DNA of 64,000 nucleotides from Woeseiaceae bacterium. Lineage in GTDB: Bacteria; Pseudomonadota; Gammaproteobacteria; Steroidobacterales; Woeseiaceae. The notes under the pieces were generated by a model, which was given only the letters and a program-made list of their open reading frames with translations, did not search any database and was not told the origin of the DNA. The stretch is from the NCBI GenBank assembly GCA_030065985.1, contig JASJCM010000015.1, forward strand, positions 1-64,000. Direction: 5' to 3'. The position numbers and the translations under genes are program-made. Shown one piece after another: positions 1 through 64,000 of this stretch (positions are counted from its first letter, which is position 1; every line of letters starts with the position of its first letter).

Positions 1-1343
1 GGAAAGCGCGTTCGCTCCCCGACCGTTGCAGCAAGCGTCCATTGGTTCGCCGCCGCCCAGCGCAGCCCCGCCGACCACCCGGTTGCGGAGAGCGATGGCT
101 GTGCGGGCTTGTCACCGGTCAGCGGCGTAACGGCGCGATCTCTCGCAAGACCGAACGTTGACGTCAACGTGTCCGTCAAGCGGACATCCGCCTCGGCGCC
201 GACAGTAAATAGCTGCTGACGAAAACGCAGTTCCGGCGATGCCAGCAGGTCGGCCGCTTCGCCGGTGAGCGTCTCGGACTCGAGCTGGTCGTGCGTACTC
301 TCTTGCGCCGTCGATACCAGGCGCAATGCGGCCTGATCAAATTCGTATGACAGGGTCATGCGCGCACCAACCGTGTCGTCTTCACCCTCTTCGCGCGCAC
401 CAAGCGCCGCGTACGAGTAGTCGGTATACGCGTCGATAGTCTGGTCGAACCACTGGCGCCAGCCCGTGAAACGAAGATCAGCGCGTTCGGAAATATCCCA
501 CGAACCGTTCAGGGTTGCCTGCGTCAGGTGCCAGTCAGGAACGCGCCAGAAGCGCGGGTTCGAAATCGCCGGATCGAGGTTCCCTTTGGCCGCAACGCCG
601 CGTTCAACGTCCGCATGCAACAGCGAAACTCGCAGGAAATATGAATCGCCCGAGTACGCCGTTGCCAGGTATACAGACCTTCCGGACAGATCTGTGTTGG
701 TACGCTCGCTATTGAGTGACGGATCGAAGGCAACACTCGATCGATCGGCAATTCGTTCCGCATCGCGTTCGATACTCGAAGCTCCGGCAACGAACGACCA
801 GCCGTTCTCCAGCCCGAGACCCGCAAGCGCATTGAGGTTACTGCTGCCGTGCGACCCTCGTTGGGCCTCCGCACGGAGCATGGTGCCAGTCTCTGGCACG
901 AACGTAAACAGGTCGACAGCGCCGGCCACTGCGTTCGCGCCGTATTCGATCGGCACCACACCGCGCTTGACCTCGAGCCGGTCGATCAGCCCGGCCGGCA
1001 GTAGCGCCAGGTCCGCGCGCCCGTCCCAGGGCGTTGCGAGCGGCGCGCCGTCGAGGAAAACCAGCGTCTGTCGCTCCTCCGCGCCACGAATGCGGATGAC
1101 GGACTCGCCGCGCGAATTCGTACGCAATGAGATGCCAGTGACGTTGCGGAAAACATCAGCCGTCGCAATTGGCTGAAATTCCTGCAGCGCCTCGTGATCC
1201 AGTACGAGCGACGGTGGCGATACCCGGTCCTCGGTCGGCGCCGCCGTTACGACGATTTCCTCAACCGAGCCATAGCCCTGCGCAGCGGCCGTCGCAGGGC
1301 CGATACTCAGCAACAGGAACAGGTTGCGGACAGAGCGTTTCAT
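1..1343 (-). CDS. TonB-dependent outer-membrane receptor, partial (C-terminal barrel outside window)
   Basis: Outer-membrane gated channel that uses TonB energy to import a ligand. The reading frame starts at the ATG complementary to 1341-1343 and stays open to the window edge, giving about 447 residues. It begins with a signal peptide (KRSVRNLFLLLSIGPATAAAQ), then a TonB-box-like EEIVVTA, then a plug domain (ADVFRNVTGISLRT, RIRGAEERQTLVFLDGAP, IDRLEVKRGVVPIEYGANAVAG) and the first barrel strands. It starts 9 bases after the stop of the cupin gene and lies downstream of glpT, so the three are probably co-transcribed. The substrate cannot be read from the plug; the GlpT neighbour suggests a glycerophospho-compound, but this is inference only. 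Overlapping plus-strand ORFs are shadows. Confidence 0.9.
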   Translation of the reverse strand, partial: MKRSVRNLFLLLSIGPATAAAQGYGSVEEIVVTAAPTEDRVSPPSLVLDHEALQEFQPIATADVFRNVTGISLRTNSRGESVIRIRGAEERQTLVFLDGAPLATPWDGRADLALLPAGLIDRLEVKRGVVPIEYGANAVAGAVDLFTFVPETGTMLRAEAQRGSHGSSNLNALAGLGLENGWSFVAGASSIERDAERIADRSSVAFDPSLNSERTNTDLSGRSVYLATAYSGDSYFLRVSLLHADVERGVAAKGNLDPAISNPRFWRVPDWHLTQATLNGSWDISERADLRFTGWRQWFDQTIDAYTDYSYAALGAREEGEDDTVGARMTLSYEFDQAALRLVSTAQESTHDQLESETLTGEAADLLASPELRFRQQLFTVGAEADVRLTDTLTSTFGLARDRAVTPLTGDKPAQPSLSATGWSAGLRWAAANQWTLAATVGERTRF

Positions 1344-1352
1344 CTGGTTGTT

Positions 1353-2042
1353 CTAGGCGTCAGCCGCGTTCAGGTAATGGTGGCCGGCAAGTTTAACGTA
1401 CAGGACGCAGCCGTGTTGGCTGCGCGGCGCATGCGCGCCGCCCGGCGGTAGTCGCAACCAGCTTCCTTGCGGATACCCGCCATCGCCGTCTTCGAATTCT
1501 CCGTCAATCACGAAGTATTCGACACCATCGTCATATGTCACCTGTTCCCGCGCGGTACCCGCATCCCAGCGCTCGAGGCGCATACGATCTTCGAAGCCAT
1601 CCTGCGCATACAGCGGCTTGTGCGCAATGCCCGGTTCGTCGGTTGGTTGCCAGTCGAGCGCGTTCACGTCGATGACGTGATGCTCGCGATCGCGACCCGG
1701 AAACTGCCGCAGCTTGACGAACAGCAGGCACCCGTCCTTCGAGAAAGGCGCGTGCTGGAATCCCTCAGGATTCAGCAGGTAGGTCCCGGCCGGCCAATCC
1801 CCGTGCTCATCGGAAAACACACCGTCGAGGACGAGGATTTCCTCGCCGTCGGGATGGTCATGCGCCGGGAATGACGAATCCGGTTCGTAACGCACAATAG
1901 ACGTCACCTGCCCGGACTCGGGCGGGCCGACCAGGTGCACGCGCTTGCGAAACACGGTGCCGCTCGGACTGGCCGCCCATTCCATCCCGTTGGTATCGAC
2001 AGCGGCTTTCGCCGACAGGTCGCCGTTTATCGCTTCGCTCAT
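1353..2042 (-). CDS. Double-cupin ChrR-like protein
   Basis: A 229-residue protein with two cupin folds of the ChrR anti-sigma type. The first cupin (about residues 40-105) carries a metal-type motif HDHPDGEEILVLDG, the second (about 150-225) a degenerate copy with YFVIDGEFEDGDG and a proline-glycine-rich turn. I chose the ATG at 2042 because GAGGT precedes it at good spacing; the longer frame upstream lies inside glpT. There is no zinc-binding N-terminal anti-sigma domain and no ECF sigma gene nearby, so it is more likely a small metal-dependent cupin enzyme or sensor than a true anti-sigma factor. It sits between glpT (gap 29 bases) and the TonB receptor (gap 9). Confidence 0.8.
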   Translation of the reverse strand: MSEAINGDLSAKAAVDTNGMEWAASPSGTVFRKRVHLVGPPESGQVTSIVRYEPDSSFPAHDHPDGEEILVLDGVFSDEHGDWPAGTYLLNPEGFQHAPFSKDGCLLFVKLRQFPGRDREHHVIDVNALDWQPTDEPGIAHKPLYAQDGFEDRMRLERWDAGTAREQVTYDDGVEYFVIDGEFEDGDGGYPQGSWLRLPPGGAHAPRSQHGCVLYVKLAGHHYLNAADA

Positions 2043-2071
2043 GATAAGTACCTCACCGCAGGTTAGTGCGA

Positions 2072-3403
2072 TCAGGCGTGCTGATAGTTCCGCATTGTCA
2101 GCGCGAGCAGTGCCATCGCGGCAACGCAGGCGCCCACGATCAGGGCGAATCCTGCGTCCCATCCCGCGCGGTCAACGACAGCACCAATAATCACGCTCGC
2201 ACCGACGGCACCGCCAACGTAGCCAAAGAGACCGGTGAAGCCGGCGGCCGTACCCGCTGCCTTCTTCGGTGCGAGATCGAGTGCATGGACGCCGATCAGC
2301 ATCACAGGACCGTAAATAAAGAAGCCAATACCAATCAGCATCGCGATGTCGAGGCGCGGGTTACCTGCCGGATTGAGCCAGTAAACGACAACGCAGATCA
2401 TCGTCGCGAGCATGAAGACGATCGACGCTGGCGCGCGGCGCCCGCCGAACACCTTGTCCGACATCCAGCCGCACAGCAGCGTGCCGGGGATGCCCGCAAA
2501 TTCATAGAACGCGTAGGCCCAGCCGGAATCGGCAAAAGAGAACCGCTTCACCTCGCCCAGGTACGTCGGCGCCCAGTCGAGTACGCCGTAGCGCACGAAG
2601 TACACGAACAGGTTCGCGACCGCGATGAACCAGAGCAGGCGATTGCGCAGAACGTATTTGATGAAGATATCGCGCGCCGAGAACTCGTGCTCGTGGTCGG
2701 GGTCGTAATCGAACGCCTTGGGGAAATCGTTGCGGTGCAGCTCGATCGCCGGCAAGCCTTGCGACTGAGGGGTGTCGCGAACCGTCAGTAGAATGAATGC
2801 GGCGACACCAAGCGCGAAGAAGCCATGCAGGTAAAGAATCGCGTGCCAGTCGGCGAACATGGCCATCGCAAGAATCGCCAGCGGCCCCACGAGCCCACCG
2901 CCGATGTTGTGCGCGACGTTCCAGATCGCCATCTTGGTGCCACGCTCGCCCGGTGAGAACCAGTGCGCCATGACACGGCCCGACGGCGGCCAACCCATGC
3001 CCTGGAACCAACCATTCAGCAGCAGCAGCGCAAACATCATGGCGACCGAACTCGTCGCCACCGGGGCCACCCCCATGAAAATCATGACCCCGGCCGAGCA
3101 GGTCAGTCCGAGCGCCATGAACGCACGCGCGTTACTGCGGTCAGAAACGCTGCCCATGATGAACTTCGAAAGGCCATAGGCAATCGACACACCCGACAGT
3201 GCCAGTCCGAGATCAGCCTTCGAATAGCCGAGTTCGATGAGGTTTGGCATTGCCAGCGTGAAGTTGCGCCGGACGAGGTAGTAGCCGGCATAGCCGATGA
3301 AGATGCCGAGGAAGACCTGGTAGCGCAGGCGCCGATACGTGCTGTCGACCTTCTCGGCCGGCAACGCTGCTTGATGGGACGGGGGTTTAAGTGGACCTAT
3401 CAC
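2072..3403 (-). CDS. glpT: Glycerol-3-phosphate:phosphate antiporter GlpT
   Basis: Inner-membrane MFS transporter that exchanges external glycerol-3-phosphate for internal phosphate. Nearly the whole length follows E. coli Glp[19 protein letters not shown], the signature [52 protein letters not shown] and [18 protein letters not shown]. The substrate-binding arginine region (YYLVRR) is kept. The GTG complementary to 3401-3403 gives 443 residues, close to the family length, and places the known N-terminal [20 protein letters not shown] at the start; the open frame continues upstream but would overlap the divergent gene at 3486. A cupin and a TonB receptor follow on the same strand. Confusion with UhpT is unlikely given the similarity. 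Confidence 0.93.
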
Positions 3404-3441
3404 GTGGCGCCAGCATAGAGCATCCACAAAACGGCAACAAA

Positions 3442-3447
3442 TATAAT
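3442..3447 (+). promoter_or_regulatory. Possible -10 element in divergent glpT / hypothetical region
   Basis: A TATAAT hexamer lies 38 bases before the ATG of the gene at 3486. The complementary strand reads ATTATA in the same AT-rich patch, so the patch could also serve glpT. I see no convincing -35 on either side. Confidence 0.35.
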
Positions 3448-3485
3448 AGGATGAGGCCGCCGAGAATCCGGCCACCACAAAAGCC

Positions 3486-4205
3486 ATGTCACTCAGCGCA
3501 AGAAAAACTGCCGCCAATCATTTCGTCGAACATATTCGTCGCAGCAATGAGCTGCACCGTGAATACCTCGACGACAGCGCCATGGCCGCGAGCTACGCGC
3601 AGTTGACGTCCTGGCAACACGATTACCTGATGCCCTTCTTCGACGACCTGTTCGATTACGAAGGCTACGAAGAAGCGATCGAATTCGTCGTCAGTGACCT
3701 GTCGGGCACGACCATTGCCAGCCGCGACCGGGACATCGAACGAGCGGCGCCGATCTTCATCCGGCTGCTACCGACTATGGCGCTGCAAACACTGGCCGCT
3801 GGCGCCGAGATGAATTCGCGAGTCCTCGAGATAAACCTCGCCATGTGTCGTCGCCTGATCGCAGACGGCGTCTTTCCCGGTACCCTGTCGGAAAGCGAAT
3901 ACCTGCCGGCTTTGCGCGCGGCAACGACCGTTGAGGAATGCCTTGGCATCATCAATATCCTCAGCCAGCTCGGCGAGAATCTCGACAAGCTGGTCCGGGT
4001 ACCGTTGATCGGCGGCACATTGCGCGCCATGCGCGCTCCGGCGCACGCCATGGGCTACGGGTCGCTGCACGGTTTTCTCGACTATGGGTTCAGGACATTC
4101 AAGGCGATTCCGGACGTTCCCGCCTTCCTCGAGGTCGTGCTCGGACGCGCGGCAGAAGTCTTTGAAAACTCGTTTGCGCCCCAGGCGCCGGGTGACGTCA
4201 CGTAA
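3486..4205 (+). CDS. Conserved hypothetical protein, helical, function unknown
   Basis: A 239-residue, largely helical, soluble-looking protein without signal peptide or membrane segment. I do not recognise a family. Visible features are an N-terminal stretch rich in charged residues ([18 protein letters not shown]), an aspartate-rich [37 protein letters not shown] around residues 70-90, and a C-terminal half with [12 protein letters not shown]. The ATG at 3486 follows an AT-rich patch with a TATAAT. It converges on the CoA-transferase gene, with an 8-base overlap of the 3 prime ends, and is divergent from glpT. Codon use resembles its neighbours, so it is probably a native gene. Confidence 0.7.
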
Positions 4206-5331
4206 GGCAGCCGGACTTCCGTAACGACTCGATCTCCGTCTCGTCGAAACCCGCTTCGACAAGCACGTCCTCAGTATCGCTGCCGAGCGGACGATTGCCG
4301 TGGCGAATCTCGGAGGGGGTACGATCGAAGCGCGGCGCCGGCGCCGGCTGCAGGAGTCCATCAACGTCGACGTAGGTCTCTCGCGCCGCATTGTGTGGAT
4401 GCTCCGGTGCTTCCTGCAGCGACAAGACCGGCGCGAAACACACGTCCGTTCCCTCGAGCAGCTCGCACCATTCGTCACGAGTCTTTTGCCTGAACACTTC
4501 AGCGAGCGCCACCCTGAGCTCCGGCCAGCGTTGTTGGTCCAGCTGGCGCGCGAATTTGTCGGGATTCAGCTCCGCAAGTTCGATGAGTTGGGCATAGAAC
4601 TGCGGCTCGATCGAACCGATAGACACGTACTTGCCATCGGCCGTTTCGTAACATCCGTAGAAATGCGCACCGCCGTCGAGGATATTGGCGCCGCGTCGAT
4701 CGACATTGTGCAAGCCCATCGCCGAGAACCCGTGGAACATCCACATCATTAGTGCAGAGCCGTCCGTCATGGCCGCATCCACGACCTGGCCCTGCCCCGA
4801 TGCCCTGCTCTCGTAAAGTGCCGCAAGAATGCCAAGTGCGAGCAACATGCCGCCACCGCCCATGTCCCCGACCAGGTTAAGCGGCGGCACTGGCGGCTCA
4901 CCCGCAGTACCGATCGCGTGCAGCACGCCGGTCAGGGAGATGTAATTGATGTCGTGTCCTGCGGCCTGCGCGAGCGGGCCATCCTGCCCCCAGCCTGTCA
5001 TGCGCCCGTACACCAGGGCCGGATTGCGTGCGCGGCACTCCTCGGGGCCAATGCCCAGTCGCTCCACGACGCCGGGCCGAAACCCCTCGGTTACGACATC
5101 CGCCGTCTCGGCAAGCCGCAAGAATGCATCAACACCCTGTGGAGACTTCAGGTCGAGCGCGATCGAACGCTTGCCGCGGTAGCTCGGGTCGCTGCGGGTC
5201 ATCGGCGTGTCTTGCGAAGCGCGTTCGACCCGTATTACGTCAGCGCCCATGTCGGCGAGGATCATTCCCGTCATCGGGCTGGCCCCGATCGCGGCAACTT
5301 CCAGAACGCGGACCCCCGCTAATGGCCCCAC
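4198..5331 (-). CDS. CaiB/BaiF-family CoA-transferase (alpha-methylacyl-CoA racemase-like)
   Basis: A class III CoA-transferase family enzyme of 377 residues, the size of alpha-methylacyl-CoA racemases and single-domain transferases. The N-terminal Rossmann part reads GVRVLEVAAIGASPMTGMILADMGADVIRVER, followed by KRSIALDLKSPQG, the family hallmark. FRPGVVERLGIGPE and YGRMTGWGQDGPLAQAAGHDINY include the aspartate expected for the acyl-CoA or racemase active site. Its substrate is probably a branched or bile-acid-like acyl-CoA, or it transfers CoA between acids; the sequence alone does not decide. The start is GTG at 5331, 19 bases after the stop of gpsA, so it is probably the last gene of a plsB-gpsA operon. 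Confidence 0.87.
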   Translation of the reverse strand: MGPLAGVRVLEVAAIGASPMTGMILADMGADVIRVERASQDTPMTRSDPSYRGKRSIALDLKSPQGVDAFLRLAETADVVTEGFRPGVVERLGIGPEECRARNPALVYGRMTGWGQDGPLAQAAGHDINYISLTGVLHAIGTAGEPPVPPLNLVGDMGGGGMLLALGILAALYESRASGQGQVVDAAMTDGSALMMWMFHGFSAMGLHNVDRRGANILDGGAHFYGCYETADGKYVSIGSIEPQFYAQLIELAELNPDKFARQLDQQRWPELRVALAEVFRQKTRDEWCELLEGTDVCFAPVLSLQEAPEHPHNAARETYVDVDGLLQPAPAPRFDRTPSEIRHGNRPLGSDTEDVLVEAGFDETEIESLRKSGCLT

Positions 5332-5350
5332 CTATGACTCTCCCCGCCGC

Positions 5351-6352
5351 TCAACCTGGATCGGATTCGGCGCCAGCAGCAGTGCGCAGCAATCCGCGGA
5401 ACGCCTGCTGCGGCGTGCTGTTGCCTTGCACCACCTCGAATACCTCGCGCGCGATTGGCATGTCCACACCGTACTTGTCGGCGAGCGCCATAACTGCCGG
5501 TGCGCTCTTGACGCCTTCGGCGACCATAAACATCTCGTCGATGATTTCCTGGATGGAGCGACCGCGACCGAGCTCGTAGCCAACCGTGCGATTGCGACTC
5601 TGCGAACTTGTGCACGTTGCGATCAGGTCGCCCATGCCGGCAAGCCCTGCAAACGTCTGCGGCTCGCCACCCATCGCGACGCCAAGCCGCGTAATTTCGG
5701 CGAGCCCTCGCGTGATGACGCCGGCGCGCGTGTTGTCACCGGCACCGAGCCCGTCTCCCATACCGGCCGCAATAGCAATGATGTTCTTGAGGACGCCGCC
5801 AGCCTCGCAACCGATCACATCATGGTTCGTATAGATGCGGAACAACCCGCAGGAAAACAGCTTCTGTAGTTCGCGAACAATGACTTCGTCCTCCATCGCA
5901 ATCACGCTCGCAGCCGCGTAGCCGGCCATGATCTCGCGCGCGAGGTTTGGCCCGGTCAATACGCCGGCCGGGTGCCCGGGAAGCACATCGTCAATGATCT
6001 CGGTCATGCGCATGTCGGTTTCAAGCTCGATGCCCTTACTCAGGCTGATGACCGGCACCCATGGACGTATGTGGGGCCGAACCATCTCCAGCACGCCGCG
6101 GAACGCCTGCGACGGAATGCCCATGATGATGACGTCCATGCCCGCAATGGCTTCCTCGATATCGGTGGTCGCGATCATTTGCTCCGGCAGGGTGGCGTCC
6201 GGCAGAAAACGCTTGTTGGTGTGATGCGTGTTGATCTCATCGACGGTTTCCTGCTTGCGCGCCCACAGCGTCACAGGCGCATTGCGTGCAACCAGCGCGG
6301 CGACCGTCGTCCCCCAGGAACCGCCACCCATCAGTCCGGCTTTCAGTTTCAT
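5351..6352 (-). CDS. gpsA: NAD(P)+-dependent glycerol-3-phosphate dehydrogenase
   Basis: Cytosolic enzyme reducing dihydroxyacetone phosphate to sn-glycerol-3-phosphate, the backbone precursor of phospholipids. At 333 residues it has the expected size. Visible motifs are the dinucleotide fold GGGSWGTTVAALVARN near the N-terminus, the conserved VISLSKGIE, GPNLAREI with the family asparagine, the catalytic lysine region CEAGGVLKNIIAIAAGMGDG, and TRGLAEITRLG plus GMGDLIATCTSSQSRN. The ATG overlaps the plsB stop by four bases (ATGA), indicating translational coupling: GpsA makes the substrate that PlsB acylates. Confidence 0.97.
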   Translation of the reverse strand: MKLKAGLMGGGSWGTTVAALVARNAPVTLWARKQETVDEINTHHTNKRFLPDATLPEQMIATTDIEEAIAGMDVIIMGIPSQAFRGVLEMVRPHIRPWVPVISLSKGIELETDMRMTEIIDDVLPGHPAGVLTGPNLAREIMAGYAAASVIAMEDEVIVRELQKLFSCGLFRIYTNHDVIGCEAGGVLKNIIAIAAGMGDGLGAGDNTRAGVITRGLAEITRLGVAMGGEPQTFAGLAGMGDLIATCTSSQSRNRTVGYELGRGRSIQEIIDEMFMVAEGVKSAPAVMALADKYGVDMPIAREVFEVVQGNSTPQQAFRGLLRTAAGAESDPG

Positions 6353-8700
6353 GCCTTCTTCCTCCCCACATCGCCCGCCTTTGCAAGCGACTCGATAACA
6401 TCAAGCTGCGCGGACAGCTGCTCGAATTCCTCCGCAATTGCAACGCGCTTGCCGTTGATCGACGCATCACCCTCACCTGTCAGGCCCAGGTTGCTGAACA
6501 GCCTGTAGCCATTGCTGAATAGCAGCTTCGCAATGGATGCCTTGCTGCTGACTCGGCGCTGCAGGTAGCGCTGATGGCCGAGTTTCAACGACGCATTGAC
6601 GCAGTCCTTCTCGTCGATACCGGCGCCGGGTTCGAGCTGCGCAAGAACCCCGGCAACGACCCCGTAGGCTTCGATGTACGGCAGCAGGCTCGCGTGTGCG
6701 ATCAGTGGCCGCATCCCGGCGAGCAAGTCGGTTACCTGCTTGCGGGTACCTGAGAGCGACTCCTGCCAGTCCGCGTTGTAACGCGACAGCTCCTCGTCAA
6801 TCTGTTGCCGAAACTCGTCTTTTGGCGAATAGAAGAACTCGAACTTGAGCAAATCGCGCAGTCTGTCGGTTGCTGTCCAGAACGCATCGAGCCTGTCCGC
6901 GGGTCGACGGTCCAGTACGCTGGCCCAGGCAAGCTCGCTGATCGCCTTGTTGACGAAGTAATGCACGATCGTGTTGCGGTAGTAGCTCGCGACCGGGTAG
7001 CGGTCTTCGTCAATGCTGTAGACCGGCTCTGGCCCTTCGTCGTATCGCGAGATCAGCTTGCGATCCAGCACGATCTTCGCGAGTGCCTGAATCTCGTCGT
7101 CGTCGCCGTAGTGGAGGCTGCTCGTCATACGAATTTTGCGCTCACGCAGCCAGCCGAACAGCTCGAGCACGGCTTCGGTAAGCTCATCGAGCGTCAACGC
7201 GCGAGGTGCTGCCGCCAGCAACGCCATGCAACCAATCGCAGGGAACGTCACAGGCGTCATGTTGTTGACACGAACCGCGACCTCGAAGGCGATCTTGTGC
7301 AGATCGATCGAATCTGGCGGCGGGGTCGTGCCCTTGATCGCGACGGGCGCGCCGATATCGAGGTAGACGCTGCCTTTCGGGGCACGCATCTTGCGCAGGT
7401 AGCCGACCAACCAGCTAAACGACTCAGGGCGCTTCTTCTTGCCGGCCTGCTCCCTCGCGTATTCGCTGGCCTCGCCGATCAGGTCGTAGCTGATCGAGAC
7501 CGGGACGAAATGCAGGTCAGTTGTATGCGTGGCGTGCGCAGCCTCGACGACATATTTCATCAGGCCGTATTTGGGTGGCATGAGCTTGCCGACACGCGAG
7601 CGCGTGCCTTCGAACGACCAGGTCAGCGGAAAACGCTTCTCCATCAGGTAGCCGAGATAGTGGCGGAAGACGAGTTTGTAGACCGGGTTGTCCTGGAATG
7701 ACCTGCGTATGTAGATGATGCCTGACCGACGCCCCATTATGCCGAGACCCGGCACGGCCATATTGATGCCACCGAATGAGTGCGGCGCTGGCAGATCGTT
7801 TTCATAGAGCACCGATATGACGGCAACCGCGTCGATGTGCGATTTGTGCGTCCAGAGTAGCGCTGTTGGATGATCGCGCATGATCTTGCGCAGGCGCTCG
7901 ATGTCTGCGGGATCAACAACAATCTCTTTGCTGTAGCCGAGCGACACGATCGAGCGCGTGATCTTGCCCATCCAGTCGATGAAGAAGGAGTTCGGCTGCG
8001 CGATCATCTCCTTCATGTACTTGTCCGCTCTAGCTCGCAAGGCGTGCACAGGCTCGCCGAGTTCCTTCGACAGGTCCTTCAGGGCGCGGCGGAATTTCGG
8101 GCTGGAACGCACGCCGTGAGCGACGTAGTGCGGCACCTTGTAGCGGTTGCCGCGAACGCGACGCTCCGCAATGTCCAGAGCGACACCGGCGCGTCGAACC
8201 ACGAACGCGGCGAAGTTATCATCCTCCGGCGATGCTTCGCGGCCTTCCTGCAGCGTTTCGTAGGCGGCACGCAACTCGCCCAGCGTCGCGGAGGCACCTG
8301 CGACCGGTTGGGCTCTGTCGGGGTCCAGCTTGAGGATAGTACTCGCCACCCACCGCCGCGGATGACGCGGGTCGCCGGCAAGCAGGTCGCGCAGGCGCGG
8401 GCCCGGGCGACGTCTCGATTTTGGCGGCAGCCAGACGACACGCAGTGGTACGACCCGCATGTCATCGGGCCCGTCAAGAAACTCCGGCAAACCACCCACC
8501 TCGAGCCGGCCTTTCTTTCCGAACAGGACCGACAGCGCCACCTGCTTCGACTCCGGCTTTGCCGCGTCAGACCCGTCGCGCGTCGAGCTGTACCACTGCT
8601 CGAGCAATGTCTGTTCGACGCTGTGCGCTGCGTCCAGCAGGAACAGAACCGACTCTGCGGGCGGTTCTGGCCATGGGCTGGCGGATTGCGGCTCTGGCAT
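6349..8700 (-). CDS. plsB: Glycerol-3-phosphate 1-O-acyltransferase PlsB
   Basis: Membrane-associated acyltransferase that starts phospholipid synthesis by acylating position 1 of glycerol-3-phosphate. The 783 residues match the size of PlsB (807 in E. coli). The four acyltransferase blocks are visible: HKSHID (HX4D catalytic motif, about residue 283), GIIYIRRSF, SFEGTRSRVGKLMPPKYG with the glycerol-phosphate-binding arginine region, and FVPVSISYD. Block I differs from the E. coli HRSHMD only conservatively. The N-terminal 240 residues contain much divergent, charged sequence. The ATG at 8700 begins a plsB-gpsA-CoA-transferase operon. With GlpT close by, the region groups import, synthesis and use of glycerol-3-phosphate. 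Confidence 0.94.
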   Translation of the reverse strand: MPEPQSASPWPEPPAESVLFLLDAAHSVEQTLLEQWYSSTRDGSDAAKPESKQVALSVLFGKKGRLEVGGLPEFLDGPDDMRVVPLRVVWLPPKSRRRPGPRLRDLLAGDPRHPRRWVASTILKLDPDRAQPVAGASATLGELRAAYETLQEGREASPEDDNFAAFVVRRAGVALDIAERRVRGNRYKVPHYVAHGVRSSPKFRRALKDLSKELGEPVHALRARADKYMKEMIAQPNSFFIDWMGKITRSIVSLGYSKEIVVDPADIERLRKIMRDHPTALLWTHKSHIDAVAVISVLYENDLPAPHSFGGINMAVPGLGIMGRRSGIIYIRRSFQDNPVYKLVFRHYLGYLMEKRFPLTWSFEGTRSRVGKLMPPKYGLMKYVVEAAHATHTTDLHFVPVSISYDLIGEASEYAREQAGKKKRPESFSWLVGYLRKMRAPKGSVYLDIGAPVAIKGTTPPPDSIDLHKIAFEVAVRVNNMTPVTFPAIGCMALLAAAPRALTLDELTEAVLELFGWLRERKIRMTSSLHYGDDDEIQALAKIVLDRKLISRYDEGPEPVYSIDEDRYPVASYYRNTIVHYFVNKAISELAWASVLDRRPADRLDAFWTATDRLRDLLKFEFFYSPKDEFRQQIDEELSRYNADWQESLSGTRKQVTDLLAGMRPLIAHASLLPYIEAYGVVAGVLAQLEPGAGIDEKDCVNASLKLGHQRYLQRRVSSKASIAKLLFSNGYRLFSNLGLTGEGDASINGKRVAIAEEFEQLSAQLDVIESLAKAGDVGRKKA

Positions 8701-8784
8701 CGGTTGATCCTGTCTCGGGCGCGCTCTGCAGGCGGCGTCTTGTTTTGTCTAGTGTAACGCCAATAGGCGGAAGCGGCGCGAAAA

Positions 8785-8812
8785 TTGACTGCCTTGGCGG
8801 TTAGGCTAAGAT
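8785..8812 (+). promoter_or_regulatory. Sigma-70-like promoter for the DUF6489-like gene
   Basis: TTGACT at 8785-8790 and TAAGAT at 8807-8812 are separated by 16 bases. This would start transcription near 8819, about 70 bases before the ATG at 8890. It is divergent from plsB. Confidence 0.5.
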
Positions 8813-8889
8813 CGGACTTTCGCCCTTAGTCACCGGGGCATCGTCGCGCCACGCCGGCGCCAGCGTCGCCCCAAAGCGAAGCAGAGACC

Positions 8890-9171
8890 ATGAAAATCAG
8901 AGTGGAATTCGAGCTGACACCCCAGGAATTCAGGGAGTCACTTGGCTTGCCGAATATCTCCGGCCTGCAGGACGAAGCACTGTCGATGCTGAAGGACCGC
9001 ATAGGCAGCGACATCGATGCCATTGACTTGAACAAGGTCGTCGGGTCTTGGTTCAGCCATGGCATCGAGGCGTCGAAGAAAGTCCAGGAGCTTGTCACTG
9101 CGGCTGCGTCCGCCGTGCTTGCCCGTGAAATGGAAGACAGCGAACAGGACGGGGACGACAACAACGAATAG
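8890..9171 (+). CDS. Small DUF6489-like protein
   Basis: A 93-residue acidic protein that resembles small DUF6489-type proteins: it opens MKIRVEFELTPQEFRESLGLPNISGLQ, where the beta-strand plus 'TP.E.R..LGLP' signature is seen, then an amphipathic helix with FSHGIEASKKVQELVTAAASAVL. The latter segment looks phasin-like (alanine-rich amphipathic helix), so membrane- or granule-surface binding is possible. The tail is strongly acidic (EDSEQDGDDNNE). A recognisable promoter lies upstream, and the gene converges on fabR with a 3-base gap. The function of the family is not established; assignment is by eye. Confidence 0.65.
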   Translation: MKIRVEFELTPQEFRESLGLPNISGLQDEALSMLKDRIGSDIDAIDLNKVVGSWFSHGIEASKKVQELVTAAASAVLAREMEDSEQDGDDNNE

Positions 9172-9174
9172 TCG

Positions 9175-9807
9175 TTACTTCGAGGGTGCCATAGCCTCGG
9201 CACCGCGCATGAGCATGCGCAGCTGGATAATTGTCGCCTCAATGTGAGCCTGCCGATGTTCAGCCGGCGTGTTGAACAGTGCTATCCCGGTCGTGAATAG
9301 AATCGCGACCGTCGCATTCGATGCGAGGCGCGGGTAGGCAACAGGGACGCCGCGCTCTTTCGCATCCCAGACGAGGAACTCGGCAAGATCGGCCGACAAT
9401 GTGACCAGGAGCCCATGCGCCGCTTCACGAAAGGCGGACTCCCGGGCCATGCTCTCCTGCAGGATCATTCGGGAGATTCCCTGGTTGTCGCCGATGTGAT
9501 CGAACAGCGTCTCAACCGACGCACGAATCAGCGACGTGCCACCTGACGCCTGTTCGCGGACGCGGTGCATCAGCTCGAGCAGAGACTCACCCTGCTCCTC
9601 GATCATTGCGAGCCCGAGACGCTCCATGTCGTGGAAATGGCGATAAAACGAGGTCGGCGCAATACCCGCAAGCTTCGCGACTTCACGCAGGCTCAACGTG
9701 TCAAAGCTGCGTCCGGACGCCAGCGCGCCCGCGGCCGCATCGATGAGCCGTTGGCGGGTTTCCTCTTTTTGCTGCTTGCGTGAGACCTTGAGCACTGCGG
9801 GGTTCAT
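9175..9807 (-). CDS. fabR: TetR-family fatty-acid regulator, FabR-like
   Basis: DNA-binding repressor of the FabR branch, which in E. coli senses unsaturated acyl thioesters and controls fabA and fabB. The HTH region is nearly identical to FabR: SLREVAKLAGIAPTSFYRHFHDMERLGLAMIEEQGE, preceded by RKQQKEETRQRLIDAA. The ligand domain keeps the FabR layout, including GGTSLIRASVETLFDHIGDN and a C-terminal AHIEATIIQLRMLMRGAE. I chose the ATG at 9807 (210 residues); upstream in-frame codons extend into the divergent promoter region. A perfect 16-base palindrome at 9869-9884 that resembles FabR sites lies between this gene and the divergent acyl-CoA dehydrogenase, so it probably regulates itself and that gene. 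Confidence 0.88.
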   Translation of the reverse strand: MNPAVLKVSRKQQKEETRQRLIDAAAGALASGRSFDTLSLREVAKLAGIAPTSFYRHFHDMERLGLAMIEEQGESLLELMHRVREQASGGTSLIRASVETLFDHIGDNQGISRMILQESMARESAFREAAHGLLVTLSADLAEFLVWDAKERGVPVAYPRLASNATVAILFTTGIALFNTPAEHRQAHIEATIIQLRMLMRGAEAMAPSK

Positions 9808-9868
9808 GGAAATCTGGCCAAACTGTGATCCGGAGAGTTGCATCCTAGCAGACGGGTGGTACAGTTGT

Positions 9869-9884
9869 GCGTACATATGTACGC
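9869..9884. promoter_or_regulatory. FabR-type operator palindrome
   Basis: GCGTACATATGTACGC is a perfect 16-base inverted repeat, flanked by T on both sides. It closely resembles the FabR box known from E. coli fabA/fabB (AGCGTACA..TGTTCGCT). It lies 42 bases upstream of the acyl-CoA dehydrogenase ATG and 61 upstream of the fabR-like start, the right place to repress both divergent genes. Confidence 0.75.
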
Positions 9885-9926
9885 TGAATTTGTCCGGCAG
9901 CCCCTGCTGCCTTGGAGAGAGCCTAA

Positions 9927-11729
9927 ATGTCGACGTATAAAGCGCCAATCAGGGACATGCAGTTCGTCCTGCGCGACCTTCTGAATATTGAAAAGCACTA
10001 CCAGACGCTGCCGGATTGCGATGAGGTCAACCAGGACCTGATCGACTCGATCCTCGGCGAGGCCAGCAAGTTTTCCGAGAACATCGTGGCACCGCTGTAC
10101 GCGGTTGGCGATGAAGTCGGTTGCCAGCGCCAGGAGGATGGCGAGGTGAAAACGCCGCCGGGCTTCAAGGAGGCTTACGCGCAGTACGTCGAGGCTGGCT
10201 GGCCGTCGCTCGACCAGCCCGCGCGTTATGGCGGCCAGGACCTGCCAATGTCGATCGGCACGCCGATCCGTGAAATGAACGGCACGGCGAACTGGTCGTG
10301 GGCCATGTACCCGGGACTGTCGCAGGGCGCGATGGAGACTATCGACGCACACGGTTCGGAAGAACAGAAGGCCATCTTCATGGAGCCGCTCGTCAGCGGC
10401 CAATGGACCGGCACGATGTGCCTGACCGAGGCCCACTGCGGCACCGATCTCGGACTGTTGAAGACCAAGGCGGAGCCGGCCGCCGATGGCACCTATCGCC
10501 TCACGGGATCGAAGATTTTTATCTCGTCCGGCGAACACGACATGGCCGAGAACATCGTCCATATCGTGCTGGCCCGCCTACCCGACTCACCGCCCGGAAC
10601 AAAGGGTATCTCGTTGTTCATCGTGCCGAAGTTCATCCCGAACGAAGATGGCTCCATTGGTAAGCGCAACCAGGTCGTTTGCGGTGTACTCGAGCGCAAG
10701 ATGGGTATTCACGGCAATGCCACTGCGCAGCTCAATTTCGATGGCGCGACAGGCTACCTGATCGGCGAAGTCAACAAGGGCCTGAACTACATGTTCACGT
10801 TCATGAACTTCGCGCGTCTCGGCACGGGCCTGCAGGGCCTGGCGCACTCGGAACTCGCATTCCAGAAGTCGCTTGCCTACACACGCGATCGTCTGCAGAT
10901 GCGTTCGCTGTCCGGTCCGAAGAATCCGGATGGCCCCGCTGACCCGATCATCGTGCATGCCGACGTGCGCCGCATGCTGCTGACGCAGAAGTCGTTCGCC
11001 GAGGGCGGACGCGCACTGATCTACTACGCGAGCACGCTGGGCGACATCCTGACCAAGTCAGACGACCCCGAAGCCAGGAAGATGGCTGACGAAGTGCTTA
11101 GCTTCCTCACGCCAATTATCAAAGCTTTCCTGACGGAGACCGGGTTCGAGAGCGCCAACCTCGGCCTGCAGTGTTTCGGCGGGCACGGCTACATCAATGA
11201 ATGGGGTGTCGAGCAGAACGTTCGCGACGCCAGGATCTCGATGCTCTACGAGGGCACGACCGGCATCCAGGCGCTCGACCTGCTCGGCCGCAAGGTGCTG
11301 GGTACGAAAGGTAAGGCCCTCAAGATGATGACGGGCTTCATCCTCGACTTCTGCAAGGACGCCCGCAGCACCAGGGAGATTCGGCCGTACCTGAAGACGA
11401 TCGTGAAGCTGACGAAGCAGTGGAAGTCGCTGACGCGCAAGATTGGCTTTGCGGCCATGCGCAATCGCGATGCGGTAGGCGCAGCCTCGGTCGACTACAT
11501 CATGTTCTCGGGCTACCTGCTCCTGGCCGTCTGCTGGGCTGCGAGCGCCCGTGCCGCGCACTATCGACTCAGCAAAGGCACCAACGAGGCGGCGTTCTAT
11601 GAGGCCAAGATCCAGACGGCGGAATTCTACTTCGCGAAGATCCTGCCGAGAACAACGTCGCTGTACGAGACGATGTCGACGGGTCCGGATACGCTCATGA
11701 AGATGGACGCCGACGCGTTTATGTTCTGA
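9927..11729 (+). CDS. Acyl-CoA dehydrogenase, long (600-residue) type
   Basis: FAD enzyme catalysing the first step of beta-oxidation. The three-domain fold is visible: an N-terminal helical domain, the middle barrel with GTMCLTEAHCGTDLGLLKTKA, KIFISSGEHDM and ERKMGIHGNATAQLNFDG, and the C-terminal helical domain with the catalytic glutamate in ISMLYEGTTGIQALDLLGRKVL. An extra C-terminal extension of about 150 residues (residues 450-600) brings it to 600, as in the larger proteobacterial long-chain acyl-CoA dehydrogenases. The FabR-type operator just upstream indicates control by acyl-CoA status. It converges on the DapA-like gene with an 11-base overlap of the 3 prime ends. Confidence 0.92.
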   Translation: MSTYKAPIRDMQFVLRDLLNIEKHYQTLPDCDEVNQDLIDSILGEASKFSENIVAPLYAVGDEVGCQRQEDGEVKTPPGFKEAYAQYVEAGWPSLDQPARYGGQDLPMSIGTPIREMNGTANWSWAMYPGLSQGAMETIDAHGSEEQKAIFMEPLVSGQWTGTMCLTEAHCGTDLGLLKTKAEPAADGTYRLTGSKIFISSGEHDMAENIVHIVLARLPDSPPGTKGISLFIVPKFIPNEDGSIGKRNQVVCGVLERKMGIHGNATAQLNFDGATGYLIGEVNKGLNYMFTFMNFARLGTGLQGLAHSELAFQKSLAYTRDRLQMRSLSGPKNPDGPADPIIVHADVRRMLLTQKSFAEGGRALIYYASTLGDILTKSDDPEARKMADEVLSFLTPIIKAFLTETGFESANLGLQCFGGHGYINEWGVEQNVRDARISMLYEGTTGIQALDLLGRKVLGTKGKALKMMTGFILDFCKDARSTREIRPYLKTIVKLTKQWKSLTRKIGFAAMRNRDAVGAASVDYIMFSGYLLLAVCWAASARAAHYRLSKGTNEAAFYEAKIQTAEFYFAKILPRTTSLYETMSTGPDTLMKMDADAFMF

Positions 11730-12678
11730 GTCCGCAGCTCTCGAAAGCTTCGCGGATAGTCGCCTTTTCGGCGTCGGTCAATTCCAGCATCGGCGGTCGC
11801 ACGCGGCCGCCGACCTGACCGAGAAGTTCCTGCCAGTACTTGCCGAAGGCCTGCGGCTTGTCGGTCGGTTTCGAGCGGGCCATCGCCTGGCGCACCGGCT
11901 CGAGGCTGTCACGCACCTTGCGGGCCTCTTCGAATTTGCCGTTGAACGCAAGACGCGTGTATTCGTCCATGCGCTTGTCGCTCTTCGTCTGCAGGTGATA
12001 CGGCGGTGATGAGCACAGGTACAGCTGCCAGCCAAGTTCCTCGATGTTGTCGAGCCAGTCGTCTTCGAGTGACGTGGATACCTGGATCTTGTCGCCGACC
12101 ATATGCGTCAGGCGGACATACATGTCGCGCGGTACCGAGTACTTGATCGCGACGATGTTCGGTAACTCCGCGATACGCGCGCACTCCTCGGGCTGCATCA
12201 GGTAGCCCGAATCCGGGTGACTCCACATGGCGATGCCGATATCGAGCTCGTCGCAAAGCGCTTTGTAGTACTGGTAAAGAACCTCGCCACGCTCGTGGAC
12301 GAAGCTCAGGACCGGCGCGTGCACAACGATGTAATCGGCGCCGCAGTCTTGCGCGTAGCGCGATAGCTCTTTGACCGTGTCGAAGTTCTGATCGGAAACG
12401 GACACGATGACGCCGGCCTTGGCGTCACATTCCTCGACGGCGATCTCGAAGTTACGCTTGCGCTCGTCGAGGCTCATCGAGAAAAACTCGCCCTGCTTGC
12501 CCGCGATGAACAGGCCCTGGATATCCAGATCGTCGATCCAATGGCGGATATTCTTGCGCAGACCGGTCTCGTCGAGAGAGAAGTCATCTGCGAACGGGTT
12601 TAGTGCCGCAGCCCAGATGCCGCGCATGTTTTCGCGCGCGTAGTCCTTCGCGTCGAGCTTCGAGTACTTGGTGGCCAT
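11719..12678 (-). CDS. Dihydrodipicolinate synthase/N-acetylneuraminate lyase superfamily protein, atypical active site
   Basis: A (beta/alpha)8-barrel aldolase-type protein of 319 residues. The Schiff-base lysine is placed in LPNIVAIKYSVPRD. The canonical GTTGE motif is GKQGE here and the position of the catalytic tyrosine (TPYY in DapA) reads HAPVLSF, so this is not a DHDPS and may be a different lyase, hydratase or aldolase. The ATG at 12678 is chosen because it lines up the family N-terminus (MRGIWAAALNPFADDFSLD); the frame extends upstream over the divergent ALDH gene. The pairing with an aldehyde dehydrogenase recalls sugar-acid or hydroxyproline routes ending in alpha-ketoglutarate semialdehyde, but that is only an analogy. 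Confidence 0.75.
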   Translation of the reverse strand: MATKYSKLDAKDYARENMRGIWAAALNPFADDFSLDETGLRKNIRHWIDDLDIQGLFIAGKQGEFFSMSLDERKRNFEIAVEECDAKAGVIVSVSDQNFDTVKELSRYAQDCGADYIVVHAPVLSFVHERGEVLYQYYKALCDELDIGIAMWSHPDSGYLMQPEECARIAELPNIVAIKYSVPRDMYVRLTHMVGDKIQVSTSLEDDWLDNIEELGWQLYLCSSPPYHLQTKSDKRMDEYTRLAFNGKFEEARKVRDSLEPVRQAMARSKPTDKPQAFGKYWQELLGQVGGRVRPPMLELTDAEKATIREAFESCGLRT

Positions 12679-12692
12679 CGGCGAAATATACT

Positions 12693-12698
12693 TATAAT
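12693..12698 (+). promoter_or_regulatory. Possible -10 of the aldehyde dehydrogenase gene
   Basis: TATAAT ends 7 bases before the ATG at 12706. If used, transcription would begin at or within a base or two of the start codon, giving a leaderless message. No clear -35 at normal spacing is visible, and no Shine-Dalgarno is seen. Confidence 0.4.
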
Positions 12699-12705
12699 TC
12701 GTCCT

Positions 12706-14142
12706 ATGAGCACCTATCCCGACCTGCACCTCTACATCAACGGCGAGTGGCGCAAGACCGCCCATGATCTTCCGGTACTCAACCCGGCAACCGAAGAAGA
12801 AATCGGACGACTGCCCCACGCAGAGCGACGCGACCTTGATGACGCGCTCGATGCGGCCGCCGAAGGCTTCAAGGTCTGGAGTCAAACTCCACCTGTAACC
12901 CGGGCCAACGTACTCCTGAAAGCTGCCGCGCTAATGCGCGAGCGCCAGGAAGAGATCGCTACCGCGATAACGGCCGAACACGGCAAACCGTTGCCCCAGG
13001 CGCGGCTCGAAGTCATTCGCGGTTGCGAGTTTTTTGAGTGGGATGCGGGCGAAGCAACCCGCACGTACGGACGCGTTATCCCGAGTGCGCCGGGCGTGCG
13101 ATATATCGTGCATCACCAGCCGATCGGCACAGTCGCCGCGTTCTCCCCCTGGAACTTCCCAATGAGCCAGCCATGTCGCAAGGTGGCCGGTGCAATCGCC
13201 GCAGGATGCTCGATCATCCTCAAGGCTGCCGAGGAGACGCCCGCCGGCGCACTGCATATCGCAAGGGCCTTGCACGATGCCGGGCTGCCGCCTGGCGTGC
13301 TTAACCTCGTATTTGGCACGCCCGCCAAGATCTCCGAGCACCTGATCAAGCAGGACCAGGTCAGGCTGGTGGCATTTACCGGATCAACGACCGTCGGCCA
13401 GCATCTCACGATACTTGCGTCGCAGCACATGACGCCCGTGCTCATGGAACTCGGCGGCCATGCCCCTGTGATCGTCTGCGAAGACACGGACGTTAAGGCT
13501 GCGGCCATCTCCGGTGCCGTGCGCAAGATGCGAAACGCGGGCCAGGTATGCACATCGCCAACGCGCTTCTTCGTGCACGAGAGCATATTCGAGGAATACA
13601 CCGAGCTATTCGTGCGCCGCGCTGCCGCGACCATTGTCGGTAACGGCGTCGACCCCGACGTCGAGATGGGACCGCTCGCCAACGACCGACGTATCGGTGC
13701 GCTGACAGATCTCGTCGAAGATGCAAAAGACAAAGGCGCGGAGGTTCGAACAGGTGGCAGCAAGATGGGTGATGTCGGCTACTTTTTCCAGCCAACCGTA
13801 TTGGCCAACGTGCCTGACCATGCACGTGTCATGCAGGAGGAGCCGTTTGGACCGCTCGCCATCATCAATCCGGTGGCATCGCTTGAGGACGGCATAAAAC
13901 AAGCCAACGCTGTGCCGTATGGCCTCGCGGCCTACGGATTTACGAACCGCGCCGACTATGTCGATCGTATGATTGAGGGCATCGAGGCAGGCAACGTGTC
14001 GATCAACACGCTTGAAGCGTCTCTGCCGGAAACGCCGTTCGGTGGCGTCAAATCAAGCGGCTACGGCCGTGAAGGCGGCACCGAGGGCCTGCAGCACTAC
14101 ATGATCACGAAGAACATCTCGCACAGTATGGAAATTGTCTAA
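12706..14142 (+). CDS. NAD(P)+-dependent aldehyde dehydrogenase (succinate-semialdehyde-dehydrogenase-like)
   Basis: A 478-residue ALDH that oxidises a semialdehyde to the acid. Visible are FSPWNFPMSQPCRKVAGAIA (nucleotide binding), TGSTTVGQHL, the general-base glutamate in MELGGHAPVIV, the nucleophile cysteine in NAGQVCTSPTRFFV and the EEPFGPLAIINPV and SLPETPFGGVKSSGYGREGG motifs. It groups by eye with GabD-type and related semialdehyde dehydrogenases. It is divergent from the DapA-like gene, and its 3 prime end overlaps that of kynA. A role in the kynurenine branch (2-aminomuconate semialdehyde) is conceivable but not supported by co-transcription. TATAAT sits very close to the ATG. Confidence 0.88.
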   Translation: MSTYPDLHLYINGEWRKTAHDLPVLNPATEEEIGRLPHAERRDLDDALDAAAEGFKVWSQTPPVTRANVLLKAAALMRERQEEIATAITAEHGKPLPQARLEVIRGCEFFEWDAGEATRTYGRVIPSAPGVRYIVHHQPIGTVAAFSPWNFPMSQPCRKVAGAIAAGCSIILKAAEETPAGALHIARALHDAGLPPGVLNLVFGTPAKISEHLIKQDQVRLVAFTGSTTVGQHLTILASQHMTPVLMELGGHAPVIVCEDTDVKAAAISGAVRKMRNAGQVCTSPTRFFVHESIFEEYTELFVRRAAATIVGNGVDPDVEMGPLANDRRIGALTDLVEDAKDKGAEVRTGGSKMGDVGYFFQPTVLANVPDHARVMQEEPFGPLAIINPVASLEDGIKQANAVPYGLAAYGFTNRADYVDRMIEGIEAGNVSINTLEASLPETPFGGVKSSGYGREGGTEGLQHYMITKNISHSMEIV

Positions 14143-14984
14143 AGGTCAGTGCGAATTGCAAACAGCTCCGGGAAGAAGCTTGTCTCGATCGCTTTCTTCA
14201 GGAACGGCACACCCGACGAGCCGCCGGTGCCGCGGCGATTGCCGATAATGCGCTGCACGGTGTACATGTGCTTGAAGCGCCAGGCCTGGAAGCTGTCTTC
14301 AATGTCAACGAGCTTCTCCGCTAGCTCATACAGCTCAAAGTACGTGTCTGGATTCCTGTAGATCTCAAACCAGGCCGCCTGCACTGTCTCGTCTGACTCG
14401 TACGGTAAACTGAAATCGCGATCCAGCTTCTCCGGGTTGATCTCGAAACCGTCCCCGCTGAGCTTCCTCAACACCACGTCGTACAGACTCGGCGCTTCAA
14501 GGACGCGCTTCAGTTCTTCGTAGACCGCTTCATCATGGCGGTGCACTTCGACCAGGTTGCGATTCTTGTTGCCAAGCAGGAACTCGAGTTTCCTGTAAGC
14601 GTACGATTGAAAACCCGACGCAGGCCCCAGTTCGTCGCGGAATTTGAGGTAGTCGACAGGCGTCATCGTCGAGAGGATCGACCATGACTGGGTCAGCTGC
14701 GTCAGGATCAGCTTGACGCGCGCAATCACCTTGAACGCATGGCGGAAGTCGTGCTCTTCGACATTGCGAATCGCGGCTTCAACTTCGTGCCCGGCCAGTT
14801 TCAGCCAGAGCTCGCTGGCCTGGTGAATGACGATGAACAACATCTCGTCGTGCTGGTCCGAGAGCGGGTGCTGCGCGCTGAGCACCTGGTCGAGATGCAG
14901 GTAGTCGCCATAGCTCATCCGATCCTTGAGATCGGTATGAATGTTCTTCTCGAGTTCGCGGTAGTTCTTTGGTTTTGACGTCAC
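14139..14984 (-). CDS. kynA: Tryptophan 2,3-dioxygenase
   Basis: Haem dioxygenase that opens the indole ring of L-tryptophan to N-formylkynurenine. The 281 residues carry the family motifs: EMLFIVIHQASELWLKL, RDELGPASGFQSYAYRKLE, and the C-terminal FKHMYTVQRIIGNRRGTGGSSG including the haem-ligand histidine. The start is GTG at 14984, overlapping the kmo stop by four bases (GTGA), so translation is probably coupled to kmo. It is the last gene of a five-gene operon running from 19034. Its 3 prime end overlaps that of the convergent ALDH. Confidence 0.97.
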   Translation of the reverse strand: MTSKPKNYRELEKNIHTDLKDRMSYGDYLHLDQVLSAQHPLSDQHDEMLFIVIHQASELWLKLAGHEVEAAIRNVEEHDFRHAFKVIARVKLILTQLTQSWSILSTMTPVDYLKFRDELGPASGFQSYAYRKLEFLLGNKNRNLVEVHRHDEAVYEELKRVLEAPSLYDVVLRKLSGDGFEINPEKLDRDFSLPYESDETVQAAWFEIYRNPDTYFELYELAEKLVDIEDSFQAWRFKHMYTVQRIIGNRRGTGGSSGVPFLKKAIETSFFPELFAIRTDL

Positions 14985-16345
14985 TGGCCTTCCCCGAATG
15001 TCGCTTCAGCGAGCTCTTGCAGTCGGTCCATGACGTACTGCTCGTCCCAGTCTTCCTCGATACCCGGAATCGCCATGATCTTCTCCATAATCGTATTTTG
15101 CTCATCGCCGACGCGCAGCGCCTCCGAATACGGGACCTCGGGCGAGAACGTCACCATCGAATACAGCGGCGTCCACAGCGCCGGGAAACGCTGACTGAAC
15201 TTGGCCTCGATCATCTTGCGCAGCTGGAACATGCTGTCACCGGACAGGTCGCTCATCTCGACGAAGTTGCGCTTGGACAGCTCTGCAATGGCATCGCCGT
15301 TCGGTTTACGCGCGTTTTCATAGGCCGGGAAGATCTGGTCCCAGTCGTGATCGTAATGATCGATCAATGCATGCAGCTCGGCGCAATCCTCGAAGCCGCA
15401 GTTCATGCCCTGTCCGTAGAAAGGCACGATCGCGTGCGCCGCATCGCCAATCAACGCAACCTTGCGATTGAACGACCAGGGGAACACCTGCACGAGGAAT
15501 AACGGAGATGCGGTCTTCTCCATGAACACGTCGACGGGCCGTTCGAGATAATCCATCGCGTCGGGAAAATACGCTTCGAAGAACGCCTCGACATCTTCTC
15601 GCTCCCTGAGCGACTCGAACGACGGTCTGCCTTCATGGTTCAGGAACAGCGTGCATGTAAATGTGCCATCCGTGTTCGGCAGCGCAATCAACATGAAGTG
15701 TTTACGCGGCCAGATGTGGAGCGCGTTCGTTTCGAGCTTGTGCGAACCATCCTCGTTCGCGGGGATGTTCAGCTCGATGTAGCTCTGCGGCATGTACGTC
15801 TGGCTGTAGCTGAATCGCGGCAGGTTGTGGGCGAGACGCCGCACCTTCGACGAGGCGCCGTCTGCGCCGAATGCGTAGTCTGCATTCACGACTATCTCGT
15901 CGCCTTTCGGACGCCTGAACATTGCTGTTGCCGTTTCGAAGTCAATGTCGGCGAGTCGATGCTCGAAGTAGGTCGTAATGTTCGGCTCACTGTCTGCGAC
16001 GTCGAGCAGATGCTCGTTGATTCCGCTTCGCGATACTGACCAGATGGCGTCGTCTCCTACCCCATAGGGCAGCGACGTCAGTTCGCCATCAACCGCGTGG
16101 ACTGCGCGGTGGTACATCGGTATGGCCTGCTTGCGCGCCTCGTCGCTGATGCCGATTTTCTCCAGCGACGTCCAGCCACGGTCAGACAGGGCTATATTGA
16201 TCGACCTGCCCTGGTAGATATCAGTCGTACGAGAGTCGGGACGGCTCTCGTAGAGACCGACCTGGTAGCCGTGACGCGCCAGCAAAATCGCGAGCAACGC
16301 ACCGACCGGACCGCCGCCCACGACGGTTATTGTCCTTGCGCTCAC
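14981..16345 (-). CDS. kmo: Kynurenine 3-monooxygenase
   Basis: FAD-dependent NADPH hydroxylase that makes 3-hydroxykynurenine from kynurenine. At 454 residues it has the size of bacterial KMO. Motifs: N-terminal dinucleotide fold ITVVGGGPVGALLAILLARHG followed by YESR, the GRSINIALSDRG region typical of KMO, and the second FAD motif ALIGDAAHAIVPFYGQGMNCG. The start is GTG immediately after the TAA of kynU and the stop overlaps kynA, which leaves no room for independent expression. The C-terminal region keeps the DLSGDSMFQLRKMIEAKF block and lacks a eukaryote-like membrane anchor. Confidence 0.96.
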   Translation of the reverse strand: MSARTITVVGGGPVGALLAILLARHGYQVGLYESRPDSRTTDIYQGRSINIALSDRGWTSLEKIGISDEARKQAIPMYHRAVHAVDGELTSLPYGVGDDAIWSVSRSGINEHLLDVADSEPNITTYFEHRLADIDFETATAMFRRPKGDEIVVNADYAFGADGASSKVRRLAHNLPRFSYSQTYMPQSYIELNIPANEDGSHKLETNALHIWPRKHFMLIALPNTDGTFTCTLFLNHEGRPSFESLREREDVEAFFEAYFPDAMDYLERPVDVFMEKTASPLFLVQVFPWSFNRKVALIGDAAHAIVPFYGQGMNCGFEDCAELHALIDHYDHDWDQIFPAYENARKPNGDAIAELSKRNFVEMSDLSGDSMFQLRKMIEAKFSQRFPALWTPLYSMVTFSPEVPYSEALRVGDEQNTIMEKIMAIPGIEEDWDEQYVMDRLQELAEATFGEGQ

Positions 16346-17632
16346 TTACGTCTCTCCCTCGGCCAACAACCCGCGCATTACCTGGCCAAACGTGAAGATG
16401 TCCTCGAACGAGTTATAAAGCGGCACCGGCGCCATGCGAATAATGCAGGGTTCGCGGAAATCGGCGATGACGCCCGCGGCGATCATATCGTCGAACAGCT
16501 TGCGTTCCCGACCCGCAATGTCCATCGAGATCTGGCAGCCACGCTGCTCAGGATCACCCGGCGTGATTACGCTGATGCCGGCATCGGGGAATTCAGCGGC
16601 GAGCTGCTCAATCGTGTATTCGAGATAGCCCGTTAGCTTCTCGCTCTTCGCGCGCAACGCCGGCATACCAACCTCGGCGAAGATCTCGAGCGAGGCTTTC
16701 ATCGCGGCCATACCAAGAATCGGTACATTGCTGAGCTGCCAGCCTTCCGCGCCCTCCATGGGCTGGAAGCCGCTTTGCATCTGAAAGCGTGTTTCCTTGT
16801 CGTGCCCCCACCAGCCGCCAAAGCGTGGCAGGTCGAAGGAGCGACCATGACGTTCATGCACGAAAATGCCGCCAACATTGCCGGGGCTCGAATTCAGGTA
16901 CTTGTACGAGCACCAGGCGGCAAAATCGACATTCCAGTCGTGCAGCGACAGCGGCACATTGCCCGCTGCATGCGCGAGGTCGAATCCGGCGACCGCACCA
17001 ACAGCATGCGCGGCCTCGGTGAGACGCGGCATGTTGAACAGCTGGCCCGTGAAGTAGTTGACGCCACCGAAGAAGACAAGCGCCACCTGATCTGCATGCG
17101 TATCGATCGCATCGAGAATGTCCTCTTCCCGAATCAGCCATTCACCCTTCCGTGGCGTTACCTCGATGATCGCGTCATCAGGGTCGAACCCGTGAAAGCG
17201 CGCCTGCGTTTCGAGCAGGTAGCGATCGGACGGGAACATCTTCGCTTCGGAAATAATCTTGTAGCGAGTTGCCGTTGGCCGGTAGAACGACACAAACAGC
17301 AGGTGAATGTTGGTCGTCAGAGAGTTCATACAGACGACTTCCGATTCCTGTGCCCCAACGATACCGGCCATCGGCGGCGTCAGCAGTTCATGGTAGCTGT
17401 ACCAGGGATTCGTCGAATGAAAGTGCCCTTCGACGCCGTACTTCGCCCATTCGTCGAGCTCGAGCTCAACGGCGGCACGCACTGTCTTCGGCTGTAGTCC
17501 AAGCGAATGGCCTGTGAAGTAAACGAGCTCGGGCGTGCCGAAGTTCGGAAAATAGAATTGGGTGCGCTTGTCCCGTAGCGGATCGGCATCATCCTGCGAT
17601 CGCGCGAACTCAAGTGTTGGTTCGAACTGCAC
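16346..17632 (-). CDS. kynU: Kynureninase
   Basis: PLP enzyme cleaving 3-hydroxykynurenine to 3-hydroxyanthranilate and alanine. Motifs visible are [40 protein letters not shown], and the PLP-lysine segment [21 protein letters not shown] chose the GTG at 17632, which starts one base past the haoA stop and gives 428 residues, close to the usual length; the longer open frame runs through haoA and is not credible. The next gene (kmo) starts directly at its stop. In the kyn operon it links hydroxylated kynurenine to the haoA product. Confidence 0.95.
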
Positions 17633-17633
17633 G

Positions 17634-18236
<603 letters not shown>

Positions 18237-19034
18237 TCAGATGACAATCGGTGAGTTCGGGTTCAGGATCTCACGAACCACGCTCATCGCCGTTATCGCG
18301 GACGAGCGAGGGTTATCTGGCAGCGAGTTGCCTTCGATACGAAACTCGAGGCGGCCGAAATCGCCTTCAGCAATGATTTCGTGAACGTTGCGTGCGACCC
18401 CCGGGTCCGCGATCAGCTCGACCTCGGTAGCGTCAAAGCCGATCCCTGCAAGGGCAACCGACGCAGCGACGTTTGCGTTTTTGGGATACTCGAGCGCCGC
18501 GTCCCGCGCATTGCCGCTGAAATGCACTGTGGCCTCGGACAGGGCACCGAGATCGATCTTTTCCTCGGCCGCCGAGCCCCGCCAGCCCTGTGGTGGCTTG
18601 CGTCCGCGATAGGTAACGCGCTCGAGTTTGCCCACGCTCCCGGCCGAAAGCGCATCCAGAGCCCCAATGGCGCCTGCTACGACTCGCAGCTGCGCGTTGC
18701 CGCGCTGTGCCGCTTCCGCCAACGCGTCAAATAGCTCGCCGTCCGCGAGCGCACCAGCTGACACTGTCACAAGGTCGATACCCGACGACAGAATACCGAC
18801 GCCATGCTCGCGCAGCGCTGGATGACCTGCACAATCGACCACCAGATCGATATCGCTCGAAAGCTCACAGACTTCGTGTACTACAACGATGTCCGGGCCA
18901 AACACGCGTCTTGCCTGCTTGTCCCTTCCGGGTCGGACAATAGCGGTACCGACCGCGGCGGCCGGCTCTTTGTCCAGATACCGGGCAACCGCTTCGCCAA
19001 TAGCGCCAAAACCAATAATCGCGATAGTCCGCAT
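18237..19034 (-). CDS. nadX: L-aspartate dehydrogenase
   Basis: NAD(P)-linked enzyme converting L-aspartate to iminoaspartate/oxaloacetate; in some bacteria it replaces L-aspartate oxidase in NAD synthesis. The 265 residues show IAIIGFGAIGEAVARYL, VDCAGHPALREHG, VVAGAIGALDALSAG and the conserved YPKNANVAASVALAG. It is first in the kyn operon. Having an enzyme of the aspartate route in front of the tryptophan route is unusual; it could supply iminoaspartate for quinolinate made by NadA, or act in the other direction to dispose of ammonia. No nadA or nadC is present here. Confidence 0.87.
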   Translation of the reverse strand: MRTIAIIGFGAIGEAVARYLDKEPAAAVGTAIVRPGRDKQARRVFGPDIVVVHEVCELSSDIDLVVDCAGHPALREHGVGILSSGIDLVTVSAGALADGELFDALAEAAQRGNAQLRVVAGAIGALDALSAGSVGKLERVTYRGRKPPQGWRGSAAEEKIDLGALSEATVHFSGNARDAALEYPKNANVAASVALAGIGFDATEVELIADPGVARNVHEIIAEGDFGRLEFRIEGNSLPDNPRSSAITAMSVVREILNPNSPIVI

Positions 19035-19132
19035 CGCACGGATTCTAGCCGATCAGGCGCCCGGGATCGCGCTCAAGCAGCGCTGCAGCCGGCCGATACA
19101 AAACAGGTAGATCCAAGTGGCCCTCATATCAA

Positions 19133-21253
19133 ATGAAACAGGACAATCCGCTCATTCGCATCGACCCTGGATCGATGTCCGTTTTTGCCACGCAAATTCT
19201 CGAAGCCGTGCGCGGTGCGCGCGCTGTCGTCGTCCACGACACAGCGGGACAGGTTGCATGGGCCAGTCCGGGCCTCGCTGAAAGAAACACCAGTGACTTC
19301 GACAGCACCCCGGACCAGAACAAGTATGTTTTTGACCTCAAGCATGCCAGTTCCCATAGTCGCATTGGCACATTGGGCATCCTGACAACGGCGTCAGACC
19401 CGGACAGCGCAGAATTCGTGCACAGCGTGATCGAGCCGATCCTGCAGTGCATAGAACGGCAGGTCGACATCAATACCGAGCTCTCGGCAGTACGACACGT
19501 ATCCGAGGAAACTCGCCGTGGCGCGAAGCTGCTCATCGAGCTTGATGACCTCGACGATTGTGCCGACCCCGTCGCCGCGATTCAGCAGCTGCTCGAACGC
19601 AGCGCCAGCCACTTTGGCGCATTATTCACGGCTGTACTGCTACCCGGGGACGGGATACAGGCGATCTACCCAACGCCGGCCGCGGACAACCCGGAGAATG
19701 ACCGTCGCCTGATGGGCCGACTCGGCAAGCTGATGTCGTCCGCCAAGATGCACCGTAAGGTGACACGCAGCAGGTCAGGTCGATCGCACTTCATAACGAC
19801 GCCGGTTTTCGATTCGGCGGATGACGTAATCGGCGTGTATGTCGTCGCGAGTGAGAGCGAGTTCTCGAACGACCAGATTCGTCTTTGCCGCGCGATCAGC
19901 TCGAAGCTGTACGCACTCGGGAACGTTCCGGAGACTACGGTTTCCACGTCGTTCTCGAGGAACGACTTCCTGCGGTACGTCGCTGAGGTAATCAGACGCG
20001 AGAGCGCCACGTCACATGCCGTGCTGATGGTCGATATCGACAAGCTGCACATTGTCAACGACAACTTCGGCCATATGGCCGGCGATAAGGTCATCAAGAA
20101 GACGAATCGGCAACTCGTCGACTGTGTAAAACGCGGCGACATTGTCGCCAGGTTGGGTGGGGATATCTTCGGCATGTTCCTGCGTGGTGCCGACGAGCAG
20201 GACGCGGTTCAGCGAGCTGAGTTCCTGTTGCAGACAGTGGCCACAGAAACCGTCAGGCATGAGAACCGGAACGTCTCGGTAACAGCAAGCATCGGCGTCG
20301 CGCTGATTCCCGACGTCGTATCCGACGCCGAATCCGCCGTAAGCACTGCAGAGGTTGCAACAAGATCAGCAAAGGGCCGCGGTGGCAACCGGTGCGTCGT
20401 ATTCCGGGACCTCGATGCAAGCGTCATGCAGCGCCGCAGTGACCTGGACCAGGTCGGTCGCCTGCAGTCCGCACTGCTCGACGATCGGTTCGTTCTGTTT
20501 GCTCAGCCAATCAAGCCCTTGCAGACTGCTGAGACGGCGCCGCGTTACGAGATTCTCGTAAGGATGCTGGAAGAGGACGGTACGGTTTTGCCACCGAACA
20601 AGTTCCTGTCCGCGGCGGAACGCTACCAGATGATGAGCGCCATCGATCGCTGGGTCATTCGCCAGACGCTGGATCAGCTTAGTGCGGCGGATAATCCACT
20701 CGAGGTCGGGCTTGGCAGTTTCAGTATCAACGTCTCGGCGCAGTCGCTCATGGACAAGGACTTCCTCGAGTTCGTCGAACACCAGATCGCCGAAAGTGGC
20801 GTGCCGCCAGACGCGATCTGCTTCGAGATTACCGAGACATCGATCGTGCGTTGCCTGGAGATGGCCCAGTACTTCATCTCACGCATGCGCCATCTGGGTT
20901 GCCGTGTGGCGCTGGACGATTTCGGCACGGGCTACTGTTCGTTCGCGTACCTGAAGGACCTCAGCGTCAATTACGTCAAGGTTGACGGGGTCTTCATTCG
21001 CGACATTCTGGAGAATCCGTTATCCGAGGCAATCGTCGCGTCACTGGTCAGGATTGCCGAGGTCATGTCGGCGGCGGTCGTTGCCGAGCACGTTGAAACC
21101 GATCTGATCGTGCAACGGCTGCGACAGCACGGTGTCAGCTTCGGTCAGGGTTTCGGCATCGGCAAACCGCGGCCTCTCCAGGACGTACTGGCCGGCATTG
21201 GACCAACCGTTGATTTCGCGTCGCATACCTCGAAGGTGCGCGTTGGCGAATAA
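19133..21253 (+). CDS. Cyclic-di-GMP protein with degenerate GGDEF and apparently active EAL
   Basis: A 706-residue signalling protein in the cytosol (no signal peptide or membrane helix seen). Residues about 1-280 hold two sensory-like alpha/beta segments, possibly GAF-type. The GGDEF domain (about 290-440) has VDIDKLHIVNDNFGHMAGDK but the signature reads GGDIF, so cyclase activity is doubtful. The EAL domain (about 445-700) keeps the residues for phosphodiesterase: EIL in place of EAL, NVSAQSL, FEITET, DDFGTG, VKVDG, AEHVET and GQGFGIGKP. It is probably a c-di-GMP phosphodiesterase, with the GGDEF part serving as a regulatory domain. A terminator follows directly. Confidence 0.88.
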   Translation: MKQDNPLIRIDPGSMSVFATQILEAVRGARAVVVHDTAGQVAWASPGLAERNTSDFDSTPDQNKYVFDLKHASSHSRIGTLGILTTASDPDSAEFVHSVIEPILQCIERQVDINTELSAVRHVSEETRRGAKLLIELDDLDDCADPVAAIQQLLERSASHFGALFTAVLLPGDGIQAIYPTPAADNPENDRRLMGRLGKLMSSAKMHRKVTRSRSGRSHFITTPVFDSADDVIGVYVVASESEFSNDQIRLCRAISSKLYALGNVPETTVSTSFSRNDFLRYVAEVIRRESATSHAVLMVDIDKLHIVNDNFGHMAGDKVIKKTNRQLVDCVKRGDIVARLGGDIFGMFLRGADEQDAVQRAEFLLQTVATETVRHENRNVSVTASIGVALIPDVVSDAESAVSTAEVATRSAKGRGGNRCVVFRDLDASVMQRRSDLDQVGRLQSALLDDRFVLFAQPIKPLQTAETAPRYEILVRMLEEDGTVLPPNKFLSAAERYQMMSAIDRWVIRQTLDQLSAADNPLEVGLGSFSINVSAQSLMDKDFLEFVEHQIAESGVPPDAICFEITETSIVRCLEMAQYFISRMRHLGCRVALDDFGTGYCSFAYLKDLSVNYVKVDGVFIRDILENPLSEAIVASLVRIAEVMSAAVVAEHVETDLIVQRLRQHGVSFGQGFGIGKPRPLQDVLAGIGPTVDFASHTSKVRVGE

Positions 21254-21281
21254 AAACGGCGGCGCAAATGCGCCGCCGTTT
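21254..21281. terminator. Bidirectional terminator between GGDEF/EAL gene and katG
   Basis: A 13-base perfect stem (AAACGGCGGCGCA / TGCGCCGCCGTTT) with an AA loop. On the minus strand it is followed by a run of five T, which suits katG; it also ends the plus-strand gene that stops at 21253. Confidence 0.85.
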
Positions 21282-21307
21282 GTCTTCCTGAGCTAACGCA
21301 GAGTCGA

Positions 21308-23623
<2,316 letters not shown>

Positions 23624-23739
23624 TCAGTCTATAAATAAATTGGAATAATTATCTTACAACGTCCTATTAAATCGATCGCTAACCACAGGCCCGCACAGCA
23701 CCTTATGTCGATGCTGTGCAGTTCTAAAGTTCCAACGAA

Positions 23740-25041
23740 TCAGCGCAACGCGCCGTTGGTGATCCAGGTACGGATGATGTCAATGTCGCCCTGCGGGATC
23801 GAGCCCGTCGGCGGCATGACGCCACCGGTGATACCGCCAACACCTTCCATCTTGCGGATCAGATAGCTCGCGTCCGGATCGCCCGGCGCGACCAGCAGGA
23901 CGTTCATTTGGCCCGTCTGGTTGCTGAACTGCCCAACCAGCTCGAGGAAGCTTGTGTCGGCGTCTGCCAGCGACAGGCCGGCTGCCTGAGCGGTGTTGTT
24001 GTGGCAACCTACCGTCGCGCATGTCGGCGTGAAGACGTTCGTCTGAATTTCATCGAGCGTCGGTCCGAATGCAACCGGCGGCGCCATAATCGTGAACGGA
24101 CCCACGAAGTCGCCACCTGCCTGGCCGTTGCCCGACGGGAATGAGCCCGAGAACTCGCCGTCCAGTGCGTTCGCATCAAGGTCCATGATGAAGGACGCGC
24201 CTGAACCAAGCAGGAGAACGCGGTAGTTGCCGTCAGGGATATTGACACCGGCAAGGTCCATAACCGCGCTCTGCGGGTTCCCGGTCGGTACCGTAATGGA
24301 ATTCGCAGTAATGTCGACGCCGTTCCCGTCTTCAAGAATGAACGTCATCGCGTTCACTGTCGACGCATCCAGCTCCCTGTCGAAGCCGGCAACAATCTGC
24401 GTCGGCGCCATGTCGATCGTGCTGTTCGGTGTGACAGACAAGGTCGTCACGCGAATCGGCGCTGCAGGAGGCGGTGCCGTATCGTCAACCGCACCCGCGG
24501 CGACCCATTGACGAATCGTCGCGATGTCTGCAGCCGGCAATGCGCCGCTCGGCGGCATTACCCCACCAGAGCCGGCAGTGCCTTCCAGCTTCTGGATCAG
24601 ATAGCTGATATCCGGGTTCGAAGGATTCACGCGCTGGATGTTGCCGTCCTGGGAACTCGCAACACCGACCAGCTGGGCGTAACTGTTAGCGGCTTCGAGA
24701 TTCAGGCTCGCCGCCGGGTTAGCACCCGCGTGACAACCCGACGTTGCGCATGTCGGCGTAAAGACAGCTGCCTGGATCTCGGAGAAGTTGGCGCCAAAAC
24801 TGGAACCGCCGCCGGAACCGCCGCCAGAACCACCACCGGAGCCACCACCGGAGCCACCGCCAGAGCCGCCGCCTGAGCCACCACCGGACCCACCGCCGCC
24901 GGTGTTACCGCCGCCGGCGTTGAGGGCCGCAACGGCCTTGTCGTAGGAGGTTTCGTAGCATGCGCCGAGGGTCACAGCCATCAGCAGCAGTGGCAGAATC
25001 AGCCACGCCTTTCGCACACGGGTTGCAATCCGGTTTTCCAT
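23740..25041 (-). CDS. Lipoprotein with two cytochrome-c-like domains flanking an Ig-like domain
   Basis: A 433-residue predicted lipoprotein: signal and lipobox LGAC, then a Gly/Ser linker of 33 residues (24802-24900). Two homologous cytochrome-like domains follow: the first with CATSGCH and GGVMPPSGALPAADIATIRQW, the second near the C-terminus with CATVGCH and GGVMPPTGSIPQGDIDIIRTW. CX4CH replaces the usual CXXCH; the MPP methionine is a plausible axial ligand. Between them is a beta-rich segment with a Big_5-like Ig character (TLSVTPNSTIDMAPTQIVAGF). The ATG at 25041 is supported by AAAGG upstream. Probably an envelope electron carrier; no redox partner is nearby. Confidence 0.75.
   Translation of the reverse strand: MENRIATRVRKAWLILPLLLMAVTLGACYETSYDKAVAALNAGGGNTGGGGSGGGSGGGSGGGSGGGSGGGSGGGSGGGSSFGANFSEIQAAVFTPTCATSGCHAGANPAASLNLEAANSYAQLVGVASSQDGNIQRVNPSNPDISYLIQKLEGTAGSGGVMPPSGALPAADIATIRQWVAAGAVDDTAPPPAAPIRVTTLSVTPNSTIDMAPTQIVAGFDRELDASTVNAMTFILEDGNGVDITANSITVPTGNPQSAVMDLAGVNIPDGNYRVLLLGSGASFIMDLDANALDGEFSGSFPSGNGQAGGDFVGPFTIMAPPVAFGPTLDEIQTNVFTPTCATVGCHNNTAQAAGLSLADADTSFLELVGQFSNQTGQMNVLLVAPGDPDASYLIRKMEGVGGITGGVMPPTGSIPQGDIDIIRTWITNGALR
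24802..24900 (-). repeat. Gly-Ser linker-coding repeat (GGGGS plus seven GGGS)
   Basis: 33 codons encode GGGGS followed by seven GGGS units, inside the lipoprotein gene. The 12-base units use varying synonymous glycine and serine codons, so the peptide repeat appears maintained by selection more than by recent slippage. Confidence 0.9.
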
Positions 25042-25155
25042 GCCACACACCTTTAATACGCCGACTCTTGATGATAGTCGTACGGTCTGTCAAAGATGTG
25101 ACGTTGATCGCATTACAGCGTGTCGCCTTTCAGCGACAGCGAGCCGTGTTAAGCG

Positions 25156-26577
25156 TTATGGATTCGGCGCGCCGGGATCTTCTGCGATGGACGCTTCGTG
25201 GTCTTCCAGGACCTGGTAGAGCGGAAAATCGATCCATGTGTCGTTGAGGTAGTTGAGCTCGGGCACCTCTTCTTTCGGGTCAACCAGCAGGTTGTAGACC
25301 GATGGATAGGCCATCTCGCGGATCGCGTAGGTGTCCGCGTCCATCTCTCGCAGCAACAGTTTCCAGTCTCGCCATTTCACGCCGAACAGGACATTGCCAA
25401 TGTAGATGACGACAGATTCCCGGTCTGATTTGTCGGTCTTTCCGGTCAGGAAATTTGTCTGGTCGACGCCGTCGTAGACTCGGTCGGTCGGTAGATCCAC
25501 GTCGACGATGCTGGCTACCGTAGGCAGCAGGTCGACGGCGTGGACGATCTCATTCGAGACGCGCTTCGCGGGGATCTTCCCTGGCCAGCGGATAAGAAAC
25601 GGAACACGCAGTGAGCCCTCGTAAGGCGAGAACATGCCGCTGCGCCACGGACCCGTGAAACCGAACGAGCGTGGCACACCTTCGCGCCCGTTATCCGATG
25701 TGAAAATGAAGATCGTATCGTCCTTGAGCCCGGCCTTGTCGACAGTGTCGAGGACCTCACCCACATAGTCGTCGGTCTGCGCAAGTACATCGGCAAAGCT
25801 GCCGTTGCCGGTCTTGCCGTAATAATCCGGATGCGGATCGACGGGCTCATGCGTTTGCGTGTACGAGAGAAACACGAAGAACGGCTGATTCTCCTTTGCC
25901 TTGCGCTCGATGAAGTCGATCGCCTGGTCCGTAATCTCGCGGTCGATTACCTTGCGCTTCGCACGATCGTAAACGTCGAGCTTTTTGGGCTCCTCACCAC
26001 GCTTCGCGGTCATCACGTGCGTGAACACGGCATCGGGGTGGCTACCGGGGATGAAGCTGTTACTGTCCGGCCAGAATGCCCGGTCGGACGACCGCGGGAT
26101 TCCAATCCACTCATCGAATCCCTGGCCGGTCGGGAATCGACCCTCAGTATCACCAAGATGCCATTTGCCGAACAGCGCTGTCGCATAGCCGGAGTCTGAC
26201 AGCATCTCGGCCAGGGTCATTTCCCACTTCGTAATGCCGTACCAGACGCCGCGCGGCGGGCCGTCGGGCCGTTGCCGTGTGCGAATGCCGTAACGGCCAG
26301 TCATGAGCGACGCGCGCGACGGCGTGCACTCTGCCTCGACGTTGTAGTTTGTCAGCTGCAGGCCCTCGGCCGCGATGCCGTCAATATTGGGCGTCGGTGC
26401 GCCCCGCATGACGCCGCCACCGTAGACGCCGATTTCGCCCCAGCCGAAGTTGTCCATGAGAACGAGGACGATATTGGGATTCTTTGCATCGCCTTGCGCA
26501 GCAACAAGCGATGGCACGAAAGCGAATACGAGTAATACGACCGCGGTCAGTCCCGCGCTTCGAACGAGCTTCCCCAT
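25156..26577 (-). CDS. Exported sulfatase (arylsulfatase family)
   Basis: A 473-residue type I sulfatase. It opens with a signal peptide ending VAAQ, then NPNIVLVLMDNFGWGEIG with the metal aspartates, the formylglycine signature CTPSRASLMTGRYG (cysteine about residue 84; Cys type, so it needs an FGE-like maturase), LFGKWHLGD, and SDNGREG in the second metal half. This is the formylglycine-dependent class of polysaccharide or small-molecule sulfate esterases, likely periplasmic. Substrate cannot be read from sequence. A sulfated algal polysaccharide fits the nearby GH30 and GH81 genes but is inference. 59 bases separate it from the GH30 gene, on the same strand. Confidence 0.92.
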   Translation of the reverse strand: MGKLVRSAGLTAVVLLVFAFVPSLVAAQGDAKNPNIVLVLMDNFGWGEIGVYGGGVMRGAPTPNIDGIAAEGLQLTNYNVEAECTPSRASLMTGRYGIRTRQRPDGPPRGVWYGITKWEMTLAEMLSDSGYATALFGKWHLGDTEGRFPTGQGFDEWIGIPRSSDRAFWPDSNSFIPGSHPDAVFTHVMTAKRGEEPKKLDVYDRAKRKVIDREITDQAIDFIERKAKENQPFFVFLSYTQTHEPVDPHPDYYGKTGNGSFADVLAQTDDYVGEVLDTVDKAGLKDDTIFIFTSDNGREGVPRSFGFTGPWRSGMFSPYEGSLRVPFLIRWPGKIPAKRVSNEIVHAVDLLPTVASIVDVDLPTDRVYDGVDQTNFLTGKTDKSDRESVVIYIGNVLFGVKWRDWKLLLREMDADTYAIREMAYPSVYNLLVDPKEEVPELNYLNDTWIDFPLYQVLEDHEASIAEDPGAPNP

Positions 26578-26636
26578 GACCGACCCCCTCTTCTTGTTGG
26601 CTTAGACCATACCAGCTGGTCCGGGGCGACGCCTAA

Positions 26637-28316
26637 TCAGTCGAGCGGGATCCGTACCGTCTGAATCGCATTGGCAGGGATAGTAACTTCAGCGAACTGT
26701 TCGCCGATTTGCAGGCTGTACTCGATTGGCTGCTTCGTCGTATTCAGCAATTGCACACTTAGTAGGCCCGCCTCACTCAGGGTTGCGACGGCATACAGCG
26801 CGTCGGTATCGAGTCCATTGAGTTGCCTGCTGGTCTCAACAACCGTATCGCCGGGGCGGATTGTGCGGCTGAATTGCGCGAGCACATGGAAGATGGGCGT
26901 GTAATAGACCTGCCGTGTCTCGGTATCGATCATGATCGGCGCGCCGCAGTAGTTCAGCACATGATTCGGTCCGCCGTGCCGGTCAAGGACCACGTTCCAA
27001 TCGATCCAGCCGCTCATCCAGTTGTCGAGACTGACAATGATGTTTCTCGCGTAGCGGTGCACCGGTACATACATCGGGTGGTACTCCGGATCTGGCGCCC
27101 AGGTTGCGGTGTAGGCCCAGTCGGTCGCGGTCGTGTTCCACCAGAAAGCGTCGTTGTCAAACCAGTTAGCCTCTTCTTCATAGCCGTCAGGATCGGTAAT
27201 ACCTGGCGGTGCCGGACGTCCGAGGTTGTCGATGGTGCCCTCGGTATGAATGATGTCGAAATCCGGAAACTTGTCGTGCACGGCGTTCAGCGCCTCTTCG
27301 AACACGCGATTCGTGCTCGAGTACCAGTGAACAGCCGTGCCATAGACATACTGCGCCGCTTCGGCATCGCCGAGTACTACGTCGGCCCAGTGCTCGGCGC
27401 CGTCGCGATTCTGATCATAGATCAGCACCTTGATGTCACCGTGCCCACCGGCCTGCAGCGCAGGCCCCAGGTGATCCCGGATGAAATCGCGCTGGGTCTC
27501 GGCCGTAAAATGCATGCTCTCCCAGTTCCCGCTGTTGCCATGCGGCTCATTCACCGGCGTCATACCCCAGATATCGACGCCTTCGGCCTCATAGGCATCG
27601 TAGTATTTGACGAGGTAGTCCGCGTACGTAGACACGTATTCATCCTTGAGAACGCCACCGGTGCCCTGCCCGTAGTTTTCGGGCCTGCCACCCACGTACC
27701 AGTCTTCGATGTCTTTCATCCAGGCTGGCGCGGTCCAGGCGGATGCAACGATATTCAGCGTCTCGTCCTCCTGCGATGCCTTGATGTCCAGCGCTTCCTT
27801 GATCATTGGCAGCAGGTCGAAGGTCTCGTCCTGTATGCCCGGATAGTCCGCTTTGCTGAAGCCGTCTTTGTCAACCTCAATGCTGAAATGCTCGAGGGCT
27901 GCATCGTCGGCGACATCGGCGTAAGAGAATTTGCCCTCGACCGAAAAATCCGTTGAACCGACCACGGTTCTTGCGAGCGAGAAGTTTGCACCGTTCTCAC
28001 TATAGATTTGTGCCATGACACCCTGGCGCGTGTCCTTGTCGAGGTGGGCAAGGACAAATGCGGACGATTCGGTGAATGAAGAACCGATACCGGTGATCGT
28101 CTGCCGAGCCTTATCAGGGTCGACAACGATGACGGTACCGCTAGCCTGGCCGGCGACGAACGCGACATTGTCCTTGACGGCCAGCTTGTCGCCGCCCTCG
28201 CTGGTGACTATCACTTCACTAGAGGACAGCAGCCCATCGGAACCGCCCTCTTCGGTGCTCATGCCACATGAGGAGACCAACACAGCCATGGAGATTGGTA
28301 TCAGTCTTCTTGTCAT
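26637..28316 (-). CDS. Glycoside hydrolase family 30-type lipoprotein
   Basis: A 559-residue glycosidase with a lipobox near the N-terminus (MAVLVSSCGMS). The GH30 barrel begins with QTITGIGSSFTESSA and YSENGANFSLARTVVGSTDFS. The acid/base is Glu257 in MTPVNEPHGN and the nucleophile Glu359 in IIHTEGTID; SWxSG-type and C-terminal beta domain regions follow. GH30 includes beta-1,6-glucanases and glucosylceramidases, so a beta-glucan side-chain function is plausible. The ATG at 28316 is chosen because the channel gene stops at 28321. The frame continues upstream through the channel gene but is not credible. No clear own promoter is visible, so co-transcription with the channel gene is likely. 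Confidence 0.88.
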   Translation of the reverse strand: MTRRLIPISMAVLVSSCGMSTEEGGSDGLLSSSEVIVTSEGGDKLAVKDNVAFVAGQASGTVIVVDPDKARQTITGIGSSFTESSAFVLAHLDKDTRQGVMAQIYSENGANFSLARTVVGSTDFSVEGKFSYADVADDAALEHFSIEVDKDGFSKADYPGIQDETFDLLPMIKEALDIKASQEDETLNIVASAWTAPAWMKDIEDWYVGGRPENYGQGTGGVLKDEYVSTYADYLVKYYDAYEAEGVDIWGMTPVNEPHGNSGNWESMHFTAETQRDFIRDHLGPALQAGGHGDIKVLIYDQNRDGAEHWADVVLGDAEAAQYVYGTAVHWYSSTNRVFEEALNAVHDKFPDFDIIHTEGTIDNLGRPAPPGITDPDGYEEEANWFDNDAFWWNTTATDWAYTATWAPDPEYHPMYVPVHRYARNIIVSLDNWMSGWIDWNVVLDRHGGPNHVLNYCGAPIMIDTETRQVYYTPIFHVLAQFSRTIRPGDTVVETSRQLNGLDTDALYAVATLSEAGLLSVQLLNTTKQPIEYSLQIGEQFAEVTIPANAIQTVRIPLD

Positions 28317-28320
28317 AGCT

Positions 28321-29148
28321 TCAATCGGTGCCTTGACCGCGCAGTCTTTTGATTTCCTTCGCCAGATCATCGATCTTTTTCGCGAGTGCCTCACGTTCAT
28401 CGTGGGCAATCTCCGCCTCCTCGTGAATCTCTTCGCCGGTTTCCGCATGCAACATATGCATTGAATTTACGATCAATGCAATAAAGAGGTTCAGCACCGT
28501 GAAGCTTGTGACAACGATAAACGGTACGAAGAACGTCCAGGCGTGCGGATACACCTCCATGACAGGCCGCACGATACCCATAGACCAGCTTTCGAGGGTC
28601 ATGATCTGGAACAGGCTGAACATCGACGCTCCGATGTTCCCGAACCAGTGCGGGAAAGCGGAACCGAAGAGACTCGTTGCCATGACAGCGGCGATGTAAT
28701 AGACGAGCAGCAGGACCAGGACGATCGAACCCATCCCCGGCAGTGCGTTGATTAGCGCGCTTACCACCTTGCGCATCGACGGCACGACCGACACGAGTCG
28801 CAGTACTCGCATGATGCGCAGTGCGCGCATGACGGACAATGGGCCGGCGGCCGGGATCCAGGCGATCGTCACGATCGTGAAGTCGAAGAGGTTCCAGCCA
28901 TCCCTGAAGAAGCGCGTGCGGTACACACCCAGCTTGAGCAGCAGCTCGATCGTGAAAATCCACAGCGCCGCCGAATCAATCGCGTGGAGGACAGGGCCGG
29001 CGAGAGCAACCATCGTTGGCGATGTCTCGAGGCCTAGCGTGACGGCATTCACGATGATCACCGCCGTTACAAAATGCTGGAAGACACGAGACTCCACGAA
29101 ACTACGAAGTCCACTCGCGCGCTCTACGGCGTCTGGCCGGCTGTTCAT
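28321..29148 (-). CDS. Bacterial voltage-gated sodium channel (NavAb/NaChBac family)
   Basis: A 275-residue single-repeat six-helix channel. The voltage-sensor helix S4 (about 104-126) has arginines at 108, 111, 114 and 117, matching NavAb R1-R4, and the S4-S5 linker VVPSMRKVVSALINALPGM follows. The selectivity filter TLESWSM (184-190) is identical to that of NavAb and is followed by GIVRPVMEVYPHAWTFF. The C-terminal tail (240-272) is charged and coiled-coil-like (EEIHEEAEIAHDEREALAKKIDDL), as needed for tetramers. I chose the ATG at 29148, which gives the family length; upstream sequence is not conserved in character. It probably sets sodium entry for marine cells' motility or pH control. 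Confidence 0.95.
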   Translation of the reverse strand: MNSRPDAVERASGLRSFVESRVFQHFVTAVIIVNAVTLGLETSPTMVALAGPVLHAIDSAALWIFTIELLLKLGVYRTRFFRDGWNLFDFTIVTIAWIPAAGPLSVMRALRIMRVLRLVSVVPSMRKVVSALINALPGMGSIVLVLLLVYYIAAVMATSLFGSAFPHWFGNIGASMFSLFQIMTLESWSMGIVRPVMEVYPHAWTFFVPFIVVTSFTVLNLFIALIVNSMHMLHAETGEEIHEEAEIAHDEREALAKKIDDLAKEIKRLRGQGTD

Positions 29149-29359
29149 TTCAGAAACCCTCGGTAAGCAATCATTGCTCTGACTACATCCTAGTTGGTGA
29201 GTTCGCCGGAGTCCGGACCAAAGTCTCAATACCCTGGCTGTCCCGGCACCTGGCCTGGCGTGGAAGCCCTGTATCTTAAGCCAGAAACGAGTTGAAACAG
29301 ATTTCCCTGCCATGCGCGGGCAAAATCTCCAACTGGCAAACAGGTTGCGAAGACACGAG

Positions 29360-29656
29360 ATGAGCAACGCAATTGTTATCGAACGCAGCGAGAGTGGCTC
29401 GAAAGGCCGCTACGAGGCCCGTGTCGAAGGAAAGGACGGTGTCGGAGAACTCACCTATTCGCGCATGTCTGAGTCGAAAATCATCGCGGACCACACTGGA
29501 GTCGACGACAGCCTGCGCGGAACCGGCGTTGGCAAAGCGCTGGTCGAACGCCTGATCGCAGACGCGCGACAGGACGGTTTCAAAATCGTGCCGCTTTGTC
29601 CCTACGTCAAAGCGCAGTACCAGCGCCACCCCGAGTGGTCGGATGTGATGGAATGA
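29360..29656 (+). CDS. Small GNAT acetyltransferase (YjdJ-like)
   Basis: A 98-residue N-acetyltransferase of the short GNAT type that acts on an unknown amine. The acetyl-CoA site is visible as VDDSLRGTGVGKALVERLIADAR, followed by the IVPLCPYVKAQYQRHPEW end seen in YjdJ proteins. I chose the ATG at 29360; the longer frame adds a non-conserved tail (MRGQNLQLANRLRRHE). The stop overlaps the ATG of the DUF5996 gene by four bases (ATGA), so the two are translationally coupled. The divergent channel gene starts at 29148. Confidence 0.85.
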   Translation: MSNAIVIERSESGSKGRYEARVEGKDGVGELTYSRMSESKIIADHTGVDDSLRGTGVGKALVERLIADARQDGFKIVPLCPYVKAQYQRHPEWSDVME

Positions 29657-30618
29657 CGATGGATAGTCGAGCACTGACAGAAGACTGGCCGGCAATACCG
29701 TTTTCGGAATGGCGAGAAACCTCCGCCGCACTGCATCTCTTCACGCAGATCGTCGGCAAATACCGGCTGGCCCACAGCCCGTGGATCAATCACTCATGGC
29801 ACGCGACGCTTTACGTCACGCCTCGCGGCCTCACGACATCGATGATCCCGGACGGACCTGCGGGTATCGAGATTACATTCGACTTCGTTGACCAGGCCGT
29901 CCGCGGCCACACCGGCGCTGGCGCGACCTCGAGTTTCACGCTTGAGCCAATGGCCATCGCTTCCTTTCACGAGAAGCTCATTGCCCTCGTGACTGAGCTC
30001 GGTGGCGACCCCACGTTCCATGGCCGGCCAAATGAGCTGCCGGATCCGGTGCCGTTCGCCGAGGACACCGCAGAACGTCCATACGATGCGGATGCCGTCG
30101 CCCGTTTCCACCGCGCGCTCGTGTCCGTCAATCGTGTGCTGCAGAATTTCCGCACTGGTTTCCGCGGCAAGGTCAGTCCGGTCCATCTCTTCTGGGGCAG
30201 TTTCGATCTGGCAGTAACGCGTTTCTCAGGACGTCCTGCGCCATTGCACCCGGGCGGGATTCCGAACCTGCCCGATAACGTGACGCAGGAAGCCTACTCG
30301 CATGAAGTGTCGTCGGCCGGCTTCTGGCCGGGCGGCGGCCCTGTAGACGAAGCGGCGTTCTATGCCTATGCCTATCCGGGACCAGACGGCTTTGCCGAGG
30401 CAACCGTCCTGCCTGATGCCGCCTACTTCGACGAGGATTTTGGCGAGTTTGTCCTTCCTTACGAGGCCGTTCGCACTGCGGCGGACCCGGAGAAGACGCT
30501 GCGCGATTTTCTCGAGACGACCTACCGGGCAGCTGCGGAGCTGGCCGAGTGGGACCGTGCGCTCGAATGCGAGGGCGGCCTCATCGGCTCACCCCCGGCA
30601 ATCGGTACGCCGGACTAG
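29653..30618 (+). CDS. DUF5996-family protein
   Basis: A 321-residue soluble protein of unknown function in the DUF5996 family, recognised by the N-terminal PFSEWRETSAALHLFTQIVGKYRLAHSPWINHSWHATLYVTPRGLTTS pattern. Further landmarks are FDFVDQAV, PVHLFWGSFDLAVTRFSGRPAP in the centre and a C-terminal DEDFGEFVLPYEAVR. No signal peptide. The ATG at 29653 overlaps the preceding GNAT stop (an alternative ATG is at 29659). It converges on the AraC gene with an overlap of four bases. The paired GNAT may suggest a shared substrate, but this is a guess. Confidence 0.8.
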   Translation: MTMDSRALTEDWPAIPFSEWRETSAALHLFTQIVGKYRLAHSPWINHSWHATLYVTPRGLTTSMIPDGPAGIEITFDFVDQAVRGHTGAGATSSFTLEPMAIASFHEKLIALVTELGGDPTFHGRPNELPDPVPFAEDTAERPYDADAVARFHRALVSVNRVLQNFRTGFRGKVSPVHLFWGSFDLAVTRFSGRPAPLHPGGIPNLPDNVTQEAYSHEVSSAGFWPGGGPVDEAAFYAYAYPGPDGFAEATVLPDAAYFDEDFGEFVLPYEAVRTAADPEKTLRDFLETTYRAAAELAEWDRALECEGGLIGSPPAIGTPD

Positions 30619-31472
30619 ATTTGATACTGCAGGCGAAACTGCCGAGGCGTCTGGCCCGACTGTTTCTTGAAGGCCTTCGTGAAAGCGAGGTCCGATTCGT
30701 AACCGACGCGTTGCCCAATTTCGTAAACGGGCAGCGAAGTGTCGCGCAGCAGCTGCCTGGCTCGCTGCATGCGCAGCGAGGTCAGGTACTGAAACACAGT
30801 TTCCCCGACAAGCGCTTTGAATCGCTTGGCGAATGCCGCCCGCGACAAACCCACTTCTTGAGCGAGATCCTGAATCGTCCAGCTTCGTTCCGGATGCTCA
30901 TGGAGGAACTGCAACGCCCTGGAAACAGACTTATCGTTCAGTGCCAGGAGAAACGGGCTGCCCGCCTCGCGACAGAAATTGATGCGAATGAGTTCGATAA
31001 GCACGATTTCGGTCAGCTTGTTGACGATAAGCTCGGAACCCGGCCCGCTTGCCATGTACTCGGCACTGAGTTGGTCAAATGTCCCTTTAAGGAACGGATG
31101 CCGATCGAGCTCCTCGCTGCGAACAATCGTAAGATCCGGCATCACGCTCAGCAGTGGCGTTGGTATATCGGCGAGGAAGTCACAGTATCCGCAGAGAAGC
31201 AGGGTGCGAACGCCTCTTCCCTGGCTATCTCGACCCGGCGGCTCACTGCTCAGCACGTGCTCAGTTTGCGGGCCAAGAAAGATAAGGTCCCCAGGACCCA
31301 GGTATTCGGTCTCGCCGTGAACGGTCGCCCAGCACTCGCCACGTCGGATCATGTGAAACCCGGCGCTCGGGGACGCTTCAAAGGTCTGCGTCCAGGGCGG
31401 GTCGAGCATGTCGCAGAAATACACGCTGCCCTGGACCCGCATGGCGCGGAGAATGTCACTCAATACTTCCAT
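30615..31472 (-). CDS. AraC-family transcriptional regulator with N-terminal cupin
   Basis: A 285-residue regulator. The N-terminal half is a cupin-6 type ligand domain (VHGETEYLGPGDLIFLGPQTEHVL), and the C-terminal 100 residues carry both AraC HTH motifs: DLAQEVGLSRAAFAKRFKALVG and IGQRVGYESDLAFTKAFKKQSGQTPRQFR. The target operon is not clear; it is divergent from the glutaredoxin gene across 112 bases of AT-rich DNA, which is a possible target. The 3 prime end overlaps the DUF5996 gene end. The ATG at 31472 gives the normal family length. Confidence 0.92.
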   Translation of the reverse strand: MEVLSDILRAMRVQGSVYFCDMLDPPWTQTFEASPSAGFHMIRRGECWATVHGETEYLGPGDLIFLGPQTEHVLSSEPPGRDSQGRGVRTLLLCGYCDFLADIPTPLLSVMPDLTIVRSEELDRHPFLKGTFDQLSAEYMASGPGSELIVNKLTEIVLIELIRINFCREAGSPFLLALNDKSVSRALQFLHEHPERSWTIQDLAQEVGLSRAAFAKRFKALVGETVFQYLTSLRMQRARQLLRDTSLPVYEIGQRVGYESDLAFTKAFKKQSGQTPRQFRLQYQI

Positions 31473-31584
31473 TGCGAATTATTGTAGACTATCGATGCAA
31501 TTAATCAATACTATTAGATATAGAACGTATTCTGTGGAAGACTTATCGTATGCCTCAGGTTTGAACAACACCGAGGACGAAACC

Positions 31585-31851
31585 ATGGCCAGAGTAGAGA
31601 TTTACACGAAGGACTACTGCCCGTACTGCAAGCGCGCCAAGCACCTGCTGGAAACCAAGGGCGTCAAGTTCGAGGAATACGACATCACGAACGACGCCGC
31701 GGGTCAGCGCGACATGATCCAGCGTTCCGAGCGCCGCACGGTACCGCAGATCTTCATCGACGGCTTCCACGTTGGTGGCAGCGATGACCTGATCGAAGCT
31801 AACCGCTCAGGACAGCTCGACCAGTTGCTTACCGGAAAGTCGGCAGCATAG
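31585..31851 (+). CDS. grxC: Glutaredoxin 3
   Basis: An 88-residue glutathione-dependent thiol oxidoreductase. The dithiol active site CPYC is at residues 12-15, the glutathione-binding RTVPQIFIDGFHVGGSDDL follows, and the length is typical of GrxC. The ATG at 31585 follows GAGGA; a longer frame upstream is unlikely. It is followed by a good terminator, so it is monocistronic. It lies opposite the Kef operon, which is glutathione-regulated, and this may be meaningful. Confidence 0.95.
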   Translation: MARVEIYTKDYCPYCKRAKHLLETKGVKFEEYDITNDAAGQRDMIQRSERRTVPQIFIDGFHVGGSDDLIEANRSGQLDQLLTGKSAA

Positions 31852-31876
31852 TCCGAATCTGAAACAGCGGAAACAG

Positions 31877-31902
31877 AGGGCCGGCAATCGCCGGCCCTTT
31901 TC
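31877..31902 (+). terminator. Rho-independent terminator of grxC
   Basis: GGGCCGGC / GCCGGCCC (8-base stem, AATC loop) followed by TTTT, about 26 bases after the grxC stop. Confidence 0.9.
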
Positions 31903-31905
31903 GTA

Positions 31906-33834
31906 CTAGTCGTCGTCAGCGGCTTTCGACGTTTCCGCCTCAACATCTTCAGCAGTGGGCGGCACCCAGCCGCGATCAAGTCTTGTCGCAAACGCCGCGG
32001 AATTTCCCTTCATGGCATCGGCGTAGCGGTCCAGGTACTCGCGCGTCCGCCGCACATATTCCTCGTTCTCGTGCGCCGGAATGTCCGGGTCGTAACTCGA
32101 CGCCAAGTCGAACATCTGCTTGCCATCGTTTATTACGAATCCGCGTACTTGACGCTCCGCATCGTAGGGGTGCACGCCCAGCGCCTCGAGCGCCGACCGG
32201 CCGGCTCGTACCGAGCTGTCGAACGTCTCTCGGATGATGTCACGACAGCCGGCACTCCAGAGCTCGTAGACGTGATGGCGGTCCATCGCGCGCGCAACGA
32301 TGTAGACATGCGGGTAGTTTTCGGTGACGTAGTGCACGAGTTCAGTCGCGCTTTCCTTATCATCGATCGCTATGACCAGCATGCGCGCTTCTTCAATGCC
32401 TGCAGCATGCAGCAGGTCCGGTCTCATCGCGTCGCCGAAGAAAACCTTAACTCCATAGGCACGGAGTCGTTCGAGCTGCTCTGACTGGTAGTCGAGTACG
32501 ACGGTCTTGAAGCCTGCCGACAGCAGGATGCGATTGACGATACCGCCAAAGCGCCCGTGTCCGGCTACGATAACCTTGCCCTCTTCGTCAATCTCATCCG
32601 GCTCCCGTTCCTGGGACACGGCGAATCGGCGAACGATCCACTTCTCGTAAACGATGAAGAGAACAGGCGTAAGCAGCATCGACAGAGCGACGACGAGTAG
32701 CAGACGCTCGGCAAGCTCCGGAGCAATCACAGAGCTTGCGACCGAGAAGCTCAACAACACGAAACCGAACTCACCGGCCTGCGCAAGACTCAGCGTGAAC
32801 AGCCAGCGATGGGCGCCTTCGATCCGGAACACGCGACTCAACCCGTACAACACGATCGCTTTCAATGCCATGAGGCCCAGCGTGAGGCCAACGATTTCGC
32901 CCAGGTTGTTGAACAGCAGCTCGAACTCAATTGCCGCGCCCACCGTGATGAAGAAGACGCCGAGCAGCAGGCCCTTGAACGGATCGATGTTGCTCTCCAG
33001 CTCATGGCGATACTCGCTGTTCGCCAGCACGACGCCAGCCAGGAAGGTACCTAGCGCCGGCGACAGGCCGACAACCACCATGAGCAGCGCGATCGCGATG
33101 ACAAGGAGCAGTGCCGTTGCCGTAAACAGCTCGCGCAGGCGGGCGACCGCAATAAAGCGAAAGATCGGGCGCGTCAGGTAACTGCCGGCAATGACGACGA
33201 AAGCGATAGCACCGACAGTAACCAGAGCACGTTGCCAGCCGTTCAGACGGTCGACCAGGCTGATGGACCCATGACCGTCGTCGGCCGCGCCGTGCGCCGC
33301 TGCGGCCATTTCCTGGAGTTCGGGCAGCGCGAGCAACGGCAGGAACGCGAGCATCGGGATGACCGCGATATCCTGGAACAACAGCACCGAGAAGCTCGAC
33401 TGCCCTCCATCACTCTTCATCAGCCCTTTCTCATTGAGCGTCTGCAGAACAATCGCAGTCGATGACAGCGAAAAGACCATGCCGACCGCAAGGGCGATAG
33501 TCCATGGCTGGCCCAGTGCCATCGCAATCGCCATGATCAACGCGGCGGTAATACCGACCTGGAGTCCACCAAGCCCGAGCAGCTTGTCGCGCATCGTCCA
33601 CAGCATGCGCGGCTCGAGCTCGAGGCCTACGAGGAACAGCATCATCACCACGCCGAACTCGGCGAAGTGCTGGATGCTGACGACATCGACATGCAGCAGG
33701 TTGAGAATCGGGCTGATGACGATGCCGGCGATGAGGTAGCCGAGCACCGAGCCCAGGCCCAGTCTCGACGCGATCGGTACGGCTATGACACCGGCGATCA
33801 AGAACAGGAATGCGAGCAGCAGGAAACCGTCCAT
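31906..33834 (-). CDS. Glutathione-regulated potassium:proton antiporter (KefB/KefC type)
   Basis: CPA2-family inner-membrane antiporter of 642 residues, releasing potassium in exchange for protons and acidifying the cytoplasm during electrophile stress. About 12 helices occupy residues 1-395, with FGVVMMLFLVGLELEPRMLW, VFSLSSTAIVLQTLNEKG and VLLFQDIAVIPML, a hallmark of Kef proteins. After that comes a RCK-N/TrkA domain starting GKVIVAGHGRFGGIVNRIL, then an extended hydrophilic tail. It starts 2 bases after the KefF-like gene. I do not choose between KefB and KefC, since the proteins are too alike by eye. Confidence 0.92.
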   Translation of the reverse strand: MDGFLLLAFLFLIAGVIAVPIASRLGLGSVLGYLIAGIVISPILNLLHVDVVSIQHFAEFGVVMMLFLVGLELEPRMLWTMRDKLLGLGGLQVGITAALIMAIAMALGQPWTIALAVGMVFSLSSTAIVLQTLNEKGLMKSDGGQSSFSVLLFQDIAVIPMLAFLPLLALPELQEMAAAAHGAADDGHGSISLVDRLNGWQRALVTVGAIAFVVIAGSYLTRPIFRFIAVARLRELFTATALLLVIAIALLMVVVGLSPALGTFLAGVVLANSEYRHELESNIDPFKGLLLGVFFITVGAAIEFELLFNNLGEIVGLTLGLMALKAIVLYGLSRVFRIEGAHRWLFTLSLAQAGEFGFVLLSFSVASSVIAPELAERLLLVVALSMLLTPVLFIVYEKWIVRRFAVSQEREPDEIDEEGKVIVAGHGRFGGIVNRILLSAGFKTVVLDYQSEQLERLRAYGVKVFFGDAMRPDLLHAAGIEEARMLVIAIDDKESATELVHYVTENYPHVYIVARAMDRHHVYELWSAGCRDIIRETFDSSVRAGRSALEALGVHPYDAERQVRGFVINDGKQMFDLASSYDPDIPAHENEEYVRRTREYLDRYADAMKGNSAAFATRLDRGWVPPTAEDVEAETSKAADDD

Positions 33835-33836
33835 GG

Positions 33837-34445
33837 TCAGCTCTCCTTCCTGATCGGCAACGTGGCGTAGCCAAAGACGTCATTCACACCGCCCGCATTG
33901 AAGTCATAGCGATCGTCGCGAATCGACTTGAGCAAGTCTCTGTAACCCTCTACGTGTGGCTCGACCTCCCCGACTTTCGGTGCTTTAAGGGCCGAATAGA
34001 GCACATAAGGAGGCGCAAAGCGCATCTCGCAAAGATTGGCGGTCTGCTCGAGCGGCCGCAGGAAATCGCGTATCGGGTAGTGCTGGTAGCCGCCGGCGGA
34101 GTAAGCGTCCTCAGGGCCTGCAGCCGTAATCGCGAGGATCATCGTCTTGCCGGCGAGATTGTCGCCGCCCGCACCATAGGCGAAGCCGTGCTCGAGAACG
34201 ATGTCCTGCCACTCCTTGAGAATGGACGGCGTCGAGTACCAGAACATCGGAAACTGGAACAGGATCACGTCATGGTCGAGAAGGCGTTGCTGCTCAACAT
34301 CCACATTGATGTCGAACCGCGGGTAGTCCGCATAAAGATCGACGTAGGTTACGCCGTCGACCTCCAAAGCAGCTCGCGACATCTTGCAGTTGACGTGCGA
34401 GTACTTGTGCCCGGGATGAGCGTAGTAAACGATGAGCTTGGCCAT
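33837..34445 (-). CDS. KefF/KefG-like NAD(P)H oxidoreductase, Kef ancillary subunit
   Basis: A 202-residue flavodoxin-fold quinone reductase that activates Kef channels. The FMN phosphate-loop region reads YYAHPGHKYSHVNCKM, followed by LFQFPMFWYSTPSILKEWQD, AITAAGPEDAYSAGGY and FLRPLEQTANLCEM, all typical of KefF/KefG. It directly precedes the antiporter (gap 2 bases), the classical arrangement in E. coli. It follows the RND pump gene by 23 bases, so it may be expressed with the efflux genes. Confidence 0.93.
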   Translation of the reverse strand: MAKLIVYYAHPGHKYSHVNCKMSRAALEVDGVTYVDLYADYPRFDINVDVEQQRLLDHDVILFQFPMFWYSTPSILKEWQDIVLEHGFAYGAGGDNLAGKTMILAITAAGPEDAYSAGGYQHYPIRDFLRPLEQTANLCEMRFAPPYVLYSALKAPKVGEVEPHVEGYRDLLKSIRDDRYDFNAGGVNDVFGYATLPIRKES

Positions 34446-34468
34446 CAGTCAGCAGATTCCTTGGTCGA

Positions 34469-37400
34469 TCAGGCGCGTGCCGGCAACGCGACGCGGAAAA
34501 ACAGCGTGTAGAGTACCGGCACGACGAGCAGGGTCAGAGCCGTGGCAAACGCCAGCCCGAAGATAATCGTAATGGCCATCGGCATGAACATCGCTGTACC
34601 ACCCCAGAGCAGCGGCGTCATACCGAGCACAGTGGTCGCCGTTGTCAGCAGGATGGGTCGCATGCGCTGCTGGGCAGCGTAAAACACAGCCTCGGCGGGC
34701 GATCTCCCAAACTCGTTTATTTCCATGGCGATCCGATCGAGCAACACGATTGCATTGTTGATGATGATGCCGGATAGCGAGATCAGCCCGAGAATCGTAA
34801 AGAACCCGAATGTAGAGTTCGCAACCAGCAGGCCGAAAGTCACGCCGATGAGCCCAAGTGGGATCGTGGTCAGGATAATGACCGGCTTGCGCATCGAATT
34901 GAATTGTCCGACCAGCAACAACAGGATCAACATGCCAGCAGTGGGCAGCTCGGCGGCAATCGATGCATTGGCGTCACCTGACTCCTCGGTTTCGCCGCCG
35001 ATCTCATACCCGTGATCCCGGGGCCATTGCTGCTGTCTCTCGTCAAGCCATGGCCGCAGCTCACCTGCAACTTTCGCGGCAGTGGCGCTCGGCAGCAGCT
35101 GCACGTTAAGTGACAGCGTCCGCTCCCGGTCTCTTCTCTCGATAACACCGGGCTCGAAATCGAGCACGGCATCAGCAACCTGCTTCAGCGGCACGTTCTG
35201 GCCGGTGCCCTGAGAGAATACAGTGAGGCCTTCCAGCTTGCTGATGTCCTGACGATCAGCCGCAATGGTTCGGAGCGTAACGGGAATGATGTCGTCGCCT
35301 TCACGGTATTGCGTCAGGTCGATGCCGGTCAGGCTGGCCTGAAGTGAGTACGCAACATCTTCGCTCGTGACACCCGCCCGTCTCGCCCGCTCCTGGTCGA
35401 CGCGAATTCTGAGCTTCTTCGTCTGCAGACCCCAGGTGTTCTTGACGCTGGAAACGCCAGGCAGGCTATACAAGTAACCCGTTACCTCATCCGCCATTCG
35501 ATACAGCGTGTCGAAATCAGAGCCGGACAGACGCACGATGATCGGGTAGTCGACGGGTGGACCATTGCCAACGCGTTTGATCTGCGCGGCAAGATCCGGG
35601 TGCTCCGCACGCACGAAGCGTTCGATACCGGCGATTACCTCATCGACTTCTTTACCGTCGAAGGTATTTGCAATAAGGAAGGTATTCGCGGGGTTCGGAT
35701 TCGGTGGGTTGAGCGACAGGATAAAGCGAGGTCCGCCTTCCCCGATGAATGTCAGCCAATTGCGCACCTTTGCATCGTCTCCATCAAAGTACGTCTCATT
35801 CACGAACTCGTCGACGTTGCTAATGACCGCCTGGCTCGTTTCGATCGAAGTGCCGAGTGGCATCTCGAGCTTGGCCGTAAAAATCGGATCCTCGGATGGC
35901 GCAATGAACTCCTGGCGCACCATGCCCATGCCGACAATCGCAAGTGCAAAAAGCACCACGATAAGCGTTAGAAAGCGGTAAGGGTTGTAGACCGCCGACG
36001 TTAGCAGGCCTCGATAAACCCCATACCAACGACCGTCGAAACTCTCATCCTGCGACGCGTGCTTTTTATCAACGCGTAGCGCCATAGTCGTTAGCATGGG
36101 AATAAACGTCATTGCCAGCAGCCATGACAGCAACAGCGTAATGCCGACGACGTAAAAGATGTCCGACGTGTACTCGCCGACAGCCGACTTCGCCATGGCA
36201 ATTGGCATGAACGCGAATGCGGTCGTGAGTGACGAGATGAGCAATGGAGCGCTCAGTTCCTTGCCAGCCTCAACGGCCGCCTCGACCGCGCCCGTGCCGT
36301 GTTCTCGTTTGACGAGTATCGATTCCGTCATGACGATTGCATTGTCGACCAGCAGGCCGAGCGAAATGATCAGTGCCGTCAGCGATATCTGATTAATCGT
36401 GATGTCGAAGAAGCCCATCGCGAAGAACGTCGCGATGATCGTGGTCGGAATCAGTGCCCCCACGACAAGGCCGGTACGGAGACCGAGGAACCCGATCATG
36501 ACGATGATCACGATGCTGATTGCCTGCATCAGGTTATTCGTGAAGTTATCGACGTTGGCCCTGACAAGATCGGCCTGGAACCACACCTTCTCGATGTTCA
36601 CACCCCAGGGATATTGTGCGACCAACTCCGGCATGATCTCGTTGAGACGGTCGCCGAGTTTCAGGATGTCGCCACCCTCGCGCATCGAGATCGCGAGGGC
36701 CAGTGCAGGCTCGCCGTTGACGCGCGCAACACTCCGCGGCGGGTCCTTGTAACCTCGATAGACATCGGCGATGTCCTCGAGATACACCAGCGCACCACCG
36801 GGCAACTGAATGACGCTGCGCTTCAGGTCCTCAATAGACTCATAGTTGCCTGTCGGCTCCAGCGCAATACGCTCGCGGCCGCTGAGCACATCGCCGCCGG
36901 ATGAAACGATATTCGCAGATGCGAGCGTCCCCGCCAGCTGCTGAGGCGACAGGCCGAACTCGGACAGGCGGGCATTGTTGTACTCGACGAAGATGACTTC
37001 CTGCTGCGCGCCATGGATGTCGACCTTGGCAATGTCCGGTTCCTTGAGCAGCACGTCCCGGAGCTCGTCGGCGACCTCCTTGAGTTCGGCGTAACTGAAG
37101 CCGTCTCCGGTGAGCGTGTAGACGCTGCCGAACACGTCGCCGAACTCGTCATTCACAACCGGCACGGTCGCGCCCTGCGGCAGATCGTCTACTGCCTCGA
37201 CCTTGCGGCGAAGATCATCGAAGATCGGCCGCATGACCTTGTAACTCTCTTTGAAGTTGACCGTGATGATCGAGATGCCGGTCCTCGACTCACTCAGGAT
37301 GTTGTCGATCTCCGGCATTTCCTGGGCTTTCTTCTCGATCTTGTCGGTTACCAATTCCTCGACCCGCTGCGGACTCGCGCCGGGGAAGCGCGTAGTAATG

Positions 37401-37537
37401 ACCGCTGTGCGGATCGTGAAGCCGGGATCCTGAGCTTTCGGAATGCCCTGGAAAGCAAATACACCGGCCAGTACGGCGAGCGTGATGATCGTTATGGTGA
37501 TGCGATTCTGGTTGATCGCTGTCCGCGTCAGAGACAT
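34469..37537 (-). CDS. RND-family efflux pump, inner-membrane subunit
   Basis: Trimeric proton-driven pump of 1022 residues, hydrophobe/amphiphile efflux type. The N-terminal helix (MSLTRTAINQNRITITIITLAVLAGVFAF) and first periplasmic loop ARTRFPGASP-like segment are conserved. The TM4 motif reads LGLLVDNAIVMTESIL, keeping the first aspartate but with N at the second relay position, and the TM10 segment reads LSGIIINNAIVLLDRI instead of the lysine-containing AcrB form; this combination occurs in other RND branches. It starts 10 bases after the adaptor gene and precedes the kef pair. The substrate cannot be read; electrophile or drug export is inferred from context. Confidence 0.93.
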   Translation of the reverse strand: MSLTRTAINQNRITITIITLAVLAGVFAFQGIPKAQDPGFTIRTAVITTRFPGASPQRVEELVTDKIEKKAQEMPEIDNILSESRTGISIITVNFKESYKVMRPIFDDLRRKVEAVDDLPQGATVPVVNDEFGDVFGSVYTLTGDGFSYAELKEVADELRDVLLKEPDIAKVDIHGAQQEVIFVEYNNARLSEFGLSPQQLAGTLASANIVSSGGDVLSGRERIALEPTGNYESIEDLKRSVIQLPGGALVYLEDIADVYRGYKDPPRSVARVNGEPALALAISMREGGDILKLGDRLNEIMPELVAQYPWGVNIEKVWFQADLVRANVDNFTNNLMQAISIVIIVMIGFLGLRTGLVVGALIPTTIIATFFAMGFFDITINQISLTALIISLGLLVDNAIVMTESILVKREHGTGAVEAAVEAGKELSAPLLISSLTTAFAFMPIAMAKSAVGEYTSDIFYVVGITLLLSWLLAMTFIPMLTTMALRVDKKHASQDESFDGRWYGVYRGLLTSAVYNPYRFLTLIVVLFALAIVGMGMVRQEFIAPSEDPIFTAKLEMPLGTSIETSQAVISNVDEFVNETYFDGDDAKVRNWLTFIGEGGPRFILSLNPPNPNPANTFLIANTFDGKEVDEVIAGIERFVRAEHPDLAAQIKRVGNGPPVDYPIIVRLSGSDFDTLYRMADEVTGYLYSLPGVSSVKNTWGLQTKKLRIRVDQERARRAGVTSEDVAYSLQASLTGIDLTQYREGDDIIPVTLRTIAADRQDISKLEGLTVFSQGTGQNVPLKQVADAVLDFEPGVIERRDRERTLSLNVQLLPSATAAKVAGELRPWLDERQQQWPRDHGYEIGGETEESGDANASIAAELPTAGMLILLLLVGQFNSMRKPVIILTTIPLGLIGVTFGLLVANSTFGFFTILGLISLSGIIINNAIVLLDRIAMEINEFGRSPAEAVFYAAQQRMRPILLTTATTVLGMTPLLWGGTAMFMPMAITIIFGLAFATALTLLVVPVLYTLFFRVALPARA

Positions 37538-37547
37538 GACTGTACTG

Positions 37548-38639
37548 CTACTGCTGGACCAGCACGCGCTGGCCGTCGCGGATCACGGAGACGCCCGCGG
37601 TGACCACGTCGTCTCCAGGGGCCAGCCCGCCAATTACCTCAACGCCATCCTGGATCAGTTCGCCGAGTTCCACGTCTCTTCGCGTGACAACGGCTTCTCC
37701 GCTTTCCTCGGCCGGCTCCACTATGAAGACGTAAACACCGTCAGGGTCATTGACGACAGCGGACAGCGGCAGGACGAACGTGTCTCCCACTGCGGAAGTA
37801 CCGAACTGAAAGGTCACGTCGGCGGCCAGGCCCGAACGCAGCGACGGATGATCTTCGTTGACGCGCACGACGACGGGAAAGACAGCCGCACTGCCGGCCG
37901 TCGATATCTCGGTAATCTCGCCAGTAAAACGCACGCCGTCGATTGCACCGAAGGTGATTGTCGCCGGTGTTTCCTGGTCGACGTTAGCGATCAGGCTTTC
38001 GGGCACGCCGAGTTCAACCTCGTATTCGGTGCCGCAACTGACGACGCCGATCTGTTGCCCTGCGGCCACGTTTTCGTTCACCTCGACGTCTACCGACGCT
38101 ATCGAGCAGTCCTCAGCGGCTGTAAGGCGTGTGTACGACACATTCAGACGAGCGATCTCAAGCGCCTTTGTTGCCGCGCGTACCTGTGCAGCCGCAGCCT
38201 CTGCCGCAGCGCGCGTCGCGTCGAGCTCATTCCGAGAGGCGTTGTCATTCGCATAAAGTCCTTTAGTCCGCTCGTACGTTGACTCGGCATTTCGTTCACC
38301 CGCCTGGGCCTCAACAAGGCTGGCCTGGGCCTGCTCGACCTGCAGAGAAAAACTGTCTGAATCGAGCTGCGCGATAAGGTCTCCGCGGTTCAATTGCTGG
38401 CCGATCTGGACGGGTACATTGGTTACAGTGCCTGCCACCTTGAAGCTCAGTCGCGACTCACGAATCGACTTGAGACTGCCGCTGAAGGTCCTGTCCCGTC
38501 CGTCCACGTTGTCGGCAATCGTCAGGAATCGAACCGGCCGCAACAATTCCTCTTCCGTATCCGGCCCCACATCACAGGCCACCAAAGCCATGGCGATCGT
38601 CAGGCAGGCAATCCCGCAGAGTATGGGTGAATGAGTCAT
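37548..38639 (-). CDS. RND efflux periplasmic adaptor lipoprotein
   Basis: Membrane-fusion protein joining the RND pump to the outer-membrane channel. The 363 residues start with a lipobox (IAMALVACD), then a lipoyl half (LSFKVAGTVTNVPVQIGQQLNRGDLIAQLDS), an alanine-rich helical hairpin (about 100-165), the second lipoyl half, a beta-barrel and a membrane-proximal end (ELIQDGVEVIGGLAPGDDVVTAG). The ATG at 38639 overlaps the TolC-like stop by four bases. All three components of a tripartite system are therefore adjacent and coupled. Confidence 0.94.
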   Translation of the reverse strand: MTHSPILCGIACLTIAMALVACDVGPDTEEELLRPVRFLTIADNVDGRDRTFSGSLKSIRESRLSFKVAGTVTNVPVQIGQQLNRGDLIAQLDSDSFSLQVEQAQASLVEAQAGERNAESTYERTKGLYANDNASRNELDATRAAAEAAAAQVRAATKALEIARLNVSYTRLTAAEDCSIASVDVEVNENVAAGQQIGVVSCGTEYEVELGVPESLIANVDQETPATITFGAIDGVRFTGEITEISTAGSAAVFPVVVRVNEDHPSLRSGLAADVTFQFGTSAVGDTFVLPLSAVVNDPDGVYVFIVEPAEESGEAVVTRRDVELGELIQDGVEVIGGLAPGDDVVTAGVSVIRDGQRVLVQQ

Positions 38640-41038
38640 TGCATGTGTCTCCGGAGGTTATCTCGCAACACTGTTGCCAGCGCTTCACGTTCGCCGGGCG
38701 GCAGCAGGAAGTCGAACCCGCCTGCTGCGCGCTGTAGCGCCATAATGGTAGTCAGAAAGCGGTATAACGAGTCCGCCGCAGACGCATCCGCTGTCAGGCT
38801 CGCGTCCTGGGCATCCAGTAATTCAATGATGGTTACAGCGCCCCTCGCATACGCATCTGCAACGAGTTCGTAATTGCGTCTCGCGGCGTTAGCCGCCTTT
38901 ATGGACAAGTCGATGCGGGGATAGTCCGCAAAGGCTGCGTGCAGCTGCAGTCGAATGCGCTCCTCGACCTTCTCCGCCGCCGACGCGCGCAGAGCCCTGA
39001 GCTGCATCACTTCGAGACTGGCGCGGGATATATCGGCGCGACGGCTCCCCCCGGAGAACAGCGGTAGCGTAGCCTGTACGCCGACGGACCAGTCCTCGAG
39101 GTCCTGTCCTGCCGACGGCCCGGCACCGGCTCCCGATTGGTTCAGATTGCTGGACAACTGCCCACCGACGGAGAACTGCGGCAACCACGTTTCTCGCTTG
39201 CGACTTGTTAGCTCCCGCTCCTTGGCCGCGAGCTGGGCGTCTATCTGCGTTATCTCGGGCGCCTGGCTTATCCCGCGCGCTACGGCGAACTCCGCAAACT
39301 TCGCATAGTCGGCCGGGCTCGTAACCAACGTGTTCCATTCCTCCAGGGAAATCACGAAAGGATCGCCACGCATTGCCTCCTTGAGGGGCAGGCGCTGCTC
39401 CAACGGCTGATTGAGCAAACGATTCAGCTGGTTCCACGCCTGATCGACGGCGGTTCTCGCGTCAATTACGCGTATCTGGGCACGCGCCTCCTCGGCCTCC
39501 CAGCGATAGACATCGGAAGACGACGACGTGCCCAGCTCCACACGGTCTCGCGCGAGTTCCAGGTTCCGCCGCGTTACTGCCAGGTTGTTCACTTGCACAC
39601 CGAGCTGTGAATTCGCGTTGAGCACCGTGTAGTAGGCCGTCGTGGCAGCCTGCACGATATCCAGGCGAAACTCGGACAGGCTCGCTTCCCTCGACGCTTG
39701 CAGTTGCTTTTGGATAACGAGATTGGCGGCCAGCGGATCCGCGTAAATGACTTGCTGCAACCCCAATGCAGCGTCTGTCGAGCGTTCGGCAAACAGTCCG
39801 GACTCGACGACCGGCGATTTCTTGCGCGTGTTGTAGCTCGTACTCAGGTCCAGTTGAGGCAGCAGATCCGCGCGTGCCGACGTAATGTCCTTGGCGCCCG
39901 CCTCGGTCGCGAAAGCCTGTGATGCAAGGTCCCGGTTCTGCCGAATTGCAAGTCTCGCGATTTCCACCAGTCCGTACTGGTCGCCGGTAACAGCAGGCCG
40001 TTCGTTTAACAGCGTCGCAACACCCAGAATATCGAAGCTCGGCGAAACGCCGAGCTTGCGAGCCGTCTCCATATTGATCGTGTACTGCTTTCGAGCCGTC
40101 GCGAGCACCGTCTGATCTTCTGGCCGCTCGCCCAGCATGACAGCCTGCATGTTCAGCGCATTGAGTCGCGCCTGCCGCTCGAGATCACGCGTCTCGGAAC
40201 TGGTCATCAACAGACCGGCCTCGACATCTTCCGTGCCGACAAAGCTGTAACTTGCGAGCCCGCGCTCGTTGATCGCCTCGACGAACGACAGGAACGCGCC
40301 CTTTGGCATGCGCGGTAACCCGGAAACGAATACCGCATCCGTTCCTTCAGGCACGCGGTCCGCGAGTGCGTGGTCGACACCGTCATGCGTGATCGGGACC
40401 AACTCTATGCCGCGTTCCGCGCAGATCGCGTTCGCCGACTCGCGAAGCTGCGGAATCGACTCAAACAGTTCCACGTCGAGCATCAGGGCGACTTTGTCAA
40501 CATCCACCAGTTCCGCGATAGAGTCCAGGTCGTCGCCAAAATTTGAGTAAATGAGCAGATAGCTCAGATTCGGGATACCCGATTTACCGTCGGTCGGCGG
40601 CTTCATCAGTAGCCCGGGATCGAGGATCAACGGCAGGAAGGTCGGTTTCGGATACTCTCTGCGCTGGGTGCCGAGCTGGCTGGCGATGAATCCCGTAACG
40701 AGCACCATATCGATTTCGGGATTCTCATAGGCCGCCGTAAAAGCCGCCTCTATGCTCTCCTGCGTCCACTCGCCCCGGTAGGCCTGAATCCTGACGTCGA
40801 ATTCGTTCTCGGTCAGTGCCAACAGCTCATCGACATACGTCCGGCGCTGGCCAGCCAGGCGATCTTCCGACCCATCGTAGATAACCGCGACGTCGAAGCG
40901 CTGCTGAGCCGCAACGGGCGCTGCACCAAAAAAGAGCACGAGACAGGCAACGATGGTTAATGACTCAGCGAGTCGAATTGTTATGCGCAACGCACGTCTC
41001 CCGGATGGCGGAACTTTGATCGATTCTAACAAGTCCAC
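38636..41038 (-). CDS. TolC-family channel fused to N-terminal ABC substrate-binding domain
   Basis: An 800-residue two-domain protein. A signal-peptide-like stretch (residues 15-44, ending GAAPVAAQQ) leads to a periplasmic domain, about 45-335, of the ABC_sub_bind (PF04392) type: FDVAVIYDGSEDR opens it, and TINMETARKLGVSPSFDILGVATLLNE closes it exactly as in that family. Residues about 345-800 are a TolC-like outer-membrane factor with alanine-rich coiled coils, including TARADLLPQLDLSTSYN-like, GVQATLPLFSGGSRRADI and the final coiled coil with ELLDAQDASL. The start is GTG at 41038, 23 bases from the divergent gene's start. The substrate-binding half may sample ligand for the pump. A standard TolC is about 450 residues. 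Confidence 0.88.
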   Translation of the reverse strand: MDLLESIKVPPSGRRALRITIRLAESLTIVACLVLFFGAAPVAAQQRFDVAVIYDGSEDRLAGQRRTYVDELLALTENEFDVRIQAYRGEWTQESIEAAFTAAYENPEIDMVLVTGFIASQLGTQRREYPKPTFLPLILDPGLLMKPPTDGKSGIPNLSYLLIYSNFGDDLDSIAELVDVDKVALMLDVELFESIPQLRESANAICAERGIELVPITHDGVDHALADRVPEGTDAVFVSGLPRMPKGAFLSFVEAINERGLASYSFVGTEDVEAGLLMTSSETRDLERQARLNALNMQAVMLGERPEDQTVLATARKQYTINMETARKLGVSPSFDILGVATLLNERPAVTGDQYGLVEIARLAIRQNRDLASQAFATEAGAKDITSARADLLPQLDLSTSYNTRKKSPVVESGLFAERSTDAALGLQQVIYADPLAANLVIQKQLQASREASLSEFRLDIVQAATTAYYTVLNANSQLGVQVNNLAVTRRNLELARDRVELGTSSSSDVYRWEAEEARAQIRVIDARTAVDQAWNQLNRLLNQPLEQRLPLKEAMRGDPFVISLEEWNTLVTSPADYAKFAEFAVARGISQAPEITQIDAQLAAKERELTSRKRETWLPQFSVGGQLSSNLNQSGAGAGPSAGQDLEDWSVGVQATLPLFSGGSRRADISRASLEVMQLRALRASAAEKVEERIRLQLHAAFADYPRIDLSIKAANAARRNYELVADAYARGAVTIIELLDAQDASLTADASAADSLYRFLTTIMALQRAAGGFDFLLPPGEREALATVLRDNLRRHMQ

Positions 41039-41047
41039 GGCCGACCG

Positions 41048-41053
41048 ATATAC
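41048..41053. promoter_or_regulatory. Shared -10-like element between TolC fusion and nucleotidyltransferase genes
   Basis: TATACT, within GATATACT, lies 7 bases upstream of the GTG at 41061. The same patch reads AGTATATC on the minus strand, 10 bases before the GTG at 41038. Both divergent messages could therefore be nearly leaderless. No strong -35 is seen. Confidence 0.35.
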
Positions 41054-41060
41054 TGTCCGC

Positions 41061-41852
41061 GTGCAGATACGCGACCATCATCAAAGAGCGATCGATCGGC
41101 TGGCCGATGCCTACCGCGAAGATCCGCGTTTCCTCGCGGTGATCATCGGGGGCTCGGTCGCGAAGGGCTTTGCAAGGGAAGACTCGGACGTTGATTTTCT
41201 CATCGTCGCCAACGACGAGGAATTCGAGCGGCGCATGGCTTCACGCGACCTGTTCATCAATCGTCGCGACCTCTGCGACTACGAGCATGGTTTCGTCGAC
41301 GGCAAGATCGTCAATCTTGACTATCTCGAGGCTGTCGCCGAGCAAGGCAACGAGCCGTCTCGCGCGTCATTCGAAGGTGCCTTTGTCGCCTACTCGCACA
41401 TCGCTGACCTGGATACTCTTCTGCAGCGCATACCGGTTTATCCCGAGGCCGGTCACGATGAGCGTATTAAAGCGTTCTACAGCATGGCGTTCATCCAGCA
41501 CTGGCTGTTCCACGAGGCTGATCGACACGGCAACCGCTACACCTTAACTCGGGCCGCCAGCCAGCTGGCGCTCTTCGCGGGTCGTCTGATTCTCGCGCAC
41601 AACAAACGCCTGTTCCCGTATCACAAGTGGTTTCCCCGAGTTCTTGAATCGGTGCCTGAGAAACCCGATGGATTTGTGGCGTGTTTTGATCAACTGCTCA
41701 GTGAGCCGCAGGCAGATCACGCGACAGCGCTGTTCGAAAGCATCAGGGACTTCCGGGACTGGGGCGTCACCGACCTCGACGCCTACACCTGGTTCATGAC
41801 CGACGTGGAATGGGCCTGGATGTCGGGTAGCACGCCATTGGAGGACTGGTGA
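41061..41852 (+). CDS. Minimal nucleotidyltransferase-domain protein
   Basis: A 263-residue protein with an N-terminal nucleotidyltransferase core, GGSVAKGFAREDSDVDFLIV, which has the GGS and DxD (Asp-Val-Asp) metal residues of the superfamily. The remaining 200 residues are helical and include FIQHWLFHEADRHGNRYTLTRAASQLALFAG, a helical substrate domain. This size and layout resemble antibiotic nucleotidyltransferases and toxin-antitoxin MNTs, but no HEPN partner is adjacent. I chose the GTG at 41061; an ATG at 40983 in the same frame would overlap the divergent gene. The biological substrate is unknown. Confidence 0.75.
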   Translation: MQIRDHHQRAIDRLADAYREDPRFLAVIIGGSVAKGFAREDSDVDFLIVANDEEFERRMASRDLFINRRDLCDYEHGFVDGKIVNLDYLEAVAEQGNEPSRASFEGAFVAYSHIADLDTLLQRIPVYPEAGHDERIKAFYSMAFIQHWLFHEADRHGNRYTLTRAASQLALFAGRLILAHNKRLFPYHKWFPRVLESVPEKPDGFVACFDQLLSEPQADHATALFESIRDFRDWGVTDLDAYTWFMTDVEWAWMSGSTPLEDW

Positions 41853-41869
41853 AAACGCGCGAGAAACCC

Positions 41870-41897
41870 TTGTAATCAGTCCAAGGTCCCCTATACT
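41870..41897 (+). promoter_or_regulatory. Promoter of the cold-shock gene with long leader
   Basis: TTGTAA at 41870-41875 and TATACT at 41892-41897 with a 16-base spacer. A start near 41904 gives a leader of about 160 bases before the ATG at 42065, in line with cspA-type mRNAs whose leader acts as a temperature switch. Confidence 0.6.
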
Positions 41898-42064
41898 CGC
41901 GATTGCCGGAACGTGCGCTGTTCACTATGCACTCCATTTCGATGTTCCATCAGAAGATTCTTCCGTAGTTCCTCGTCCTGTTTTTCATCAGTAATTGCAC
42001 CGCTTCCAGCCAGTTCGGCCTCGAATGAAGGCCGTTGTTACATTGATTTTTTAGGAAAACGACT

Positions 42065-42271
42065 ATGTCTACTACAACCGGAACCGTGAAGTGGTTCGAC
42101 GATGCCAAAGGGTTCGGCTTTATCGAGCAGGAATCCGGCCCCGATGTGTTTGCGCATTTCAGTGCGATTCAGGGCGACGGCTTCAAATCACTGAGCGAAG
42201 GCCAGAAGGTCGAGTTCACGATCACTGAGGGCAAGAAAGGCCCGCAGGCCGAGAACATCGTACCGGTCTAA
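42065..42271 (+). CDS. Cold-shock protein (CspA family)
   Basis: A 68-residue single-stranded nucleic-acid-binding OB-fold protein. The RNP1 motif KGFGFIEQ is clear and RNP2 appears as VFAHFSAI, with the typical [15 protein letters not shown] start and a tail of [10 protein letters not shown]. It probably melts mRNA structure in the cold or in stationary phase. It is monocistronic, with an upstream promoter and long leader and a strong terminator 20 bases downstream. Confidence 0.97.
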
Positions 42272-42290
42272 ACGCCAGGTATGCTTGCTT

Positions 42291-42317
42291 AAGGGGCCCC
42301 GCTTGCGGGGCCCTTTT
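42291..42317 (+). terminator. Rho-independent terminator of the cold-shock gene
   Basis: GGGCCCCGC / GCGGGGCCC with a TT loop, followed by TTTT, starting 20 bases after the stop. Confidence 0.92.
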
Positions 42318-42461
42318 CGTTTGGGAGTCGGTCCGGGCTCAGACGCCCCAGCTCGACAGCAGTCCAGATAGTCGATGAAGCCGCAACGTGATCTGCATCA
42401 CTGCATCGTCATGCCGCGGTGTTATGTTTAATCGCTATATTCACTCTCATGGAGTGCCGGA

Positions 42462-45401
42462 ATGCCGTACATCCTTGTATTCAAGGGCGAATTAGAGCCA
42501 GACGTCACTCGGGAACAAGCCGCAAGGGCAATAGCTGAATACCTCGGAAAACCCGCGGATCGTGTCGAGCGCGGTTTGTTTCGCGGGAAGCCTGTCAAGA
42601 TCGCGACGGTCGACACCAAGGAAGAGGCGCGATCATACGTCGCGGCGTTCAAGGCGGCCGGCGCCAAACTGGAAGCCCATCTGCCAAAACCGCAGGCGCA
42701 GCCGGGTCCGGACCCTGAAGCCACTGGGACCGCTGCAGCACCGAGCAATCAGCCCGCTAGTCGGGCATCGAGCGGTCGCAAGGTCGGGCTAGTTGCAGCG
42801 ACCGTCGTGTGCATCGTATTGATTGCGGGAGGCGCCTGGTACACATCACCCGTCTGGATGAGCGGCGCCTCATCGCAGGATCAGCTGCTCATCAGCAACG
42901 CGCTGGCCAGTGAGGACGTAATCATCCTTGGACATATCGACTTCGAACGCGCACTGCAATTGCAGACCCGTCTGTTTGGTGCGCGCGACAAAGACGCACT
43001 GTTATCGGCTGACCGTGGCTGGGACGGTCTGGTTGCGGCCGGCGTCAAGCCCGAAGACATTGACGATGTGATGATTGCATTCCATGGCAATGAGCAATCC
43101 CGAGGATGGGCGCTCGCGGTTACGGGCCGGTTTAATGCCGACAACGTCCGCGCGTGGATCTCGACCCGCTACAACGTAGATCGGGTTGTCGGCGACACCG
43201 TGTATTTCAACTGGGTCGACGACCGGACCTGTGAGCTCGAGTCTATGAAAGCGGCGCGCATCCTGCCCGACCTGGTGGTGATTGCCGAGGCCGACCGCAT
43301 CGATGGATTGCTGGCTCGCGTCGACGCCCAGTCGCCGGCGGAAATCTCGATCGATGATTGGCTCGGCAGGATCGAGCAGCAACTATTGACGATCGGCGTG
43401 CTACGACCGACGGCTATTGGACAGACAGCGAGCGGCATAGCCGGAAGTATTTTGTCCGGCGCGGGCGACGCGGCCGAACCCGCCAGTGCACTCTACTTCG
43501 GCGCCGAACCGACATTGATGCCACCCGGCGTGTTTCTGAGCGGCTCTATTGCCAGCACCAATGCGGCGTTTCTCGAGCGTGTGCATTCCTCCGCGAACGA
43601 CTGGTTGGACGAGGTTCGGTCCAAGACCGCCGATCGCCCTGATGTGCTGGATCTGGTTAATCGACTCGCGTTCTCGTTGGAGTCTCAGGAGTTCACAGCA
43701 GGCATTCGCCTGGACACCGATTTCGACAATGAGGTCCAAACACTGGTCGGTGGCATCATGCAGCGATCGTTCGGCGTGTCCTCGGGCGGTTCGATGCAGG
43801 ACCAGGTCAACGAAAACCCGATGCAGTTCAGCAACACGACGGCGAGCAGCCTTCCCTCGTTTGACCAGTTCGGTGACGCGTTCGTTGAGCCACAATGGCA
43901 GGATGGACCTTTTGCGCTGAGTATATCGCGCCTGTCGTTCAACGATAGTAGCGCCTTCGAAGTGGCGCTTCGGGGCGAAGGCCGTGGCGTACCGAATGCA
44001 GGCGGACAGGCGAAACTCGTTCGCATGCGTATCAACGATGTAACCAACGCGGCTGGCGAATCACTGCTGCCGGAGTTCGAGTGCGGACCCAACGTCAGTC
44101 ACGAATGGGCGGAATCGAACCCAACTGTGCAGCAGTCATACTTCGATAGTAACAACGAGATTGCGTACTACCCGTATCTCTCCATGGATAAGACATTCAC
44201 GTTCGCCGAGGAGACTAACCCGGACGACGTCGCAGCAATCCGTGGCGAGATCGAGTACCAGATGCCTGTCGAGGTTCGCTCCATAAAGCTCGACATGCCC
44301 GTCAACGGTGAGGTGATCGAAACCGAGGATCTGCGCGTGATGTTCCGCGGCGGTTCCGACAGCTCGATCAGCTACCAGGTGTCCGGCGACTCGCGCCGAC
44401 TGCTCGACGTACGTGCCCTCAATGCAAACAACGCCGTACTGGAAAGCGGGTCTTCGATGTCATCCAGCAACTGGTTTGGTGGCGGCAAGGACGTCTCGAT
44501 CAGCATCTACGGCACAATCAAGGCGGTCGAGCTCATTGTTGCCGAGCAGGTGCAGACACTCTCCTACAACTTCGAAATTGCGTCTGTTTATCCCGCTAAC
44601 AACAGTAACTTTGCAGTCCCGTTCAAGACGCTCGATGTTGCACGCCCGGATGCAGTCGCTGCATCGATGCGACTTGATGCGCCGAATGTTACGTTCGATT
44701 GGAATGCACCCATTACGAGCGTGACCGCAGGACCGGCGTTCCTCGCGCTCAATAGCCTTGAGGCGACGAGCTATGCGGGACTTCGCACACGCTTCGAGCT
44801 GTACGTCCCGAACACGATGCCGCTCGCGGATCATCTGAACGGCGGGACGGTGTACTTCGAAAAAGCGACGCTCGCCGACGGCTCGTCAATGCCTCTCACG
44901 ATGGATGCGCAGTTAACACTCACCCCTCACGGAGGATACTGGAGCAATGGTGAGTACGTGCCGGACCCGGAGAAACCGTGGCTCGACGGCCAGGTTGATA
45001 TGCAGATGATCGACTACGAGGCTGAGACGCCCACTGCAGTCGATGGGCGGCTCGTGTTCCGTGCCCCCAGCGAGACCGCCACGGTCACGTTGCCTGCACT
45101 ACCGGGCAGCAGCACCGCTGAGTATGGCATCGAACTCCTGGTGAGCGAATGGCGCCCGAACAGCATCGGTGTCGACGTCAAAGCGGGCGCTGAACGAATT
45201 CTCTCGATCGTGGCATTGGACGCGGAGAACAACCTCGTCGGCCGCGCGACGAGCATTGATGGCCGCTACGACGGATACGAGACGAGTATCAGCAATTTGC
45301 AGGCACCACCGAAGTCGCTGCAAGTGCTGGTTGCCACTGAGTCGACGGAGTACGAAGTGCCCTTCTCCGTCACCATGCCGCAACAGGATTCGTTGAATTA
45401 A
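42462..45401 (+). CDS. Large single-pass membrane protein, unknown function
   Basis: A 979-residue protein I do not recognise. Residues 1-75 form a small alpha/beta domain (FKGELEPDVTREQAARAI, then GKPVKIATVDTKEEARSYVAAFKAAGAKL), which looks SPOR- or ferredoxin-like and would be cytosolic. A Pro/Ala linker (75-107) leads to one transmembrane helix at about 108-126. The remaining about 850 residues would be periplasmic, with beta-rich blocks and few cysteines. A repeated composition of 'DVxAxNANNAVLESG' and 'LDAENNLVGRATS' near residues 650 and 925 hints at two related beta modules. The ATG has GGAG at a 7-base spacing. It is followed by a small exported DUF4124 gene in the same direction (gap 74 bases). 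Confidence 0.75.
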   Translation: MPYILVFKGELEPDVTREQAARAIAEYLGKPADRVERGLFRGKPVKIATVDTKEEARSYVAAFKAAGAKLEAHLPKPQAQPGPDPEATGTAAAPSNQPASRASSGRKVGLVAATVVCIVLIAGGAWYTSPVWMSGASSQDQLLISNALASEDVIILGHIDFERALQLQTRLFGARDKDALLSADRGWDGLVAAGVKPEDIDDVMIAFHGNEQSRGWALAVTGRFNADNVRAWISTRYNVDRVVGDTVYFNWVDDRTCELESMKAARILPDLVVIAEADRIDGLLARVDAQSPAEISIDDWLGRIEQQLLTIGVLRPTAIGQTASGIAGSILSGAGDAAEPASALYFGAEPTLMPPGVFLSGSIASTNAAFLERVHSSANDWLDEVRSKTADRPDVLDLVNRLAFSLESQEFTAGIRLDTDFDNEVQTLVGGIMQRSFGVSSGGSMQDQVNENPMQFSNTTASSLPSFDQFGDAFVEPQWQDGPFALSISRLSFNDSSAFEVALRGEGRGVPNAGGQAKLVRMRINDVTNAAGESLLPEFECGPNVSHEWAESNPTVQQSYFDSNNEIAYYPYLSMDKTFTFAEETNPDDVAAIRGEIEYQMPVEVRSIKLDMPVNGEVIETEDLRVMFRGGSDSSISYQVSGDSRRLLDVRALNANNAVLESGSSMSSSNWFGGGKDVSISIYGTIKAVELIVAEQVQTLSYNFEIASVYPANNSNFAVPFKTLDVARPDAVAASMRLDAPNVTFDWNAPITSVTAGPAFLALNSLEATSYAGLRTRFELYVPNTMPLADHLNGGTVYFEKATLADGSSMPLTMDAQLTLTPHGGYWSNGEYVPDPEKPWLDGQVDMQMIDYEAETPTAVDGRLVFRAPSETATVTLPALPGSSTAEYGIELLVSEWRPNSIGVDVKAGAERILSIVALDAENNLVGRATSIDGRYDGYETSISNLQAPPKSLQVLVATESTEYEVPFSVTMPQQDSLN

Positions 45402-45475
45402 GTGAGAACCGGTCGAATTACGGCTTCGCTGTCGGTCCGTAGACTGGAGAGTTTCTACATCCATCGGTTGTGAAG

Positions 45476-46270
45476 ATGAAGCAAACACTCTTTCTGGCTG
45501 TTTTGGTCCTGGTCGTGCCTGCCCACGCGGACGTGTACAAGTGCGTTGGCGACGATGGCGCGACGACGTTTTCGCAGACGCCGTGCTCAGCCTCGGCCGA
45601 GAAGGTCGCGGTGGCATCGAAGCGCTCGTCAACCGGGTCGGCCGACTGCTCGTTTGCCGAAAACTTTGCTCGCACAACGAGTCGGCTGATGCGACAAGGC
45701 GTCGACAAGGACCGCTTCTTCGAGCAGTACGGTGGACCCGAGGCGTTCGATAACGGAACGACCAGGATGGTCAACTATGTCTACCAATACCGTGACACGC
45801 AGGGTCTGTCCCAGGACAGGATCGCCGAACTCGCAGTAGCCCAGTGCAACTCCGGCGCGTTCGGCGGCCTTACCTGCGAGTCTTTGCCAAAGGCCTACAC
45901 CGATTCGGGTGGCGGCTGCGGTGGGTCATTCTCGGCTGAGACAGCCTATTACGATGTCGATACATTCGCTATCCATCGGGAAAAGGCCGAGGCGCGCCGG
46001 CGAGAGCAAGCGGAATTGAACAAGAAGCAAGCCGACGAGAGGAAGAAGTACTACGCCCAGCAAAAGCGTGCCGCTGAGTGTCGAAAACCCATCGAGCAGG
46101 AGATCGCGGAGATTGAAGTTCTGATGAGCATGAGCTCTGATCCAAGAAAGTACCGATCCAAATTGAAGCGGCTTCGCGCCCAGCTCGAGAAGTGCGGACC
46201 GTACACGACAACCTCGCCGCCGGAGGTTCAACCTCAACCGGGCGGTTATCACCGGCTGCGTCGTCGCTAG
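45476..46270 (+). CDS. Exported DUF4124-domain protein
   Basis: A 264-residue secreted protein. A signal peptide ending PAHA is followed by the DUF4124 module DVYKCVGDDGATTFSQTPC, seen in many proteobacterial envelope proteins. The centre holds cysteines and a glycine-rich GGGCGGSF, and the end is a long charged helix (EKAEARRREQAELNKKQADERKKYY) plus a basic C-terminal tail. I chose the ATG at 45476; a GTG six bases earlier is also possible. The function of the family is not established. Converges on the HxlR gene by four bases. Confidence 0.8.
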   Translation: MKQTLFLAVLVLVVPAHADVYKCVGDDGATTFSQTPCSASAEKVAVASKRSSTGSADCSFAENFARTTSRLMRQGVDKDRFFEQYGGPEAFDNGTTRMVNYVYQYRDTQGLSQDRIAELAVAQCNSGAFGGLTCESLPKAYTDSGGGCGGSFSAETAYYDVDTFAIHREKAEARRREQAELNKKQADERKKYYAQQKRAAECRKPIEQEIAEIEVLMSMSSDPRKYRSKLKRLRAQLEKCGPYTTTSPPEVQPQPGGYHRLRRR

Positions 46271-46623
46271 ATGTCGTGCTCCTCAGCCCATTCGCGTAGC
46301 TGATCGAGCACATCCAGCGCAGAGCGGCCAAAGTCCGTAATCGAGTACGCGACGGCAATCGGACGCGTGCTCAATACGTGGCGCTCGACGAGTCCCATTT
46401 CCTCCATTTCCTTGAGGCGCTGGTTGACCATCTTCTTGCTGGCGCCGCCCAGCTGTCGCGCCAGGTCGTTGAACCGCACTGGACCGTCCTTGAGGTGCCA
46501 CAGGATCGAGCCTTTCCACTTGCCGCCCAGGAGACGCATGCCGCGCTCGATGGGGCAAGGCTCGAGGCACGGCTCGGAAACTGTCTTGCGGCCCTCGTGG
46601 TCTATGGAAACGGCTGCTCTCAT
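46267..46623 (-). CDS. HxlR-family transcriptional regulator
   Basis: A 118-residue winged-helix regulator of the MarR-like HxlR type. The motif CPIERGMRLLGGKWKGSILWHLKDGPVRFNDLARQL is the family signature, followed by the wing GLVERHVLSTRPIAVAYSITDFG. Members often respond to redox or electrophilic signals through the N-terminal cysteine, here in CLEPC. It is divergent from mdaB, with an inverted repeat between them; self-control and control of mdaB are likely. The ATG at 46623 is preferred; the longer frame uses a TTG and adds residues within the operator. Confidence 0.92.
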   Translation of the reverse strand: MRAAVSIDHEGRKTVSEPCLEPCPIERGMRLLGGKWKGSILWHLKDGPVRFNDLARQLGGASKKMVNQRLKEMEEMGLVERHVLSTRPIAVAYSITDFGRSALDVLDQLREWAEEHDI

Positions 46624-46630
46624 CGTTATG

Positions 46631-46669
46631 TAAGTTACCAAAAGTATACTGGTTGAAATTAGTAACTTA
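46631..46669. promoter_or_regulatory. Probable HxlR operator between hxlR and mdaB
   Basis: An 8-base inverted repeat TAAGTTAC (46631-46638) / GTAACTTA (46662-46669) encloses a second palindrome AGTATACT (46643-46650) that contains TATACT on both strands. It sits in the divergent promoter region. Confidence 0.6.
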
Positions 46670-46721
46670 GCCTACCACTATTCTGTTTTTCGCGTTACCA
46701 CCCACGGAGGCAAGACACCCC

Positions 46722-47306
46722 ATGCCCAAGGCACTGATTATCAACGCCCACTCGCCCAGCGCTTTTTCGAGTGGCAGGCTGAATAGCTCGCTTGTCGAAA
46801 AAGCCAACGACCTGCTGCAGCAGAAAGGCTATGAGCTGCGGAACGTGAATCTGCTCGAAGACTGGGATACAGAGGAACAGCTCGACAATCACCAGTGGGC
46901 TGACGTTACCTTGCTGCAGTCACCTGTGAACTGGATGGGAGTGTCCTGGCGTTTCAAGCAGTACATGGACGACGTATACAGTGCCGGCATGGCCGGGCAG
47001 CTCTGCGACGGTGACGGTCGCACGCGTTCGGACCCCGGTAAACAATATGGCTCGGGCGGAACGCTGACCGGCAAGAAGTACATGCTTTCGCTAACGTTCA
47101 ACGCTCCTCGGGACGCGTTCGATGATGAGGATCAGTACCTGTTTCAGGGAAAAGGCGTTGACGATCTGTTCTTCCCGATGCACATGAATTTCCGGTTCTT
47201 CGACATGGAGCCGCTCGAGACCTTCGTCTGCTATGACGTGCTCAAGAACCCGGATGTCGAGAACGACTTCGTTCGATTTGAAGAGCACATCGCCAAACAC
47301 TTCTGA
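46722..47306 (+). CDS. mdaB: NADPH:quinone reductase MdaB-like
   Basis: A 194-residue flavodoxin-fold reductase that reduces quinones by two electrons, avoiding semiquinone radicals. It follows E. coli MdaB along its length: [77 protein letters not shown] and [15 protein letters not shown]. It is divergent from hxlR and followed, 9 bases downstream, by a peroxiredoxin-type gene, giving a small quinone- and peroxide-stress unit. Confidence 0.95.
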
Positions 47307-47315
47307 GGACTGATA

Positions 47316-47849
47316 ATGAAAACTGAAAAGCTCCATGCAGGCGCTGACTTTCCTTCGCTGCCCGTCAAAGGCCGGGACGATGCCGTTGTCGACATCAGCA
47401 AACCGACCGGCGATGCCGACTGGCAGATGGTCGTCGTGTACCGCGGTCGCCATTGCCCGATGTGCACGAAGTTCCTGAACAGCCTCGCCGGCTTCCGCCA
47501 GAGACTGCTCGACATCGGCATCGATATCGCAGCGGTATCCGGGGATAGCAAGGAGCAACTGGAAGACCATCTGACCCGACTCGATGTGAACTTCCCCTTG
47601 TTCTACGGCCTGACGCTCGAGCAGATGCAGGATCTCGGCCTGTACGTTTCTATTCCGCGTTCGGAGCAGGAAACGGACCACAACTTCCCGGAGCCAGGCC
47701 TGTTCGTCATCAACGGCGACGTTCAGGTCCAGGTTGTGGATCTCTCGAACAATCCGTTCGCCCGGCCCGACCTCGAGATCTTCGTGTCGGGTCTCGAGTG
47801 GATTCGCAACCCGGACAACAACTACCCAATACGCGGGACGTATCAGTAG
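47316..47849 (+). CDS. Peroxiredoxin-like (AhpC/TSA-family) protein
   Basis: A 177-residue thioredoxin-fold protein with the redoxin motif VVVYRGRHCPMCTKFLNSL, in which CPMC sits where peroxiredoxins carry the peroxidatic cysteine. The rest matches the thiol peroxidase-like fold: AAVSGDSKEQLEDHL and GLFVINGDVQVQVV. It may be a peroxide reductase or a thiol transfer protein. It follows mdaB at 9 bases and overlaps the convergent TetR gene end by 7. Confidence 0.87.
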   Translation: MKTEKLHAGADFPSLPVKGRDDAVVDISKPTGDADWQMVVVYRGRHCPMCTKFLNSLAGFRQRLLDIGIDIAAVSGDSKEQLEDHLTRLDVNFPLFYGLTLEQMQDLGLYVSIPRSEQETDHNFPEPGLFVINGDVQVQVVDLSNNPFARPDLEIFVSGLEWIRNPDNNYPIRGTYQ

Positions 47850-48454
47850 GAGGTCGGGTTGTAGCTATCGATCAGCCTTCGAATCTGGTTGCGCAGCTCG
47901 ATCGGGAAATTGTCGCGATAGCTCTCGTAGATTTCAGCGCCATACATACGCCTGAGTGTTGGCGTGGAAATGGCAAAGTACTCGATGCTGCCGATCAGTT
48001 GGTAGACGATACAAAAAGCAGCGGCATCGTGAAGGTCCTTAAACCCGCTAATGCGACGCACCACGCCGACAATCTCAGCGAGGAAAGGCAAGAGATACCA
48101 GTCTCTAGCTGTTTCCGCGCGTGATCGATTGTCGAGTACCTCCCGCACAAGTATTTGCGTGTCCAGCGGGTATTCGCGCGACAGCGCATACAGGCCAAGC
48201 AAGATGTCTTCAAACTGGCGCTCCGGCGAGTCTGAACTGTGAACGGTGGTGCGGACGAGCCGAAGTAGCCTGTCCGAGATTTCCTTCAGGACCTCCGCAT
48301 AGAGGTCTTCCTTGCGCTTGAAGTGGTAGAGCAGCGCCTGCTTGGTGAGACCGACCTCGCCGGCTACCTGAGCAATGCTGGCTCCGTAGAAACCCTTTTC
48401 CGCGAATTGGATTTTTGCGGCGGCCAGCAGCTTTCCGCGCGTCGTATCTTCCAT
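47843..48454 (-). CDS. TetR-family transcriptional regulator
   Basis: A 203-residue TetR regulator. The HTH at the N-terminus reads KIQFAEKGFYGASIAQVAGEVGLTKQALLYHFKRKEDLYAEV, followed by a ligand domain with FEDILLGLYALSREYPLDTQ. It is divergent from the crotonase gene, with a perfect 18-base palindrome in that gene's promoter, so a repressor that responds to an acyl-CoA or aromatic intermediate is likely. The ATG at 48454 gives normal length. Confidence 0.93.
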   Translation of the reverse strand: MEDTTRGKLLAAAKIQFAEKGFYGASIAQVAGEVGLTKQALLYHFKRKEDLYAEVLKEISDRLLRLVRTTVHSSDSPERQFEDILLGLYALSREYPLDTQILVREVLDNRSRAETARDWYLLPFLAEIVGVVRRISGFKDLHDAAAFCIVYQLIGSIEYFAISTPTLRRMYGAEIYESYRDNFPIELRNQIRRLIDSYNPTSY

Positions 48455-48553
48455 AAGCGAATTTACCTTTCGTCAAAATCCTGAGAAATCGCCAGGAGCG
48501 CTTATTCGTAACTAATTATTAATATTGCCTTTTATTCTACCCAAAGGAAACTA

Positions 48554-48581
48554 TTGACACTTACCGATCGGTAAGTATGAT
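48554..48581 (+). promoter_or_regulatory. Promoter with embedded TetR-type operator
   Basis: TTGACA (48554-48559) and TATGAT (48576-48581) with a 16-base spacer. The spacer is largely the perfect palindrome ACTTACCGATCGGTAAGT (48559-48576), so a bound TetR dimer would block polymerase. Confidence 0.85.
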
Positions 48582-48617
48582 TGGGAGCCTCGCAGGATTC
48601 GAGGCTGGAGGCCCCCA

Positions 48618-49502
48618 ATGTCAAAAGACACGCTTTATTCGAAATCCGGCACGATCGCGACGATCACGCTGAACCGCCCCGAGAAATACAACACCTTGCG
48701 TCCATCGCTCCTTGCGGATCTCGACGACGCACTGCGCCAGGCAAACTACGATAACGAGGTCAAAGTCATCATCCTCGAAGGCGCCGGTGATGTATTCTGC
48801 GCCGGCTTCGATTTTTCAGGTGGACTGGAGCATTTCGAGGGCATCCGGGAGGAGAACTACGATCCGGGCATGGACATGGATCTCGTCATCAATCCTTACA
48901 AGACCTACCTGACCCAGTTCATGGGTCTGTGGCGCGGACTGAAGCCAACCATCGCCAAGGTTCACGGGTACTGCATGGGTGGTGGGTCGGAGATGGCGCT
49001 GTGCGCCGATCTCGTCGTGGCGTCGGATGATGCGCGCATCGGCACGCCCTACTCGCGCGTCTGGGGTTGCCATTTGTCGGGCATGTGGGTGTACCGGCTT
49101 GGCCTGGCCAAGGCGAAGTACTACGCGCTGACCGGCGAGTGGGTGAGCGGCGAAGAGGCTGCCAGGATAGAGCTCATCAATGAGTCGGTTCCGCTCGAAG
49201 AACTGGACCAGACAGTCCAGGCGCTCGCCGAAAAACTGGCAAGCATTCCGCTGACCCAGTTGATGGCGATGAAGCTGATCGTCAACCAGGCCTACGACAA
49301 CATGGGCCTGCAAAGCACCCAGACCCTTGGGCCGATCCTCGACGGCATGATGCGCAACACGCCGGAAGGACGTGAGTTTGTACGTGTCGCACAAGACCGG
49401 GGCGTAAAGGCTGCTGTGACGATGCGCGACGAGCCGTTTAATGACTACAGCCAGGGACCGGTAGACCAGCATCCCCGTAAGAAAAGCGAGCTGGGACTTT
49501 GA
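48618..49502 (+). CDS. Enoyl-CoA hydratase/isomerase (crotonase superfamily)
   Basis: A 294-residue crotonase-fold enzyme. The oxyanion hole is seen in FCAGFDFSGGLEHF and in KVHGYCMGGGSEMALCADLVVASDDARIGTPYSR, with the CoA-binding helix after it. The usual catalytic glutamates of enoyl-CoA hydratase 1 are not readily placed: EM in SEMALCADL is the first candidate, and GTPYSRVWG replaces the second region, so the reaction may be a hydratase, isomerase or a related CoA reaction. The tail is extended (DEPFNDYSQGPVDQHPRKKS). It is under a TetR-type operator, with GGAGG 8 bases or so before the ATG. Confidence 0.85.
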   Translation: MSKDTLYSKSGTIATITLNRPEKYNTLRPSLLADLDDALRQANYDNEVKVIILEGAGDVFCAGFDFSGGLEHFEGIREENYDPGMDMDLVINPYKTYLTQFMGLWRGLKPTIAKVHGYCMGGGSEMALCADLVVASDDARIGTPYSRVWGCHLSGMWVYRLGLAKAKYYALTGEWVSGEEAARIELINESVPLEELDQTVQALAEKLASIPLTQLMAMKLIVNQAYDNMGLQSTQTLGPILDGMMRNTPEGREFVRVAQDRGVKAAVTMRDEPFNDYSQGPVDQHPRKKSELGL

Positions 49503-49518
49503 AGAGTGCGCCTGCGCT

Positions 49519-52500
49519 CTAGTTGGTTACGACTGTGAACCCTGACGGCGAAGCATTCACGATCTGGCCATCACTAAAGGTCACCGTGAGCAACGCAGAA
49601 CCGAAGTTGTAGACAACGTAGCTGGTCACGCCATTGTTGTCGAAAGCCAGCGCCGCCGGGTAGTCGGCCGTCAGCGCGCCTGTGCCGGTAATCATCTGAC
49701 CCAGCTCGCGGAACGTATGGATCCAGTGATAGGTGTGCGCCTTCGTCTCGCCAGCTTCGGGGATGTAGTCGGCCACGGTGTTGTAATCGGCGACAGCCGC
49801 ATCCGCGTCGGTCATCGCCCAGAGGTTCCACCACAGATCGCGCCACTGGTCGTCAATCAGCCCGGACGGCCTGCCGTTGGATGACTCGCTGAGGCCAACG
49901 GCAACGTAGTCAGCCATGTAGCCCGCGTACTGACCTACGTGCAGGATCAGCGGATTCGACGGCAACCCCTGGATGCCGAGGATATGCGCGTAGGCCCCGC
50001 TAAACCATGTTGCGAACGCGGAGCCGTCACCCCAGATTATCGACGTCGTGATCCTGTTGTAGCCGGCCGGAAAGTTGTCTTCATCAGCACCGACGTTGTT
50101 GTAGCCGTCGATATTGTTCCAGTACTGCCAATAAGCCGCCGCCGTTGACGCATGCAGGTACATGCCCTTCTCTACCAGGTCGTCCCTGCCCGTGATTAGC
50201 CCGTACAGGACAATAGCCCCATACGCGTTGGCAGCTTCCGACGTGGACTCATTGTTGTTGCCACGCACGAAATTGGCCGGGCCCGAGGCCCAGGAGAAAC
50301 CGTTGGCGGGATCGAAATTCCTGAGGTACGGGAACAGCGGATCGTCCGCATCGCCGGCATAGTCCCGTATCAGCAGCTCGACCATCGGACCGTATTGCTC
50401 CGCACCGCACCACGAAACATCCATGCGGCAGATCTCAGCAGCGGCGCGCACGAAGTAGCCGTAATGGAAATGGTGGTCATTGAGTTGCTGGTGGGCAGCG
50501 AACGATTCCTCGAGGCCAAGTAACGTATTCCAATCGTCGTCGTACACGAAGTACTTGAAGACATCGAGTCGGCCGTTGGTCTCTGCCGTGAACCAGTCTT
50601 CGAGCTCCGCCTTCAGCCAGTCGAGCAACTGCCCTGCCTCGGCGTCCATGCCAATCGCATCGGCGATCGCGATGAGCTCAGCGACCTTGCCGTAGTTCTT
50701 CCCGGCCCAGTACGTGTCCGTGCGGTCGTTCCAGACACCGGGGCCTTGCGCGACAAACTGGCTCACCAGGCTCGAAAGAATTACCGGGTCGAACGACCCA
50801 TCGATCGTCGGCAGGGCCGGCAGTACTCCCACAGACGGCAGCAGGTACGAGAAAGTCGCGGTCTCGCTGAACTTGATGATGCCGCGGGCGCTTCTGACCT
50901 GGTAGCCCGATGTCGCCTGGGCGCTGTGCTTCCAGTGCAAGGGGTGCATGCCAACGATCGTCTCGACCGGCGCTCCTCCGCTGTCGCGATAGGTATGACT
51001 GACCGTGACATTGTTCGTGGCGCGATCGACGGAGTAGTCGATGTCGACAGAGGCAACGAGGTTGCGCGCCCTGGCCTCGAAGAAGGACGTCAACGTATCC
51101 GGTGGTGTGCCCGAAGTCTGCGGTAGCCAGGTTAGCGTGAACGCATTCGTCGCATTGCTGACCGAAATCTCGTTACCTGCCACGTTGCCGAACGCCGTCG
51201 TCCCCTCGCCCGTAACGAGGAAATTGTTGTGGTTGCCGGCAACGCTGGTCCAGATACCCAGGCTGTTACCCTGCTCGTAGAACGTCCCCTTCTCCCCGCC
51301 GTCCGTGCGCAGCGTCCGAACAACGGCTTCACCCTGGTAGACCTGTATGTAGGCATATGGCGAGCCATGCACGAACGTCGCTTCCATGACGGCGGCACCG
51401 CTGCTTTGCCATTCGACCGTGACTGACCCATCGCTGTGGTCCTTCAGGTAAGCATCCATGTTGGCGAAGCTGGTGTTGCCAATCGCGATGCCATCGAACA
51501 CTTCGTTGAACGGATCAGGTATCGGGTAGCTGAACCCATTGCCGATGGTTGCGAGTCCCGACGGAATGCCCATGACCCGGAACCCCTTGTTCGTCACGCG
51601 GGCCGTCATCGGGTCCGGTGTGATGTACGCGGCGTCGTTAGCATCGCCAATCGTCATCTCACCGAGGAACGGAATCGAACCCCACCACTTGTGCGTGGGT
51701 GTCGGCATAGTCGCCGCGGGACCGGTCAGTTGCGGAAACAGCGGCGTCGGCGACCCGCTCGGGATCCCGGTCGACGCATTGCAGCCGGGGATACCAGGCT
51801 GTACGACCCCCGCGTTGTAGATCCAGTTGCCGAAATCGACGACGCAGCGGTAGCTGGACGGATTAATCGTGTCGGAGATCGTGCCTGCGCCGAAGGACGT
51901 GATCGTGTAACCGGTCGTGGGCGGCGGGGCGTTGTCGTCGAAGCCCGTAAAGCGGACGTTGTCGATCCGGAAAACCGTGCTGGTCGCACTTGATGCCCAG
52001 ATGACGATCCCTGTGTTTACTGTCGCGAGATCCAGGCCGCCTGCCTGCAACGTCGCGAACGACACTTCAACCGTTTCCCAGCCCGTTGCACCTTTACTGC
52101 CGAGATTCTGATCACCGGACGTGCACGGGTAGAAGCAGTCGAGCTTCATCGTGATATTGCTGTCGCCGCTAACGACTCTCACATCGAAGACCACGCTGCC
52201 GTTGGCGAAACCGGACGCATCGACCGGCAGGTTTGCCGCAATGAACACCCCTGCGAGATTACCCGCAGACGTGTGCGTGACTTCCAGGACGTCGCCGCGC
52301 AAGCTATCGGACACGATCTCCCAGCCGATGCTTGGGCAAGCGGCGCCGCCGTCGTTGTTGCATTCGGCAAAGCCGATCGCTTCGTCGAACGCACTGATGC
52401 CCCTGTCCCATCGGGCACCTACGGCTCCGTTATCGAACACGATGATGTCTGTTGGATCGGCGCCTGGTGGCGGCGCCTCGACAGTTACCGTTCGCGACAC

Positions 52501-53040
52501 CGTCGACGTATTGCCCGCCGCATCCGTCGCCGAGTACGTCAGCACGTAGGTGCCGACGTCTGCGCCCACCGCGCCCGTCGTCGTGACGGGCACCGTGCCA
52601 TCGACGGTATCGGTCGCGGAGACGCCCGGGTCAGTAAACGGAGTGCCATGCATGATGGTCATCGAGGCATCACCGGCCATGATGATTACCGGCGCAATGG
52701 TGTCGGCGACGACGACCGTTCTCGTAGCCGTCGCCGAATTTCCGGCGCTGTCCGTCGCGGTGTAGGTAAGCGTATATGTGCCGGCCGAGGTGCCAACGGT
52801 TCCCGAGGTCGTCACCGCAACCGTGCCGTCAACAGCGTCCGTCGCCGTCGCGCCCTGATCGGTATAGGTTGTACCCTGCTCGTGGTTAAGGGTCGTCGGG
52901 CCGTTCACGGTAATGACCGGCGCTGTTCGATCCACGGGAGGTGGGGGTGTGGTCTCGCCGCCTCCTCCACCGCCGCCACAACCGGTCAGCAAGATGGCAA
53001 TCGCGCCAAATGACGCTATCACTAGAGTGAGTTTTCGCAA
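49519..53040 (-). CDS. GH81 endo-1,3-beta-glucanase lipoprotein with Ig-like and carbohydrate-binding regions
   Basis: A 1173-residue secreted lipoprotein (lipobox ILLTGC, followed by polyglycine). Residues about 38-190 are two bacterial Ig/HYR-type repeats (AYTATDSAGNSATATRTV-like ends), followed by a jelly-roll-like module, about 195-370, resembling carbohydrate-binding domains (TVFRIDNVRFTGF). The GH81 core spans about 400-1140, with LNDHHFHYGYFVRAAAEICR and the catalytic-acid region NNNESTSEAANAYGAIVLYG. It likely cleaves laminarin. The start is TTG at 53040 with GAGGT 8 bases upstream. The final about 30 residues form a short beta end. Confidence 0.92.
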   Translation of the reverse strand: MRKLTLVIASFGAIAILLTGCGGGGGGGETTPPPPVDRTAPVITVNGPTTLNHEQGTTYTDQGATATDAVDGTVAVTTSGTVGTSAGTYTLTYTATDSAGNSATATRTVVVADTIAPVIIMAGDASMTIMHGTPFTDPGVSATDTVDGTVPVTTTGAVGADVGTYVLTYSATDAAGNTSTVSRTVTVEAPPPGADPTDIIVFDNGAVGARWDRGISAFDEAIGFAECNNDGGAACPSIGWEIVSDSLRGDVLEVTHTSAGNLAGVFIAANLPVDASGFANGSVVFDVRVVSGDSNITMKLDCFYPCTSGDQNLGSKGATGWETVEVSFATLQAGGLDLATVNTGIVIWASSATSTVFRIDNVRFTGFDDNAPPPTTGYTITSFGAGTISDTINPSSYRCVVDFGNWIYNAGVVQPGIPGCNASTGIPSGSPTPLFPQLTGPAATMPTPTHKWWGSIPFLGEMTIGDANDAAYITPDPMTARVTNKGFRVMGIPSGLATIGNGFSYPIPDPFNEVFDGIAIGNTSFANMDAYLKDHSDGSVTVEWQSSGAAVMEATFVHGSPYAYIQVYQGEAVVRTLRTDGGEKGTFYEQGNSLGIWTSVAGNHNNFLVTGEGTTAFGNVAGNEISVSNATNAFTLTWLPQTSGTPPDTLTSFFEARARNLVASVDIDYSVDRATNNVTVSHTYRDSGGAPVETIVGMHPLHWKHSAQATSGYQVRSARGIIKFSETATFSYLLPSVGVLPALPTIDGSFDPVILSSLVSQFVAQGPGVWNDRTDTYWAGKNYGKVAELIAIADAIGMDAEAGQLLDWLKAELEDWFTAETNGRLDVFKYFVYDDDWNTLLGLEESFAAHQQLNDHHFHYGYFVRAAAEICRMDVSWCGAEQYGPMVELLIRDYAGDADDPLFPYLRNFDPANGFSWASGPANFVRGNNNESTSEAANAYGAIVLYGLITGRDDLVEKGMYLHASTAAAYWQYWNNIDGYNNVGADEDNFPAGYNRITTSIIWGDGSAFATWFSGAYAHILGIQGLPSNPLILHVGQYAGYMADYVAVGLSESSNGRPSGLIDDQWRDLWWNLWAMTDADAAVADYNTVADYIPEAGETKAHTYHWIHTFRELGQMITGTGALTADYPAALAFDNNGVTSYVVYNFGSALLTVTFSDGQIVNASPSGFTVVTN

Positions 53041-53194
53041 AACGCGTGACCTCGGCGGTGATTAACAGGAGCGGAGGCACGGGACAGGCTGGCAGGTAAG
53101 TCGGCGGAGCCAAGCTCCTGAATATTGCACCACGGGATGACAGCGTTGTCAATTTGACCGCCTGCTCACAAGCTCAGGCGCCAGGTCGGGTTTT

Positions 53195-54166
53195 CTACGT
53201 GCCTTCGTCGGCCTTTGACCTGCCCGGCAGCATGCGCCGGACGAGGGTCTCTACTCCAACTATGATGCCGCCGGCGATCACGCCGAACACGCCGTTGTAA
53301 GCGATGGCGACGAGTACCCCGAGCATTCCGCCGATGCCCGCCACGCCGTGCACTAGCTCCTCCAGGTAATGGAGCGCGTCGGCGGCCGGTGCAATACCGT
53401 GAACGAGTATCCCGCCACCAACGAGGAACATCGCCGCGGTGCCCAGAACTGACAGCGTCTTCATCAGTTTCGGCGCTAGTCGAAGAATAAACCGCCCAAG
53501 TGCCTGCTTGGCTCTGCTGGCCTGCTCCAGGAGATGAAGGCCAGCGTCGTCGAGCTTGACGATTCCGGCAACCAGGCCATACACGCCGATCGTGATAAGT
53601 ACCGCAATCGACGTCAGGACGACGATCTGCGTGCCAATGGTCGAGTCCTGCACTGTACCCAGCGCGATCACGATGATCTCGGCTGACAGGATCGCGTCGG
53701 TCCGGATCGCGCCCTTGATGCGCTGCTTCTCAAACTCGACCATGTCGACTTCGGGATCCATCACAGCTTCCAGCCGCCCTACGTGTTCTGCCTCGTCTTC
53801 TTCCTTCGTGTGAAGCAGCTTGTGCGCGACCTTTTCGAATCCTTCGTAACAAAGGAACGCACCGCCCAGCATCAGAAGCGGCGTGATGATCCAAGGCACG
53901 AATACACTTAGTAACAGCGCGACCGGAACAAGAATGCTCTTGTTGATCGCCGATCCCTTGAACACCGCCCAGACGACCGGCAATTCACGTTCGGCCCGCA
54001 CACCCGAGACCTGCTCGGCATTCAACGCAAGATCGTCGCCGAGCACGCCCGCCGTCTTCTTCGCCGCGAACGCCGTCTTCTTTGCGGCTACGCTTGTCAT
54101 CGCCGAGACGTCATCAAGCAACGTGGCGATATCGTCAATCAGTGTAAGCAGGCTGCTTCCGGACAA
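53195..54166 (-). CDS. DUF808 (YedI-like) membrane protein
   Basis: A 323-residue inner-membrane protein of the DUF808/YedI family. The N-terminal [31 protein letters not shown] and [16 protein letters not shown] are hallmarks, followed by [27 protein letters not shown], several predicted helices ([22 protein letters not shown]) and a final [24 protein letters not shown]. No function is known for the family. It stands alone between the surface protein gene and the GH81 gene, both on the same strand. Confidence 0.92.
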
Positions 54167-54238
54167 CAGAGCACTCCAATTAAGGTTCTGGCGTACTCTA
54201 CTATCAAACGGGGTCTCGTGTGCAGCGCTCTGCCACCT

Positions 54239-57200
54239 CTAGAAATCAGCGGCAAATCGCCACCCGATGTTGAAGCTGGCGAAGCTCGCATCGCGAGAAT
54301 AGTATTCGTACTCGAAGGAGTAGAACCAGCGGCGTGTCACGTTCCATTCCGAGGTGATGCCAACGGCTGCCTGTGCCGAACTCTGCTGGTCGAAGCGAAC
54401 CCTGTCGTCGTTGGACTCATTCCTGATTTTCGCAACGCCGAGCTTCACGTGGACCTTCCACGGATCATCTGACTGCCTGAGATTGAAGCCGACGAACGCC
54501 GCAGGTATCTGGTAGCGGATCGCCGCGACGTCGGTAATTCCCGGATTCCGATTGCCAATTTCGGCTTCACCCGCATCGACATAGCTGACCTCTGCGAACC
54601 ACCTTGGCGAGAAACGATACCCTACCCGCAATTTATAGCCGTCGCTGGTGTCGCCCACGGTGTGCCAGCCGTTTGAATACCCCTCGGGCGCAACGAACGA
54701 CTTGCCAAAGCCTGCACTGAAGTGAGCCAGGGTTTCATCGCCCCAATCCTCGTCGGCCTTGGCCTCAGCCACCGGAAGCAAAACAACGACTGCCATCAGC
54801 GGAAGTACCGTTCGCGCCGCCCGACGGCATCGGGATGCTATCGCGAACCCGAGCAGGATCGCGGGTAGCCACAATACCGCGCCGCCGCCGGTGACGGCCG
54901 TCTGCAACGGTCCGTCAACCTGGAGGCTGTCAGGAATGCCGTCACCGTTGAAGTCTCCGTTCTCGTCCACGTCCAGTATCCCGTCGCTATCGCTGTCAAA
55001 GTCGATCTGGTCCGTCGAGCCGTCGCCATCCGTATCGGGCGGCACTATCGGGGTACCTGCCGCTCCGCCGGACGGCACAACAGGATCGACGATATCGACA
55101 AGGCCGTCGCCATCAGCATCGACGAGACTGTCCAGGACGCCATCGCCATTTGCATCGATCGTATCGACCACGTCGCGCGCGCTCTCGATGATGTCATTCA
55201 TGCCATCACCATCGCTGTCGATATCGCGGAAGTCGGCCGTCCCGTCACCGTCGGTATCGAGAGGCACCATGCTTGTTGCCACCTGGTCGGCGAGACCATC
55301 GGCATCGGAATCGAGCAGGTCATCGAGTAGGCCATCGCGATCACTATCCAGGCTGTTGTCGCCGACGGCCTCGACACTGTCAGGCAGACCATCGTTGTCG
55401 GAATCCAGGTCAAGACGGTCAACAATGCCGTCCATGTCGGTATCAACATCGATCCCGTTGACCATTTCCTGGTCGTCGGGAATGCCATCGCTATCGTCGT
55501 CGAGGTCGATCGGGTCGAACACACCATCGTTATCGAAGTCCCGACCGACGCCGTGTCCGGTATTGTCGCCGTCGACGACGTCCGGGACGCCGTCACCGTC
55601 CACGTCGGCCGCGCTGACCGGGTCTATCTGGCCATCTCCGTCCCCGTCGTACGCCGATGCTCGGGAAGAGACAATGTCGTCGGTTCCGTCGCCATCGCTA
55701 TCCAGATCAATGAAGTCCGGGCCGTCCGTACCATCGGAGTTCGGCGGTGTATCGGTTATTGCGCCGTCATCGACGATACCGTCCTCATTCGCATCGGTGA
55801 GGCCGCCTTCGCTGACGTCCAGACGCCCGTCGTTATCACTGTCGAGGTCGAGATAGTTGGGAACGCCGTCGTTATCGAAGTCGGCCGCGACGACTGCGTC
55901 GTCCACGCCGTCCCCGTTCAGGTCGGTGCCACCTGTCTGATCGACGTCATAGGTGTCGTCGATGCCATCGTTATCGACATCGTTGCCACTCGTCTGTCCT
56001 TCGGCGAGATCGGAGATGCCGTCGTTGTCGCTGTCCGGATCGAGGTGGTCGGGAACGCCGTCGCCGTCAGTGTCGATCAGCGGCAAGCCGTTTGACTCGA
56101 CGGAGTCCGGGATGCCGTCATTGTCGCTATCCGGATCGATATAGTCGTCGATTCCATCGCCATCGCTGTCAAAGTTCTCCAGCGCATCCGGAATAGCGTC
56201 ATTGTCGCTGTCCAGGTCGCGGTAGTCCGGCGTGCCGTCAGCGTCGCTGTCAACGGCACCTTCGGTGGCATCTGCAATGCCGTCGCCATCGGTGTCGTCA
56301 TCGACATAGTCCGGTATGCCATCGGCGTCCTGGTCTGACGGGGCCAATGCGTCGTCCACGCCGTCACCGTTTGCGTCCACACCACCGGTCTGATCAACAT
56401 CTATTGCGTTGTCGATGCCGTCCCCATCGGTGTCGATGCCGCTCAGCGGCGGGATGTTCTGTTCCTCATCAAGATCGGGGATGCCGTCGTTGTCAGAGTC
56501 CGTGTCCATGAAATCCGGAGTGCCGTCACCGTCGGTATCACCGGCACCCTCGACCGCATCGGGTATGCCATCGTTGTCGAAATCGAGATCGACCGTGAAG
56601 TTGACATTGACGGTCTGGACGTTGCCGGCTACATCGGTGATGTCTGCCGTATAAACGTAAACACCCTCCGGAATTGAGCTCGGGGAAGTACAACTCCAGG
56701 TGTTTGTGGGCGTCGCCGAAATCACCGTAGCCGTGCAGACGACCGCACCCAGACCATCGCGAATCGTCACCGTGTTGCCCGCGTTCGCGTCGGTAGTGCC
56801 ACTGAAGGTCGGGAACGTATTATTCGTGACGCCGATAGTATCGACTGTCAGAACAGGTGGGGTGGTGTCGAGGGTAAAGACATCGCCCGCTGGTACAGCC
56901 GAATTACCAACCGCATCGCTGACATCCGCGGAGATCGTGATCGTGCCGTCATTAAGACTGGAAATGTCTGCGGCGGAGGCAGTCCAGGTGCCGCTCGTCA
57001 CAGTGGCTCCGGCGACAACATCGGCGCTGGCGCCGTCGCTAAACGTAACGGTCACGGCCCGGCCATCGATAACGTCGCTCGTTCCCGCGACGACGACCGC
57101 GGTTGCTTCCAGCGCACTGACAAGCTCGTCACCGCCACTGCCGTCATTGGTAATCGCTATTGTTGGGCGGGTCGCGTCCTTGTCGGAAAGCTGGCTGGTG

Positions 57201-59353
57201 TTGCCGGTATTGCCAGCGGCGTCAGTCTGGACTGCATCGATCTGTAGTACATCGTCACCGTCCGCAATCGCACTGACGTCGAAGCTCGCGGTCCACGTAC
57301 CCGTCAGGCAGCTCGTCGTTCGAGAGGCCGGCGAGGCGCCGAGGATACTGGCCGTGACATTGCCGGCTCCGGCTTCGCAGTTGCCGCCGATCGCGTAGCT
57401 CGTTTCATTGTTTGATGTCGCCACCGGCGCGCTTGTAATGCTCACTACCGGATCGGTCGTGTCGATCGTTACTTCGTCGAGGCTGGCGTCGATCGCGCTA
57501 TTGCCCGCGGCATCGGTGCTCAGCACCGTCACATCATTGCTGCCGTTCAGGTCAGGCGAAAATGTGCCGCTGTCCGGCGCCACGGTACCGGTGTCCAGCG
57601 ACCACTGGCCAAAGCCGTCGGTAGCGACAGTGAAGGTCGCGCCACCAAAGGTAATCGTATTGGTTGTACCGACCTCCGCCGTACCCGTCACGGTCGGCGT
57701 CGGGTCGTTCGTCAGCATGGAAGCCACTGTTGGCGCTGCCGGCGCAACCGTGTCGATGACCAACTCGTTGTCAGTAGTGTCAGTGCTGCTGTTACCGGCG
57801 ACGTCGGTGACGGTCGCTGTGACCGAGTTTGCGCCATTGGTATTAGGGCTGAAGACTCCACTGTCCGGCGTTGCAAGACCCGTATCCAGCGACCATTGGC
57901 CAGACCCGTTTGCTGAAACCGTATACGTAGCGCCACCGACTGTAACCGAGACAGCGGCGCCGGCATCGGCGGTGCCCGTAATGACTGGCGTTGTATCACT
58001 TGTTGTCAACGCATCGACGGTTGGCGTGCCTGGGGGTGTCGAGTCCTTGTCCAGCCATACCGTTGCAGCATTACCGGTGTTGCCGAATGCGTCTGTCTGC
58101 GTCGCGTTCACGACGACCGCACTGCTGCCGTCGGCAATGCCGGAAAGATCGAACGCGCTGGAGATCCAGGTGCCTCCCGAGCAGGGTGCAGTCATGGAAG
58201 GTGGCGATGCGCCCGCCACCGACACGGTGACGTCGCCGTCTCCGTTCGTACAAGTGCCGTGAAACGAGAAGCTGGCCTCGTTAGCCGCATTGACTATTCC
58301 CGTCGTCGAAATCGACAGAAACGGTGGCGTTGCGTCGATGTACAGTTCGTTGCCGCTCACGTCGTTCGTGGTGTTGCCCGCAGCATCGGCACTGGTCGCA
58401 ATGACTTCATTCACCGTGGTGCCGTCAATGTTCGGATTAAACGTTCCGCTTTCCGGCACAACAATTCCGGTATCCAGGGACCAGGTGCCATCGGACGCCG
58501 CAACGACTTCAAAGGTGGCCCCGCCCACCACAACTGTCATCGTGGAAAACGCCTCTGCAGTTCCAGTAAGCGTCGGTGTCGCATCATTGGTGGCAAGAAG
58601 CGCGATCGTTGGCGCGACAGGTGAAAACATGTCCTGCTTATTCTCGCCGGGCGTCGTGAAATAGCTGTCCGCGTTGCCGTCGAAGGAGAACTGTCGTCCC
58701 GACGCACCGTTAGCCGTCTCGAATACCAGCCGTATGGTTGGCAATGGCTGGAAATCAAACTCTATCGAGATGTTGGTGTCCCCCGGATTGCCGTCGGCGC
58801 CAGAGGTCACCTCGAACTCGTCGTCCGAAGAATCACCTGGTGTACCGTTGTCGAGGGTTGTGACGGTCAGGTCGGATCCCGGGCCGCTGGCCTCGACCGT
58901 GTAATTCGCGATTTGCGATGTCAGCACGCGAACAATTTCCAGCGTTGATGTTCCTGAAACGTCCGAGTCGAGATCCTGTATCAGGGCTTCCGGAATAATC
59001 GTTATTGGCGTGCTCGTGCCCGCCTCGAAAAAGTTGTAATCAAGTTCGACGATTTGGCCGGAGGCCCCATCCAGCCAGACTGCGGCGTCATCGCCGTCCG
59101 TCGTGAATTGCATGCTGTCGCCGCCGCGATTGTTGCTGATAACCTCGATGACGAGGTCAATATCGGTGCCGTTCAGTGTGCCAACGTTGCTCCAGCGAGC
59201 GGTTGTGCCGATAGAGCCGGTGTCGACGCCGTTCCCATCGACGATTACCGGCGAGCCCGAGAAGCTCAGATCCGTTTCAGCGTGTGCGACCGCCTGGAGC
59301 AGCAGCAGTACTGCGGCGATTGCACCCAAGCGGGCGCCATTCACGTTGTTCAC
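54239..59353 (-). CDS. Giant surface protein: Ig-like repeats, TSP3 calcium repeats, GlyGly-CTERM-like segment and outer-membrane barrel
   Basis: A 1704-residue exported protein. A signal peptide (residues 1-25, [11 protein letters not shown]) is followed by a beta region with GEN/choice-of-anchor character, then about 240-920 as Ig-like repeats with the recurring end DAAGN, and about 921-1485 as thrombospondin type 3 repeats ([15 protein letters not shown]) that bind calcium. At 1488-1511, [24 protein letters not shown] has the look of a GlyGly-CTERM sorting tail. A second hydrophobic, signal-like stretch ends VAEAKA at 1533, and residues 1534-1704 look like an OmpA/OmpW-sized barrel ending in F. 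The start is GTG at 59353 with GGAG upstream. Confidence 0.85.
54905..56595 (-). repeat. Thrombospondin type 3 repeat-coding region
   Basis: The DNA consists of irregular repeats encoding DxDxDGxxD units (residues about 921-1485 of the 1704-residue protein). The repeat is at protein level with variable spacing of 15-40 residues; it gives long spurious open frames on the plus strand. Confidence 0.88.
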
Positions 59354-59497
59354 GTCGGTGCTCCGTTGTTGCGCCGCAGATGGACTTTCGTAAAAGGGTT
59401 ATCGGCCCGGACGCGCGAAAATTGAGAAGTCTGGACTACGCAGGACATTCACGAGCCGTTACACTCGCGATCTGTGATTTGACGCCAGGATCATGGA

Positions 59498-60346
59498 ATG
59501 TCTGAAGACGCGCGCTATTGCCTGAAAATCAGCTGCAAGAACAAGCCCGGAATCGTGGCCGCGGTATCCGGCTGCATTGCCGCCAACGACGGCGACATAC
59601 TCGAGGCAGCCCAGTTCGATGACACCGAAACGGGTCAGTTCCTGATGCGGATCTACTTTTCGACGCCGTCGATAGAACGGATCGAGTTCGAGCTGAAGCC
59701 GATCGTCGAGCGCTTCGCCATGCGGATCGAAGTGATCCCGGAAAGCCAGGTTGGCCGCGCGTTAATCATGGTGTCCAGGATGGATCATTGCCTCCACGAC
59801 CTGCTCTATCGCTGGCGGAACGGGAGCCTGAGCATGGACGTGGTCGGAATCGTTTCAAACCACCGCGACACGGAAGAACTGGCCGAACGATACGACGTGC
59901 CCTTCCACTACCTGCCGGTCACCAAGGACAACAAGTCCGAACAGGAAGAAAAGCTGCTCGAGATCGTTGCGAAAGAACGCGTCGACCTCGTTATTCTCGC
60001 CCGCTACATGCAGATTCTCTCCGATCAGGTCGCGAACAAGCTTTACGGCAAAGTGATTAACATTCACCACTCGTTCCTGCCGAGTTTCAAAGGAGCAAAG
60101 CCGTACCACCAGGCGCACGCTCGAGGCGTCAAGCTGACGGGCGCTACCGCGCACTACGTGACACCCGATCTCGACGAAGGACCGATTATCGAGCAGGAAG
60201 TGACACGCGTGAAGCACTCCGACACGATCGAAGATCTCGTGCGCCTGGGACAGGACACAGAGGCCCGCGTTCTCGCACGCGCAGTGCACTGGCACCTCGA
60301 GCACAGGGTGCTTCTGAATGGCAGCAAGACCGTGGTCTTTACCTGA
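59498..60346 (+). CDS. purU: Formyltetrahydrofolate deformylase
   Basis: Enzyme releasing formate from 10-formyl-THF, balancing one-carbon pools for purine synthesis. The 282 residues comprise an N-terminal ACT domain (1-80, KNKPGIVAAVSGCIAANDGDI) and a formyltransferase domain with the catalytic Asn/His in INIHHSFLPSFKGAKPYHQAHARGVKLTGATAHYVTP and the aspartate in DLDEGPIIEQE. The ATG at 59498 is preferred. It stands alone; the surface protein gene is divergent, with 144 bases between. Confidence 0.97.
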   Translation: MSEDARYCLKISCKNKPGIVAAVSGCIAANDGDILEAAQFDDTETGQFLMRIYFSTPSIERIEFELKPIVERFAMRIEVIPESQVGRALIMVSRMDHCLHDLLYRWRNGSLSMDVVGIVSNHRDTEELAERYDVPFHYLPVTKDNKSEQEEKLLEIVAKERVDLVILARYMQILSDQVANKLYGKVINIHHSFLPSFKGAKPYHQAHARGVKLTGATAHYVTPDLDEGPIIEQEVTRVKHSDTIEDLVRLGQDTEARVLARAVHWHLEHRVLLNGSKTVVFT

Positions 60347-60369
60347 CGGGCTCCCGAGACGGTGCCACG

Positions 60370-61446
60370 CTAGAGAATGTCACCGCCGACCGGCAGCTGG
60401 CTGGGCACGTAGGCGGGAATTTGTCGCGGGAAATTGCGGTCTGTCAGGGTCCTCAGGAACAGCTCGATATCGCCGAAGTCATCGTCTTCGAGCGTGACGT
60501 CCAGGTCACCACGATCTTCGTATAGCGCGATCGCATTGACGAGGGTCGCGCGAGAGCCGTCATGCATGTAAGGAGCCGTCAGCTCCACATTGCGCATGGT
60601 CGGCGTACGCACCGCCGGCTTGTCGGTCTGCACGGGTCTGGCAGTGTCAATAATGTTGTCGGCGAGCATCGGTCCAGAGTGACAGTTCGTACACCCACCG
60701 TTGATGAACTTGTTGAGACCAACTACCTCAGCGGCTGTGAGAGCTGATTCATCGCCCGCGAGGAACCGGTCGAATCTCGTCGGTACAGTGACCAGCGTCC
60801 GCTGGTAAGTGGCAAGCGCCGCGGCGATGTTCTCTTCAGTGATTGGATTCGCGCCTTCGAATGCTGCGCTGAAAAGATCCTGATATTCGGGGATGAGCGA
60901 CAGCCTGGACAGAATCTCAGGCATGATCTCGTCCTCGAGAAAATCGCTGCTACGCATTTCGAGTTCGCTCCTGATCGGGTCGATAGCCTGTGCCTCCAGG
61001 GTATTGACCCGGAGATCCCAGAAGTAGCCGCCCGATACGAATCCCGGAAACGGCTCTGTCTCGCGCAACCCGGTGAATGCGACGTTCATGACCGTGGGCG
61101 AGTGAAACGGTGTTTCGAGACTGCCACTGCGGCGCGGGCCGAGACCTGTGCCGTCGACGCCAACAGAGAATGACCGTCCGTCTGCCCAGCCATGATCCGG
61201 GTGATGACATGTCGCACAGGCCACATTCATGCGACCTGACAGGATCGGGTCCCAGAAAAGGAACTCGCCGAGGTCACGCTTCGCATCGCTGTACGGATTC
61301 GCCTCCGGGAAGATTGGCGCTTCCGGAAGGGGCGTGAAAAAGCTGGTATAAGGTTCGACAGGTGCATCACCCGATGCGCCCTCTCCCTCACAGCCCACAA
61401 GGCCAACAATTGACAGCAATACGACCAAGACGACGCGTCTATCCAT
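60370..61446 (-). CDS. Di-haem cytochrome c peroxidase/MauG-family lipoprotein
   Basis: A 358-residue protein with two CXXCH haem sites, CATCH in MNVACATCHHPDHG and CTNCH in GGCTNCHSGPML, plus RTPTMRNVELTAPYMHDG, which is a conserved family element. The lipobox VGLVGC anchors it in the envelope. The family includes CcpA-type peroxidases and MauG-like enzymes that modify proteins; I cannot choose by eye. The ATG at 61446 is chosen because GGGAG precedes it at 6 bases. It is divergent from the LytTR gene and may be its target. Confidence 0.88.
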   Translation of the reverse strand: MDRRVVLVVLLSIVGLVGCEGEGASGDAPVEPYTSFFTPLPEAPIFPEANPYSDAKRDLGEFLFWDPILSGRMNVACATCHHPDHGWADGRSFSVGVDGTGLGPRRSGSLETPFHSPTVMNVAFTGLRETEPFPGFVSGGYFWDLRVNTLEAQAIDPIRSELEMRSSDFLEDEIMPEILSRLSLIPEYQDLFSAAFEGANPITEENIAAALATYQRTLVTVPTRFDRFLAGDESALTAAEVVGLNKFINGGCTNCHSGPMLADNIIDTARPVQTDKPAVRTPTMRNVELTAPYMHDGSRATLVNAIALYEDRGDLDVTLEDDDFGDIELFLRTLTDRNFPRQIPAYVPSQLPVGGDIL

Positions 61447-61510
61447 TTCCAGCTCCCAGATTCGCAAAGAACCGCGATGCTAGTGAACGGTCGGCGCTGA
61501 TACCGTCTAA

Positions 61511-61531
61511 TATTCACGAATAACGTGAATA
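61511..61531. promoter_or_regulatory. Inverted repeat between LytTR and di-haem protein genes
   Basis: TATTCACG / CGTGAATA arms (8 bases) separated by AATAA lie just upstream of the LytTR gene start and 65 bases upstream of the peroxidase ATG. It could be an operator for either gene. Confidence 0.5.
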
Positions 61532-61535
61532 CTTC

Positions 61536-62378
61536 TTGAATCGTCATCTACGTATCGTGAGTCGTCACGCCCGCTGGACCACAGACCTGGCATCGCCGCG
61601 AAACATGCGCTTCGGCGCACTCGTGCTGTTGCTCATCATGGTCAATCAGATCAACGACCCCCTGGTCGACGCGACGTATGGCCAGGCGTTCCTGTTCTGG
61701 GGATTGCGTCCGATTGTTCTCGCCGCCGGCCTGTGGCTGGCTGACGAGGCGTTTTCGAGGTTTCTTGCAGGACGCCTGGCGAGTCCCGATTGGCTCAAGC
61801 CTGTGTTGCTGGTACCTGCGATCGGACTGCTGCCGCTGGCCATCACAGAATCGTTCCTGGAATTGCAGCTCCCGTTCAGGCCTGAATTCCTGGATGAGGA
61901 ACTTTGGGCGCAGTCGCCCGTACTCGCAGTCCTTGGCGAATTTGTAACCCTCGCTTCAATCGTAATCCCGCTGAATCTTCTGCTTTGGCTAATCATCGAC
62001 AGACGAACTCACGCGATCGGCGAGGTCGATGAAATCGCAGCGATATCGGTGCCGAAGTTCCTGCAGCGAACCACACACCTTCACGCAGAAGACGTACTGG
62101 CGCTGCAGGCCGAGGAACACTATGTGCGCATCTACTCGGCGGACGGTTCGGAGCTGATTCACTATCGCTTCGGCAAAGCAGTGAAGGAAATGCCAGCCGA
62201 ACTTGGCCTCCAGGTACACAGATCCTGGTGGGTAGCCGAAAACGCAGTTAGATCAGCGCAGCGGGGCTCCCGCCGCTGGCAACTCAACCTGGTGACAGAT
62301 GTTGCTGTACCGGTCAGTGACAGCTACGTCGCAGGAGTCCGCGAGAGAGGATGGCTCAAGAAAAAGCCCCGGCGATAG
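61536..62378 (+). CDS. Membrane-embedded LytTR DNA-binding regulator
   Basis: A one-component regulator of about 280 residues. Four predicted membrane helices lie at about 28-50, 52-75, 88-112 and 130-155 (starts RFGALVLLLIMVNQ, FWGLRPIVLAAGLWLADEAF, LLVPAIGLLPLAITESF, FVTLASIVIPLNLLLWLI). The C-terminal domain (about 175-275) is LytTR: LQAEEHYVRIYSADG and VHRSWWVAENAV are conserved. The start is uncertain: TTG at 61536, GTG at 61557 or ATG at 61605. The next gene (multi-helix membrane protein) starts 16 bases after the stop and is probably co-transcribed. Membrane input to DNA binding is likely, but the signal is unknown. Confidence 0.85.
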   Translation: MNRHLRIVSRHARWTTDLASPRNMRFGALVLLLIMVNQINDPLVDATYGQAFLFWGLRPIVLAAGLWLADEAFSRFLAGRLASPDWLKPVLLVPAIGLLPLAITESFLELQLPFRPEFLDEELWAQSPVLAVLGEFVTLASIVIPLNLLLWLIIDRRTHAIGEVDEIAAISVPKFLQRTTHLHAEDVLALQAEEHYVRIYSADGSELIHYRFGKAVKEMPAELGLQVHRSWWVAENAVRSAQRGSRRWQLNLVTDVAVPVSDSYVAGVRERGWLKKKPRR

Positions 62379-62394
62379 AGTAGGCTGATCCAGC

Positions 62395-63432
62395 ATGACA
62401 ATAGACAACAACACCTCCGCCCTGGCGAGTTCTTACAAGTCACCCTTGATGTTACGGATCTTCGATTCGCTGCCGGGCAATCCTGTCTCAATTGGCATCG
62501 CTTTCACAGCTATTTTACTCATCCTCTTTCTTTCCGGCAGAACGTTTTTCGATACGGCAGGCAATTCCGCGCCAGATGATCTAAGGATCGCCATCACGCA
62601 GATCTTGATTATGGTCTACAGCGGCACCGCGTATGCCTATGTGTTAATGGCTGCTCGCAAGTCCACGCACGCCTTGTCGCCCGTTGCTCAGGACCTGCCT
62701 GACTGGCCGGCCATTGTCGATCGCGCCGGTAAGCACCCTTGGTGGATCCTGCTGCTCATTGGCGCCGCAAACTACCTCGTTATCGGCGTAGTCGTTACGA
62801 ACGCGACAACAGTCGAGCCCGAGAATCCCTGGGCATGGCAAACCTGGGGCTATGACGTCTTCTGGCATCGACTCACGACCGTGTTCTTCGTGTGGTGGAT
62901 GGCCTGTTTTTCTTATGTGACGATCGTCGAGTCCATTCGGCTGTCGCGTTTATCGGACAAAATCCGTTCTCTGGACATTCTCGACATGCGTCCGTATCAG
63001 CCGCTGATTCGCCAAGGGCTGACGAACGCGTTACTGGTGCTTGGCATGGTATCGGTGTTGTCTCTCCTTGCGGTCGAGTCCCGTTACTATCTGGCGCTGG
63101 TGAGCTTCTGGATCATGTTCACCGTGTTGGCATGGATCGGGATGATGCTGCCGTTGCGGGGCATTCGAAAAAAGATCAAGGCCACCAGAAATCAGGAACT
63201 CGATTGGTGCAGGCAGCAGATGGTTATCTCCAGAGACGCACTCAAGTCCGGCGGTAGTGCGAAACAGTCGATCGCCGAAATAATGGCCTACCGAACATTG
63301 ATCGAGAATACGGGCAACTGGCCGTTCGATAGTCTCACCCTGGTCCGCTTCGCCCTGTATCTCTTGATTCCTCTGGGCTCCTGGCTTGGCGGCGCCGTTG
63401 TCGAACGAGGCCTCGATTTCATCTTGTCCTGA
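62395..63432 (+). CDS. Multi-pass membrane protein, unknown function
   Basis: A 345-residue protein with about six predicted helices: ISIGIAFTAILLILFL-like (about 30-48), ITQILIMVYSGTAYAYVLMAA (about 66-86), WWILLLIGAANYLVIGVVV (about 114-133), RLTTVFFVWWMACFSYVTI (about 160-180), NALLVLGMVSVLSLLAV, LVSFWIMFTVLAWIGMML (about 235-255) and a final hydrophobic segment. No family recognised. It follows the LytTR gene at 16 bases, so it may be the sensor or target of that regulator. Confidence 0.72.
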   Translation: MTIDNNTSALASSYKSPLMLRIFDSLPGNPVSIGIAFTAILLILFLSGRTFFDTAGNSAPDDLRIAITQILIMVYSGTAYAYVLMAARKSTHALSPVAQDLPDWPAIVDRAGKHPWWILLLIGAANYLVIGVVVTNATTVEPENPWAWQTWGYDVFWHRLTTVFFVWWMACFSYVTIVESIRLSRLSDKIRSLDILDMRPYQPLIRQGLTNALLVLGMVSVLSLLAVESRYYLALVSFWIMFTVLAWIGMMLPLRGIRKKIKATRNQELDWCRQQMVISRDALKSGGSAKQSIAEIMAYRTLIENTGNWPFDSLTLVRFALYLLIPLGSWLGGAVVERGLDFILS

Positions 63433-63495
63433 TCAGGTGGGCTTGGCTAGGGACCTTTTGGCTTTGGACGAGTGCTCAAGTGAGCGGAGATCCTG

Positions 63496-64000
63496 TCAGC
63501 CACATTCCCAATACGGTGGGGAACCGAAGTACCCGTCAAGAAAATCGACGAAGGTGCGAACCTTGCCGGACAGGTACTTCCTGTGGGCGTAGACTGCGTA
63601 AAGGCCCATTGGCTCGACTTCGAAGTCCTCGAGTACGAGCTGAAGCCGTCCCTTACGTATATCGTCGCCAACAATGAACGTCGGTTGTAGTGCCAGCCCT
63701 CTTCCTGCCATTGCCGCGAGACGAATGGCGTCGCCATTACTGGCGGAGAATTTGCCCGTCACTCGGACATCGTCTGTCTCTGTGTGGCCCGTGAATCGCC
63801 ATCGATCCGCGTCCGATGAGAGCGTGTACCGCAAACACTCGTGTTCCTTCAGATCTTGCGGCGTATCGGGCACACCATGCTTGGCGAGGTAATCGGCGGA
63901 AGCGCAGACTACGAGACGAATCGGAGCCAGCTTGCGCGCAACAAGCGACGACTCGCGCAACCGCCCGATGCGTATTGCCATGTCGTAACCCTCACTCACG
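63496..64000 (-). CDS. LysR-family regulator, partial (C-terminal half, N-terminus outside window)
   Basis: About 168 residues of a LysR effector-binding domain, from SEGYDMAIRIGRLRESSLVARKLAPIRLVVCASADYLAKHGVP to the end. The typical MVCASADYL and AGRGLALQPTFIVGDDIRKGRL patterns are present. The HTH would lie beyond 64000. Target genes would be divergent and outside the window. Confidence 0.9.
   Translation of the reverse strand, partial: VSEGYDMAIRIGRLRESSLVARKLAPIRLVVCASADYLAKHGVPDTPQDLKEHECLRYTLSSDADRWRFTGHTETDDVRVTGKFSASNGDAIRLAAMAGRGLALQPTFIVGDDIRKGRLQLVLEDFEVEPMGLYAVYAHRKYLSGKVRTFVDFLDGYFGSPPYWECG

Follow-up and report, generated by a model that had tools for sequence, protein, structure and literature searches.

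A single reading frame on the minus strand of the window (the whole 64,000-nucleotide stretch analysed here, from a Woeseiaceae bacterium) begins with a GTG codon and encodes a protein of 1704 amino acids. The protein comprises, in this order, a signal peptide, Ig-like repeats, TSP3 repeats, a GG segment, a second hydrophobic stretch and a barrel, with the following features:

54239..59353, minus strand: whole gene of the putative polyprotein, 1704 aa
59279..59353, minus strand: N-terminal signal peptide, residues 1–25 (ending AVAHA); hydrophobic maximum at residues 4–26, cleavage point placed by inspection
56579..58603, minus strand: Ig-like repeat region, about residues 251–925 (Big_13 and Ca_tandemer; borders approximate)
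54908..56590, minus strand: TSP3-type Asp-rich repeats, about residues 922–1482, from DxDxD(G/N/A) motifs
54833..54889, minus strand: GGG and first membrane stretch, residues 1489–1507, GlyGly-CTERM-like by hydrophobicity and motif, without a TIGR03501 match
54812..54832, minus strand: basic loop RCRRAAR, residues 1508–1514, predicted to be cytoplasmic from inspection of the frame and from its charge in relatives
54755..54811, minus strand: internal signal-peptide-like stretch of 19 residues, 1515–1533, from hydrophobicity and its A-x-A end
54242..54754, minus strand: outer-membrane barrel, 171 residues, 1534–1704 (Pfam OMP_b-brl)

An internal GG segment followed by a barrel

The Ig-like region is matched by Pfam Big_13 (102.5 bits, five stretches) and NCBIfam Ca_tandemer (148.8 bits, seven stretches), and residues 926–1485 hold 28 DxDxD(G/N/A) motifs. 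The N-terminal signal peptide and the two stretches at the junction are the strongest hydrophobic segments of the protein, with 15-residue maxima of 2.47, 2.37 (first junction stretch) and 2.52 (second); three further sites reach only 1.67–1.70.

An earlier note on this DNA had read a GlyGly-CTERM-style tail in the middle of the protein. All three elements of such a tail are present, namely a GGG motif (residues 1489–1491), a hydrophobic stretch and a basic cluster, but TIGR03501 (NCBIfam) matched neither the full-length protein nor a 37-residue piece at E-values up to 10, nor was the segment retrieved in the genome searches. This model covers only 22 positions and needs a loose limit (cut-off 15.5 bits): at the default limit it found nothing in the window's own genome, and at E 10 it exceeded the cut-off in one of 14 control genomes. 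When internal GG segments were scanned as short pieces, three of nine scored above the cut-off (L028, 21.0; L026, 20.3; L103, 19.2), and those of L095 and L027, like the tail of the split locus L131, gave no match. In the genome search, one segment of G040 (C20) exceeded the cut-off (17.8), and those of G051 (C16), G012 and G040 (C30) fell under it (12.8, 14.0 and 14.8). Short tail models discriminate poorly, the best match of L028 being VPDSG_CTERM (23.3 bits, cut-off 22). Ordinary GG-tail frames found by script in these genomes end 5–14 residues past the membrane stretch in 17 of 18 cases, the exception being L123, a sub-cut-off match that continues for 30 residues.

The segment in the window is not C-terminal. 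As the earlier note had stated, it is followed in the same frame by a second hydrophobic stretch (residues 1511–1533, ending AEAKA) and then by 171 residues with a final F. Both alanines of the A-x-A motif are invariant in a nine-sequence alignment (A2). The barrel part scanned alone (54242–54781) matched Pfam OMP_b-brl (PF13505; 41.3 bits, cut-off 28.7), a family absent from the match list of the full-length Pfam scan. Pfam scanning revealed no OmpA cell-wall domain (PF00691) in the C-terminal part of the window protein; this domain was found in relatives, both fused (L023) and split (L202). A structure model of the barrel, built from two sequences only, had a mean pLDDT of 29.7, and an eight-strand fold is not readable from it. 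Neither the window barrel (phmmer) nor a profile of type-A barrels matched solved structures. A profile of type-B barrels, which correspond to Pfam OmpA_membrane, matches solved OmpA chains, and the two profiles align with a probability of 99.6%.

Fused and split relatives

Fused frames of the same plan were collected from 52 gammaproteobacterial genomes, 59 in total. The complete junction is repeated in frame across these relatives and is therefore more than a chance arrangement. The loop between the two membrane stretches is net-positive in all 59 junctions and devoid of Asp and Glu in 56. In 53 of them, a G pair lies no more than nine residues from the first membrane core, compared with a mean of 15.9 and a maximum of 25 for random 12-mers from the same proteins, and a strict A-x-A occurs in 42, compared with a mean of 28.9 and a maximum of 40 in 2000 shuffles; the close G pair is thus missing in six junctions and the strict A-x-A in 17. 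Outside the junction, the pattern of two membrane stretches joined by K/R appears in only 3 of the 59 passengers. Among 190 genomes sampled from the phylum, two had a match, one being the window itself and the other a barrel-only frame of 333 aa, and a related-locus search of genome contigs returned one locus, on a Woeseiaceae MAG contig.

The source genome is a draft in 86 contigs, 84% complete, in which a stop codon could have been lost through an assembly or sequencing error. This explanation is barely conceivable and, as the main reading, in effect refuted: the same plan occurs in 58 other frames from 51 other genomes, and several closely related pairs show constrained junction codons (dN 0.063 vs dS 1.17 and dN 0 vs dS 0.27, for example).

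The junction sequences also bear on whether the barrel could be made from an internal start codon, as an overlapping gene and without any cutting of the chain. An ATG, GTG or TTG lies between the membrane stretches in 45 of the 59 junctions (ATG in 19), but 14 contain none, and a candidate preceded by a Shine-Dalgarno-like 4-mer exists in only three. Moreover, an internal start would give no reason to keep the frame open across the junction in 59 cases. We consequently rejected it as the main reading and regard it as very unlikely.

The earlier note had suggested that two ancestral genes were fused, and had proposed searching related genomes for separate GG-tail and barrel genes. In seven loci, the halves are indeed encoded by two adjacent genes, the upstream one ending in a GG-hydrophobic-basic tail and the barrel gene possessing its own signal peptide, which supports the joining of two genes. 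Fused and split states alternate in a tree of the barrels (partial barrels L026 and L027 left out); being unrooted, it does not show which of them came first. In the scoring, the second barrel of L219 was counted as standing alone, although it starts at the edge of a contig and could be part of a fused frame, and the standalone barrels of L232 and L233, with other genes upstream, were scored as neither joined nor split.

The split pairs likewise weigh against a chain that stays whole, in which an inner-membrane hairpin of two helices would tether both parts to that membrane. Retention of the plan as a single unit in many genomes would agree with such an uncut chain. However, the barrel, and the OmpA domain of some relatives, belong at the outer membrane or cell wall, and the split pairs imply that a covalent link is not needed. 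The barrel of an uncut chain, being tied to two inner-membrane helices, would be hard to place in the outer membrane. On these grounds the uncut chain was rejected as the main reading, and we consider it highly improbable.

Rhombosortase and the predicted processing of the chain

Absence of a rhombosortase had been named in the earlier note as an observation that would weaken the sorting idea. The genome encodes one, scoring 147.1 bits against a curated cut-off of 84, with GspG, GspH, GspK and GspL of a type II secretion system above cut-off nearby; two weaker rhomboid-type matches (34.1 and 31.6 bits) are also present. None of the 14 control genomes has a rhombosortase above the cut-off. In G137, the fusion gene is immediately followed by the genome's single rhombosortase match (104.5 bits). 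A rhombosortase was matched in all 31 genomes of the order with a retrieved fused frame and in 252 of 365 other genomes of the order, these 252 having no fused frame among those retrieved; within the class, it exceeded the cut-off in 24 of 25 carriers and 11 of 39 others. The significance of these differences is only rough, because carriers are related to each other and the 365 include genomes with unretrieved long-frame matches. One split carrier, G495, gave no rhombosortase match.

The order of the signals, their recurrence, the split pairs, the enzyme gene and the type II secretion genes form the established part of the case for a polyprotein. On this sequence evidence, we consider it likely that the gene encodes a chain that is cut twice, by rhombosortase at the GG segment and, behind the second stretch, by signal peptidase I. 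The N-terminal signal peptide would send the Ig/TSP3 part through Sec, and the GG-hydrophobic-basic segment would halt in the inner membrane, leaving its basic end on the cytoplasmic side. The second stretch would then re-enter the membrane in the opposite sense, acting as an internal signal peptide that brings the barrel to the periplasm, where cleavage by signal peptidase I after AKA may set it free to reach BAM and the outer membrane. A rhombosortase cut at the GG segment would allow the type II secretion system to take over the Ig/TSP3 part, probably lipid-linked, and display it at the surface, and the short remnant between both cuts would be lost. The outcome would be a one-to-one supply of an adhesin-like surface protein and its presumed barrel partner, as proposed for TraA/TraB in Myxococcus. 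The split-and-anchor design envisaged in the earlier note thus gains support from the rhombosortase, the signal-peptidase-like end of the junction and the same two signals on the split genes, with both cleavages being predictions.

Alternatively, signal peptidase alone might cut. The barrel would be freed, and the Ig/TSP3 part would either stay in the inner membrane through the first stretch or be cleaved by a different rhomboid (GlpG, for example), with the GG likeness a relic. The lack of a TIGR03501 match in the window segment and the weaker rhomboid-type matches in its genome are compatible with this possibility, as is the description of two V. cholerae rhomboids that cut a common substrate (PMC11389362). 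Nevertheless, the G pair is retained in 53 of the 59 junctions, some internal GG segments exceed the TIGR03501 cut-off, and in G137 the fusion has a rhombosortase gene next to it; we therefore judge cutting by signal peptidase alone unlikely.

Beyond the window, we favour with moderate confidence a design widespread in many gammaproteobacterial families, in which a surface protein and a barrel were repeatedly joined or split and, when joined, form one chain whose interior carries a rhombosortase signal and, behind it, a signal peptide, two membrane proteases delivering both partners to two places in equal amounts. If so, sorting tails named for the C-terminus would regularly work mid-chain, which Guo et al. 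have suggested for a single protein of Myxococcus. Joined genes could serve as Rosetta stones that predict surface protein–barrel partners for unjoined GG-tail proteins, and the joined and split forms offer many natural replicates for asking whether sorting tails act inside a chain.

Comparison with known systems

Few bacterial envelope polyproteins processed by two proteases are known. The cytochrome b/c1 polyprotein (fbcH) of Bradyrhizobium is a bacterial chain in which signal peptidase cleaves at an export signal inside the sequence; it differs from the window protein in yielding inner-membrane respiratory proteins and in having no sorting tail. Literature searches on fbcH and on polyproteins carrying internal signals showed no precedent among the entries listed. 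OmpA-type small barrels resemble the C-terminal part (OMP_b-brl in the window, OmpA_membrane in type B), but the window barrel is fused to a surface protein and is devoid of PF00691.

VesB of Vibrio cholerae, a GlyGly-CTERM/rhombosortase substrate, shares the GG motif, hydrophobic stretch and basic end, as well as a rhombosortase and type II secretion system in the genome; as described there, known GlyGly-CTERM tails form the extreme C-terminus, whereas in the window protein the tail is followed by another export signal and an entire barrel (PMC6219818, PMC3237569, PMC13393428). The Myxococcus proteins TraA and TraB, reported to colocalise 1:1 and to be encoded by genes overlapping by four bases, pair a sorting-tailed surface protein with an OmpA-domain barrel from the next gene (PMC3325183, PMC12045341). 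We liken them by plan and not by sequence comparison: their tail is MYXO-CTERM rather than GlyGly and they are two genes, the joint encoding of sorted protein and barrel being fused in the window and split in the seven pairs elsewhere.

The closest plan in print is MXAN_5598 of Myxococcus xanthus, in which a large adhesin-like part and an internal MYXO-CTERM precede an outer-membrane β-barrel and OmpA, and for which the authors suggested that two genes had fused and that the N-terminal part is processed (Guo, Haft and Wall 2025, PMC11980579). Its tag carries an invariant Cys and is cut by myxosortase, a glutamate-type protease, unlike the GG tag of the window, where the 11-residue piece ahead of the first hydrophobic stretch contains no Cys; the window protein also lacks the OmpA domain. 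In the passages devoted to it, MXAN_5598 is the sole named case ('in rare cases' elsewhere in the paper), no internal signal peptide is discussed, and split forms enter only through the likeness to TraA and TraB (PMC11980579). The idea of an internal sorting tag followed by a barrel is consequently not wholly new, the Myxococcus case having a different tail. We found no precedent for the version that uses rhombosortase, its distribution, the occurrence as split pairs or the export signal inside the chain; these features extend to rhombosortase an idea that, in the literature searched, is otherwise in print for MYXO-CTERM only.

Architecture and relatives of the fused protein

The window protein is a real, conserved two-in-one envelope protein, in which a surface part (the passenger) and an outer-membrane-type barrel form one chain, joined by a junction of two hydrophobic stretches.

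Features of the proposed polyprotein
54239-59353, minus strand: fusion gene, 1704 residues, single frame
Residues 1-25: N-terminal signal peptide
After the signal peptide: Ig-like repeats (Pfam Big_13 and NCBIfam Ca_tandemer)
Between the Ig-like repeats and GGG: TSP3-type Asp repeats
After the TSP3 repeats: GGG and a membrane stretch, then RCRRAAR
After RCRRAAR: second membrane stretch, ending AEAKA
C-terminal end: barrel, 171 residues (Pfam OMP_b-brl)

The OMP_b-brl domain was detected when the C-terminal part was scanned alone (41.3 bits; Pfam cut-off 28.7) and was missing from the Pfam scan of the full-length 1704-residue protein. Immediately 3' on the same strand lies a DUF808 membrane protein gene (53195-54166, minus, 366 bits), and positions 49519-53040 (minus) encode, according to Pfam, a beta-glucanase of family GH81 that also has surface Ig-like domains; its N-terminus resembles a lipoprotein signal by eye.

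Tail and barrel matches were found in 14 of 60 genomes, the window's own included; among the other 13, eight carried frames of 1079 to 3106 aa and the rest lone barrels or fragments. One related locus, L061, belongs to a Woeseiaceae MAG. The profile of the window's lineage (type A) matched 61 of 396 order genomes at E 1e-6, counting the own genome and barrel-only matches, and 37 of 369 genomes, own included, in the class search at E 1e-15. A second lineage, type B, differs in its passengers, which carry DUF11 domains in L029 and L100 and HYDIN/VesB-like Ig domains in L104 and L106, and has barrels of the OmpA_membrane type. At E 1e-12 its profile matched at least 150 of the 396 order genomes; frames of about 200-400 aa, with no room for a passenger, made up many of the matches listed. 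The two profiles aligned with 99.6% probability, junction included.

Regions were fetched by choice from the match lists, as long frames and frames with internal stops, so the fused and split counts describe a collection and not prevalence. The first sets provided 25 fused frames, and 40 further regions (32 with a fused frame, six with the halves as neighbouring genes, two with neither) added 34, giving 59 from 52 genomes and 19 family codes. Several are interrupted by contig ends, L026 and L027 within the barrel. Two fused frames longer than 3000 aa (L024, G040 contig C20; L025, G051 contig C16) show by eye two OmpA-like domains with TSP3-like linkers after the barrel, and two genomes (L210, G404 contig C107; L217, G666 contig C5) each carry two different fused frames close together on one strand.

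Split pairs and the barrel tree

Separate tail and barrel genes, which the earlier note had suggested seeking in relatives, occur as seven split pairs: L131 and six from the 40 further regions. In L131 (genome G065), the upstream gene ends with a GG-hydrophobic-basic tail, followed by TGA, a GTG and the ATG of the barrel gene, which has its own signal peptide and AAAGGAG ahead of its start; TIGR03501, the NCBIfam GlyGly-CTERM model (cut-off 15.5 bits), did not match this upstream-gene tail. The same build recurs in L202, L204, L209, L212, L213 and L214, with gaps of 21, 21, 3, 66, 3 and -23 bases, respectively, between the upstream frame and the point where the barrel open frame begins, which is not its start codon. 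The fused junction is the meeting of the upstream gene end and the barrel gene signal peptide seen in these pairs.

A tree was built from 76 barrels, of which 57 are fused, 7 split and 12 alone. It requires six changes between fused and split states, without giving their direction; bootstraps gave 5-6 changes of the split label, at least 3 being forced by strongly supported branches. A well supported branch parts type A and its class relatives from type B, with all but one of the 12 standalone barrels on the type B side.

At L109 (G015 contig C25) and L140 (G237 contig C1), a barrel and OmpA-like gene lies directly 3' of a gene for a secreted protein that we take, by eye, to resemble ice-binding DUF3494 proteins; the L109 copy, when scanned, had no NCBIfam match. 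These neighbours may be a further pairing of a surface protein with a barrel.

Signals at the junction

The order of hydrophobic stretch, basic loop and hydrophobic stretch was present in 59/59 fused frames; the junction detector requires this pattern, which 0/59 failed, and it recurred elsewhere in the passenger in only 3/59. Among features that the detector did not demand, the loop lacked D and E at 56/59 junctions, and a G pair lay no more than 9 residues from the first core at 53/59 (random 12-mers: mean 15.9, maximum 25). Behind the second stretch, a strict A-x-A occurred at 42/59 (shuffles: mean 28.9, maximum 40) and small-x-A followed by D/E/Q/N/A/K at 53/59 (shuffles: mean 33.3, maximum 44). 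In a nine-sequence alignment, both alanines of A-x-A were invariant and the preceding stretch was variable. Junction codons of close pairs gave dN/dS of 0.063/1.17, 0/0.27, 0.221/1.04 and 0.213/0.92, with weaker constraint in two pairs (0.181/0.300 and 0.173/0.407); more distant pairs were near saturation (e.g. window versus L022, 0.703/1.66).

The internal segment had been described as a GlyGly-CTERM-style tail. Its GGG-hydrophobic-RCRRAAR layout fits this, but TIGR03501 does not match it. When nine internal segments were each scanned as a short piece, L028, L026 and L103 scored above the cut-off and L104 (15.1), L101 (14.9) and L029 (14.3) slightly below it; the window, L095 and L027 had no match. 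The genome search placed G040 contig C20 above the cut-off (17.8) and G040 contig C30 (14.8), G012 (14.0) and G051 contig C16 (12.8) below it. Since the top short-model match of the L028 segment was VPDSG_CTERM (23.3; cut-off 22), such short tail models cannot settle the kind of tail.

A conserved internal start for the barrel was rejected, as 14/59 junctions contain no ATG, GTG or TTG between the stretches; ATG is present in 19/59, and a Shine-Dalgarno-like 4-mer precedes an internal start in only 3/59.

Rhombosortase and known systems

The sorting idea would have been weakened by the absence of a rhombosortase; the window's own genome (2.77 Mb, 84% complete) encodes one above the curated cut-off (147.1 bits; cut-off 84), besides two weaker matches (34.1 and 31.6 bits); 0/14 control genomes had one above it. 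This gene adjoins type II secretion genes, with GspG, GspH, GspK and GspL above their cut-offs. Ordinary terminal-tail proteins are also encoded, in frames of 693 and 220 aa (TIGR03501 21.4 and 15.6 bits, above cut-off). In G137, a 92% complete draft, the sole rhombosortase match (E 4.6e-30; 104.5 bits) shares its strand with the fusion gene and lies directly 3' of it.

Across the order, 31/31 genomes with a fetched fused frame had a rhombosortase match at E 1e-15, versus 252 of the 365 others, a group that includes genomes with unfetched long-frame matches (p 1.8e-5). In the class, 24/25 fetched fused or split carriers had one above the cut-off, the exception being the split carrier G495, versus 11/39 others, namely G396 to G436 without a type-A profile match (p 3.1e-8). 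Both p-values are too small because the carriers are related. The window protein is best read as a polyprotein with predicted cuts by rhombosortase and signal peptidase I.

A GlyGly-CTERM-type tag is reported to sit at the extreme C-terminus (PMC3237569). That of VesB is located in the inner membrane and cleaved by rhombosortase, with a modification consistent with glycerophosphoethanolamine and export by the T2SS (PMC6219818); the tag also routes unrelated proteins to rhombosortase (Roberts et al. 2026, PMC13393428). A literature search, with most subscription journals outside its reach, revealed no published GlyGly-CTERM counterpart of such a fusion. MXAN_5598, where an internal MYXO-CTERM precedes a barrel and OmpA, is described by Guo, Haft and Wall (PMC11980579), who suggest that it arose by fusion of two genes and is processed, and liken it to TraA plus TraB; they also cite others for the statement that tags can function mid-protein. 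The window protein is another version of a design previously proposed for this Myxococcus protein, and TraAB (PMC3325183, PMC12045341) serves as its functional model.
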